Of a stretch of DNA of 38,258 bases, positions 1 through 38,258 are shown one piece after another. Within the stretch, counting starts at the first letter, position 1; the number at the start of each line of letters is the position of its first letter. The notes under the pieces were generated by a model. That model was not told the origin of the DNA. It was given only the letters and a program-made list of their open reading frames with translations, and did no database searches. A program made the translations under genes and the position numbers. The DNA comes from Caryophanales bacterium (GTDB lineage: Bacteria; Bacillota_I; Bacilli_A; RFN20; CAG-826), in NCBI GenBank assembly GCA_016290145.1, contig JAEESX010000007.1, positions 1 through 38,258 on the forward strand, given 5' to 3'.

Positions 1-46
1 TCTTGGAAAAGATCGCACTTGTGTGAGAGTTGTTGTCGCAAAGTAA
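1..46 (+). CDS. rpmA: Ribosomal protein L27, C-terminal end only
   Basis: Only the last 14 codons are in the window, in the frame reading LGKDRTCVRVVVAK then TAA. This resembles the usual L27 C-terminus (pattern ERxGRDrkkVsVyp). rpmA directly before obg is a very common bacterial order, which supports the call. L27 is a large-subunit ribosomal protein at the peptidyl-transferase side. The frame ending at base 60 was considered and looks like no known protein. The identification rests on a short tail plus synteny. Confidence 0.7.
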   Translation, partial: LGKDRTCVRVVVAK

Positions 47-67
47 TTAAGCGAAAATAATGAAAAT

Positions 68-97
68 AAGACCACTTAATTGTGGTCTTTTTCTTTT
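68..97 (+). terminator. Rho-independent terminator after rpmA
   Basis: AAGACCAC, a 6-base loop and GTGGTCTT form a perfect 8-bp stem followed by a T-rich run. It separates rpmA from obg. Confidence 0.85.
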
Positions 98-105
98 GCG
101 TTATA

Positions 106-111
106 TATAAT
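106..111 (+). promoter_or_regulatory. Probable -10 element for obg
   Basis: TATAAT lies 22 bases before the obg ATG. No good -35 is visible, because the expected position falls inside the upstream terminator. The predicted leader would be about 15 nt, without a Shine-Dalgarno sequence. Confidence 0.45.
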
Positions 112-133
112 ATAAGCGGGTATATATTTAAGT

Positions 134-1411
134 ATGTTTATTGATCGTGTTGTTATTGAAGTGAGAAGTGGAAAAGGTGGCGATGGCGCTATCGCATTTC
201 TCCGTGAAAAATACGTACCAAAAGGTGGCCCTGCTGGAGGTAATGGTGGTAGAGGTGCTTCTATCTTTTTAAGAGCAAATTCTAAGATCAATACACTCCT
301 CAATTTCCGTCATAGTAAAACCTTCATCGGTAATGATGGTGAAAAGGGTGGAATTAAAAACCAATTCGGTAAATATGCAGAAGATGTAACTATCGATGTT
401 CCAGTGGGAACAGTTATCTTCGAAGAAGAAGGCCACAAATTCTTAGGTGACTTGAACGAAGATGGCAAAATTATTAGAGTCGCAAAAGGTGGTAGAGGTG
501 GTAGAGGCAACTCCGCATTTAAATCACCAACAAATAGAACACCAAAGATCGCTGAAAATGGCGAACCAGGTGAAAGAAAGAGATTAATTCTCGAACTTAA
601 ACTCTTAGCGGATGTCGGCTTAGTCGGATTCCCAAGTGTTGGTAAGTCCACACTTTTAAGTGTGGTTAGTTCTGCAAAGCCAGAAATCGCTGATTATCCA
701 TTTACCACAATTGTTCCAAACCTCGGTGTTGTTACCACTAAGGATGGACGTTCCTTCGTAATGGCGGACCTTCCAGGACTTATTGAAGGTGCTCACCAAG
801 GTAAAGGTTTAGGTCTTCAATTCTTAAGACACATCGAAAGATGCCGTGTTATTATCCACGTCATTGATTTCGGTGAATCTGGTAGAGATCCAATTGAAGA
901 CTATAAAGTGATTAATAATGAACTTAAATCCTATGGATTTGGTTTAGATAAAAGACCATGTATCTTAGTCGGTTCTAAGATGGATGAAGAAGGCGCAGAA
1001 GAAAAACTTAAAGCCTTTAAAAAGAAAGTTAAACAAGACATTATTCCAATCTCCGCTTTAACGGATGAAGGTATTGAAGAAGTCTTATATAAAGTCGCTG
1101 ACTTATTAGACAAGACTCCTGCCTTCCCACTTTATGATGAAGCGGAAGAAGAACTCGATACCAAGTTATACGAACTCCCAGAAGAAGAAAAAGAATTCAC
1201 AATCGAAAAGGTTTCTTCTCGTGAATACCGTATCCTTGGCGATAAGATCATTAAATTCTACAAGATGACAAATATAACCACTGATGAAGGCATGATGGTT
1301 TTAATGACCAAATTAAGAAAACTCAAAGTGGATGATGAATTAGAGAAAATGGGAGCGGATGATGGAGATATCGTCTATTTAGACGATTTCCAATTCGAAT
1401 ACTATCGTTAA
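134..1411 (+). CDS. obg: GTPase Obg/CgtA
   Basis: Essential GTPase that binds the 50S subunit and links ribosome assembly to the stringent response. The 425-residue protein has the whole family layout. It begins with a glycine-rich Obg fold (about residues 1-158, with GGxGGRG runs). The G domain has the P-loop GFPSVGKST, the G3 motif DLPGLIEGA and a G4 motif SKMD in place of the usual NKMD. A C-terminal OCT domain follows, ending near FQFEYYR. It starts a transcription unit after the rpmA terminator and has no obvious ribosome-binding site. nadE begins one base after its stop. Confidence 0.97.
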   Translation: MFIDRVVIEVRSGKGGDGAIAFLREKYVPKGGPAGGNGGRGASIFLRANSKINTLLNFRHSKTFIGNDGEKGGIKNQFGKYAEDVTIDVPVGTVIFEEEGHKFLGDLNEDGKIIRVAKGGRGGRGNSAFKSPTNRTPKIAENGEPGERKRLILELKLLADVGLVGFPSVGKSTLLSVVSSAKPEIADYPFTTIVPNLGVVTTKDGRSFVMADLPGLIEGAHQGKGLGLQFLRHIERCRVIIHVIDFGESGRDPIEDYKVINNELKSYGFGLDKRPCILVGSKMDEEGAEEKLKAFKKKVKQDIIPISALTDEGIEEVLYKVADLLDKTPAFPLYDEAEEELDTKLYELPEEEKEFTIEKVSSREYRILGDKIIKFYKMTNITTDEGMMVLMTKLRKLKVDDELEKMGADDGDIVYLDDFQFEYYR

Positions 1412-1412
1412 T

Positions 1413-2159
1413 ATGAAACTCGAACAATACTTATTAGTCGTAGAAGACTTCTTAAAAGACTATTTAGAACAAAGCCATCAAGATGGTTATGTCCTCGGTC
1501 TTTCGGGCGGCGTTGATTCTTCCTTAGTGGCAGCTTTAGCGAAGTCCGCAGTGGGAAGAGAAAAACTCATGTGCATCATGATGCCTATCGATAGCAACCC
1601 ATCCGATTTAGAAGATGCTATTAAAGTCGCTGAAGCATTAAACCTCAGATATATTGTCATGGATGGTAGTAAATCCTTCCATGCCACAGTCGATGAATTC
1701 GCTAGACAAGGTATAACCTTGGATAAGATGAGTTTATCCAATCTTAAAGTGAGAATTAGAATGACTATGCTTTATGCATATGGTCAAACCCATAGATGCC
1801 TTGTTTTAGGCACAGATAACATGGATGAAAGATATACTGGCTACTTCACAAAATATGGTGATGGCGCCGCTGACATCTTGCCAATCGTTTATCTCACCAA
1901 AGGTGAAGTCGTGGAAGCCGCGAAGATTAAAGGCGTTCCAGCCGCATTAGCGGAACGCACACCAACAGCAGGCTTATTCGAAGGCCAAACTGATGAAACA
2001 GAAATGGGTGTTTTATACAAAGATTTAGATGATTTCCTTTTAGGAAAAGAAATAGATCCAAAGGCTAAGGAGAGAATTGAATATCTCCATCGTATAAGCG
2101 AACACAAGCGCGCGCCTATACCTATGCCTACGGAATATATAAGAGATTATGAAAAATAA
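1413..2159 (+). CDS. nadE: Ammonia-dependent NAD+ synthetase
   Basis: Converts deamido-NAD+, ATP and ammonia to NAD+, the last step of NAD synthesis. The 248-residue length fits the synthetase domain alone. There is no N-terminal glutaminase domain, so free ammonia is the expected nitrogen donor. Visible motifs are the ATP-pyrophosphatase loop LSGGVDSS (near residue 30) and GTDNMDERYTGYFTKYGDG (near residue 132), which binds deamido-NAD. The ATG lies one base after the obg stop with no Shine-Dalgarno, so translation is probably coupled. The window also holds nadD, the preceding pathway step, on the other strand. Confidence 0.95.
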   Translation: MKLEQYLLVVEDFLKDYLEQSHQDGYVLGLSGGVDSSLVAALAKSAVGREKLMCIMMPIDSNPSDLEDAIKVAEALNLRYIVMDGSKSFHATVDEFARQGITLDKMSLSNLKVRIRMTMLYAYGQTHRCLVLGTDNMDERYTGYFTKYGDGAADILPIVYLTKGEVVEAAKIKGVPAALAERTPTAGLFEGQTDETEMGVLYKDLDDFLLGKEIDPKAKERIEYLHRISEHKRAPIPMPTEYIRDYEK

Positions 2160-2244
2160 GAATGAGCTAATCGTTGTCGCTTCATTAAGCGCAGCCATCT
2201 TATCTCTAATCTTTATTATTTTATTTATTATGGTATATCGATAA
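2149..2244 (+). CDS. Putative 31-residue single-span membrane peptide
   Basis: This gene is too short for the supplied ORF track. An ATG in the +1 frame inside the nadE end opens 31 codons ending in TAA. The product starts MKNKNEL, runs as one continuous hydrophobic segment (about residues 7-29, rich in I, L, V, A, F) and ends MVYR. That is a lysine-rich N-terminus, one membrane span and a short basic end. It overlaps the nadE stop by 11 bases and its TAA merges into the strong ruvA ribosome-binding site (AAGGAGGGG). It exactly fills the otherwise unexplained 96-base gap in the operon. Only a weak AAGAG precedes the ATG. No family is recognised. AT-rich spacer DNA can encode hydrophobic runs by chance. 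Confidence 0.5.
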   Translation: MKNKNELIVVASLSAAILSLIFIILFIMVYR

Positions 2245-2255
2245 GGAGGGGACTT

Positions 2256-2810
2256 ATGATTTACTTTCTCAAAGGACGTGTAGCGTTAAAAGACAAAGAC
2301 ACAGTGGTAGTTGATGTTAACAATGTCGGTTACCAAGTTTTAGTGTCCCATATTGATAACTTTATTGTTGGGCAAGAAGTATTACTCTATACCTACAATG
2401 TTGTTAGAGAAGATGAACAATACTTAGTCGGCTTCTCATCTTTAGATGAAAAGTCAGTTTTCCTTTCCCTTATCAAAGTTAAAGGACTCGGTCCAAGAAC
2501 TGCGATTGGCGCACTTAGTTCTACAACCCCAGAAGAAGTGGTTAACGCCATCGCAAGCAACAATGTTGCTTACTTAAAGAAATTACCAGGTATCGGTGCC
2601 AAAGCGGCCGCACAAATCATCTTAGATTTGAAAGGTGAATTAACCGGTGGTAGCAAAGGCGATCCAGGTGTTTATGAAGATGTTTATGAAGCCTTAAAAG
2701 GCTTAGGATTTAAAGGCGCTGCCATTGATAGAGTCTTAGCGACCATCAATGAACCAGGAGCTTCTTCGGAAGATATCCTTCGCATCGCACTTAGCAAATT
2801 GAGGAAGTAA
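2256..2810 (+). CDS. ruvA: Holliday junction DNA helicase subunit RuvA
   Basis: RuvA tetramers bind Holliday junctions and load RuvB rings for branch migration. The 184-residue protein has the N-terminal OB fold (MIYFLKGRV, VDVNNVGYQVLV), two helix-hairpin-helix motifs (VKGLGPRTA and LPGIGAKAAAQII) and the small C-terminal domain III that contacts RuvB (YEALKGLGF). The start has a strong AAGGAGGGG site at good spacing. ruvB follows after two bases, so the two are co-expressed. No ruvC is present in the window. Confidence 0.96.
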   Translation: MIYFLKGRVALKDKDTVVVDVNNVGYQVLVSHIDNFIVGQEVLLYTYNVVREDEQYLVGFSSLDEKSVFLSLIKVKGLGPRTAIGALSSTTPEEVVNAIASNNVAYLKKLPGIGAKAAAQIILDLKGELTGGSKGDPGVYEDVYEALKGLGFKGAAIDRVLATINEPGASSEDILRIALSKLRK

Positions 2811-2812
2811 AT

Positions 2813-3817
2813 ATGTCTCGTTTATTAGATGCACATATTAACAAAAATGAAACTCAAGAAGAAGTATCTCTAAGACCTCAAGTTTTAGAAGAATACGTCG
2901 GGCAAAAAGACTTAAAGAAAAACCTTAAGGTTTTTATTGGTGCTGCTCTTCATAGAGATGAACCATTAGATCATCTTCTTTTCTATGGTCCTCCAGGATT
3001 AGGTAAAACTACACTTGCTTATGTTATCGCAAATGAGATGAATGCTCATATCCATGTTGCTAGTGGACCAAGCATTGAAAAGATTGGCGATTTAGCGGCT
3101 ATCCTATCCTCAATAGAACCAGGTGATATCCTTTTTATCGACGAGATTCATAGAATCCCTAGAATCGTCGAAGAATCGTTATATACGGCAATGGAAGACT
3201 TCAAATTTTCTGTGGTCATCAATCGCGATATGAACGGCAAGGCAATTACCCTTAATTTGCCTCCATTTACCCTCATTGGTGCGACCACCAGAGCAGGTGA
3301 TTTATCCGCTCCACTTAGAGAAAGATTCGGTATAACCGAAAAACTTCATTTTTACGACATTGATGAGGTCGAACAAATCGTTAAAAGAACCGCCCGTGTT
3401 TTTAATACAAAAATCAGTGATGAAGCAGCGATTGAAATCGCTAAAAGAAGTCGTGGAACACCTCGTATTGCTAACCGCTTATTCAAACGTGTTCGTGACT
3501 TCGCAAACTTCAAAGGAAAAGATGAAATCGATGTCAATGATGCCCTTGAAGCACTCAACGCTTTAAAGGTTGATGAAATCGGTTTAGATGATGTTGATAT
3601 CAGATACTTAAAGACACTTATCGAACGTTTCAATGGTGGACCTGTCGGTCTTGATACCCTAGCAAACGCAATCGGTGAAGAAATAATGAACCTCGAAGAC
3701 GTCTATGAACCATACCTCTTACAAATCGGTTTCATTGATCGTACTCCTCGTGGTAGAGTGGCTTCGCCAAAAGCCTACAAACATCTCAAAATAAGACACC
3801 AAGGTAGCTTATTCTAA
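2813..3817 (+). CDS. ruvB: Holliday junction DNA helicase subunit RuvB
   Basis: AAA+ motor that drives branch migration with RuvA. The 334-residue protein shows Walker A GPPGLGKTT (near residue 63), Walker B ILFIDEIHRI (near residue 107), sensor 1 GATTRAG, the arginine-finger region PLRERFG, and the C-terminal winged-helix DNA-binding part ending near RHQGSLF. The start follows GAGGA and lies two bases after the ruvA stop. A terminator closes the obg-nadE-ruvAB unit. Confidence 0.97.
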   Translation: MSRLLDAHINKNETQEEVSLRPQVLEEYVGQKDLKKNLKVFIGAALHRDEPLDHLLFYGPPGLGKTTLAYVIANEMNAHIHVASGPSIEKIGDLAAILSSIEPGDILFIDEIHRIPRIVEESLYTAMEDFKFSVVINRDMNGKAITLNLPPFTLIGATTRAGDLSAPLRERFGITEKLHFYDIDEVEQIVKRTARVFNTKISDEAAIEIAKRSRGTPRIANRLFKRVRDFANFKGKDEIDVNDALEALNALKVDEIGLDDVDIRYLKTLIERFNGGPVGLDTLANAIGEEIMNLEDVYEPYLLQIGFIDRTPRGRVASPKAYKHLKIRHQGSLF

Positions 3818-3828
3818 GATAAAATCTT

Positions 3829-3857
3829 ATGCGCATTATACACGTGCGCATTTTTTA
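3829..3857 (+). terminator. Rho-independent terminator after ruvB
   Basis: ATGCGCA, a 9-base loop and TGCGCAT form a 7-bp stem followed by TTTTTT. Confidence 0.75.
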
Positions 3858-3886
3858 TTGAAATGAACGGATAATTAGTATATAGT
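3858..3886 (+). promoter_or_regulatory. Promoter for secDF
   Basis: TTGAAA (3858-3863), a 17-base spacer and TATAGT (3881-3886) match the housekeeping sigma consensus well. Transcription would start near 3893, giving a leader of about 49 nt with a strong AGGAGG site before secDF. Confidence 0.65.
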
Positions 3887-3941
3887 TTTTAATGACGCGC
3901 AAAGCGCATATGTATTTTGTGTATATACAGGAGGAATTAAT

Positions 3942-6668
3942 ATGAGAAGATTGTGGTCTTACGTTGTACTCACAGGCGCCTCATTAGTATTAATGGGTGC
4001 GACATTTGCCAACGTATTTAAAAACAGTACCTCTAATATTGAATATGCCGATGGCAAGGAAATGGTTTTCCGTCTTGAAGAAAAAGAAGGTGGCAAATCA
4101 TTAGATGAAAGCTTTGATGGTAAATCCGCATCAGAAGCTGTCGCAGATAGCATGATGGATCGTCTTGATGCTTTAAAAATTACAAACTACCAAGTCTATA
4201 CCGAAGGCAATGACACAGTTAAAGTAGTGGTTAAGCAAGATAACGATTCTGGTTATAACAATATTCAAAACTTAATGACATTCAATGGTTCATTAGCCCT
4301 CTCCTCCAGAGCCGATGAAGCCCCAGTTTTAAATAACGCTAAAGAAGAAGAAAAATTCCTTACTGGCGATGCTTATATGGAAACCAAGAATGATTATCCA
4401 TCTATTAACATCCCAGTCGGTAATCACTTCAAAGAATTATATGATGTTGTCAAACAAGCCAAAGAAGATGGTAAGACAGAATATGCCGAAACATCCACCG
4501 AAGGTGAAGGCGAAGAAGCCACAACAACAGAAACCTATTACTTATACTTATGGCATGACTATAACGAAGACACCGATAAGTTCTCCTACACAATTTCCGG
4601 AAACGAAAATTATGATGAAAAAGTCGCTCAAAAAGTCTTCATGAGTTTCGATATCGCTGAACTTCAAAAACTCGAAGAAGAAGATAAAGATATCGATACA
4701 TTAACCGCTTACGTTAATATCCAAGACGTCAATAGCAACGGTAAATACGAAGCTTCTGAAGTTAGAAAAGCATTCGATACCGCCAGATACTATGTCGCCT
4801 TAATCAATAGTGGATCATTAGATTACAAAGTGACATTCTTATACTCCACAAACGTTTCTGCTTCTACTGAAGCATTAATCGAAATTGCTGCATCAGGCCC
4901 ACAACTCGCTTGGTCTGCAACATTAAGAGCCACAATTGTCTGTATTGTTGTCTTATCCTTATTATCAGCAGTGTTCTATCGCTTAAGCGCATTAAGCGTT
5001 GCCACAACCACAATCGCGAGCGTATTCGCAGGTGTTGCTAGCATCATCTTATTCACTGCTGAATTCAACGCCGCTGGCTTAATCGCATTAGTGGCAGTCG
5101 CAGTTGCTTCCTTAGCTTCTAACGTTGTTTATTTAACAAAGTTAAAAGATGAAGCATATCGTGGACGTTCTTTAAAGAAAGCCAACTCTGAAGCTGCGAA
5201 GAAATCCTTATTACCAATCTTAGACATCAATGTTGTCTTAATCATCTTAGGTGTCTTTGCATATCTCTTCGGTGGTGCATTAATGAGAAGCTTTGCCGTT
5301 ATCTCCGTTATCGGTGGTCTTGCTTCCTTATTGTTAAACCTCCTCGTCTTAAGAGGCTTAATGTGGTTAGCCACAAACGCCACAAAATTACAAGGCAAAT
5401 ACGAAATGTTTGGTATTGATTCCAAGAGAGTTCCAAACCTCTTAAAAGAAGAAAAACAAACATTCTTCGGCAGCTATGCTGATAAAGACTTCACCCACAA
5501 AAAGAAACCAGTTGGTATTGTCGCTGCAGTCTTATTAGTGGCTGGTATTGCTGGCATGGTCACATTTGGTGTTCTAAAGAACACAAATAAAGACTTCGCC
5601 GCCAAAGCAAGCGAACCTCAATATACAGAAATCTTCTTCGAATCTAAGATCGAAAATGCTCCAATCAATGAAACAATTGTTAGAGACCTCTTAGACAAAG
5701 TCTTCTACTATCAAGGTGAAGATGAAGCTAATGCAAAAGCATTATCTACACTCATCGATGATGTCGTTTATGAAGAAAGCGAAGAAAAAGTCAAAGAAGA
5801 AGGTATTGAAAATACACTTTATCATAGATACTGTGTCGTTAAATTAAATCAAACATACTCTGATGAGAAATATAATGCATACTACGACGCAGATTTAGAA
5901 GATGATACAAACGAACTCGTTTATACAAACGAAAAAGGCGTTGCTCACTTATTAAGATTCGCTATCGATGATAGTAACGATGATGACATTCTCGTCACAT
6001 CCATCAAAGATGTTAGATCAGTCTCTTCTGAACAACCTGAATTCTTCCCAATCATTTGGGGTACATTAGTGGGCTTAGCAGTCAGTGCTGTCTACTTATT
6101 ACTCAGATACCGCTTATCACGTGGTTTAGCGACATTAATCGTTCCTACAGGCGTTACCGCAATCGCAGCAGGCGCATTAGCGGCTGTCCGTATCGCACAA
6201 TTAGGCGCGCTCAATTATGCTATCGTCACATTACCAGTTATCGCATTCTTCGGATTAGTGGTCGGTATCTTATTCATGAATAGAGAAAGAGAATTAGTCT
6301 TAGAAGACAAGAATCACGATGGTTCTATTGAAAATAGAAATGCTATCATGGTGAGAGCTAATTCCTTAGCATATTCTTCAATCTTATTACTTTCCGTCCT
6401 TGCCATTTATATCGCTATCAACTTCTTCGGATTTGGTGCTAGTGGCAATGCTTGGATGTTCTTAGTCCTCGTTATCGGTGTCATCTTAGCGGCGTTCTTA
6501 GAAACAACACTTTATGGCCCAGTTGCTCAATTCTTCTACAAGTTATTCAGCAAAGTTAATACCGATAAGATTACAAACTTCTTCAAACGCAAGAAAAAGA
6601 AAAAGGTCATCAAACAACCTCATTCCGCGGAACCAGAAGAAAGAACATTCATCGGAATCAACGACTAA
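3942..6668 (+). CDS. secDF: SecDF-like protein translocase accessory subunit, divergent
   Basis: Probable fused SecD-SecF membrane protein that aids secretion after SecA action. The 908-residue chain has one N-terminal span, a large extracytoplasmic domain (about 30-320), five spans (about 323-476), a sixth span near 522-545, a second extracytoplasmic domain (about 546-700), five more spans and a lysine-rich cytoplasmic tail (KRKKKKK). This is the duplicated SecD+SecF topology. The segment around LASNVVYLTKLKDE aligns to the SecD VDANVxxxERIREE motif, but the proton-relay Asp is Ala (residue 392). The second conserved Asp (LDIN, D428) is kept. The SecF half motif is also poorly conserved. The family call is fairly secure, but full proton-driven function is doubtful. 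Confidence 0.8.
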   Translation: MRRLWSYVVLTGASLVLMGATFANVFKNSTSNIEYADGKEMVFRLEEKEGGKSLDESFDGKSASEAVADSMMDRLDALKITNYQVYTEGNDTVKVVVKQDNDSGYNNIQNLMTFNGSLALSSRADEAPVLNNAKEEEKFLTGDAYMETKNDYPSINIPVGNHFKELYDVVKQAKEDGKTEYAETSTEGEGEEATTTETYYLYLWHDYNEDTDKFSYTISGNENYDEKVAQKVFMSFDIAELQKLEEEDKDIDTLTAYVNIQDVNSNGKYEASEVRKAFDTARYYVALINSGSLDYKVTFLYSTNVSASTEALIEIAASGPQLAWSATLRATIVCIVVLSLLSAVFYRLSALSVATTTIASVFAGVASIILFTAEFNAAGLIALVAVAVASLASNVVYLTKLKDEAYRGRSLKKANSEAAKKSLLPILDINVVLIILGVFAYLFGGALMRSFAVISVIGGLASLLLNLLVLRGLMWLATNATKLQGKYEMFGIDSKRVPNLLKEEKQTFFGSYADKDFTHKKKPVGIVAAVLLVAGIAGMVTFGVLKNTNKDFAAKASEPQYTEIFFESKIENAPINETIVRDLLDKVFYYQGEDEANAKALSTLIDDVVYEESEEKVKEEGIENTLYHRYCVVKLNQTYSDEKYNAYYDADLEDDTNELVYTNEKGVAHLLRFAIDDSNDDDILVTSIKDVRSVSSEQPEFFPIIWGTLVGLAVSAVYLLLRYRLSRGLATLIVPTGVTAIAAGALAAVRIAQLGALNYAIVTLPVIAFFGLVVGILFMNRERELVLEDKNHDGSIENRNAIMVRANSLAYSSILLLSVLAIYIAINFFGFGASGNAWMFLVLVIGVILAAFLETTLYGPVAQFFYKLFSKVNTDKITNFFKRKKKKKVIKQPHSAEPEERTFIGIND

Positions 6669-6676
6669 TACAAATA

Positions 6677-6700
6677 GGCTACCTATAAGGTGGCCTTTTT
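6677..6700 (+). terminator. Rho-independent terminator after secDF
   Basis: GGCTACCT, an ATA loop and AGGTGGCC form an 8-bp stem with one G-T pair, followed by TTTTT. It ends only 7 bases before the recJ ATG. Confidence 0.8.
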
Positions 6701-6707
6701 AGCCAAT

Positions 6708-8270
6708 ATGAAAGACACATTATTTGAACGTTTATTAAAGCACTATAAAATCGATGAACAAGGTTACCAAGATTTAATCGCTCCAGTAACCATCGATTCC
6801 TTTGCTGCTGGTCATGAATTCAAGGATATGGATAAAGCGGTAGCCTTAACAAAAGAGGCGATTGCTAATAAAGATAAAATCTTTATCTATGGTGATTATG
6901 ACGCAGATGGCATTATGTCAACATCTATCGTCGTGAAGAGTTTATTAACTCTTGGTGTAGTGCCATTATTCTACATTCCTAACCGCTATAACGATGGTTA
7001 TGGTATCACTTTAACTAAAGCTGAAGAAATCGTCTCTAAAGGCGTGAAATTAGTGATTACTGTTGATAACGGCATCTCTGCAAACGAGCCAATCGCTTAT
7101 TTAAAAGAACAAGGCGTCAAAGTCTTAGTTATTGATCACCACACAGTTCCAGAAGTGGTGCCAAACGCCGATGTTATTATTCATCCTTCTTACAGCAACT
7201 TTGGCGAAACTGCGACTAGCGCAGGCTTCGTCTCATTCATGTTCTCTTGGGCGTTATTAGGCCGCTTTGATAAATACTTATCAACTCTTGCTTCTATCTC
7301 TCTAATCAGCGATATGATGCCTTTACTCGATTACAATCGTAGATTCTTGAGACTCGTTTTCCAAAATTATAAAGAAGGCGAATTCTATCCAATCGATCTA
7401 TTAAAAGAAGAAGGCACTTATGATGAAAACGCAATCGGTATGAAGATTGCTCCTAAGATTAATGCCCTAGGTAGATTATTAGATAACGAAAGCATCAATC
7501 ATATCATTAGATATTTCGTGACACCTGACATGAGTGTTGTTAATAAACTCTATGCCTGGATTGTGAAGACTAATGACGAAAGAAAAACCGAAAGCAAATT
7601 AGCCGAAGAAAACATGCCTGAAGTTAATCCGAATGACAGCGCAATAGTGGTCATCAGCGATGTTAAAGAAGGAATTATGGGATTAATCGCAAATAGTATT
7701 TGCTCTAAAGTCCGTAAACCTACAATTGTGTTTACACAAGAAAAGGATGCTGATGTCTTAAAAGGCAGTTGCCGTGCACCAGAAGGATTCAATGTTGTCA
7801 AGGCATTTAACAGTTGTTCTGACTTAGTGTTGACCGCTGGTGGACACGCACTTGCAGGTGGCTGCAGCATCTATAAAAAAGACTTCGAAGAGTTCAAAGC
7901 GAGATTCATTAAATTCGCTAGCGAAACTCCATTAGAAGTGGAAGAAGAGGATGAGGTTGAAATCGGTCTTACTGAAATCAATGATGACAACTACGCTCTC
8001 ATTCAATCATTCTCACCATTTGGTGAAAGCTGGAAAGCGCCAACCCTCTTGCTCAGACGTATCCGTGTTGATTCACTAACCTTCTCTAAGACAGGAGAAC
8101 ACTTATTGTCTTATATCGGAAATAGCAATAAACTCACTGGATTTGGTATCAGCAGAAATAAGTTTGAAGATTTAGATTTTGTTGATTTCATCGGAAAATT
8201 AAAGGTCTCTTACTTCAAGGGTATGAAGTCATTAGATTTCAATGTTAAAGAGTTTAGAAAGAGCAAATAA
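6708..8270 (+). CDS. recJ: Single-stranded-DNA exonuclease RecJ
   Basis: 5'-3' single-strand DNA exonuclease of the DHH family, used in recombination and repair. Motifs are GDYDADG (metal ligands), VDNGIS, the signature VIDHHTVP, the ISDMMPLLDYNR region, KINALGRL, and the DHHA1 motif GGHALAGG. At 520 residues it is shorter than the B. subtilis enzyme but carries both core domains and an OB-like C-terminus. I chose ATG 6708. The ORF-track start at 6690 is a GTG inside the terminator stem. No Shine-Dalgarno is visible. Confidence 0.93.
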   Translation: MKDTLFERLLKHYKIDEQGYQDLIAPVTIDSFAAGHEFKDMDKAVALTKEAIANKDKIFIYGDYDADGIMSTSIVVKSLLTLGVVPLFYIPNRYNDGYGITLTKAEEIVSKGVKLVITVDNGISANEPIAYLKEQGVKVLVIDHHTVPEVVPNADVIIHPSYSNFGETATSAGFVSFMFSWALLGRFDKYLSTLASISLISDMMPLLDYNRRFLRLVFQNYKEGEFYPIDLLKEEGTYDENAIGMKIAPKINALGRLLDNESINHIIRYFVTPDMSVVNKLYAWIVKTNDERKTESKLAEENMPEVNPNDSAIVVISDVKEGIMGLIANSICSKVRKPTIVFTQEKDADVLKGSCRAPEGFNVVKAFNSCSDLVLTAGGHALAGGCSIYKKDFEEFKARFIKFASETPLEVEEEDEVEIGLTEINDDNYALIQSFSPFGESWKAPTLLLRRIRVDSLTFSKTGEHLLSYIGNSNKLTGFGISRNKFEDLDFVDFIGKLKVSYFKGMKSLDFNVKEFRKSK

Positions 8271-8297
8271 TTGATTAACCTTCAAAACCTATATTTT

Positions 8298-8321
8298 AGC
8301 GGACTAATCATCCGCTTTTTT
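8298..8321 (+). terminator. Rho-independent terminator after recJ
   Basis: AGCGGA, loop CTAATCA, TCCGCT, then a T run. Confidence 0.8.
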
Positions 8322-8378
8322 ATTGCTTTATAGATGCGTCCGTATTGTTTATTTTGTACGTTGTGATAAACTTGTAAG

Positions 8379-8399
8379 AAGTTAATTTTTTATTAACTT
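8379..8399 (+). promoter_or_regulatory. Perfect 8-bp inverted repeat upstream of the ABC exporter operon
   Basis: AAGTTAAT, five T and ATTAACTT, ending 6 bases before the first exporter ATG. It is AT-only apart from one G-C pair, so it is more likely a protein-binding operator than a terminator. It could also hide the start from ribosomes in RNA form. Confidence 0.4.
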
Positions 8400-8405
8400 A
8401 ATCTT

Positions 8406-10217
8406 ATGTTATTCGGACGTTACATCAACAAATACTATCTCAGGTACGCCATCTTCTTCATTATCGGAGTGGCGGCTTTGGTCGTGGTTGATATTTTACA
8501 GCTCAAAGTTCCGGAATATTTAGGCCAGATCGTAGATTTCTTAAATGAAGCCGATGAAATCGGCTCATTATCTAAGGAAGTAACGGAAGAAATATTACAT
8601 ATCATCATTGCCACTTTAGTTATTGCCGGTGGAATGATGCTTGGAAGAATGCTTTGGAGATTTACCATCTTCCACGCAGCTTTCAAAATTGAAGCAAATC
8701 TAAGAGAACAAATGTTTTTAAAAGCGGAACGCTTGTCTCAAAGATATTATCACGAGAATAAAGTTGGTACCGTTATGGCGTGGTTCACTAACGACATCGA
8801 TAACATCTCAGAATTCTTTGGATGGGGCACAATTATGCTTGTTGATGCTGCATTCATGTCAGTATTTGTTATCGTGAAAATGGTTCAGTTAGACTGGGTC
8901 TTATCCTGTATCGCCTTTATCCCAATTATTCTCATCGTTGTTTGGGGCGTTTTCGTAGAAAGAATAATGGCGCAACGCTGGGATATGAGACAAAAATCCT
9001 TTGATGATTTATATGATTTCTCACAAGAAACATTCACTGGTATCGGTGTTGTTAAAGCATTCGTCAAAGAAACTCAACAATTACACGCTTTCGCTAAACT
9101 AGCGAGAAAAGATAAAAACACTAACGTTTCATTCGCGAGAATTTCCATTGTCTTTGATATTTTGATTGGTATCATTATTGCCCTTATCTCATCTATTGTT
9201 ATGGGCTTCGGTGGATGGTTTGTCTATTCCTTTATTTCTGGCAATCCAGTAGTGATCTTTGGCCACGCAGTTAATTTGAACTTAGGTGGCTTAGTGACAT
9301 TCCTTGGTTACTTTGACTTACTCATTTGGCCAATGATCGCTATGGGACAAATGATTTCTATGTACTCTAGAAGTAGAACCTCTTTAAAGAGAATTACTCA
9401 TTTCTTAGATGAACCAGAAGAAGTTTGTAACAAAGAAGGTGCGATTGTTTTAAAAGATGTCGCAGGCAAAATCACATTTAATAATTTCTCGTTCACATAT
9501 CCAGGAAGTAAGAATCCTTCCTTAAAGAATATTTCTTTAGAAATAAACGCTGGTGAAACCGTCGGTATTGTCGGCAAGATTGGCTGTGGTAAAACCACAT
9601 TAGTCAATTCTTTATTGCACTTATATAACATCGATGAAAACGCTATTCAGATTGATGACAATGATCTTATGAACTGCAATATCCAATCTCTAAGAAAGAA
9701 TATCGCTTACGTTCCACAAGATAATTTCTTATTCTCGGATAAAATTAGCAATAACATTTCCTTTGCTGATGACACAATGACGATGGATAAGATTGTGGAG
9801 AGTGCAAGATTTGCTGATATCAACAAAGACCTCAGCGGATTTAAAGAAGGCTATAACACCGTTTCAGGTGAAAGAGGTGTGACACTTTCTGGTGGTCAAA
9901 AACAAAGAATTTCTATCGCAAGAGCGTACGCGAAGAACGCTCCGATTATGATTTTAGATGACTCTGTCAGCGCGGTTGACGTGAAGACAGAAGAAACAAT
10001 TTTACATAACATCCGTGAAGCAAGACAAGGCAAAACCACTTTAGTGGTTGCTTCTCGTGTTTCCACGGTTAGTCACTTAGATAAAATCATCGTTTTAAAT
10101 GATGGTGAACTCGAAGCTTTTGGTTCTCATAAGGAACTTTTAAAGACCTCACCAACATATCAAAAGATGGTTTATCTCCAAGAATTAGAAAGAGAAGTGG
10201 AAGGAGGTAACGAATAA
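8406..10217 (+). CDS. ABC multidrug-type exporter, subunit with degenerate ATPase site
   Basis: Half-transporter with an N-terminal six-span membrane domain (about residues 15-330) and a C-terminal ATPase domain. Walker A is GKIGCGKTT (near 386), the signature is the canonical LSGGQKQR (near 494), and Walker B reads ILDDS, with Asp instead of the catalytic Glu. The H-loop reads ASRVST, with Ser instead of His. This is the pattern of the BmrC/LmrC/TM287 partner in heterodimeric exporters. The second subunit starts one base after this stop. The substrate (drug, lipid or peptide) cannot be told. No Shine-Dalgarno precedes the ATG. Confidence 0.9.
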   Translation: MLFGRYINKYYLRYAIFFIIGVAALVVVDILQLKVPEYLGQIVDFLNEADEIGSLSKEVTEEILHIIIATLVIAGGMMLGRMLWRFTIFHAAFKIEANLREQMFLKAERLSQRYYHENKVGTVMAWFTNDIDNISEFFGWGTIMLVDAAFMSVFVIVKMVQLDWVLSCIAFIPIILIVVWGVFVERIMAQRWDMRQKSFDDLYDFSQETFTGIGVVKAFVKETQQLHAFAKLARKDKNTNVSFARISIVFDILIGIIIALISSIVMGFGGWFVYSFISGNPVVIFGHAVNLNLGGLVTFLGYFDLLIWPMIAMGQMISMYSRSRTSLKRITHFLDEPEEVCNKEGAIVLKDVAGKITFNNFSFTYPGSKNPSLKNISLEINAGETVGIVGKIGCGKTTLVNSLLHLYNIDENAIQIDDNDLMNCNIQSLRKNIAYVPQDNFLFSDKISNNISFADDTMTMDKIVESARFADINKDLSGFKEGYNTVSGERGVTLSGGQKQRISIARAYAKNAPIMILDDSVSAVDVKTEETILHNIREARQGKTTLVVASRVSTVSHLDKIIVLNDGELEAFGSHKELLKTSPTYQKMVYLQELEREVEGGNE

Positions 10218-10218
10218 T

Positions 10219-11988
10219 ATGGCTGCTGAAGATTTAGACAAGCTTAAAGGTGATAAAAAGATTCCTGCTAAAGTCATGCTTAAACGTACATGGTCATATG
10301 TAAAACCAGAATGGCCATCGCTTTTGCTTGCCATGCTTTTAGTTATCCTCGGTGTTGTGATTGATATTGCTTTTCCACTTTTCATGAAGCAACTAACTGA
10401 CACACTTAACACACCAACAAGTGAAACACTCAAAATCATTTTAATGATTACCATCGGTTATTTCGGCGCTTCCTTAATATTCGGTGTCATCTCATACTTT
10501 GAAGCGATGATCTTACAAAAGGCTGGTCAAAGAGTGGTCGAGAAACTCCGTATGGAAGTCTTTGACCATATCCTTCATATGTCACAAAACCAATTCAACG
10601 AGATGCCAGTTGGTTCCTTAGTTACAAGAGTAGTGTCTTATACTTCTTCCTTATCAGAACTATTCACATCTATCCTTGTTAACTTAGTTAAAAACGTCTT
10701 AGAAATCGTTGGCGTCTACGCGATGATGTTCTTCATTTCTTGGAAGTTATCTTTAGTGATGCTTGGATTCGTCGCTGTTGTCTTTGCGGTTTCCTTAATC
10801 TTTAGAAAAGTCATTCATAAGATATTCACACAAGAGAGAAAATACATCTCTGATTTGAATACCTTCTTAAATGAAAACCTCTCAGGTATGAAGATTATTC
10901 AAATCTTCAACCAAGAGAAGAGAAAGCACAAAGAGTTCGATAAGAAGAACAACGATTTAAGAAGAGTGAGATACAAGGTCTTAGTGGCATTTGGTATTTA
11001 TCGTCCACTTATTTCCTTCATCTACTTTGCCGCAGTAGCAACCACATTCTCATTCGCTCTCCAACTTATTATCGGAGCAGGTGAAGTCGTGGCCTTCTAC
11101 TTATACTTATCCAAGTTCTTTAACCCAATTCAAACAATTGCTGATCAACTCAACGGTATCCAAAGAGCGGTTACCGCAAGCGAAAGGTTATTTAACCTTA
11201 TGGATGTTAAACCAGATGTCTTAGATCAACCAGATGCCTTAGAAATCGACCATTTCGAAGGAAAGATTGAGTTCAAGAACGTGTGGTTTGCTTATAAGGA
11301 AGAAGAATGGATCTTAAAAGACGTCTCATTTACCATTAATCCACGTGAAACATGTGCCTTCGTTGGTGCGACAGGCGCAGGCAAAACAACCATCCTCGGA
11401 CTCATCGTTCGTAACTATGAAATCCAAAAAGGTCAAATCCTCATTGACGGCATGGATATCAAGAAGATAAAGATAAAATCTTTAAGAAGAGCGATTGGTC
11501 AGATGCTACAAGATGTGTTCTTGTTCTCCGGAACCATCAAAAATAACATCACATTAAGAGATGATAGATTCACCCAAGAAGAGATTGAAGAAACATGCCG
11601 ATATGTGAACGCTGATAAGTTCATTGAAAAACTTGAACATAAATATGATGAGGAAGTTATCGAACGTGGTGAGAACTATTCCCAAGGACAAAGACAACTC
11701 TTATCCTTTGCAAGAACAGTTATCCATAAACCACAAATCCTCATTCTTGATGAAGCTACAGCAAACATCGATACCGAGACTGAAGTCTTAATCCAAGACT
11801 CCTTAGAAAAGATTAAGAACATTGGTACAATGTTAATCGTTGCTCACCGTCTCTCCACGGTCCAAAAAGCCGATCAGATTATCGTGCTTCAAAATGGTGA
11901 GATTGCGGAGCGTGGTACACATCAACAACTACTTAAAAATCACGGTTATTATTACAAACTGTATAAACTCCAATTTGAGGAAAGATAA
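10219..11988 (+). CDS. ABC multidrug-type exporter, subunit with catalytic ATPase site
   Basis: Partner of the preceding gene (BmrD/LmrD-like), 589 residues, with six predicted membrane spans and an ATPase domain. Walker A is GATGAGKTT (near 384), Walker B is ILDEAT with the catalytic Glu, and the H-loop is VAHRLST with the His. The signature is the weak YSQGQRQ form. In the dimer, this Walker site would pair with the good LSGGQ of the partner to make the active site, and the other site would be nearly inactive. A strong AAGGAGG site lies in the end of the upstream gene. A terminator follows. Confidence 0.92.
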   Translation: MAAEDLDKLKGDKKIPAKVMLKRTWSYVKPEWPSLLLAMLLVILGVVIDIAFPLFMKQLTDTLNTPTSETLKIILMITIGYFGASLIFGVISYFEAMILQKAGQRVVEKLRMEVFDHILHMSQNQFNEMPVGSLVTRVVSYTSSLSELFTSILVNLVKNVLEIVGVYAMMFFISWKLSLVMLGFVAVVFAVSLIFRKVIHKIFTQERKYISDLNTFLNENLSGMKIIQIFNQEKRKHKEFDKKNNDLRRVRYKVLVAFGIYRPLISFIYFAAVATTFSFALQLIIGAGEVVAFYLYLSKFFNPIQTIADQLNGIQRAVTASERLFNLMDVKPDVLDQPDALEIDHFEGKIEFKNVWFAYKEEEWILKDVSFTINPRETCAFVGATGAGKTTILGLIVRNYEIQKGQILIDGMDIKKIKIKSLRRAIGQMLQDVFLFSGTIKNNITLRDDRFTQEEIEETCRYVNADKFIEKLEHKYDEEVIERGENYSQGQRQLLSFARTVIHKPQILILDEATANIDTETEVLIQDSLEKIKNIGTMLIVAHRLSTVQKADQIIVLQNGEIAERGTHQQLLKNHGYYYKLYKLQFEER

Positions 11989-12009
11989 AGCACATTATAT
12001 GGGCTTTTT
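11988..12009 (+). terminator. Rho-independent terminator after the ABC exporter operon
   Basis: AAGC-A-CAT, TAT loop, ATG-G-GCTT, then a T run. The stem is interrupted by one mismatch. It starts at the last base of the stop codon. Confidence 0.65.
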
Positions 12010-12082
12010 CTTTTACTAATAAAGGGTCATTCCTTTTATTTTCTTTATAAAATAAATGAATAGTTGTAAGATATTTGTGTAT

Positions 12083-14293
12083 ATGGAAAAAGCGAAAGTA
12101 TTAAAAGTTAATGGTGGTTATCCTCTACATACCTTTGAAGAAGTAGAGGACATTTACTCCGTTTACATTACTTCTGTTGAAGATAAAAGAATGATTCGTG
12201 AGGCCTATGATTTCATTATGGCCAAACACGAAGGTCAGTTAAGAAGAAGTGGTGAACCATATTATCACCATCTTTTAGAAGTCGCTTATATTCTCGCCCA
12301 ATTACACTGCGGTCCTAAAACCATTGCCGCAGGTTTATTACACGATGTCGTTGAAGACACAGATACATCTATCGAAGACATCAAAAGAAGATGGGGCGAA
12401 GAAGTTGCGAGTATCGTTGACTCCTTAACCAAGATTCAAAGATTAAAGTTATCAAAGATAACAAGTGAAGAATTCGAAGCCGAAGACCATAGAAAGATCT
12501 TCTTAGGTATGGCCAAAGATATCCGTGTTATCTTAATTAAACTCGCTGACCGTTTACATAATATGCGCACATTAGACGCGCTTAATCCTGACCGTCAATT
12601 AGCGCTTTCAAATGAAACGATGGATGTCTTTGTTCCTATCGCTCACCGCTTAGGTCTTGATGTCATTAAGAGTGAATTAGAAGACTTATGTCTTAAATAT
12701 TTACAACCAACAAGATATGAAGAAATCACCAAACTTCTTTCTAAGAAAGCCAAGACTATGGGTAAATCCCTAGACTCCTTAAAGAAGAAGATTGCGGATA
12801 TTCTCTTCGAACATAATCTTCCATTTGATATCTCATCTCGTGTTAAATCCATTTATTCGATTTATCGAAAGATGTATATCAAGGGCCATCCATTTGATGA
12901 AATTTATGATATCTTAGCCCTTCGTATCATTACTCAAACAGAGATTCAATGTTACGAAATCCTCGGCTTAATTCATAAGTCATATAAACCAGTTCCTGGC
13001 CGTTTCAAGGATTACATTGCTATGCCAAAAGCTAACATGTATCAATCCTTGCATACCACAGTCGTCGGTGGTGATGGAAACTTCTATGAAGTGCAAATCA
13101 GAACCGAAGAAATGGACAAAATCGCGGAGACAGGCGTTGCTGCGCACTGGGCGTATAAAGAAGGAAACGGCTATAACTCCCGTAAGGAACAACAGGAAAT
13201 CGAAAACAAGTTGCACTGGTTCAGAGACTTTGTCTCTATGTCTAATTCTGATGAACATAGCGACGCAAAAGAATACATGGATAACCTTACCCATGACATC
13301 TTTGAAGCCAATGTCTATGTCTTCACACCAAAAGGCAAAGTCGTGGAACTCCCACAAGGCAGTACACCAGTCGACTTCGCTTATCACATTCATACACGTG
13401 TTGGTGATACATGCGTCGGTGCACTCGTCAATGGCGTGATGGTTCCATTAAACACCATCCTTAAAACCGGTGACTTAGTGGAAATTAAAACCAACAAGAA
13501 TTCATCGCCAAGTGAAGGCTGGCTAGACTTCGTTAAATCTAACGCGGCGAAATCCGCTGTTAAGAAATATATCGCAAAGAAGAACATGGAACTTATCAGA
13601 GAAGATAAGATTTCCAAAGGAAAACAATCATGTTTAGATGCCTTCCATGACCGTGCGGTTGAGGAAGAAGAGATGATGAAATATCTCGAAGATCCAAAAC
13701 TCCTCGATCACTTCGGATTCGATAATGTCGAAGACTTATTCATGGGCATCGCTGGAAGAAAACCAGTTCCAAGTGCGATTATCGATTACTTACATATTAA
13801 ACGTCCAATTCAACTTCCTACTGGTGGAAGAGTGAAAACTAAATCTGGTGATAACTGTCCAGTCTATTGCCGTGGTGTTGGCAAGATTGCTATTAGCTTA
13901 TCTAACTGCTGTACACCAATTCCAGGCGATGACATTGTCGGATATGTTACCAAAGGTAAAGGTATCGCTGTTCACCGTAAGAGCTGTCCAAATGTCGCAA
14001 ATGAGGCACAAAGACTAGTGGAAGTTTTATGGAGAGATGACATTGAGTTTGCAACTTACCCTGTGGATGTACTTATCCAAGCAGGTGACAGAAACAACTT
14101 ATTAGTCGATATTATGTCCACACTTACCGCTGCGAAGGTGAGCATTAATAATTTGCATGCTCGCTTAAATAACACAGGCGGCGTGGATATCAGCGCAACG
14201 CTCATGGTGAGTGATGCGAAGAGACTTAACGATGTGTTCAACATCTTAAGATCTGTAAATGGCATCTACTCAATCACCAGAGTGACGCACTAA
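12083..14293 (+). CDS. relA: Bifunctional (p)ppGpp synthetase/hydrolase
   Basis: Makes and degrades the stringent-response alarmone (p)ppGpp. Domains in order: an HD hydrolase with its key residues (YYHHLLEVA, LLHDVVEDT, DRLHNMRTL), a synthetase (SIYSIYRKM, YDILALRII, GRFKDYIAMPKANMYQSLHT), TGS (VYVFTPKGKVVELP), a zinc-finger-like/helical region (SNCCTPIPGD) and a C-terminal ACT domain. Both activities should be present. The ORF track starts at 12056, but a TATAAAAT box sits only 4 bases before that ATG, so I prefer ATG 12083 (736 residues). Neither start has a good Shine-Dalgarno. hisS follows 31 bases later and probably shares the transcript. Confidence 0.95.
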   Translation: MEKAKVLKVNGGYPLHTFEEVEDIYSVYITSVEDKRMIREAYDFIMAKHEGQLRRSGEPYYHHLLEVAYILAQLHCGPKTIAAGLLHDVVEDTDTSIEDIKRRWGEEVASIVDSLTKIQRLKLSKITSEEFEAEDHRKIFLGMAKDIRVILIKLADRLHNMRTLDALNPDRQLALSNETMDVFVPIAHRLGLDVIKSELEDLCLKYLQPTRYEEITKLLSKKAKTMGKSLDSLKKKIADILFEHNLPFDISSRVKSIYSIYRKMYIKGHPFDEIYDILALRIITQTEIQCYEILGLIHKSYKPVPGRFKDYIAMPKANMYQSLHTTVVGGDGNFYEVQIRTEEMDKIAETGVAAHWAYKEGNGYNSRKEQQEIENKLHWFRDFVSMSNSDEHSDAKEYMDNLTHDIFEANVYVFTPKGKVVELPQGSTPVDFAYHIHTRVGDTCVGALVNGVMVPLNTILKTGDLVEIKTNKNSSPSEGWLDFVKSNAAKSAVKKYIAKKNMELIREDKISKGKQSCLDAFHDRAVEEEEMMKYLEDPKLLDHFGFDNVEDLFMGIAGRKPVPSAIIDYLHIKRPIQLPTGGRVKTKSGDNCPVYCRGVGKIAISLSNCCTPIPGDDIVGYVTKGKGIAVHRKSCPNVANEAQRLVEVLWRDDIEFATYPVDVLIQAGDRNNLLVDIMSTLTAAKVSINNLHARLNNTGGVDISATLMVSDAKRLNDVFNILRSVNGIYSITRVTH

Positions 14294-14324
14294 TTAATAA
14301 ATTAATTACGAAAGGAAATATATT

Positions 14325-15668
14325 ATGGGAATTATCAATGTTAAAGGTACACACGATATCATTGGTGGCGAAGCTGAAAGTTACTCCTACGTTGAAAACG
14401 TTATGAGTCAAATCGCTTCATTCTTCGCTTTTAAACAAGTGAGACCTCCAGTGCTCGAACATAGCGAATTATTCGTTCGTGGTGTCGGCGAAAGTTCTGA
14501 TGTCGTTAGAAAAGAAATGTACACATTTGATGATAAAGGTGGAAGAAGCTTAACACTTCGTCCTGAATTTACCGCAGGTATTATGCGTTTGATCGTGCAA
14601 AACAAACTTTTGCCAATCAGTGAATTACCATTAAAGTTCTATTATTGTGGTCCAGTCTTCCGTTATGAAAGACCACAACTCGGTAGATATCGTCAATTCA
14701 ATCAATTCGGCGTGGAGTCTGTCGGACACGCAAGTCCATACGCAGATGTGGAAGTAATTTCACTTGCGTATACAATTCTCCAAAGCTTAGGTTTACAAAA
14801 TGTCACCATTAAGATTAACACCTTAGGTGATGAAGCATCTCGTGATGCATATCGCGCTGCTCTTAAAGGTTTCTTTAAGGATAAAGTCGAAAACATGTGC
14901 GAAGACTGCAGAATGAGATATCAAATCAATCCTTTAAGAATCCTCGACTGCAAAGTCCCAAGCGATCAAGAAATCGTTAAGGACGCTCCAAAGATGAGTC
15001 ATTACATCTCTGAAGCCAGCCAAAAGAGATTCTCTCAAGTATTAGAATCCTTAGAAGCAATGGGAATTCCTTACGAAGTAGATGATACTTTAGTGCGTGG
15101 TCTAGACTACTACAGCGAAACAGTATTCGAATTCCATTACGTTAGTAATAAAGGCAATGACTACGGCGCCATCGGTGCTGGTGGTCACTACGATAAATTA
15201 GTCCACGAAATCGGTGGACCAGATGCACCAGGCGTTGGCTTTAGCTTTGGTGTAGAAAGACTTGTTAGTGTTTTAACTGATGATGGTTTATTAGAACAAG
15301 CCGAAGTCAAACTTGATGCTTATGTTATGCCTTTAGGCATCGAAAGCCAAAAGACCGCTTTAATGGTGGCAAATGACTTGCGTATGCTCGGATATAAGGT
15401 GGACATGTGCTATGACGACGTGAAAATCGGAAACATGTTCAAACGTGCCGAAAAGAAACAAGCAAAGCTTGCTGTCATTATCGGTGAAGAAGAAATTAAA
15501 AATGAATCCGTCATTATCAAGAACATGGAAAGCAAAGAACAAATTACTGTTGCTCTCGCGGACATGTGCGATAAAGTCGACGAATTACTCATCACACATC
15601 ATTGCTGTGGTAAACACAAACACGAAGGCGAATGCTGTGAAGGTGAGAACTGTGAGAAAGGGGAATAG
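14325..15668 (+). CDS. hisS: Histidyl-tRNA synthetase with Cys/His-rich C-terminal tail
   Basis: Class II aminoacyl-tRNA synthetase that charges tRNA-His. Evidence includes the N-terminus INVKGTHDI, motif 2 around FRYERPQLGRYRQFNQ, the His-specific LVRGLDYYSETVFEF segment, motif 3 near GFSFGVERL, and an anticodon-binding domain. Beyond the anticodon domain there is a 23-residue tail (425-447) with five Cys, four His and many Glu/Lys (HHCCGKHKHEGECC...). This is not part of the usual enzyme and looks able to bind metal. The tail DNA also carries the aspS ribosome-binding site (GAAAGGGG). The start follows GAAAGGA. Confidence 0.95.
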   Translation: MGIINVKGTHDIIGGEAESYSYVENVMSQIASFFAFKQVRPPVLEHSELFVRGVGESSDVVRKEMYTFDDKGGRSLTLRPEFTAGIMRLIVQNKLLPISELPLKFYYCGPVFRYERPQLGRYRQFNQFGVESVGHASPYADVEVISLAYTILQSLGLQNVTIKINTLGDEASRDAYRAALKGFFKDKVENMCEDCRMRYQINPLRILDCKVPSDQEIVKDAPKMSHYISEASQKRFSQVLESLEAMGIPYEVDDTLVRGLDYYSETVFEFHYVSNKGNDYGAIGAGGHYDKLVHEIGGPDAPGVGFSFGVERLVSVLTDDGLLEQAEVKLDAYVMPLGIESQKTALMVANDLRMLGYKVDMCYDDVKIGNMFKRAEKKQAKLAVIIGEEEIKNESVIIKNMESKEQITVALADMCDKVDELLITHHCCGKHKHEGECCEGENCEKGE

Positions 15669-15674
15669 TTCTAT

Positions 15675-17405
15675 ATGGAAAGAACTTGCCGTAATACCGA
15701 ATTATCAATTAAAGATGTTGGCCGTCAAGTCACCCTTTTAGGGTGGGTGGCCAAGAGAAGAAACTTAGGCTCTATTTTATTCATTGATTTGAGAGACCGT
15801 TCTGGGATTATCCAAATCATGGTTAAAGACGCTGATAAAGTTCCTGACATTAGAAATGAATACGTCATCCAAGTTAAAGGTGTCGTTGGTAAGAAAGAAG
15901 TCGCTAATCCAAATCTTAAGACTGGCGAAATCGAAATCATTGCCGATGAAATCGTCGTGGTGAACACTGCGAAGTTAACTCCTTTAATCATTGCTGACGA
16001 AACAGATGCTCTCGAAGAGACAAGATTAAAATATCGTTATCTCGACTTACGTAGACCATGTATGCAAAAATACTTTGATATTAGAGACCAAATTAAGATC
16101 TCCGTTCATAGTTATTTGCACAAACTTCAATTTATTGAAGTTGAAACACCTATGTTATGTGCATCATCACCTGAAGGCGCAAAAGAATATTTGGTACCAA
16201 GTAGATTACATCATGGCTCCTTCTATGCTCTTCCACAAAGCCCACAGATGTTTAAGCAACTCTTAATGGTGGCGGGCTTTGAAAGATATTATCAAGTCGC
16301 GCGTTGCTTCCGTGATGAAGACTTACGTGCGGATAGACAACCAGACTTCACACAAATCGATATTGAAACATCATTTTTAGATCAAGAACAATTCTTGGAG
16401 ATGATGGAAGGCTTGATTCATGAAATATTCATGAACACAATCGGTTATGATGTGAAATTACCACTTCGCCAAATGCCTTATAGAGAAGCCATGGAAAGAT
16501 TTGGTAGTGATAAACCAGATACAAGATTTGGTATTGAACTCAAAGACTTAAAAGAAGTCTTTAAAGATACAACATTCGAAGCCTATAAGAGTGCAGAAAC
16601 CATTAAAGGTATCTGTGTTCCAGGCGTTGCCGCTGAAACAAGCCGTAAAGTTATTGATAACTTAACACTTGAAGCGAAGAAATTCGGTTTAGGCGGTTTA
16701 GCAGTCCTTAAGAAAGAAAACGGGGAATTAACCGGCTCCTTCGTGAAATTCCTTTCTGAGGCCGAAAAAGTGGCCCTAATTAATAAATTAGAAGCAAACG
16801 ATGGTGACATTCTCATCATCTCTGCAGGTGCATACAATCGTGTCACGCCATTACTAGGTGCCTTACGTTTACAATACGGTAAACAACTCGGACTCATTAA
16901 ACCAAATACCTACGACTTATTATGGGTCGTTGACTTCCCAATGTTTGAAAGAGATGTCGAAAGTGGCGCAATCGTTGCTACACACCATCCATTCACTCGT
17001 CCAAAGGACGAAGACCTCAAATACTTGGATGAAGACCCAACCAAAGTCATCTCATACGCCTACGATATCGTTATCAACGGCTATGAAGCAGGTGGTGGTA
17101 CACTTCGTATTTATGACCAAGATGTTCAAAGAAAGATCTTTAACATCCTCGGTTTAAGCGATGCAGAAGTGGAAAAGAAATTCGGTTATTTTGTAAACGC
17201 ATTACAATATGGCACACCTCCACACGCAGGTATGGCATTCGGCTTAGACCGTCTTGCAATGATTCTCGGTGGCACTGATAACATCCGTGATGTCATCGCC
17301 TTCCCAAAGAATTTAGCAGGCGTCGACCCAATGAGCATGGCACCAACAGAAGTGAGTGCTCAACAGCTTGAAGATTTAGGCATTGTCATCAAGGACAAAG
17401 ACTAA
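15675..17405 (+). CDS. aspS: Aspartyl-tRNA synthetase
   Basis: Charges tRNA-Asp; 576 residues, the bacterial type. It has an N-terminal OB-fold anticodon domain (LLGWVAKRRNLGSILFIDLRD), a class II core with motif 2 (FRDEDLRADRQPDFTQID), an inserted GAD domain (about 280-420) and motif 3 (GMAFGLDRLAMILGG). The ATG is six bases after the hisS stop, and its ribosome-binding site lies inside hisS. The hisS-aspS pair is also found in Bacillus. Whether it is the discriminating form depends on whether the cell has Asn-tRNA synthetase, which cannot be seen here. Confidence 0.97.
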   Translation: MERTCRNTELSIKDVGRQVTLLGWVAKRRNLGSILFIDLRDRSGIIQIMVKDADKVPDIRNEYVIQVKGVVGKKEVANPNLKTGEIEIIADEIVVVNTAKLTPLIIADETDALEETRLKYRYLDLRRPCMQKYFDIRDQIKISVHSYLHKLQFIEVETPMLCASSPEGAKEYLVPSRLHHGSFYALPQSPQMFKQLLMVAGFERYYQVARCFRDEDLRADRQPDFTQIDIETSFLDQEQFLEMMEGLIHEIFMNTIGYDVKLPLRQMPYREAMERFGSDKPDTRFGIELKDLKEVFKDTTFEAYKSAETIKGICVPGVAAETSRKVIDNLTLEAKKFGLGGLAVLKKENGELTGSFVKFLSEAEKVALINKLEANDGDILIISAGAYNRVTPLLGALRLQYGKQLGLIKPNTYDLLWVVDFPMFERDVESGAIVATHHPFTRPKDEDLKYLDEDPTKVISYAYDIVINGYEAGGGTLRIYDQDVQRKIFNILGLSDAEVEKKFGYFVNALQYGTPPHAGMAFGLDRLAMILGGTDNIRDVIAFPKNLAGVDPMSMAPTEVSAQQLEDLGIVIKDKD

Positions 17406-17428
17406 ATTATAAACAAAGTTTATATAAA

Positions 17429-17456
17429 AACTGATAATATACTAAAAAACTACTAA
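17429..17456 (+). repeat. Three 11-base-period direct repeats (AACTGA, TACTAA, TACTAA) upstream of tkt
   Basis: Cores at 17429, 17440 and 17451, each exactly 11 bases apart, between the aspS stop and the tkt ribosome-binding site. The same core and spacing recur at 22304, 28226 and 33571 (inverted in some), so this is probably a binding site for a regulator or another shared element. Confidence 0.5.
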
Positions 17457-17472
17457 TAAAGGAGTAACAAAA

Positions 17473-19449
17473 ATGAACAAAAAAATTGACGAACTATCAG
17501 TAGCAACCATCAGATCTTTATGTATCGACACCATTAACAAAGCCAATTCTGGTCACCCAGGTATGGCATTAGGTAGCGCACCTATCTTGTACACATTATG
17601 GACACGCCACTTAGTTGCTGACCCAAAAGACCCAGAGTGGTTCAACCGTGACCGTTTCGTATTATCCGCAGGTCATGCTTCATCATTGTTATATACAATG
17701 TTGCACTTATCCGGATACGAAGTGAGCCTTGACGATTTAAAACAATTCCGCCAACTCGGTTCCTTAACACCAGGTCACCCAGAATATCACTGGACAAAAG
17801 GTGTTGATGCCACAAGTGGTCCTTTAGGACAAGGTATCGCACAAGCCGTTGGTATGGCTATGGCAGAAGAAAGTGTCAGAGCTAACTACAACGATGGCGA
17901 AAAGATTATGAACCATTACACATACGTCTTATGTGGCGATGGCTGCTTACAAGAAGGTATTTCTCAAGAAGCAATCTCATTAGCAGGTCACCAAAAATTA
18001 AATAAATTAATTTTATTCTATGACGCCAACCAAGTTACACTCGATGGTGCTCTCGACTTATCATTCTCTGAACAAGTCAAAGCCCGTTTCATCGCTAGTG
18101 AATGGAATGTCTTAGAAGTCGCCGATGGCAATGATATCGAAGCAATCGATAAAGCAATCGTGGAAGCTAAGAAGAGCAAAGACAAACCAACCATGATTCT
18201 TATCCATACCGTTATCGGCTATGGCTCCGCTAAACAAGGAACGAGCAAAGTCCATGGTTCTCCTTTAGGAGCAGAAGATGGCAAACACGCCAAAGTCGAT
18301 GTTTATGGCTTTGATCACGAAGACTTCTTTATTCCTGAAGAAGTTAAGGAACAATTTGAAAAGACATTTATCGCTCGTGGTACAAAAGCACACGAAGAAT
18401 ACAAGAAAGCATTTGCCGCTTATAGCGAAAAGCACAAAGACGATGCTGTTAGATTTGAATCCTTAATCAATCTCAGCGTTGATGAATACTTACCAAAAGT
18501 TATGCCAGAATTCGTCGCTGGCAGTTCAACATCAACACGTGTCGCTTCCGGTAAAGCATTAAATGCTTATATGCTCAATTTACCAAACTTAGTTGGTGGT
18601 TCCGCAGACGTCGCTGGTTCAGTTATGACCAAACTCGATGGTGGCGTGGACTTCACACCTTCTCATAGAGAAGGACACAATGTGAACTGGGGTATCCGTG
18701 AATTCGCAATGGCGAGCGCACAAAATGGTATGCTCTTACACGGTGGTTTACGTACATATGTTGGCTGTTTCGCAGTCTTCGCTGACTATATGAAAGCCGC
18801 AATCCGTATGGCAGCATTAAGCCACTTACCAGCCATTTACTTATTCTCCCATGACTCAATCGCCGTCGGTGAAGATGGTCCAACACATCAACCAATCGAA
18901 CAATTAGCTATGCTAAGAAGCATTCCAAATATGCGTGTTATCCGTCCATGTGATGAAAGAGAAACCTACGCCGCTTGGTGTGAAGCTCTTAAATCCAAAA
19001 AGACACCAACCGCATTGATCCTCTCAAGACAAAACCTCCCATTATTAGAAGGCAGTTCCGCAGAAGGATTAGCTAAGGGTGCTTACATCGTTTCTAAAGA
19101 AAGCAAGAAAGCTCAATTAGAATTAATCGCCACAGGCAGTGAAGTCAGCTTAGCAGTTGAAGCACAAAAACTTCTAAAAGAAGAAGGCATCGATGTGAGA
19201 GTTATCTCTATGCCAAGCTGGGAATTATTCGCTGAACAAGATGAAGAATACAAGAAATCCGTCCTTTCCTTAGATTGGGATAAGAGAGTTTCCGTCGAAA
19301 TGCTCTCCACATTCGGTTGGGATAGATACGCCAAACACCATATGGGTCTTGATTCATTCGGCGCATCCGCACCTGCAAAAGATGTGATCAACAAATTCGA
19401 ATTCACTCCTGCAAAACTTGCTGAGTTATGCAGAAGCATCGTTAGATAA
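17473..19449 (+). CDS. tkt: Transketolase
   Basis: Thiamine-diphosphate enzyme of the pentose phosphate pathway that moves two-carbon units between sugar phosphates. The full 658-residue length is normal. It shows N-terminal GHPGMALGSAP and DRFVLSAGHAS, the ThDP/metal motif GDGCLQEG...YDANQVTLDG, the central pyrimidine-domain region (REFAMASAQNG) and VGEDGPTHQP. Ribosome-binding site AAGGAG precedes the ATG. It appears to be a single-gene unit with a terminator behind it. It makes glyceraldehyde-3-phosphate, a substrate of the dxs product encoded 3 kb downstream. Confidence 0.97.
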   Translation: MNKKIDELSVATIRSLCIDTINKANSGHPGMALGSAPILYTLWTRHLVADPKDPEWFNRDRFVLSAGHASSLLYTMLHLSGYEVSLDDLKQFRQLGSLTPGHPEYHWTKGVDATSGPLGQGIAQAVGMAMAEESVRANYNDGEKIMNHYTYVLCGDGCLQEGISQEAISLAGHQKLNKLILFYDANQVTLDGALDLSFSEQVKARFIASEWNVLEVADGNDIEAIDKAIVEAKKSKDKPTMILIHTVIGYGSAKQGTSKVHGSPLGAEDGKHAKVDVYGFDHEDFFIPEEVKEQFEKTFIARGTKAHEEYKKAFAAYSEKHKDDAVRFESLINLSVDEYLPKVMPEFVAGSSTSTRVASGKALNAYMLNLPNLVGGSADVAGSVMTKLDGGVDFTPSHREGHNVNWGIREFAMASAQNGMLLHGGLRTYVGCFAVFADYMKAAIRMAALSHLPAIYLFSHDSIAVGEDGPTHQPIEQLAMLRSIPNMRVIRPCDERETYAAWCEALKSKKTPTALILSRQNLPLLEGSSAEGLAKGAYIVSKESKKAQLELIATGSEVSLAVEAQKLLKEEGIDVRVISMPSWELFAEQDEEYKKSVLSLDWDKRVSVEMLSTFGWDRYAKHHMGLDSFGASAPAKDVINKFEFTPAKLAELCRSIVR

Positions 19450-19468
19450 CGATAAATCATAAAAGAAG

Positions 19469-19500
19469 AAGCAGTGGTTCATCCATTGCTTTTTTCTTTT
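19469..19500 (+). terminator. Rho-independent terminator after tkt
   Basis: AAGCAGTGG, loop TTCAT, CCATTGCTT (9 bp with one G-T pair), then TTTTTCTTTT. Confidence 0.88.
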
Positions 19501-19521
19501 TATATGAAAAAACGTGTTTTG

Positions 19522-19550
19522 TTGCTTGTTTTCTATATTTAATATATAGT
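19522..19550 (+). promoter_or_regulatory. Promoter for the Asp23-nusB-xse-dxs operon
   Basis: TTGCTT (19522-19527), 17-base spacer, TATAGT (19545-19550). Predicted start near 19557 leaves a leader of only about 12 nt that begins at the AGG of the ribosome-binding site. Confidence 0.65.
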
Positions 19551-19568
19551 ATTGAAGAGGCAACAGTT

Positions 19569-19910
19569 ATGGCAAATTACGTTTACTTAGATGACTATTC
19601 CAAGAAGGGCAAACTCGGTATCTCATATCGTGTTTTTGACCAACTAGTCACATCTACTTTAATGAATATTAAAGGTATCTCTAAATCAGAAAAACTCATG
19701 AAGAGATTCCAATTCATGAGACTTAATAAGCCAGTGCAAACATACATCCACAAAGATATTGTTTATGTTTTGATCTATATTGATGTTGCCAAAGGCAAAA
19801 ATATCCAAGATGTCGTTTCTGAGATTCAAAAGGAAGTTTATAACTCCCTCTTCTTAATCACAGAACAAATCCCTGTTAATGTCCAAGTGAGAGTGCAATC
19901 AATTATCTAA
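19569..19910 (+). CDS. Asp23/Gls24 family envelope-stress protein (YqhY-like)
   Basis: Small cytoplasmic Asp23/Gls24 (DUF322) protein, 113 residues. The layout matches: a GKLGISYRVFDQLVTSTL start, a central VYVLIYIDV strand segment, IQDVVSEIQKEVYNSL, and an ITEQIPVNVQVRVQSI end, typical of this fold. In B. subtilis the homologue yqhY sits just before nusB and has been linked to lipid (acetyl-CoA carboxylase) homeostasis. The same place before nusB here suggests that orthologue rather than general-stress Asp23. The ATG follows GAAGAGG. The next gene starts one base after its stop, so the two may work together. Confidence 0.85.
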   Translation: MANYVYLDDYSKKGKLGISYRVFDQLVTSTLMNIKGISKSEKLMKRFQFMRLNKPVQTYIHKDIVYVLIYIDVAKGKNIQDVVSEIQKEVYNSLFLITEQIPVNVQVRVQSII

Positions 19911-19911
19911 C

Positions 19912-20556
19912 ATGGGATTATTCTTTAACCGCAAAAACCGCCAAAGAGAGGTGTCATATGTCGACTTGCATAATAATGCAGTCATCCGTTATCGCCGCGC
20001 CTGCAAAGCGTTCGTTTGGGCAGGCATAGCGAATTTTGTTGGCATCCTTGTTGGTGTCATTCAGCATTACACAATCCAAGGTGAAGCGGAAAATCCTGTT
20101 TCCTATTGGCTCTGCTTCGGTACAGGCGAGTTCCTATATACACTCTTCGAACAGATGAAGATGGATGTCAATATGCTAGCCATATATTGGGTGCTAGTGG
20201 GACTCATCGCTGTAGCCTTAACAGTAGGGGCAACACTTCTTGGTGTATATTCTTCCCAAGGGAAGAAGAAAGTCCTCATCGCCATGGTTATTACTTATGG
20301 TGTTGACTGGATCTTCACATTCCTCAAGTCATTCATCTTCTATTCCAGAGATGGACTTGTTGGTTTATTGGTTAGCGTTGGTGTACACGTGATAGTCTCA
20401 TTCTTCCTGATTATGGCGTTATACCAATACACCAATGTTATAAACATTGAAAAGAGATTCAAAGACATCCCAACCGTTGCGGAAGTAAAAGCAAAAAAAG
20501 AACAAGAAAAATTACAAAGTGAAAGCGAGGAAAAAGAAGATGAGCACAAGTCGTAA
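19912..20556 (+). CDS. Multi-span membrane protein of unknown function, partner of Asp23-like gene
   Basis: I do not recognise a family. The 214-residue protein has a basic cytoplasmic start, about five hydrophobic segments (roughly 34-55, 62-82, 86-115, 119-145, 148-176) and a charged C-terminal tail rich in K, E and S. There is no signal peptide or catalytic motif. It has no Shine-Dalgarno and starts one base after the Asp23-like stop, which suggests translational coupling. In staphylococci and streptococci, Asp23 is tethered to the membrane by the small protein AmaP. This larger protein could play a similar anchor role, but no AmaP similarity is visible. Its end overlaps nusB by 17 bases. 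Confidence 0.8.
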   Translation: MGLFFNRKNRQREVSYVDLHNNAVIRYRRACKAFVWAGIANFVGILVGVIQHYTIQGEAENPVSYWLCFGTGEFLYTLFEQMKMDVNMLAIYWVLVGLIAVALTVGATLLGVYSSQGKKKVLIAMVITYGVDWIFTFLKSFIFYSRDGLVGLLVSVGVHVIVSFFLIMALYQYTNVINIEKRFKDIPTVAEVKAKKEQEKLQSESEEKEDEHKS

Positions 20557-20956
20557 TCAACAACACTATATAATCATGACCGTTATTTATAACGAGTTAA
20601 ATGACTTTGCCATGAATGGTGGAAAGGTTTTTCGTGACGCTCGTGATTTAACAAGCGAGTTATGCGAGCAACCATACGAAGAAGTCGATAACTTCATCAA
20701 GCAATCCATCGCTGCTTCTTTACAGAACTATGGCGAAATCGTCAAAGCTTTTACTCCTTACCTCAAGAACTGGACATGGGATAGACTCCCATTATTAACC
20801 AGAGCCATTTTAGTGATGTCCTACGCTCACTTCTACTATGTAGAAAAAGTCGAAAAGAAAATCGTTATTAATACCGCTGTCACATTAGCGAAGAAATATA
20901 TCGAAGAAAAACAAGCCAAGTTTATTAACGCAATACTTGATGGAGTCCTCAAATAG
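20540..20956 (+). CDS. nusB: Transcription antitermination protein NusB
   Basis: RNA-binding partner of NusE (S10) in rRNA antitermination. The all-helical 138-residue protein shows the typical C-terminal half: NWTWDRLPLLTRAILVMSYAHF, then IVINTAVTLAKKYIEEKQAKFINAILDGVL. I start it at ATG 20540 behind GAGGA. The ORF-track GTG at 20519 would add a lysine-rich extension inside the upstream gene. xseA starts directly after the stop. NusB next to xseA/xseB is the Bacillus order, here without folD. Confidence 0.92.
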   Translation: MSTSRNQQHYIIMTVIYNELNDFAMNGGKVFRDARDLTSELCEQPYEEVDNFIKQSIAASLQNYGEIVKAFTPYLKNWTWDRLPLLTRAILVMSYAHFYYVEKVEKKIVINTAVTLAKKYIEEKQAKFINAILDGVLK

Positions 20957-22093
20957 ATGATCGGTGAACGCAACATTTATTCAGTAAGCGATGTTAACCG
21001 TTATATCAAATCCGTCATTTCTCAAGACGAGAACTTAAAGTTCATCTCTGTCAGAGGAGAGCTAAGCAACTTCAAGCACGGTGCTAACGGTCATCTTTAT
21101 TTTTCTTTGAAAGATAAAGACTCACTCATCAACTGCGCAATGTTTGCGACATACGCGAATAAACTCGCCTTTGATCCAAAAGATGGAGATGAAGTCGTGG
21201 TCTTAGCTAGCGTAGATGTCTATACCGCAAGAGGCACTTATCAATTAATTGCTTATGAAATGAATGAAATTGGTCAAGGCGAAATGCTCTTACAACTAGA
21301 AATTCTCAAGAAAGCACTCCAAAAAGAAGGCCTCTTCGATGTTTCTAGGAAAAGAGATATAAATATCTACCCTCGTGCCATTGGCGTCATAACAGCGAAG
21401 AATGGTGCCGCTGTTAGGGATATAGTGACAAATATTAAGCGTCGTTATCCAATCGCAGACATTTATGTCTTCCCAAGCGCTGTGCAAGGCGCAGATGCAC
21501 CTAAAGAACTTCTAAAAGCATTCCAGAAATCGCAAGAATACGATTTAGACACACTCATCATTGGGCGTGGCGGGGGCGCTAGTGAAGATTTAAGCGCATT
21601 TAACGACGAAACACTAGTGAGGGCGATTGCTAATAGCAAAATGCCTGTAATTGCTGCCGTAGGGCACGAAATTGACGTAACACTCGTGGACTACGTAGCG
21701 GATAAACGTGCCAGTACCCCAACAGGTGCTGCCGAACTCGCAACCGTAGATATGCGCGAAATCATTCAGAACTTCCAAGACTCCATTGATACAATGAATA
21801 GATCCTTAAGAGAACAAGTGAATGATATGAAAGATGATGTGGCTTCACTTAGTGAAGAACTATATGAAGCGATGCAAGATAAGTTAGATTATCTCGCAAG
21901 AGAAATTAAAGGCCGCAAGGATCAATTAGAAGCATTGAATCCAAAGCAAGTTCTCAATCGTGGCTATTCAATATCCATGAATGAGAAAGGCCAAGTGGTG
22001 AGCTCTGTTAAAGATGTAAAACCAGGTGAAAAGATTAAAACATCCTTAAAGGATGGTAGTGTGACGAGCACTGTTGAAAGTGTGGAGGACTAG
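20957..22093 (+). CDS. xseA: Exodeoxyribonuclease VII large subunit
   Basis: Catalytic subunit of ExoVII, which degrades single-stranded DNA from both ends. It shows an N-terminal OB fold (ISVRGELSNFKHGANGHLYFSLKD), the catalytic core (IGVITAKNGAAVRDI, IIGRGGGASEDLSAFNDE, AAVGHEIDVTLVDYVADKRASTPTGAAEL), a coiled-coil stretch and the C-terminal LNRGYSI segment. At 378 residues it is about 70 shorter than the B. subtilis protein. The loss seems to lie in the coiled coil that carries XseB subunits. The ATG is immediately after the nusB stop. Confidence 0.96.
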   Translation: MIGERNIYSVSDVNRYIKSVISQDENLKFISVRGELSNFKHGANGHLYFSLKDKDSLINCAMFATYANKLAFDPKDGDEVVVLASVDVYTARGTYQLIAYEMNEIGQGEMLLQLEILKKALQKEGLFDVSRKRDINIYPRAIGVITAKNGAAVRDIVTNIKRRYPIADIYVFPSAVQGADAPKELLKAFQKSQEYDLDTLIIGRGGGASEDLSAFNDETLVRAIANSKMPVIAAVGHEIDVTLVDYVADKRASTPTGAAELATVDMREIIQNFQDSIDTMNRSLREQVNDMKDDVASLSEELYEAMQDKLDYLAREIKGRKDQLEALNPKQVLNRGYSISMNEKGQVVSSVKDVKPGEKIKTSLKDGSVTSTVESVED

Positions 22094-22096
22094 TAT

Positions 22097-22297
22097 ATGA
22101 GTGAAAAGAAAATTGACTTCGCAAAAGAAATTGAAAGACTAGATGAGATTGTAAATGAAGTCTCCTCTAAGGCTTTACCACTCGAAGAAAGCCTCAAATT
22201 ATACGAAGAAGGCAACAATATTATTAAGAAACTAGAAGAGGCTTTGAAGGAAGCTTCTGAAAAAGTCGAACAAATTGTAAGTATCGAAGATAAGTAA
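22097..22297 (+). CDS. xseB: Exodeoxyribonuclease VII small subunit
   Basis: Small helical partner of XseA, 66 residues, normal size. Pattern FAKEIERLDEIVNEV...LPLEESLKLYEEGNNIIKK is typical of the family. Strong GGAGG site inside the end of xseA, three bases between stop and start. The usual ispA gene is missing between xseB and dxs. Confidence 0.93.
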   Translation: MSEKKIDFAKEIERLDEIVNEVSSKALPLEESLKLYEEGNNIIKKLEEALKEASEKVEQIVSIEDK

Positions 22298-22303
22298 TTC
22301 AAA

Positions 22304-22331
22304 ATAGTAAATTATTAGTAGATTATCAGTA
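22304..22331 (+). repeat. Three 11-base-period direct repeats (ATAGTA, TTAGTA, TCAGTA) upstream of dxs
   Basis: Cores at 22304, 22315 and 22326 lie between the xseB stop and the dxs ATG at 22338. The shared core is NNAGTA and the spacing is exactly 11. The position is where a dxs promoter would be (weak TTCAAA, 17 bases, GATTAT), so a regulator could act here. Confidence 0.5.
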
Positions 22332-22337
22332 TAGGTT

Positions 22338-24188
22338 ATGGCCAAGAAAAAAGAGCTTAGACATGTGAATATTGCTGAGATTAAGGACCCAACATTCCTT
22401 AAAGAACTTTCATATAAGGAATTAGACCTCCTCAGTAAAGATATCTGCAACTATATCGTAGATATGACTGCGATTAATGGTGGACATCTTTCCAGCAACC
22501 TCGGCGTTATTGATGCGACAATAGCCATGTGTCGTACTTTTGACTTTAGTCAAGATAAACTCATCTTTGACGTTGGCCACCAATGCTACACATATAAAAT
22601 TCTTACCGGTCGTTCTTTAGAACGTTTAAGAAAATCCGATGGTGTATCCGGATTCCAAAAACTATCTGAATCACCATACGATCATTTTGAATGTGGACAT
22701 AGTTCCACATCAATCTCTGTCGCTAAGGGTATGGCGGTCGCCAGAGACCTTAATAAAGAGAATTATGATATCATCGCATTCATTGGTGATGCGAGTATCG
22801 CAAATGGTTTAGCCTTTGAAGGCTTGAACAACCTCGCAAATGGCGAAAACAAGGTGATTATCATATTAAATGATAACGATATGTCTATTACTAAACCTGT
22901 TGGTGGTTTAGCTAAGACATTTAGAAAACTTTCCAACTCATCCTTATACCGTCGTAGCAAACACGCATACCAACGTGTCATGAAGAAGACAAGATTCGGC
23001 CGTTGGATCTTAGGATGGACAGGAAAGATTAAAAACTGGTTCAAACGTCATGTTATGGCGATGAATATCTTTGATAACATCGGAATTACATATATCGGTC
23101 CAGTTGATGGTCATAACATTAAAGCTATGGAAGCAGCCTTTAAAAAGGCTAAGAACTATGAGAAGTCTTCAATCATCCATATTAAGACAATCAAAGGTAA
23201 AGGTTATAAGTACGCAGAAAACGATGACTCCGGCAAATGGCATGGTGTTGGTAGTTTTGATAAAGAATCGGGCAAGGTCAATAAAGATGAAAAATTGGTG
23301 TCTTGGTCCACTATTTATAGCAAAGCTATATTAGAAGAAATGAGCGAAAATCCAAATGCTGTCGCAGTTATTCCTGCTACTGCAGTCGGAAGCGAACTTC
23401 AACCAGTCTTCGAATTATATCCAACACGTGCGTACGATGTTGGCATCGCTGAAGAACACGCTCTGACTATGTCAGGTGGTCTTGCCGCTAGCGGAAAACA
23501 CCCAATCGTTTCTATCTATTCAACTTTCCTCCAAAGAGCGTTTGATGAACTCAGTCACGATATCGCTAGAATGAATCTTAACACAACTATCTTAATTGAC
23601 CGTGCTGGTTTAGTCGGTGAAGACGGCAATACACACCAAGGCATCTATGATGAGTCATTCCTTTTAGCTACACCAAATACTGTTGTGGCAATGGCTTCTA
23701 GAGAAAGTGAAGCCTATGGCTTATTCAAAGAATCCTTTAATAACCATGGTGTATTCTGCATCCGTTATCCACGTTCCAAGTTGGTGCCAACTGGTGCTAA
23801 AGAAGAACTTTCCTTTGGAAAATGGAAGAAAGAACTCTCTGGTAAGGACACAGCAATCGTTTCTGTCGGTCCATTAACTTTAGATCTTAAGAAACTCCTC
23901 GAAGAAAATAAAAAGGAAGTCTCCTTATATAACGCAATTTACATGAAACCTATGGATGAGGAACTCATCTCCAAGGAAATCATGAATAATAAACGAGTCA
24001 TCATCTATGATGCTTACTCAGTGGAAAACGGATTCGCTCAATACTTAAGCGTGAAATTAATCTCCTTAGGCTATAAGGGCGAAATCATCATTAAATCCAT
24101 CCCTGATGAATTCGTGGATCACGCATCTATCAATGAACAACTCGATAAATTTGCTCTTCAACCGGAAGATATTTTGAAATTGTTATAA
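22338..24188 (+). CDS. dxs: 1-deoxy-D-xylulose-5-phosphate synthase
   Basis: First enzyme of the DXP (MEP) isoprenoid pathway: joins pyruvate and glyceraldehyde-3-phosphate using thiamine diphosphate. The 616-residue protein shows HLSSNLGV, IFDVGHQCYTYKILTGR, the ThDP motif GDASIANGLAFEGLNN...NDNDMSI, VGIAEEHALTMSGGLA and RAGLVGEDGNTHQG, then a C-terminal transketolase-type domain. The motif starts GDAS where GDGA is usual. The ATG has only a weak AGG. It indicates that this cell makes isoprenoids by the DXP route. Confidence 0.96.
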   Translation: MAKKKELRHVNIAEIKDPTFLKELSYKELDLLSKDICNYIVDMTAINGGHLSSNLGVIDATIAMCRTFDFSQDKLIFDVGHQCYTYKILTGRSLERLRKSDGVSGFQKLSESPYDHFECGHSSTSISVAKGMAVARDLNKENYDIIAFIGDASIANGLAFEGLNNLANGENKVIIILNDNDMSITKPVGGLAKTFRKLSNSSLYRRSKHAYQRVMKKTRFGRWILGWTGKIKNWFKRHVMAMNIFDNIGITYIGPVDGHNIKAMEAAFKKAKNYEKSSIIHIKTIKGKGYKYAENDDSGKWHGVGSFDKESGKVNKDEKLVSWSTIYSKAILEEMSENPNAVAVIPATAVGSELQPVFELYPTRAYDVGIAEEHALTMSGGLAASGKHPIVSIYSTFLQRAFDELSHDIARMNLNTTILIDRAGLVGEDGNTHQGIYDESFLLATPNTVVAMASRESEAYGLFKESFNNHGVFCIRYPRSKLVPTGAKEELSFGKWKKELSGKDTAIVSVGPLTLDLKKLLEENKKEVSLYNAIYMKPMDEELISKEIMNNKRVIIYDAYSVENGFAQYLSVKLISLGYKGEIIIKSIPDEFVDHASINEQLDKFALQPEDILKLL

Positions 24189-24193
24189 TTTGG

Positions 24194-24223
24194 TTAACAT
24201 AATCTAATAGCCCATTATATAAT
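24194..24223 (+). promoter_or_regulatory. Leaderless promoter of dinB-xerD, containing a XerD half-site
   Basis: TTAACA (24194-24199), 18-base spacer, TATAAT (24218-24223), then 8 bases to the dinB ATG. RNA synthesis should begin at or within two bases of the start codon. The -35 lies in GGTTAACATAA (24192-24202), identical to the XerD-arm side of the dif site at 28370. Confidence 0.65.
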
Positions 24224-24231
24224 AATGCTGT

Positions 24232-25437
24232 ATGAGTAAAGTTATTGTTCACATTGACTTGAACGCCTTTTTCGTTCGTTGCGAAGAAATAAAGGATCCA
24301 AGTTTAGAGAATAAAGCTGTCGCTATCGGACATGAAGGACGAGGCGGAATTGTTTCTACGTGTTCATATGAAGCGCGTAAATTTGGTGTTTCTAGTGGAA
24401 TGCCAATGTTCAAAGCTAAACAACTTTGCCCACATCTTATTATTAAACCTGTGGATTTCCGCTTTTATTCGGCCCTCAGCGACCAATTTAAGAAGTTTGT
24501 GAAGCGTTATACCCCCAAGGTGGAAGAGGCCTCGGTAGACGAGTGTTTCGCAGATTTCACGGAAGTTATTAAAAAAGAGAAAGACGCAGTTGGCTTTTTC
24601 AAGAAGCTCCAACAAGACTTATATAAAGAAACAAAATTGAAGTGTTCCATAGGAATCGCACCTACCAAGTTCTTAGCGAAAATGGGTAGCGATTATAAGA
24701 AACCTATGGGTATCACTATTATCAGAAAGAGCGATATTGCGAAGATTTTATATCCACTATCTTTAGATAGTATGTTCGGAATAGGTAAGAAAACCGCCCC
24801 TAGATTAAAAGCCATGGGCATTAAGACCATCGGTGATTTAGCTGCGCTTTGTAATTCTGATGATCCTAAACTCCAAGAAGAACTCGGAAAATTCTTCGTT
24901 GTTATTAAAGATTGGATTAACGGACGCGGTTCAGATGAGGTCTACACTGATGCCTGGAATCCAAAATCTATTGGTAACTCAACAACTTTGATGGAGGATA
25001 CCTCTAATCACGAACTCATCTCCACCACTTTTAGATATTTATCTAAGGAAGTTTCAGAACGGGCCATTAGAGAGAACAAACTAGGTCCGACCATACAAAT
25101 AGTCGTCAAAGAGGCTGAGATGGCTGAGAACGGCTTCAAAAGCCACAATAAATCGATTACATTATCTAATCCAACCAACAATGCTGAGGTTATCTACAAC
25201 ACAGCCATGGATTTATACGACAAATACTTCTCTAAGATGACTGTCCGACTTGTCGGAGTTACTTTGCAGAACTTAATAGATTCAAAAGATATCGCTATTC
25301 AGATGAGTTTATTCGATTATCAACTCCACGAAGAAGAAAGCAGTACAAAGCTTCTCATCAATGAGTTAAATAGAAAACTTAAGAAGAAAGCATTAATGCG
25401 AGCAAGCGAGGTGAAAAAAGATGATGGAAATAATTGA
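24232..25437 (+). CDS. dinB: DNA polymerase IV (Y-family)
   Basis: Error-prone translesion polymerase, 401 residues. Motifs: HIDLNAFFVRCEE (metal Asp and steric-gate aromatic; the usual second Asp is Asn), YEARKFGVSSGMP, the catalytic EEASVDECFADF, SIGIAPTKFLAKMGSDYKKP, a helix-hairpin-helix (FGIGKKTAPRLKAMGI) and the little-finger domain. Near the C-terminus QMSLF (from residue 357) is a good sliding-clamp binding motif. The gene begins directly after a strong promoter with no leader, and overlaps xerD by 17 bases. Confidence 0.95.
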   Translation: MSKVIVHIDLNAFFVRCEEIKDPSLENKAVAIGHEGRGGIVSTCSYEARKFGVSSGMPMFKAKQLCPHLIIKPVDFRFYSALSDQFKKFVKRYTPKVEEASVDECFADFTEVIKKEKDAVGFFKKLQQDLYKETKLKCSIGIAPTKFLAKMGSDYKKPMGITIIRKSDIAKILYPLSLDSMFGIGKKTAPRLKAMGIKTIGDLAALCNSDDPKLQEELGKFFVVIKDWINGRGSDEVYTDAWNPKSIGNSTTLMEDTSNHELISTTFRYLSKEVSERAIRENKLGPTIQIVVKEAEMAENGFKSHNKSITLSNPTNNAEVIYNTAMDLYDKYFSKMTVRLVGVTLQNLIDSKDIAIQMSLFDYQLHEEESSTKLLINELNRKLKKKALMRASEVKKDDGNN

Positions 25438-26305
25438 TGCTGTTGATTTATATCAACAATACCTTTTAGTGGAAAAGGGATTATCTAAACAAACCGTCAT
25501 TTCTTATATTGAAGACTTGAAACAGTTCTTCACCTTTTTACCTGACCGCAAATACGTTGAGGATATGGTTCCTGAAGATCTCAATGAATTTGTGAGAAGA
25601 GAATCCGCTGTTGGTCATTCTGTCTCTACTGCTATGCGTCGACTTTCCTCTATAAGAGGATTCTTCCTTTTCTTAAAGAAAGAAAACTATTATCACGATG
25701 ATATCCCAGAAGTCAAAACGATGAAGAAACAAGAACGACTCCCCAACTGCTTATCTATCGAGGAAGTCGAAGACTTATTAAACGCACCTGATATTAGAAG
25801 ACCTGAAGGTTTACGCGATCGCGCTATGCTCGAAACAGTGTATGCGTCAGGCTTACGTGTGAGCGAGTTATTAGCACTTGAACGTTCTCGTGTGAACTTC
25901 AAAAAAGCTATTATCACTATTTTTGGTAAGGGCGCTAAAGAAAGAAAAGTTCCTTTAGGAGACTTCGCTATCGAATACATCCAAAAATACTGTGATGAAG
26001 TCAGATGTAAGAATCCAGGCAGCGATTCAAAGTATCTATTTTTAAATAGATATGGAGAACCACTCTCTAGGCAATACTTCTTCAAGCAAATTAAAAAGTA
26101 CGCGCTCGAAGCGGGTATACACTCGCCTGTGAGCCCACATACATTACGCCATAGTTTTGCCACTCACCTTCTTGAGAACGGCGCTCAACTACGCGCTGTG
26201 CAAGAGATGCTCGGGCACGCGAATATTGCGACCACGCAAATATATACGCACATAAGCACGAAGAGAATTTTGAGTGCGTATGATTTGTATATGAAACGCA
26301 AATAA
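25421..26305 (+). CDS. xerD: Tyrosine recombinase XerD
   Basis: Site-specific recombinase that, with XerC, resolves chromosome dimers at dif. The 294-residue length is typical. An N-terminal SAM-like DNA-binding domain (YLLVEKGLSKQTVISYIEDL) precedes the catalytic domain with Arg (YASGLRVSELL), Lys (FGKGAKERKVPL), HxxR (HTLRHSFATHLLENGA), His (LGHANI) and the Tyr nucleophile (TQIYTHIS). It could be CodV/XerC, but xerD next to deoB is the B. subtilis ripX-drm order. GAGGTG inside dinB serves as ribosome-binding site. The candidate dif site is 2 kb downstream. Confidence 0.92.
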   Translation: MMEIIDAVDLYQQYLLVEKGLSKQTVISYIEDLKQFFTFLPDRKYVEDMVPEDLNEFVRRESAVGHSVSTAMRRLSSIRGFFLFLKKENYYHDDIPEVKTMKKQERLPNCLSIEEVEDLLNAPDIRRPEGLRDRAMLETVYASGLRVSELLALERSRVNFKKAIITIFGKGAKERKVPLGDFAIEYIQKYCDEVRCKNPGSDSKYLFLNRYGEPLSRQYFFKQIKKYALEAGIHSPVSPHTLRHSFATHLLENGAQLRAVQEMLGHANIATTQIYTHISTKRILSAYDLYMKRK

Positions 26306-26339
26306 TATAAAATATAAAGCAGTTAGAGAGGAGACATTT

Positions 26340-27560
26340 ATGTCCCATAAATATAAAAGAATATTTGTTATTGTCGCTGACTCAGTGGGTATCGGATATG
26401 AACCAGATGCAGACAAGTTCTTTAATGATGGCCACAATGACGTCGGAAGTAACACAATCGTTCACATTTCCGAGAAAATGCCTAACGGACTAAATATCCC
26501 AACAATGAATGCATGGGGTATTCATGACTTAGACAACAATATTATCGGAACAAGCAAAGTGAACCATCCACATGCCTATGTCGCAAGATCTAGAGAAGCT
26601 AGTAACGGCAAAGACACAATGACAGGTCACTGGGAAATGATGGGTGTTCATACCACTCAACCATTCCAAACATTTACAGATCATGGCTTCCCAAAAGAGT
26701 TAATCGATTTACTCGAAGAGAGAACCGGACACAAATGCATAGGTAACTATGCATCAAGTGGTACCGAAATTCTCGTTAAACTCGGTGAAGAACAAAAGAG
26801 AGACAATTCTCTTATCGTGTACACATCCGCGGATAGCGTGTTACAAATCGCTGCGCACGAAGAAACAACTCCAGTTCCAGAATTATATCGCTGTTGCGAA
26901 ATCGCTCGTGAAATTTGTATGAAACCTGAATGGATGGTGGGCAGAATTATCGCTCGTCCATTCGTAGGCGAGAACGCGCATGACTTCAAGCGTGTTACCG
27001 CACATAGACACGACTTAGCATTAAAACCTCCAGTGAAGACAGTTATGAACGTTATGCAAGATAACGGATTCATGGTCGACTGCGTTGGTAAGATTGGCGA
27101 CATCTTTGATGGTTATGGCGTCGTTAAGACACAAAAGACATCTTCTAATGAAGATGGTATGGACAAGACCATTGAAGAAGCTAAGAACTTCGATTTCACA
27201 GGTATGTGCTTTGTTAACTTAGTCGAATTCGATAGCGAATATGGCCACAGAAGAAATCCAATCGGTTATGGCGAATGTTTAGAAGCTTTCGACAAACGTT
27301 TAGCAGAACTCGAAAAAGTCTTAAAGGATGATGACTTAGTTATCGTTACAGCGGACCACGGAAACGATCCAACTTGGTATGGTACAGATCACACCCGTGA
27401 AAAGATTCCTCTATTAATGTTCTCCAAATCCTTAAAGAACGGCCGCTACTTAGATGAAAGAGTCACATTTGGTGATATCGGTGCGACAATCTTAAAGAAC
27501 TTCGGATTAAAGAAACCTGAAAATCTCTTAGGCGAACCAATCGAAGAATTATTTGAATAA
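26340..27560 (+). CDS. deoB: Phosphopentomutase
   Basis: Interconverts (deoxy)ribose-1-phosphate and -5-phosphate in nucleoside salvage. Alkaline-phosphatase superfamily with two-metal motifs: FVIVADSVGIGYEPDA at the N-terminus, GKDTMTGHWEMMG around the phosphorylated Thr, and TADHGNDPT...TDHTREKIP near the C-terminus. 406 residues, normal. It follows xerD by 34 bases behind AGGAG and ends in a strong terminator, so it closes the dinB-xerD-deoB unit. No nucleoside phosphorylase gene follows, unlike Bacillus. Confidence 0.96.
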   Translation: MSHKYKRIFVIVADSVGIGYEPDADKFFNDGHNDVGSNTIVHISEKMPNGLNIPTMNAWGIHDLDNNIIGTSKVNHPHAYVARSREASNGKDTMTGHWEMMGVHTTQPFQTFTDHGFPKELIDLLEERTGHKCIGNYASSGTEILVKLGEEQKRDNSLIVYTSADSVLQIAAHEETTPVPELYRCCEIAREICMKPEWMVGRIIARPFVGENAHDFKRVTAHRHDLALKPPVKTVMNVMQDNGFMVDCVGKIGDIFDGYGVVKTQKTSSNEDGMDKTIEEAKNFDFTGMCFVNLVEFDSEYGHRRNPIGYGECLEAFDKRLAELEKVLKDDDLVIVTADHGNDPTWYGTDHTREKIPLLMFSKSLKNGRYLDERVTFGDIGATILKNFGLKKPENLLGEPIEELFE

Positions 27561-27579
27561 AAATTTATTTCAAAGAAAT

Positions 27580-27602
27580 AAGCTGCTTCGGCAGCTTTTT
27601 TT
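27580..27602 (+). terminator. Rho-independent terminator with UUCG loop after deoB
   Basis: AAGCTGC, TTCG tetraloop closed by C-G, GCAGCTT, then a run of T. Confidence 0.93.
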
Positions 27603-27657
27603 GTGCAAAAAATAATAGTGGAGATGACTAACGAAGTCTAATAGGAGGGTTTTAATC

Positions 27658-28224
27658 ATGGAAAAATTTAAAACCGAGAAAAACATCTTTGCGGATTATG
27701 GAAGCAAAGTCGCTCTCAGACAAAATGGTATGAGAGAACAATTAGACTGGATTAGGCGCCAACTGGAATACTTTTCTTTCTCCGAGAAGTATTTGCTTAG
27801 GTACGATCTCAAACAAGGCGAGATTTACGAGTTTGACTGGGGTCTCAATGTGAACGCTGAATTCTCGAACCGACATTATGGCGTGGTCATGGTCGACTCA
27901 GACTCAAGAAATCCGTTAGTCACAATCTGCCCACTCAAAACTAATCATGGATCAATGTGTCCCAAGAGCGATGTTGACCTTGGAGTCATCGAATGTTTGA
28001 ACACAAATAAGTCGACATTGGCAGTCGTGAACCAAGTCAGAACAATTGATAAGTTGAGACTCTACACAAGAAGCATCATCGGATCTAAAACTGACATGTT
28101 AGCAGACTCATATTCGGAAGATGAATATACAATTATGAGGTTAGAAAAGAATAAGTTTGAGACGGTTCAGAAAGCTTATTTTGACTATCTAAATGGAAAA
28201 CTCGGTGACATACGAGAGCGGTGA
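27658..28224 (+). CDS. PemK/MazF-like protein with N-terminal extension, no adjacent antitoxin
   Basis: Residues from about 50 on resemble the PemK/MazF ribonuclease fold: KQGEIYEFDWG...HYGVVMVDSDSRNPLVTICPLKT, then VVNQVRTIDKLRL, close to the MazF pattern IxTIDKxRL. The first 50 residues form a charged helical extension (MREQLDWIRRQLEYF) absent from ordinary MazF. The expected MazF Arg/Thr active-site layout is only partly evident. No antitoxin-sized gene precedes it: a terminator ends 55 bases upstream and the gap is too short. It has a strong AGGAGGG site. It is the last plus-strand gene before the terminus-like switch. Toxin activity is inferred, not shown. Confidence 0.75.
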   Translation: MEKFKTEKNIFADYGSKVALRQNGMREQLDWIRRQLEYFSFSEKYLLRYDLKQGEIYEFDWGLNVNAEFSNRHYGVVMVDSDSRNPLVTICPLKTNHGSMCPKSDVDLGVIECLNTNKSTLAVVNQVRTIDKLRLYTRSIIGSKTDMLADSYSEDEYTIMRLEKNKFETVQKAYFDYLNGKLGDIRER

Positions 28225-28225
28225 A

Positions 28226-28242
28226 TTAGTAGCAAATTAGTA
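28226..28242 (+). repeat. Two 11-base-period TTAGTA repeats after the PemK-like gene
   Basis: TTAGTA at 28226 and 28237, starting two bases after the stop codon. Same core, spacing and orientation relative to the upstream gene as the copies after xseB and parC. Confidence 0.5.
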
Positions 28243-28272
28243 CATTTTATTGCAGACGAGCCTAGTTGAAAT

Positions 28273-28307
28273 GTGTGGAAAAGTTGGCTTTTCAACATGT
28301 GGATTAC
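28273..28307 (-). promoter_or_regulatory. Two DnaA-box-like 9-mers
   Basis: On the minus strand TTTTCCACA and TAATCCACA, each one mismatch from TTATCCACA, about 26 bases apart in the same direction. An imperfect inverted repeat (GTTGAAA...TTTCAAC) overlaps the first. They may be chance matches in AT-rich DNA, or weak DnaA sites near the terminus. Confidence 0.25.
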
Positions 28308-28324
28308 GGGTTTGATAATTAAGT

Positions 28325-28417
28325 AAAAACCGCTAAAAACCTTATTGTAGATATTTCTATTAATGTTTTGGTTAACATAATGACTATTATGCGAAGTTTA
28401 TATATTTTAGCGTTTTT
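28325..28417. repeat. Inverted repeat flanking the dif site
   Basis: AAAAAC-CGCTAAAA (28325-28338) and TTTTAGCG-TTTTT (28405-28417) pair over 13 bases with one bulged C. The 66 bases between hold the dif site. On the plus strand it could also act as a long-loop terminator for the PemK-like gene. Confidence 0.45.
28370..28397 (-). other. dif: Chromosomal dif site (XerC/XerD recombination site)
   Basis: Read on the minus strand: XerC arm ACTTCGCATAA, 6-bp centre TAGTCA, XerD arm TTATGTTAACC. The XerD arm matches the Firmicute consensus TTATGTWAACT at 10 of 11. The XerC arm matches B. subtilis ACTTCCTAGAA at 8 of 11 and shares CGCATAA with the E. coli arm. Overall 20 of 28 positions equal B. 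subtilis dif (recalled from memory), with half of the differences in or next to the variable centre. It lies in the only gap where all genes on both sides converge, as expected at a terminus, and xerD is 2 kb away. Confidence 0.85.
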
Positions 28418-28429
28418 GCGATGGAAGTG

Positions 28430-28461
28430 GCAAAAAGAAAAGAGAGCCTGATTCGCTCTCT
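28430..28461 (-). terminator. Rho-independent terminator after nadD-yqeK
   Basis: On the minus strand AGAGAGC, 7-base loop, GCTCTCT, then TTTCTTTTTG. It ends the yqeG-yqeH-yhbY-nadD/yqeK unit. Confidence 0.88.
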
Positions 28462-28481
28462 AATCTGTTATGAGCAACTTA

Positions 28482-29567
28482 TTAATCTAAATATTGTTTG
28501 AAACATTTATAGGTTAATCGATTATTTATGTCTTTTTCCTTGCTTAAGAGGAAATCTTTATTAGCTTGGAGGACTGTTTTGAAGCCTTGTTCAGCATTAT
28601 CTTTCATAGCTTTGATCAAGTCACTGGAGTCAAAACCTCTTGTTGGTTCAATCTTGTCTGCGGCGTAAATTATCTTAGCGAGCAAACACATATTTTCGTT
28701 TCCTGTTGAATGGAATTCGATGGCCTCAATGATGTCTGGGTCCTTAATTCCGAACATTTCTTGGACTAAATGAGCGCCAGCAAACTGATGATAAGCAAAC
28801 TTTGGGATGTCCGCATACTCTGGATAATACTTTTTAGTGAGTTCGTACTGTTTGCTCTCGGCTATATCCTTGCCAATATCATGGAAAAGACCAGCGACAA
28901 ACGCTTTTAAAGGATTATCTAAGTTATTTGCTTTGGCGATTTCGTAAGCTGTCTTAGCGACGCTCTTAGAATGGGCAAGACGATGAGCGGATAAAATATA
29001 GTTTAGGTCCACCATTCCTTTGTATAAATCATGTTCTACTATGTAGAAGAGTACTTCATCAGGTAGTTCGAAGGACTTTAATTCCCTGATTTCGGTGCTT
29101 GAAACCTCAATTCCACTACCCTCAATCTTCTGCATATGGAACTTTTCAATGTTCTCACTTTTGAGTTCATAACCAGGTCTTGTATAAAATACAAGTTGTG
29201 CTAATTCAGATATCTTTTCAGCTTCTTTCCATCTGTGGAACTCATTAACTTGATCCACGCCAATAAGATAAAAGAGCTTATCGTTAGGATATTTCTCTTT
29301 GAAGTATTTGACTGTATCGATGGAATAATTGATATCTTTTCCACTATTAAGTTCAAATTCATCTATGGAAAGATTCTTTTTACCTTCGATGGCAATTCTT
29401 AACATATTCATTTTGTCTTCAATGGGCGCCGAAACTTCTTTCCATACTGAAATACGTGCTGGAACGAAGATTACTTCTCCATCAAGTTCTTTTGCGGCTT
29501 TTAACGCCATATTTATATGCCCGTTATGAACGGGATCGAATGCACCACCGAAAAATATTCTGTTCAT
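28482..29567 (-). CDS. nadD: Fused nicotinate-nucleotide adenylyltransferase and YqeK-type HD hydrolase
   Basis: One 361-residue chain holds two enzymes. Residues 1 to about 185 are NadD, which adenylylates nicotinate mononucleotide: GGAFDPVHNGH (7-17), LIGVDQVNEFHRW, and SSTEIREL (156-163). Residues from about 190 are an HD domain like YqeK, which hydrolyses diadenosine tetraphosphate: AHRLAHSKSV, FHDIGKD (H229/D230), HQFAGAHLV, EFHSTGN and YAADKIEPTRGF. In B. subtilis these are adjacent genes nadD and yqeK. Here no stop lies between them. The ATG is right after the yhbY stop with no clear Shine-Dalgarno. rsfS, which usually follows, is absent. Confidence 0.93.
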   Translation of the reverse strand: MNRIFFGGAFDPVHNGHINMALKAAKELDGEVIFVPARISVWKEVSAPIEDKMNMLRIAIEGKKNLSIDEFELNSGKDINYSIDTVKYFKEKYPNDKLFYLIGVDQVNEFHRWKEAEKISELAQLVFYTRPGYELKSENIEKFHMQKIEGSGIEVSSTEIRELKSFELPDEVLFYIVEHDLYKGMVDLNYILSAHRLAHSKSVAKTAYEIAKANNLDNPLKAFVAGLFHDIGKDIAESKQYELTKKYYPEYADIPKFAYHQFAGAHLVQEMFGIKDPDIIEAIEFHSTGNENMCLLAKIIYAADKIEPTRGFDSSDLIKAMKDNAEQGFKTVLQANKDFLLSKEKDINNRLTYKCFKQYLD

Positions 29568-29861
29568 TTACTTTTGAAGCTTAATCTTATGGTTGTCTTT
29601 GCTATAGCGATATAAAACAATAACGCGACCCACAACTTGAACTAATTCAGCATTAAGCTTACTAGATAAATCTAGAGCAAGTTCCATAACTGGACTTGTG
29701 ACAGCTTTCATGACATCAATCTTAATTAATTCACGAGCGGTTAATGCTTTATCGAGCATTGCTACAACTGTATCGCTGATTTCGTTTTTACCAACTTGAT
29801 ACTTTGTATCTAATGTGCTCGCTAAACCTTTTAATTGTCTTTTTTGATTTGCAGTTAACAT
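29568..29861 (-). CDS. yhbY: YhbY-type RNA-binding protein (YqeI homologue)
   Basis: CRS1-YhbY domain protein, 97 residues, associated with pre-50S ribosomes. N-terminal LTANQKRQLKGLAS, central VGKNEISDTVVAMLDKALTARELIKI, and the VQVVGRVIVLYR end match the family. AAGG precedes the ATG. It is packed between yqeH (5 bases upstream) and nadD-yqeK (no gap), as in the Bacillus yqeG-H-aroE-I-nadD-yqeK cluster but without aroE. Confidence 0.93.
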   Translation of the reverse strand: MLTANQKRQLKGLASTLDTKYQVGKNEISDTVVAMLDKALTARELIKIDVMKAVTSPVMELALDLSSKLNAELVQVVGRVIVLYRYSKDNHKIKLQK

Positions 29862-29866
29862 ATTTA

Positions 29867-31009
29867 TTACCTTAATTTACCTAATGATTCCTTAAGAGCG
29901 GATCCCTTTGGGAACATAACTCTGATGACTTGGCCTTTGGCAACGAAGGAAATCCATCCTAAACCTTCAACGGAAATATCATGGACTTGACCATCGTTTT
30001 CCATTGTGTATTCGAAGAAGTCATAATCACGGAAGTTATCAATTCTTTCGCTGACTGGTCTCAAATAACGTTTTCTATTATTTTCTTCTAAGAAGTCATT
30101 AACTTTATCGGAAGAAATCTTTTTGATTTCTACACCTTCCGCACAGTAGAACTTAATCGCGGTTGGTTTACCAGAGAAGAGTTCAAAGTACGCTAAAGAA
30201 CCTGCGACTAAAGCGTCACCTTTCATTAATGTACGATAATGTGTTTCCACTTTTCTTCTTGGGATGATTAACTTTTGGACTTCTTTCTCAACTTTGCCCA
30301 CGACTGATGTGGCTAATGAGAAACCTGGAAGTTCGTATAAAAATGAAGAATTAGTGAGTGGAATGCTCATAACTTTCACACTTGTGCCACGATAGCTTTC
30401 AGTTTTGATAGGCCATTTTGTTTTATTTTCATAGTGTTTTAACATTTTGTTAATTAACACTGTTTTACCTGAACTCTTGGAGCCGATTAAATAAATATCA
30501 TGTGCCTTACGAGCGGAGTTGAATTTCTTCATCAAGGCTTCGATATCAACATCACTTTCGCTTCCGAGAATGCTGACGGAGTCTGGTTTGATGCCAACTT
30601 CTTCAAAGCGTTCTTCAAGGAATTGCGCTAATGTTTCATCTTTGATGACATTTGAGAATAAGTCTCTATGTGTGCCGATAACTGCGACGTTAAGGCGTTT
30701 AATCTTTTTAATAATGTCTGGATTTAATGTTCCATTAAATGTGAACAAATCGACAACATAAATAATGTATGCATCTGTGGCAATGGCATCATCTAAGATC
30801 TTTGCGGTTTGTTTATCGATGTTTTGTTCAAGAGCACCTGTATTAATGCTCTTCATTTCATCGAAACACTTTTGGCAGTACAAGACTTGGCTATCCCCTG
30901 TGTAACCATCAAGTAATTCTGCTGGAACATATCCTTTTTCACTTGCTTTTTTACTTTGTAAAACTGTACCACAGTTATAACAACGTAACACTCTTCTAAC
31001 TTTTCCCAT
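29867..31009 (-). CDS. yqeH: YqeH-like circularly permuted GTPase with altered G motifs
   Basis: Ribosome-biogenesis GTPase needed for 30S assembly in Bacillus. The 380-residue chain has an N-terminal zinc finger (Cys10, 13, 45, 48), the permuted G domain and a C-terminal domain. The region YVVDLFTFNGTLNP matches the family's DxFDFNGS segment. G1 is intact (GSKSSGKT, 176-183). G4 reads GTHRD (112-116) instead of NKxD, and G3 reads ELPG (226-229) instead of DxPG. Guanine specificity and hydrolysis may therefore be changed. It overlaps yqeG by 14 bases and has a GGAGGA ribosome-binding site. Confidence 0.92.
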   Translation of the reverse strand: MGKVRRVLRCYNCGTVLQSKKASEKGYVPAELLDGYTGDSQVLYCQKCFDEMKSINTGALEQNIDKQTAKILDDAIATDAYIIYVVDLFTFNGTLNPDIIKKIKRLNVAVIGTHRDLFSNVIKDETLAQFLEERFEEVGIKPDSVSILGSESDVDIEALMKKFNSARKAHDIYLIGSKSSGKTVLINKMLKHYENKTKWPIKTESYRGTSVKVMSIPLTNSSFLYELPGFSLATSVVGKVEKEVQKLIIPRRKVETHYRTLMKGDALVAGSLAYFELFSGKPTAIKFYCAEGVEIKKISSDKVNDFLEENNRKRYLRPVSERIDNFRDYDFFEYTMENDGQVHDISVEGLGWISFVAKGQVIRVMFPKGSALKESLGKLR

Positions 31010-31529
31010 AAATCGTCCTCCAACTTATTAAGTTACCCCTCTTCTTATGGTATTTTCTGATTCTTCTTCCAAAGATTCTGTTGAAACGCGTAGTCCATTG
31101 ATCTTCTTTAACAATCTTATCGGTCAATATGACACGTATTCCCACTCTTTTAGCAGCGGCGACATCTGTAATCATTTGATCACCGACTAACATGACATCG
31201 TCTTTTTCCCATCCGTGTTGTTTGAGGAATTTTTTAATTCTGAACCCGAATGGCTTAGCTGCACTGTTGATGTAGATGAGATTTAAGTCATTTGCGTATG
31301 TTCTTACGCGCTTGCCCCTGTTATTAGAAACAATCACAGGTAAGATGCCTGCGTCTTGGATTTTCTTAACAAGTTCCACTGCTCTTTCTGTTGGATGATA
31401 GAGTTTGTAACTATCTAATGTGTTATCGAGATCCATTAACAAAACTTTGACTTTTTGTTGCTTGAAGAAATCGATATCTATTTCATAGATAGATTCTGCA
31501 ACGGCGAAAGGAACGTACTTGTTTTTCAT
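30996..31529 (-). CDS. yqeG: YqeG family HAD-type phosphatase
   Basis: HAD superfamily IIIA phosphatase, 177 residues. Motif I is MDLDNTLDS (catalytic Asp33 and Asp35), motif II VSNN, motif III AAKPFG and motif IV GDQMITDV, followed by a basic tail. The substrate is not known in general; related proteins dephosphorylate phosphatidylglycerol phosphate, so a lipid role is possible. It opens the yqeG-yqeH-yhbY-nadD/yqeK unit, with AGGA nine bases before the ATG. Its first 14 codons and a later piece are duplicated upstream as a remnant. Confidence 0.93.
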   Translation of the reverse strand: MKNKYVPFAVAESIYEIDIDFFKQQKVKVLLMDLDNTLDSYKLYHPTERAVELVKKIQDAGILPVIVSNNRGKRVRTYANDLNLIYINSAAKPFGFRIKKFLKQHGWEKDDVMLVGDQMITDVAAAKRVGIRVILTDKIVKEDQWTTRFNRIFGRRIRKYHKKRGNLISWRTIYGKS

Positions 31530-31630
31530 AACTTATAATCCTATTGTAAAAGAAAAAGTCTAATATTCATAGACTTTATTATTTATATAATTAATGGAAA
31601 TTCGTTTTCGGAAAATGGTTTTTTATTAAA
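31487..31630. repeat. Direct repeat, copy A (yqeG start, spacer and terminator)
   Basis: Matches copy B at 32515-32645. The 60 bases covering the yqeG start region show about four differences. Similarity continues through the hairpin (AAAGTCTAATATT...TAGACTTTATTATTTATA) and fades near the lipoprotein 3' ends. Confidence 0.85.
31545..31577 (-). terminator. Hairpin terminator between lipoprotein gene and yqeG
   Basis: AAAGTCTA, 7-base loop, TAGACTTT, followed on the minus strand by TTCTTTT. A near-identical copy lies at 32570-32601, part of the duplicated unit. Confidence 0.65.
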
Positions 31631-31639
31631 AGCGATTTA

Positions 31640-32455
31640 CTAAACTGTGAAATTTCGCCAAATGTTCATTGTATAAGTAGCAGCATCTACTTGATCCACA
31701 ACAAATGTGAATGTTACGAAAGAACGCACATAATCCATAGTAACGTCACACTCACCACATACCCTTGGATAGCGAAAACGGAAATATGCGTTTGTACCTT
31801 CGATGTAATAGCTCATATATTTGTAACTAGACATTTTATTCTTTCCGCTAAAAATAGTCACAAAAACTACAGCATTGTGTTCGAAGAAACTATCGGAATA
31901 AGTAACAAAACCATTATTTCTAGAGAAACCTTCATTTGCAACTTGTTCCATAGAGGTAACAACAAAAATGGTCGTTTCATCTTGCTCCATGCGCTTGGGT
32001 GTATCATTGATTGGCGTATAGCTGTGACAATATGCGAATTGCGTTGTGTATTCTACAATAGCGTGTGTAATGGTTGTAACCGTTTCGTCTGCGTATTTAA
32101 CTACAAGTGAAGCGTTTTCAGAAACAGCTTTTGGAGTGATCACAAAGAAGAAATTATGCCTTTGACTATTACGGCTAGACTCAAATAGTTCACTTACTTT
32201 CAACACATCATCGCTATATTCAAAGGAAAATAAATCTTGATAACCCCAAGAACGGTTGTCGATATCAATTTTTAAAAGATAATCGTTTCCGAGTATATAT
32301 GAGTCAACGGCAATTTCATCAGCTAGGTTTCCTTCATGGGTAACGAAGCGATAAGAAAACTCTGGAGCAGTTTCTGGAAGGACTCTCTCCTGTTTGTTTG
32401 GGCAAGCAGATAATGCAAGCGCCAATACTGGTAAAAGAAGATATTTAAATTTCAT
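31640..32455 (-). CDS. Putative lipoprotein, paralogue 1 of a tandem pair
   Basis: The 271-residue protein has a lipoprotein signal: MKFKYLLL, a hydrophobic core and lipobox LSAC with Cys18. After that it appears to be a beta-rich extracytoplasmic domain with no recognised family. It shares with the gene at 32646 the patterns GNxYxxxIxxxN, FSFxY, FxFVI, DSFFE, YKYxxYYIE, YFR and a W-x-N end, at low overall identity (my estimate is about a quarter). There are extra Cys late in the chain (CGEC). The promoter is a TATAAT 8 bases before the ATG, formed where a yqeG remnant decays, so the transcript may be leaderless. Confidence 0.8.
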   Translation of the reverse strand: MKFKYLLLPVLALALSACPNKQERVLPETAPEFSYRFVTHEGNLADEIAVDSYILGNDYLLKIDIDNRSWGYQDLFSFEYSDDVLKVSELFESSRNSQRHNFFFVITPKAVSENASLVVKYADETVTTITHAIVEYTTQFAYCHSYTPINDTPKRMEQDETTIFVVTSMEQVANEGFSRNNGFVTYSDSFFEHNAVVFVTIFSGKNKMSSYKYMSYYIEGTNAYFRFRYPRVCGECDVTMDYVRSFVTFTFVVDQVDAATYTMNIWRNFTV

Positions 32456-32463
32456 CTAAATTC

Positions 32464-32469
32464 ATTATA
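32464..32469 (-). promoter_or_regulatory. -10 box for lipoprotein 1, 8 bases before ATG
   Basis: TATAAT on the minus strand, overlapping the stop of the yqeG remnant. No good -35 seen. Same spacing to ATG as dinB and lipoprotein 2. Confidence 0.5.
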
Positions 32470-32557
32470 TACCGATGCAGTCAAGAAAAAACACTGCTCT
32501 TTCAACTGGATGGCAGATAGATTCTGCTACAGCGAATGGAACATACTTGTTTTTCAT
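32465..32557 (-). pseudogene. Remnant of yqeG left by tandem duplication
   Basis: From the ATG at 32557 the remnant encodes MKNKYVPFAVAESI, identical to YqeG residues 1-14, then joins directly to CHPVERAV, matching YqeG YHPTERAV (44-51). About 30 codons are deleted in frame. It then diverges and stops after 30 codons. The yqeG ribosome-binding site (AGGA) is kept upstream. The HAD catalytic Asp motif lies in the deleted part, so no YqeG activity is possible. The reading frame is still open and could make a short peptide. Confidence 0.85.
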
Positions 32558-32645
32558 AACTTATAATCCTATTGAAAAAAAGTCTAATATTAATAGACTT
32601 TATTATTTATATATTTATAGAAAATGACGTTTTCGAAAATGTGTT
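32515..32645. repeat. Direct repeat, copy B (yqeG start, spacer and terminator)
   Basis: Second copy of the sequence at 31487-31630, located between the two lipoprotein genes. The AAAGTCTA/TAGACTTT hairpin (32579-32601) with its minus-strand T run probably terminates lipoprotein 2 transcripts. Confidence 0.85.
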
Positions 32646-33491
32646 TTATAAATTCTTTATGCGAGCGTTAAACCAAAGATCAAAGTTGGTTGTCTCGCCA
32701 TCAGCTTTGTCAATCACTAATGCTATAGCGGTACTACCTTGAAACCATGGTTTTCTAACTGGTTTAAACATTACATCGTATGGGATTCCCTCGCGATAAT
32801 GTGTAATGCGGAAATAGACAATACCATTTTCAATGTAGTAGTTCTCGTATTTATAATTTGCGATTGATTCGCGTAAGAGAATGTATACAAGACTGCTCGT
32901 TTCAAAGAAACTATCGTCTATATTATATGCAAGCGAACTGGATACCCATGTTGGATATTGGTCCATTTCTTCCTTAGAAGATATTACAGTTGCTTTATCC
33001 ATAAGATGTTCTGTTGTCTCGTTGTAATATACTTCTGTTATATTGTCATAACGGCAATAATTTAATCTTTCGCTAAAAGATCTTATTGGGTAGTCAATTT
33101 CATTAATTGTTTGTTTCAAATGATTAACAACAATTTTATTGTTATCAGATTCCTTTTTGACATCGATAACAAACAAGAAGCTCATATCCTTTCGTGCCCC
33201 TTGCTTGTAATAGTATGGCGTTATGTCATACGCCTCTTCATCATATGTAAAAGAAAAATCATCAAAATAAGCAAAGCTTTCATCGTTATTTTTAACGTAG
33301 ATACAAAATGTATACGTGTTGCCAACGATAAAATATTCAATGTCGATACTTTCGTAACCAGACAATGTTGAACCTTCTCTAAAATAATTGAATGAAAACG
33401 TTGGTGATACTTTTGGATATGGTCTCTTATTGCATGCACAAAGGGATGCTGCAATCAATAAAGTTCCGATGAATGCTAAACTTTTCTTCAT
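32646..33491 (-). CDS. Putative lipoprotein, paralogue 2 of a tandem pair
   Basis: The 281-residue protein has signal MKKSLAFIGTLLIAAS and lipobox LCAC (Cys20), then an aromatic- and Asn-rich extracytoplasmic domain without a recognised family. It is a distant paralogue of the gene at 31640: PxFSFNYF, GNTYTFCIYVKNN, FSFTYDEE, FLFVID, NYCRY, DDSFFE, NYKYENYYIE and a DLWFN end. The start has TATAAT 8 bases upstream, plus GAGGG in between that may serve as ribosome-binding site. It lies after the parC terminator and is followed by the duplicated spacer. Confidence 0.8.
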   Translation of the reverse strand: MKKSLAFIGTLLIAASLCACNKRPYPKVSPTFSFNYFREGSTLSGYESIDIEYFIVGNTYTFCIYVKNNDESFAYFDDFSFTYDEEAYDITPYYYKQGARKDMSFLFVIDVKKESDNNKIVVNHLKQTINEIDYPIRSFSERLNYCRYDNITEVYYNETTEHLMDKATVISSKEEMDQYPTWVSSSLAYNIDDSFFETSSLVYILLRESIANYKYENYYIENGIVYFRITHYREGIPYDVMFKPVRKPWFQGSTAIALVIDKADGETTNFDLWFNARIKNL

Positions 33492-33499
33492 TTGCCCTC

Positions 33500-33505
33500 A
33501 TTATA
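33500..33505 (-). promoter_or_regulatory. -10 box for lipoprotein 2, 8 bases before ATG
   Basis: TATAAT on the minus strand, then GAGGGCAA, then ATG. It follows the parC terminator directly. No convincing -35. Confidence 0.5.
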
Positions 33506-33512
33506 CATTAAG

Positions 33513-33555
33513 TAAGCAAAAAGAAAACTCACAAAGTGATTAGCCTCGTGAGTTT
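33513..33555 (-). terminator. Rho-independent terminator after parC
   Basis: On the minus strand AAACTCAC, a 15-base loop and GTGAGTTT, followed by TTCTTTTTG. It ends the parE-parC unit. Confidence 0.82.
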
Positions 33556-33570
33556 CCATATTTTTCTTAT

Positions 33571-33611
33571 ATCTAATAATGTACTAATAATCTACTAATA
33601 TGCTTTACTAA
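33571..33611 (-). repeat. 11-base-period TTAGTA repeats in the parC 3' region
   Basis: Plus-strand cores ATCTAA (33571), TACTAA (33582) and TACTAA (33593) are exactly 11 apart, with a further TACTAA at 33606 (13 apart). In parC's direction these read TTAGTA. They sit between the parC stop and its terminator. Confidence 0.5.
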
Positions 33612-33625
33612 CATACATAGTATGT

Positions 33626-36301
33626 TTATTCATCATCATCGACATCGAAGATTGATATTTGTTCAAAGGACTTATCGTCTTTCTTTTCTTTTGCTTTTTG
33701 TGGTTCTGCGACTGGCGTTTCTTGGCTTTCTTCCACCACATTTTCTTCTTCCAATAAGCTTTCTACTGGTTCATCAGATGTCTCGACTGAGATTTCTGGT
33801 TTGACCTTTTCAATTATTGGGAAAGAGATTGTATTTTTGTCGATTCTATCAATGTTTGTGTCAAAGACACACTTCACTGTAGTTCTTGCTGGAAGACCAC
33901 AATTGGCTTTTGCGTATTTGGCTTCTGTCAATCTGAAGTCATCCACCGCTAACTTGAAGATGCTGTTATCGCTGAGATAAAGATTTAATTTCATTAAATC
34001 TAAATCCTTGTCGACCTTAACTGCAGCAATGATCTTATGGATATCACTCTTGAATGATGGGCAGATTTCTTGTGGTTTACCTAGGCGTTGTGTACGCGTA
34101 ATCCTATTAATATCTATCACGCGCTCATGACCTTTATCGGTAACTAAGATTACTTTGGCCTTTTCGTCTTCATGGGCAGCGATTAATGCTGCGGCTTGGT
34201 TTTTACCTAAGCCAGAGATAGATTTCACGCCACCGGCCTTAGGACCGAGGATTGTTAAGTCGTTCTCATTGAACAAACTTCCCATACCATTACTTGTTAA
34301 AACAAGTAAGTTGCTATTTCCTGTTAAGACTTGAATACCAACGACTTCATCACCATTGAGAAGCTTCATACATCTCGCTGGACGAGAACGTTTGAATGTT
34401 TCGATTCCTGAAACAGGCATACGTTTAATTTGCCCGAAACGAGTTAAAAACGCTAAATAAACGTCATTTCTAAGTTGATGCAAAGCGATTGCTTTGATAA
34501 TCTTTTCGCCTGGTGCAAATGAGACAAATGTGTTCAAGTGAACGCCTTCATCTTTGAAACGATTTTCAGTGAGTTTGTGCACTGGAATGCATGCATAGTT
34601 ACCTAAGTTTGTAAAACAAACTAGGTAATCGGTTGTTAATGCTTGGCCAACTGCCACGATTGCATCGCCATCTTTTAAGCCTGGATCTGCATCGTCACCT
34701 GAACCTTTATAGGACTTGATTGAACAACGTTTTGCATAGCCATCACGTGTAACAACAACGATGGTTTCTTCCTCTGCGATAAGCTGGCGCTTATCAATTG
34801 GTTTATCGTCTTCTTTTTGTTCAATTTGTGTCTTTCTATCATCACCGTATTTGGCGGAAATTTGTTTTAAGTCTTTGATTAAAACACGGTTTAATTTCGC
34901 TGGATCATTGAGAATTTCGGTGAGATTTTCGATATCTTTAACGAGTTGTTTTCTCTCGTTTTCGAGAATAACTTCATCAGTATGACTCAACTTGTATAAT
35001 GGCATTGTAACGATAGCTTCCGCTTGTTCGTTTGAGAAGCCAAAATGCTTCATTAAGTTAACTTTACTATCGGCTTTATCTTTACTCTTTCTGATGATTT
35101 CCACGACTTCATTAATGCAAAGCGAAGCTTTGATTAATCCTTCAACAATGTGGAGTCTTGCAGAATACTTTTCTAAGTCGAATTTGCTTTGTCTTGTAAC
35201 GACATCAACTTGGTGTTCAATGTAGGCATCAATATAGTCCAAAAGTGTTAATGTTCTTGGTCTACCATTGACGATGGCCACCATGTTTGCGGAGTATGAT
35301 GTCACTAAAGGCGTTTTTGCCTTTAAGTATTTGAGTAAGAGGTCGACTTTTGCATCTTTCTTACAGTCGATTGCGATTCTAATACCTTTATAGTCAGATT
35401 CATCTCTTACTTCGATAAGACCACTGACACTCTTTGCGTGGATAATTTTGTCTATTTCATAGACAAGGTCTTTTTTCACCACTTTATAAGGTATTTCTGT
35501 GATGATAATTTGTTGATTATCTTTATTCTGAACGATTTCTGCTTTTGAGCCAATTTCAATCTTTCCACGACCTGTTAAATATATATTTTTGAGGCCTTCG
35601 GATTCGTAAATAATACCACCACCTGGGAAGTCTGGACCTTTAATGAATTCCAATAAGTCTTCTGTGGTTGCGGTCTTGTGACCAATACGATAAATAGTCG
35701 CATCAATAACTTCTCTAAGGTTATGAGGTGGGATTTCAGTTGCTAAAGCAACTGCGATACCTTCTGTACCATTAACTAACAAGTTAGGGAATCTAGATGG
35801 TAAAACGATTGGTTCATATTCGGTATCGTCGAAGTTAAGTTGCATATCAACTGTCTTCTTTTCGATATCACGAATGAGTTCGTTAGATAATTCGCTCAAT
35901 CTGGATTCTGTATAACGGTAAGCGGCTGGAGAGTCGCCATCAATAGAACCATTATTACCCTGAAAGTCGATTAATGGGTATCTAACTTTCCAGTCTTGGC
36001 TCATTCTTGCGAGAGCTTCATAGATGGATGTATCACCATGTGGGTGGAATGTACCCATAACCGCACCAACGGTATGAGCGCACTTCTTTGTTGGTTTGTT
36101 AAAAGTGTTACCACTTTTATACATTGAGAAGATGATTCTTCTTTGAACTGGTTTTAAACCGTCCCTCACATCTGGAATAGCACGGTCTTGAATAACGTAT
36201 TTAGCATAGGTGGCATATCTATCACCCATGACATCTTCAAGAGGTTCAACTGAAATCTTTTCGATGATCTCTTCAATGACTTCTTCTTTTTTCTTTGCCA
36301 T
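33626..36301 (-). CDS. parC: DNA topoisomerase IV subunit A
   Basis: DNA-breaking subunit of topoisomerase IV, which unlinks daughter chromosomes. It has the winged-helix region with RRIIFSMY and HPHGDTSIYEALARM, and catalytic Tyr130 in AYRYTESRLSEL, then the tower and coiled-coil, and a C-terminal beta-pinwheel (FGQIKRMPVSGIETFKRSRP). At 891 residues it is longer than B. subtilis ParC; the extra length is an acidic tail ending FDVDDDE. A Thr sits at the quinolone-contact position that is often Ser. ParC rather than GyrA is favoured by its parE neighbour and the lack of a clear GyrA box. AAGGAGGTC precedes the ATG. Confidence 0.94.
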   Translation of the reverse strand: MAKKKEEVIEEIIEKISVEPLEDVMGDRYATYAKYVIQDRAIPDVRDGLKPVQRRIIFSMYKSGNTFNKPTKKCAHTVGAVMGTFHPHGDTSIYEALARMSQDWKVRYPLIDFQGNNGSIDGDSPAAYRYTESRLSELSNELIRDIEKKTVDMQLNFDDTEYEPIVLPSRFPNLLVNGTEGIAVALATEIPPHNLREVIDATIYRIGHKTATTEDLLEFIKGPDFPGGGIIYESEGLKNIYLTGRGKIEIGSKAEIVQNKDNQQIIITEIPYKVVKKDLVYEIDKIIHAKSVSGLIEVRDESDYKGIRIAIDCKKDAKVDLLLKYLKAKTPLVTSYSANMVAIVNGRPRTLTLLDYIDAYIEHQVDVVTRQSKFDLEKYSARLHIVEGLIKASLCINEVVEIIRKSKDKADSKVNLMKHFGFSNEQAEAIVTMPLYKLSHTDEVILENERKQLVKDIENLTEILNDPAKLNRVLIKDLKQISAKYGDDRKTQIEQKEDDKPIDKRQLIAEEETIVVVTRDGYAKRCSIKSYKGSGDDADPGLKDGDAIVAVGQALTTDYLVCFTNLGNYACIPVHKLTENRFKDEGVHLNTFVSFAPGEKIIKAIALHQLRNDVYLAFLTRFGQIKRMPVSGIETFKRSRPARCMKLLNGDEVVGIQVLTGNSNLLVLTSNGMGSLFNENDLTILGPKAGGVKSISGLGKNQAAALIAAHEDEKAKVILVTDKGHERVIDINRITRTQRLGKPQEICPSFKSDIHKIIAAVKVDKDLDLMKLNLYLSDNSIFKLAVDDFRLTEAKYAKANCGLPARTTVKCVFDTNIDRIDKNTISFPIIEKVKPEISVETSDEPVESLLEEENVVEESQETPVAEPQKAKEKKDDKSFEQISIFDVDDDE

Positions 36302-36303
36302 CG

Positions 36304-38250
36304 TTATTTGACCTCCTTCATAAATGTATCAACTTCATTGAAGTTGACATTCTCTTCAACCCATTTCTTTCTGCTGCCTGTATCTTTGCCCATAAGGACA
36401 CTAACACGGGAGTCAGCGAGAAGAGGATCTTCAATATCAACACGGATTAAAAGTCTGGTTTTTGGATCCATTGTGGTTTCTTTTAATTGGAGAGCATCCA
36501 TTTCACCAAGACCTTTATATCTGGAAACTTTATATCCAGCACCGATTTTCTTCTTAGCTTTTTCTAATCCTTCATCATCCCAAGCATACTCTTGATGCAT
36601 CTTTTTGTTCTCTTCTTTATATATTCTATATAAAGGAGGTACAGCAATATAGACGTGTCCAGAGGTGATTAAAGGACGCATATAGTGATAGAAGAATGTG
36701 AGCAATAATGTTTGAATGTGAGCACCATCGGTATCAGCATCGGTCATAATGATGATTTTGCCATAATGGATGTCATCAATATCAAATGATTGACCAAAAC
36801 CCGCACCAATTGTGTTAATAATGGTCGCAATTTCTTCATTCTTTAAGACTGTGGTAACTGGTAATCCATCAGTATTTAATGGTTTACCACGTAGTGGTAA
36901 GATTGCTTGATGTAATCTATCTCTACCTTTCTTAGCACTGCCACCAGCGGAATCACCCTCAACGATAAATAATTCGTTTCTAGAGTAATCTTTGCTTTGT
37001 GCAGGTGTTAATTTGTCGGAAAGAATGATCTCTGTTTTGGCTTTTTTAGCACTTCTTGCTTCATCTTTTGCTTTTCTAGCGGCTAATCTAGCAGCTTGGC
37101 TATCTAAACACTTCTTGATGAGCAAGGAAGCAATCTCTCTATTCTCAGTTAAATAATAAGTAAACTTATTATAGATAAAGTTTTGCACAATGTAGGTTGC
37201 TTCAGCAGTACCTAATTTACCCTTAGTTTGACCCTCAAATTCGAGGAGTTTTTCAGGAACTTTAAGGGAAATAATCGCGGTGATACCTTCTCTGATGTCA
37301 TTACCATCGAGCTTTTTACCATGCAAAATGTTGTAGTTTTCACCGAAGTCATTAACCGCTCTTGTGATGCCTGCTTTGAAGCCAACTTCATGGGTTCCAC
37401 CCTCTTTTGTTCTTACGTTATTTACGTAAGACAAGATGGTTTCGTTGTAGTCTTCATTGCAGTATTGAAGAGCGATTTCTGTACTGATTCCAGTGGCTTC
37501 ATCAACGTCGCTAAAGTCGGCAATTGGAGTCATTGGATTCTTGTTGGCATTGATACTTGCAACGTATTCGACAAGGCCGTTTTCATAGAAGAATTCTTCA
37601 CTCTCACCAGTTCTTTCATCCACTAAAACGAACTTCACGCCCTTCATCAAGAAAGCACTTTCTCTAAGGTGTCCAGCAATGATTTCACGTTTAAATTCGA
37701 CTGTGGAGAAGATGGTTGGATCAGGTTGGAATCTGACAAATGTACCATGCTTTTTGGTATTGCCTAACTTCTCTAATGGTTGAACAATATGTCCACCATT
37801 TTCGAACTTCATATGGTAAATACTACCGTCTTTATAGACGGTAACATCTAAATACACACTTAAAGCGTTGGTTACAGAAGCACCAACACCATGTAATCCG
37901 GCAGCTGATTTATATACGGCACTATTAAATTTTCCACCAGCATGTAATTCAGTAAAGACGAGCTCAACTGCTGGTCTTCCTGTTTCCTTGTTGATGCCAC
38001 ATGGAATACCACGACCTTCATCCAAAACTGAGCAAGAACCATCCTTATGAATGGTGATTGTAATTTTGTCTCCGAATCCTGATAATGCTTCATCGACTGC
38101 ATTGTCGACGATTTCCCAGACTAAATGATGTAGACCGGTTCCGTTTGTTGAACCGATATACATGGCTGGTCTTTTTCTGACACCTTCAAGTCCTTGCAAA
38201 ACATGAATGTCGTCAGCTGTATATGTGGTTTTAATATTATTACTTGCCAT
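36304..38250 (-). CDS. parE: DNA topoisomerase IV subunit B
   Basis: ATPase subunit of topoisomerase IV, 648 residues. GHKL ATPase motifs are EIVDNAVDEA, DEGRGIP and GLHGVGASVTNALS. The transducer domain follows, then TOPRIM with EGDSAGGSA and TDADTDGAHI, and a C-terminal YKGLGEMDALQLKETTMDP segment. Features such as LEKLGNTKKHGTFVRFQPDPTIF match ParE better than GyrB. The parC ATG lies two bases after its stop, so the subunits are co-made. The start is 8 bases from the window edge, so its promoter and ribosome-binding site cannot be judged. Confidence 0.95.
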   Translation of the reverse strand: MASNNIKTTYTADDIHVLQGLEGVRKRPAMYIGSTNGTGLHHLVWEIVDNAVDEALSGFGDKITITIHKDGSCSVLDEGRGIPCGINKETGRPAVELVFTELHAGGKFNSAVYKSAAGLHGVGASVTNALSVYLDVTVYKDGSIYHMKFENGGHIVQPLEKLGNTKKHGTFVRFQPDPTIFSTVEFKREIIAGHLRESAFLMKGVKFVLVDERTGESEEFFYENGLVEYVASINANKNPMTPIADFSDVDEATGISTEIALQYCNEDYNETILSYVNNVRTKEGGTHEVGFKAGITRAVNDFGENYNILHGKKLDGNDIREGITAIISLKVPEKLLEFEGQTKGKLGTAEATYIVQNFIYNKFTYYLTENREIASLLIKKCLDSQAARLAARKAKDEARSAKKAKTEIILSDKLTPAQSKDYSRNELFIVEGDSAGGSAKKGRDRLHQAILPLRGKPLNTDGLPVTTVLKNEEIATIINTIGAGFGQSFDIDDIHYGKIIIMTDADTDGAHIQTLLLTFFYHYMRPLITSGHVYIAVPPLYRIYKEENKKMHQEYAWDDEGLEKAKKKIGAGYKVSRYKGLGEMDALQLKETTMDPKTRLLIRVDIEDPLLADSRVSVLMGKDTGSRKKWVEENVNFNEVDTFMKEVK

Positions 38251-38258
38251 ATAGCTAC

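Follow-up and report, generated by a model that had tools for sequence, protein, structure and literature searches.

A very probable chromosomal dif site next to xerD at the replication terminus of an uncultured lineage of Bacilli

A 28-bp element in a Caryophanales genome fragment is very probably (a probability of about 0.97) the dif site of the chromosome, an element of a familiar kind from a new lineage. It lies on contig JAEESX010000007.1 of the metagenome-assembled genome (MAG) GCA_016290145.1, where the whole stretch of 38,258 bp that was analysed is referred to as the window. Public relatives of this organism are MAGs of uncultured bacteria from rumen and gut, which carry the labels Bacilli, Bacillales or Erysipelotrichaceae, and with the element the terminus of this lineage and its site of dimer resolution can both be placed. 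The preliminary description of the window, made from its sequence, had named the element as a candidate chromosomal dif site, and this identification is supported by its form, its single copy, its conservation and, in relatives, its position at a skew switch opposite dnaA. The features on which the analysis draws are the following:

25421-26305, plus strand: xerD (TIGR02225, E=1e-96), alignable along its length with XerD of E. coli (1a0p)
26340-27560, plus strand: deoB, phosphopentomutase (NF003766, E=2e-155)
27658-28224, plus strand: PemK/MazF-like ORF (PF02452, E=1e-5), between deoB and dif
28370-28397, minus strand: very probable dif site, 28 bp, 11-6-11, assigned from its sequence, single copy, conservation and matrix score
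28370-28380, minus strand: putative XerD half-site TTATGTTAACC, kept in the family
28381-28386, minus strand: 6-bp central region TAGTCA, which differs between genomes
28387-28397, minus strand: putative XerC half-site ACTTCGCATAA, assigned to XerC by homology and kept in the family while the centre varies
28441-28461, minus strand: terminator-like hairpin with a T-run for nadD-yqeK (consensus scan), between nadD-yqeK and dif
28482-29567, minus strand: nadD-yqeK fusion (NF005519 and TIGR00488), the gene immediately beyond dif as seen from xerD
33626-36301, minus strand: parC, topoisomerase IV subunit A (TIGR01061, E=2e-245; synteny)
36304-38250, minus strand: parE, topoisomerase IV subunit B (TIGR01058, E=1e-267)

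Read on the plus strand, the element is GGTTAACATAATGACTATTATGCGAAGT; on the minus strand it reads ACTTCGCATAA/TAGTCA/TTATGTTAACC, that is, two inverted 11-bp arms around a 6-bp centre, which matches the 11-6-11 layout of XerCD sites proposed for this strand in the preliminary description. Alignment with the reference dif sites of B. subtilis (ACTTCCTAGAATATATATTATGTAAACT) and E. coli (GGTGCGCATAATGTATATTATGTTAAAT) (PMC3025954) reproduces both likenesses claimed for the XerC arm, with 8 of 11 bases shared with B. subtilis and the motif CGCATAA in common with E. coli. The XerD arm agrees with each of these two sites at 9 of 11 positions and with TTATGTTAACT, the commonest sequence in the class, at 10 of 11, the same figure that had been given for a Firmicute consensus. 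The site is located in a non-coding gap of 257 bp, bounded by the stop codons of the ORFs at 27658-28224 (plus) and 28482-29567 (minus), and all major ORFs in the window run on the plus strand to its left and on the minus strand to its right. The end of xerD at 26305 is 2.06 kb away; gap, strand switch and the 2-kb distance to xerD are all as originally described.

An imperfect palindrome flanked by convergent genes could also be a transcription terminator, or some other palindrome that resembles dif by chance. Such a reading is highly unlikely, since the hairpin that appears to serve nadD-yqeK is a separate element and the resemblance to dif is far above what random sequence yields. With a weight matrix built from the arms alone of 56 dif-like sites, all from other families, the element scores 33.9 bits compared with 8.4 bits for the second-best place in the window, and the best places in random 850-kb sequences reach 11-21 bits with the same matrix. 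The class consensus derived from other families, allowing up to three mismatches, matches one place in the window, the dif site itself, and none in 100 shuffles of the window. At the same threshold there is a single dif place in this organism's assembly (850 kb, 75% complete), and in two relatives, G006 and G213, dif is the top-scoring place of the matrix by at least 12 bits. The copy number, which the preliminary description had singled out as informative, is therefore one in an assembly of this size and completeness, and other genomes of the family nearly always have a single copy each.

The same arms recur among related genomes, with which the preliminary description had proposed to compare the 28-mer. 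Combined with any centre, they have exactly one occurrence per genome in all six genus genomes, and they are present in 170 of 224 family genomes, where a reversed-pattern control is near zero; this, too, argues against a chance resemblance. Several family members without a match to the pattern were recovered by a looser one. The centre, by contrast, varies even within the genus (TAGTCA, TTTCTA, TTTCCA, TATCCA and TTGCTA), and conserved arms around a free centre are the expected behaviour of a XerCD site. The family consensus, ACTTCGCATAA N6 TTATGTTAACY, can serve to anchor and orient fragmented MAGs. Centres in the family often contain G and C (e.g. TGTCCA and TTGCCA), and those in other families of the class are mostly TATATA or TGTATA. 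Elsewhere in the class, none of the many sampled genomes (0.7-1.6 Mb) of families f7 and f18 has a dif match, and the dif system of these families has possibly been lost or has strongly diverged. G233:C1 carries two opposed dif-like sites 25 bp apart, at 1181635-1181661 (plus) and 1181687-1181713 (minus), which could reflect an element inserted at dif.

The position of the site relative to the replication terminus can be gauged from nucleotide skew, which was computed genome-wide in relatives and only locally in this organism, whose MAG is fragmented and 75% complete. Within the window the turning points of the GC, AT and purine skews fall at 29007, 28339 and 28446, respectively. Two members of other genera of the same family allow an analysis of whole contigs. 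In G213, assembled as one contig of 1,061,998 bases, the cumulative GC skew peaks at 719187, 33 bp from dif (719220-719247), and its minimum at 204329 falls inside dnaA (204067-204549), so that dif and the skew minimum at dnaA are separated by 48.5% of the contig. In the 879-kb contig of G006 the peak at 184333 is about 100 bp from dif (184434-184461), and 0.6 kb separates the minimum from a DnaA domain match. The peaks in the genus members G001, G005 and G003 are approximately 170, 200 and 600 bp from dif. The GC-skew check that had been put forward in the preliminary description hence comes out in favour of dif, with peaks at 33 bp (G213) to about 600 bp (G003) in relatives and a local turn in the window; nor did the scans of G006, G213 and further contigs turn up a better 28-mer, the adverse outcome it had envisaged at the skew switch.

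Skew outside ORFs of at least 150 amino acids also changes sign between the replichores (+0.07/-0.08 in G213 and +0.11/-0.17 in G006), and the skew switch is thus not only a matter of gene orientation. Skew at third codon positions is dominated by coding-strand bias, and its replication part becomes visible only once gene strand is allowed for or outside long ORFs. A search for KOPS/SRS-like motifs by means of leading-strand oligomer skew returned GAAGAAG and related words, which are skewed as many coding words are, and GGGNAGGG, sought as an orienting motif, was not enriched in the genus (1 vs 5); no such motif is proposed here.

As the skew switch in relatives is within tens to hundreds of bases of the element, a role in fork arrest was also considered, namely that of a Ter site that sets the terminus and takes no part in recombination. 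Fork traps normally consist of several oriented sites, whereas this element is present in a single copy, has the 11-6-11 form of dif and is matched by Xer recombinases in the same organism, which makes a Ter site very improbable.

The genes around the site bear on its origin. Xer-using mobile elements exist, and the PemK/MazF-like gene that adjoins dif could be taken as a sign that the 28-mer belongs to an inserted element (an IMEX or a pdif-type module) and is not the chromosome's own site. However, the element is present once, in a position that is syntenic in the genus, the family and the sister family f2, its conserved neighbours have no integrase or element between them, and in relatives it closely coincides with the switch in skew. 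G001, G003 and G039 have kept the PemK-like gene as well, and a mobile origin is accordingly given very little credence here. This toxin-like gene, for which no obvious antitoxin partner was identified, seems to be a resident of the terminus; it is also kept in L061, and the G041 and G071 loci contain no match to it. On the other side of dif, the position of nadD-yqeK is syntenic across the genus, the family and f2. Between the HAD gene and parC, two minus-strand ORFs (31643-32455 and 32649-33491) have no Pfam or NCBIfam match, and tblastn against the syntenic loci of relatives, G001 and G003 among them, gave no hit; both ORFs seem to be genome-specific. Scans of the window returned no Rfam family and no tRNA gene.

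Both recombinases that a chromosomal dif site would call for are encoded in this organism. XerD has all its catalytic residues (R146, K170, H240, R243, H266 and Y275). A second recombinase on contig C12 has XerC as its best match, adjoins topA and likewise carries the catalytic residues R, K, H, R, H and Y. The gamma domain of FtsK was found in five of the six genus genomes and gave no match in this 75% complete MAG. A third tyrosine recombinase of this genome, on contig C8 (G000:C8, L050 1423-2328, minus strand), is a weaker match that is nearest to XerA-like and integrase families and is no clear XerC or XerD. By homology with known systems, XerC would bind ACTTCGCATAA and XerD TTATGTTAACC; the septum would bring together the two dif copies of a chromosome dimer, and recombination within the 6-bp centre would resolve the dimer into two monomers, probably under the control of an FtsK/SpoIIIE translocase. 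The setting of this reaction would be the junction of the two replichores, in the gap that separates the converging genes, with xerD adjacent and parC-parE not far away.

The proximity of xerD and dif is not peculiar to this genome; it is conserved through the family and extends to a large part of the class. Positions of both are available for 128 family genomes; in the 108 that have them on one contig, dif is invariably downstream of xerD, at 147-7173 bp and in the same relative orientation, with the XerD arm facing xerD, while in the other 20 the two are on separate contigs of fragmented assemblies. Among the loci compared for synteny, which are those in which its adjacency was checked, deoB adjoins xerD in most linked relatives. 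On the side of dif opposite to xerD, parE is found 5.5-8.1 kb away in all 24 family genomes tested. The order xerD-deoB-dif-nadD/yqeK-yhbY-yqeH-HAD is shared by six of six loci of the sister family f2, and in five of these six parC-parE comes next within the 20 kb examined. Across 16 other families of the class (52 genomes), where the Xer match closest to the XerD of the window was counted as xerD, so that a small number may encode different Xer proteins, xerD is within 13 kb of dif and in the same orientation in 33 genomes, is 25-236 kb away in 11 and is on another contig in eight. Families with a close xerD are f6, f8, f10, f11, f12, f13, f16, f21 and f23. In f14, f15, f20 and f24 xerD is 51-236 kb from dif, and the linkage has thus apparently been lost; the distances in f15 cluster at 51-64 kb with a changed orientation, as after an inversion.

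This distribution makes the xerD-dif linkage look ancestral in the class and lost in some families. Tentatively, the two-recombinase dif system might form a terminus cluster of fixed orientation (xerD, usually deoB, and dif, with parC-parE in the family and its sister family) whose linkage dates back to an ancestor and is maintained by selection, a possible benefit being that late replication, or XerD and topoisomerase IV supplied locally at the terminus, would aid the final separation of chromosomes; we regard this broader proposal as possible but rather doubtful. The layout departs from what has been described for classical systems, in which the two recombinase genes are scattered (Carnoy and Roten, PMC2731167) and xerC is in most cases close to dif, with xerD close to the origin (Kono et al., PMC3025954), and it raises the question of whether the separation of chromosomes depends on genes being located at the terminus. 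A literature search of partial coverage yielded no direct description of a conserved xerD-dif-parCE linkage in two-recombinase Bacillota, and the arrangement seems to have been little noted so far.

In comparison with known systems, the site most resembles those of the two-recombinase type. With dif of B. subtilis and its recombinases CodV (XerC) and RipX (XerD) it has in common the 28-bp length, the 11-6-11 form, 17 of 22 arm bases, the use of two recombinases and a single site at the terminus, whereas the centre is TATATA in B. subtilis and TAGTCA here. Nor is dif of B. subtilis known to lie within such a 2-kb distance of xerD. The likeness to E. coli dif and XerC/XerD is of the same extent (28 bp, 11-6-11 and 17 of 22 arm bases, with CGCATAA and TTATGTTAA in common), but the outer bases of both arms differ, as does the linkage to xerD. 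A recombinase gene linked to dif at the terminus is known from XerS/difSL of streptococci and lactococci (PMC2731167) and from XerH/difH of Campylobacter and Helicobacter (PMC5357621), and in this one respect, a recombinase gene near its dif site, these systems are like the present one. They rely, however, on one recombinase and a 31-bp or otherwise atypical site, in contrast with the classical 28-bp site and the separate XerC beside topA found here. A linked single-recombinase module was considered for the 28-mer and is ruled out by precisely these two features, the two recombinases and the classical 28-bp site.

What the first reader, a model, noticed from the sequence alone, without database searches (positions are those of the whole stretch)
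31640..33491. Lipoproteins diverged far more than the flanking spacer copied with them
Spacer and yqeG-start copies differ by only about four in 60 bases, but the two proteins look only about one-quarter identical. Coding DNA diverging faster than adjacent non-coding DNA suggests strong diversifying selection, or cassette exchange of surface lipoproteins through flanking repeats. The proteins have no recognised family.
Basis: partly seen in the sequence, partly recalled or inferred. Interest (0 to 1): 0.7.

Follow-up and report, generated by a model that had tools for sequence, protein, structure and literature searches.

The report
Swapped lipoprotein genes between conserved flanks
In a group of uncultured rumen-type Bacilli, an unclassified surface-lipoprotein gene sits between two housekeeping genes; its protein-coding block appears to have been swapped for very different versions by DNA exchange through its conserved borders, and one genome has kept two versions side by side, a known way for bacteria to vary exposed proteins, here in a new place.

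Summary
Two tandem lipoprotein genes (LP2 32646-33491, LP1 31640-32455, minus strand) are 27% identical, while the spacer plus yqeG start copied behind each is 86.5% identical. The interval is a lineage-specific insertion: four congeners run gyrA directly into yqeG, the sister species RGIG8036 has one LP there, this genome has two. Between the two species the flanking proteins are 87-98% identical and the border DNA about 85-90%, yet LP2 and the sister's LP are only 40% identical. Silent sites discriminate: identical codons at conserved residues are 48/109 (0.44; saturation predicts 0.46) against 1764/2325 (0.76) in the flanks; only 4 of 601 gene pairs genome-wide are as low, and other equally divergent lipoproteins average 0.59. 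Break points fall inside the signal peptide (33453) and just before the stop (32685). Diversifying selection alone does not saturate silent sites, so replacement by recombination between conserved flanks is the better reading. LP1 most likely entered by recombination anchored in yqeG, leaving a truncated yqeG start behind LP2. What the proteins do is unknown; no convincing homologue outside this locus was found in 279 genomes of the order.

The parts
33626..36301 (-). gyrA, conserved upstream flank (91% protein identity to sister G003)
33492..33625 (-). gyrA-LP2 intergenic: gyrA terminator-like hairpin and LP2 promoter-like TATAAT just before the ATG; 86% identical to sister
32646..33491 (-). 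LP2, lipoprotein of unknown family, 281 aa; positional counterpart of the single LP in G003 (40% identity)
33453..33491 (-). first ~13 codons of LP2 (signal peptide): still at flank-level identity to G003 (9/11 conserved codons identical in the first 16)
32685..33453 (-). divergent block of LP2 (52% DNA identity to G003 against 87% outside), the inferred replaced segment
   Evidence: change-points, LLR 67 versus permutation maximum 9.6
32558..32645 (-). spacer copy B with hairpin AAAGTCTA-N7-TAGACTTT (32579-32601)
32492..32557 (-). truncated yqeG start (codons 1-14, 87-nt deletion, about codons 44-51), scar of the insertion or duplication
32456..32491 (-). LP1 promoter region; its end resembles the G003 LP promoter (TATAATGA...TAGATGAAA, 17/20)
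   Evidence: 3 of 500 shuffles as good
31640..32455 (-). LP1, second lipoprotein, 271 aa, 27% identical to LP2, 29% to G003 LP
31586..31639 (-). 3' border of LP1 that belongs to its divergent block (change-point at 31586)
   Evidence: 54% versus 94% identity to G003, LLR 54
31530..31585 (-). spacer copy A, yqeG-proximal part with hairpin (31555-31577), about 97% identical to G003
30996..31529 (-). yqeG, intact, conserved downstream flank (95.5% protein identity to G003)

Best explanation
The gyrA-yqeG interval of this two-species clade carries a lipoprotein gene whose mature-protein segment is an exchangeable allele. SHOWN: the gene is present only in this clade among the genomes searched; promoter, first ~13 signal-peptide codons, spacer and neighbours carry ordinary between-species divergence, while the segment between them is divergent at saturation, at silent as well as replacement sites, with sharp borders. 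INFERRED: homologous recombination in the conserved flanks replaced the segment, in at least one of the two lineages, with an allele that had split long before the species did. INFERRED with less certainty: LP1 is a second such allele, brought in on DNA that also carried its spacer and the yqeG start; one end recombined within yqeG by homology and the other joined illegitimately near codon 51 of the resident yqeG (homology-facilitated illegitimate recombination), giving LP2 - spacer - yqeG stub - LP1 - spacer - intact yqeG. The duplicated flanks would let either lipoprotein be lost or swapped again. The likely benefit is variation of an exposed lipoprotein (phage, competitor or protist contact); that last step is untested.
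For: Flank proteins 87-98% and borders 85-90% identical against 40% for LP2/G003 LP. Silent codon identity 0.44 in LP against 0.76 in flanks, Fisher 5e-12, equal to the saturation expectation of 0.46; 4 of 601 gene pairs as low; ten other lipoprotein pairs below 50% identity average 0.59, Fisher 0.0018 (1.9e-4 without the signal peptide). Break points LLR 67 against a permutation maximum of 9.6. gyrA-yqeG distance is 181-256 bp in four congeners, 1108 in G003 and 2096 here. The three spacer copies are about equally distant: A-B 86.5%, A-G003 87.5%, B-G003 88.6%, so A and B look like two lineages rather than a recent duplication. All four A/B differences in the 14-codon yqeG stub are synonymous, as expected if both diverged as working yqeG genes. 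HFIR with retention of the old gene in a tandem array has been proposed for V. cholerae immunity genes (PMC5361080).
Against: No donor allele was found in 279 genomes of the order or in viral contigs. Only one sister genome carries the gene, so exchange within a species was not seen. The synonymous-only argument rests on four changes (P about 0.002 if all fell on the stub's branch, about 0.2 if only one did). The stub's second piece (codons 44-51) has non-synonymous changes. LP1-LP2 silent identity in well-aligned blocks (25/38) is not clearly saturated. Excess similarity of the yqeG 5' end to G003 is not significant (permutation P 0.18).
Confidence: 0.6

Rival explanations
1. In-place tandem duplication of [LP - spacer - yqeG start] followed by very fast vertical protein evolution under diversifying or relaxed selection; no import.
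For: The anatomy is exactly that of a tandem duplication. Lipoproteins here evolve fast in general: median identity to the sister 0.68 against 0.92 for other proteins, and one lipoprotein pair elsewhere (own C30:15812-16786) has 32% identity with unsaturated silent sites (0.70), so the mode exists in this genome.
Against: For LP2 versus G003 silent sites are saturated (0.44 against 0.59 for equally divergent lipoproteins and 0.76 in flanks), which selection on the protein cannot do. The drop is abrupt, inside the signal peptide.
Confidence: 0.18
2. Hidden paralogy: the common ancestor already held an array of diverged LP copies with repeated spacers, and recombination between the repeats deleted different copies in the two species.
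For: The direct-repeat spacers would allow loop-out. The G003 spacer is B-like next to the LP and A-like next to yqeG, as a loop-out between B and A would leave.
Against: LP2 and G003 LP share promoter and signal-peptide DNA at species-level identity, so the 5' end is orthologous and the break lies inside the gene. No LP lies at this place in four other congeners, leaving a short time for an array to diverge to saturation.
Confidence: 0.15
3. The spacer is simply conserved by function (terminator or promoter of yqeG) and the duplication is old, so the contrast tells nothing.
For: The hairpin upstream of yqeG is conserved across the genus.
Against: The copy behind LP2 precedes a truncated yqeG. 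Conservation includes third codon positions and LP-proximal bases not conserved in other congeners. The species comparison shows the same island independently of the duplicated spacer.
Confidence: 0.04
4. Assembly artefact of the MAG: two strain alleles of one locus joined in tandem.
For: It is a 75%-complete, 40-contig assembly; no reads are available.
Against: The junction holds a yqeG stub with an 87-nt in-frame deletion and further changes, absent from the intact copy; joining two alleles would not create it. Both ORFs are intact.
Confidence: 0.03

Closest known systems
Borrelia OspC and other host-interacting lipoprotein loci
   Same: Surface lipoprotein alleles whose recombinants are preferentially retained, with exchange within and between species (PMC11389397).
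   Different: Unrelated protein, chromosomal housekeeping context, tandem pair with a gene-stub scar; selection by host immunity not shown here.
Staphylococcus aureus lpl/til (DUF576) tandem lipoproteins
   Same: Tandem, variable-number lipoprotein paralogues that recombine; at least TilA is an immunity lipoprotein against a secreted lipase toxin (PMC10730906).
   Different: No DUF576 match; no toxin gene adjacent; only two copies.
V. cholerae T6SS immunity-gene arrays built by homology-facilitated illegitimate recombination (proposed)
   Same: Incoming gene anchored by homology at one end and joined illegitimately at the other, with the resident gene kept in tandem (PMC5361080).
   Different: No effector genes; the anchor here is yqeG; a single event.
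Mycoplasma-type phase-variable lipoprotein families (from general knowledge)
   Same: Low-GC bacteria with variable surface lipoproteins.
   Different: No relevant inverted repeats, silent cassettes or single expression site found here; each LP has its own promoter-like site.

Membership tests
Recombinationally exchanged surface-lipoprotein locus (OspC-like mode) | Coding segment more divergent than both flanks at silent sites | tested here: met
Recombinationally exchanged surface-lipoprotein locus (OspC-like mode) | Sharp divergence borders near the ends of the gene | tested here: met
   33453 and 32685; 31586
Recombinationally exchanged surface-lipoprotein locus (OspC-like mode) | Different alleles segregating among strains of one species | not testable with these tools
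   one genome per species held; no conspecific strain
Recombinationally exchanged surface-lipoprotein locus (OspC-like mode) | A donor or shared allele identified in another lineage | tested here: inconclusive
   none found in 279 genomes of the order or in viral contigs, but only one genome per species was searchable and metagenome contigs were not, so the donor pool is hardly sampled
Bacterial lipoprotein (SPase II substrate) | Signal peptide with lipobox cysteine | tested here: met
   LSAC / LCAC / VSSC in all three proteins
DUF576 (Lpl/Til) tandem lipoproteins | Match to the DUF576 model | tested here: not met
   Pfam and NCBIfam scans
Homology-facilitated illegitimate recombination product | One homologous and one non-homologous joint with partial duplication of the anchor gene | tested here: inconclusive
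   yqeG stub joined to LP1 promoter; a tandem duplication gives the same joint
Phase-variable lipoprotein cassette system | Invertible or silent cassettes with a recombinase or a shared expression site | tested here: not met
   no relevant inverted repeats; LP family absent elsewhere in the assembled part of the genome

The most novel reading that the evidence does not exclude
The gyrA-yqeG junction of these rumen Bacilli is an exchange site for alleles of an undescribed immunity- or receptor-type lipoprotein, with incoming alleles added beside the resident one through yqeG homology so that tandem repertoires grow, as in immunity-gene arrays.
Probability: 0.15. Interest if true: 0.6.

Novelty: new member of a known kind. 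Interest (0 to 1): 0.36.

Why it matters
It shows that a contrast seen by eye between spacer and gene divergence can be traced to allele replacement, using silent sites in a sister genome as the test. It adds an orphan lipoprotein family, confined so far to one two-species clade, to the loci that bacteria diversify by recombination, and the yqeG stub gives a view of how a second allele can be added. It also marks lipoproteins as a fast-evolving class in these uncultured gut Bacilli.

Tried and rejected
(1) AlphaFold of LP2 with the three-sequence alignment: mean pLDDT 57, pTM 0.47; Foldseek against the PDB gave nothing below E 0.17, only generic Ig-like sandwiches, so no fold claim is made. 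(2) Search for donor alleles in viral contigs, genome contigs and the order: nothing beyond G003; weak matches (E 1e-4 to 1e-2) mostly cover signal peptides (residues 1-50) or, in G074/G085, residues 46-160 of a 306-aa lipoprotein, too weak to use. (3) Idea that the yqeG 5' end was itself imported from a G003-like donor: fewer silent differences in codons 1-51 (7/51 versus 40/127, P 0.015), but change-point permutation P 0.18, so not claimed. (4) Search for the hairpin as a genome-wide operator: only the two copies at this locus; no Rfam match. (5) DUF6957 hit to LP2 (17.8 bits, cut-off 27) rejected as below threshold.

Full report
SETTING. The window is contig C24 of an 850-kb, 75%-complete, 40-contig assembly. 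The only outside relative of the lipoproteins with a name is Bacilli bacterium isolate RGIG8036 from water-buffalo rumen (L056); its contig has the same length (11,867 bases) and the same match as contig C33 of genome handle G003, so the two are taken as the same record. On the minus strand the order is gyrB - gyrA - LP2 - yqeG stub - LP1 - yqeG - yqeH - yhbY - nadD.

OBSERVATION. LP1 and LP2 are true homologues at 27% identity (E 4e-26). Behind each lies a copy of the same spacer plus the start of yqeG: 92% over 65 nt and 82% over 71 nt, 86.5% over 141 nt when joined. The copy behind LP2 is a yqeG stub: codons 1-14, an 87-nt in-frame deletion, then about codons 44-51, then the LP1 promoter region. 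All four differences between the two copies of codons 1-14 are synonymous.

THE LOCUS IN RELATIVES. gyrA is followed directly by yqeG in four congeners (181-256 bp apart) and in nearly all other genera of the family examined. G003 has one LP in the gap and the present genome two. The LP gene is therefore an insertion specific to this pair of species. No homologue at useful strength exists elsewhere in either genome, in 224 genomes of the family or 279 of the order, in viral contigs, Pfam, NCBIfam or PDB sequences.

THE KEY TEST. If LP2 and the G003 LP diverged in place under selection on the protein, their silent sites should resemble those of the neighbours. They do not. At residues conserved between the two species the identical-codon fraction is 48/109 in LP2, 39/98 without the first 16 codons, and 1764/2325 in gyrB, gyrA, yqeG, yqeH, yhbY and nadD; codon usage predicts 0.46 at saturation. 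Pairwise dS is 0.30-0.66 in the flanks and about 2.1 in LP2; dN is 0.02-0.08 and 0.54. Because poor alignment alone could lower the figure, nearly the whole of both genomes was compared (841,563 and 1,215,541 bases; 605 reciprocal best pairs after filtering). Only 4 of 601 pairs with at least 50 conserved codons are as low, LP2 itself included, and ten other lipoprotein pairs with under 50% identity have 922/1550 = 0.59 (Fisher 0.0018; 1.9e-4 without the signal peptide). LP2 is thus abnormal even among fast-evolving lipoproteins.

BORDERS. Identity between the two genomes is about 85% through the gyrA-LP spacer, the promoter and the first ~13 codons, falls to 52% at window position 33453, and returns to about 87% at 32685, 13 codons before the stop (LLR 67, largest of 60 permutations 9.6). 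On the LP1 side the divergent block ends at 31586, in the spacer. A divergent block with sharp ends between ordinary flanks is the expected footprint of allele replacement by recombination.

HOW LP1 CAME. The three spacer copies (A before intact yqeG, B behind LP2, and G003) are about equally distant, 86.5-88.6%, so A and B are as different as two species are. With the synonymous-only differences in the stub, this suggests that A arrived from another lineage with LP1 rather than by recent duplication. A single homology-facilitated illegitimate recombination event, anchored in yqeG and joined near resident codon 51, gives the observed order. A tandem duplication as old as the species split followed by allele replacement is not excluded. 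Such events have been proposed for V. cholerae immunity arrays (PMC5361080).

WHAT IT DOES. All three proteins have lipobox signal peptides. The AlphaFold model is too poor to use (pLDDT 57) and no fold match is significant. Variation of an exposed lipoprotein is the natural reading, by analogy with OspC-type loci (PMC11389397) or immunity lipoproteins (PMC10730906); neither was tested, and no toxin gene lies next to the locus.

VERDICT. The mode is known and the locus and protein family are new, so this is a new member of a known kind. The main limits are a single informative sister genome, no donor, and no read data.

Noticed in passing
window 31555-31577 and 32579-32601: Perfect inverted repeat AAAGTCTA-N7-TAGACTTT shortly before the yqeG start; the same or a near-identical repeat occurs at this place in all six genomes of the genus and a recognisable form in some other genera (L010, L012, L016), but no exact match elsewhere in this genome. 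Terminator or operator, unexplained.
   Followed up: partly
own genome C30:12613-16786 and C34:22084-23991 (G003 C15:67704-71761, C53:18422-20348): Tandem arrays of ~300-aa lipoproteins, syntenic in both species, only 32-40% identical. The C30:15812-16786 pair keeps unsaturated silent sites (0.70) at 32% identity, so it is a better candidate for real diversifying selection than LP1/LP2.
   Followed up: partly
own genome versus G003, all lipobox pairs: Pairs with a lipobox-like N-terminus have median identity 0.68 between the two species against 0.92 for the rest, by a simple regular expression that also catches some cytosolic proteins.
   Followed up: partly
window 33491, 32455; L037 5567: All three LP genes have TATAATGA a few bases before the ATG (hexamer to start about 9-10 nt) and no clear Shine-Dalgarno, which suggests leaderless transcripts.
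   Followed up: no
L051 1435-1776 and 1911-2384; L047 1123-2043: Small lipoproteins elsewhere in the family share a weak N-terminal pattern with LP1/LP2, perhaps a broad undescribed superfamily.
   Followed up: no
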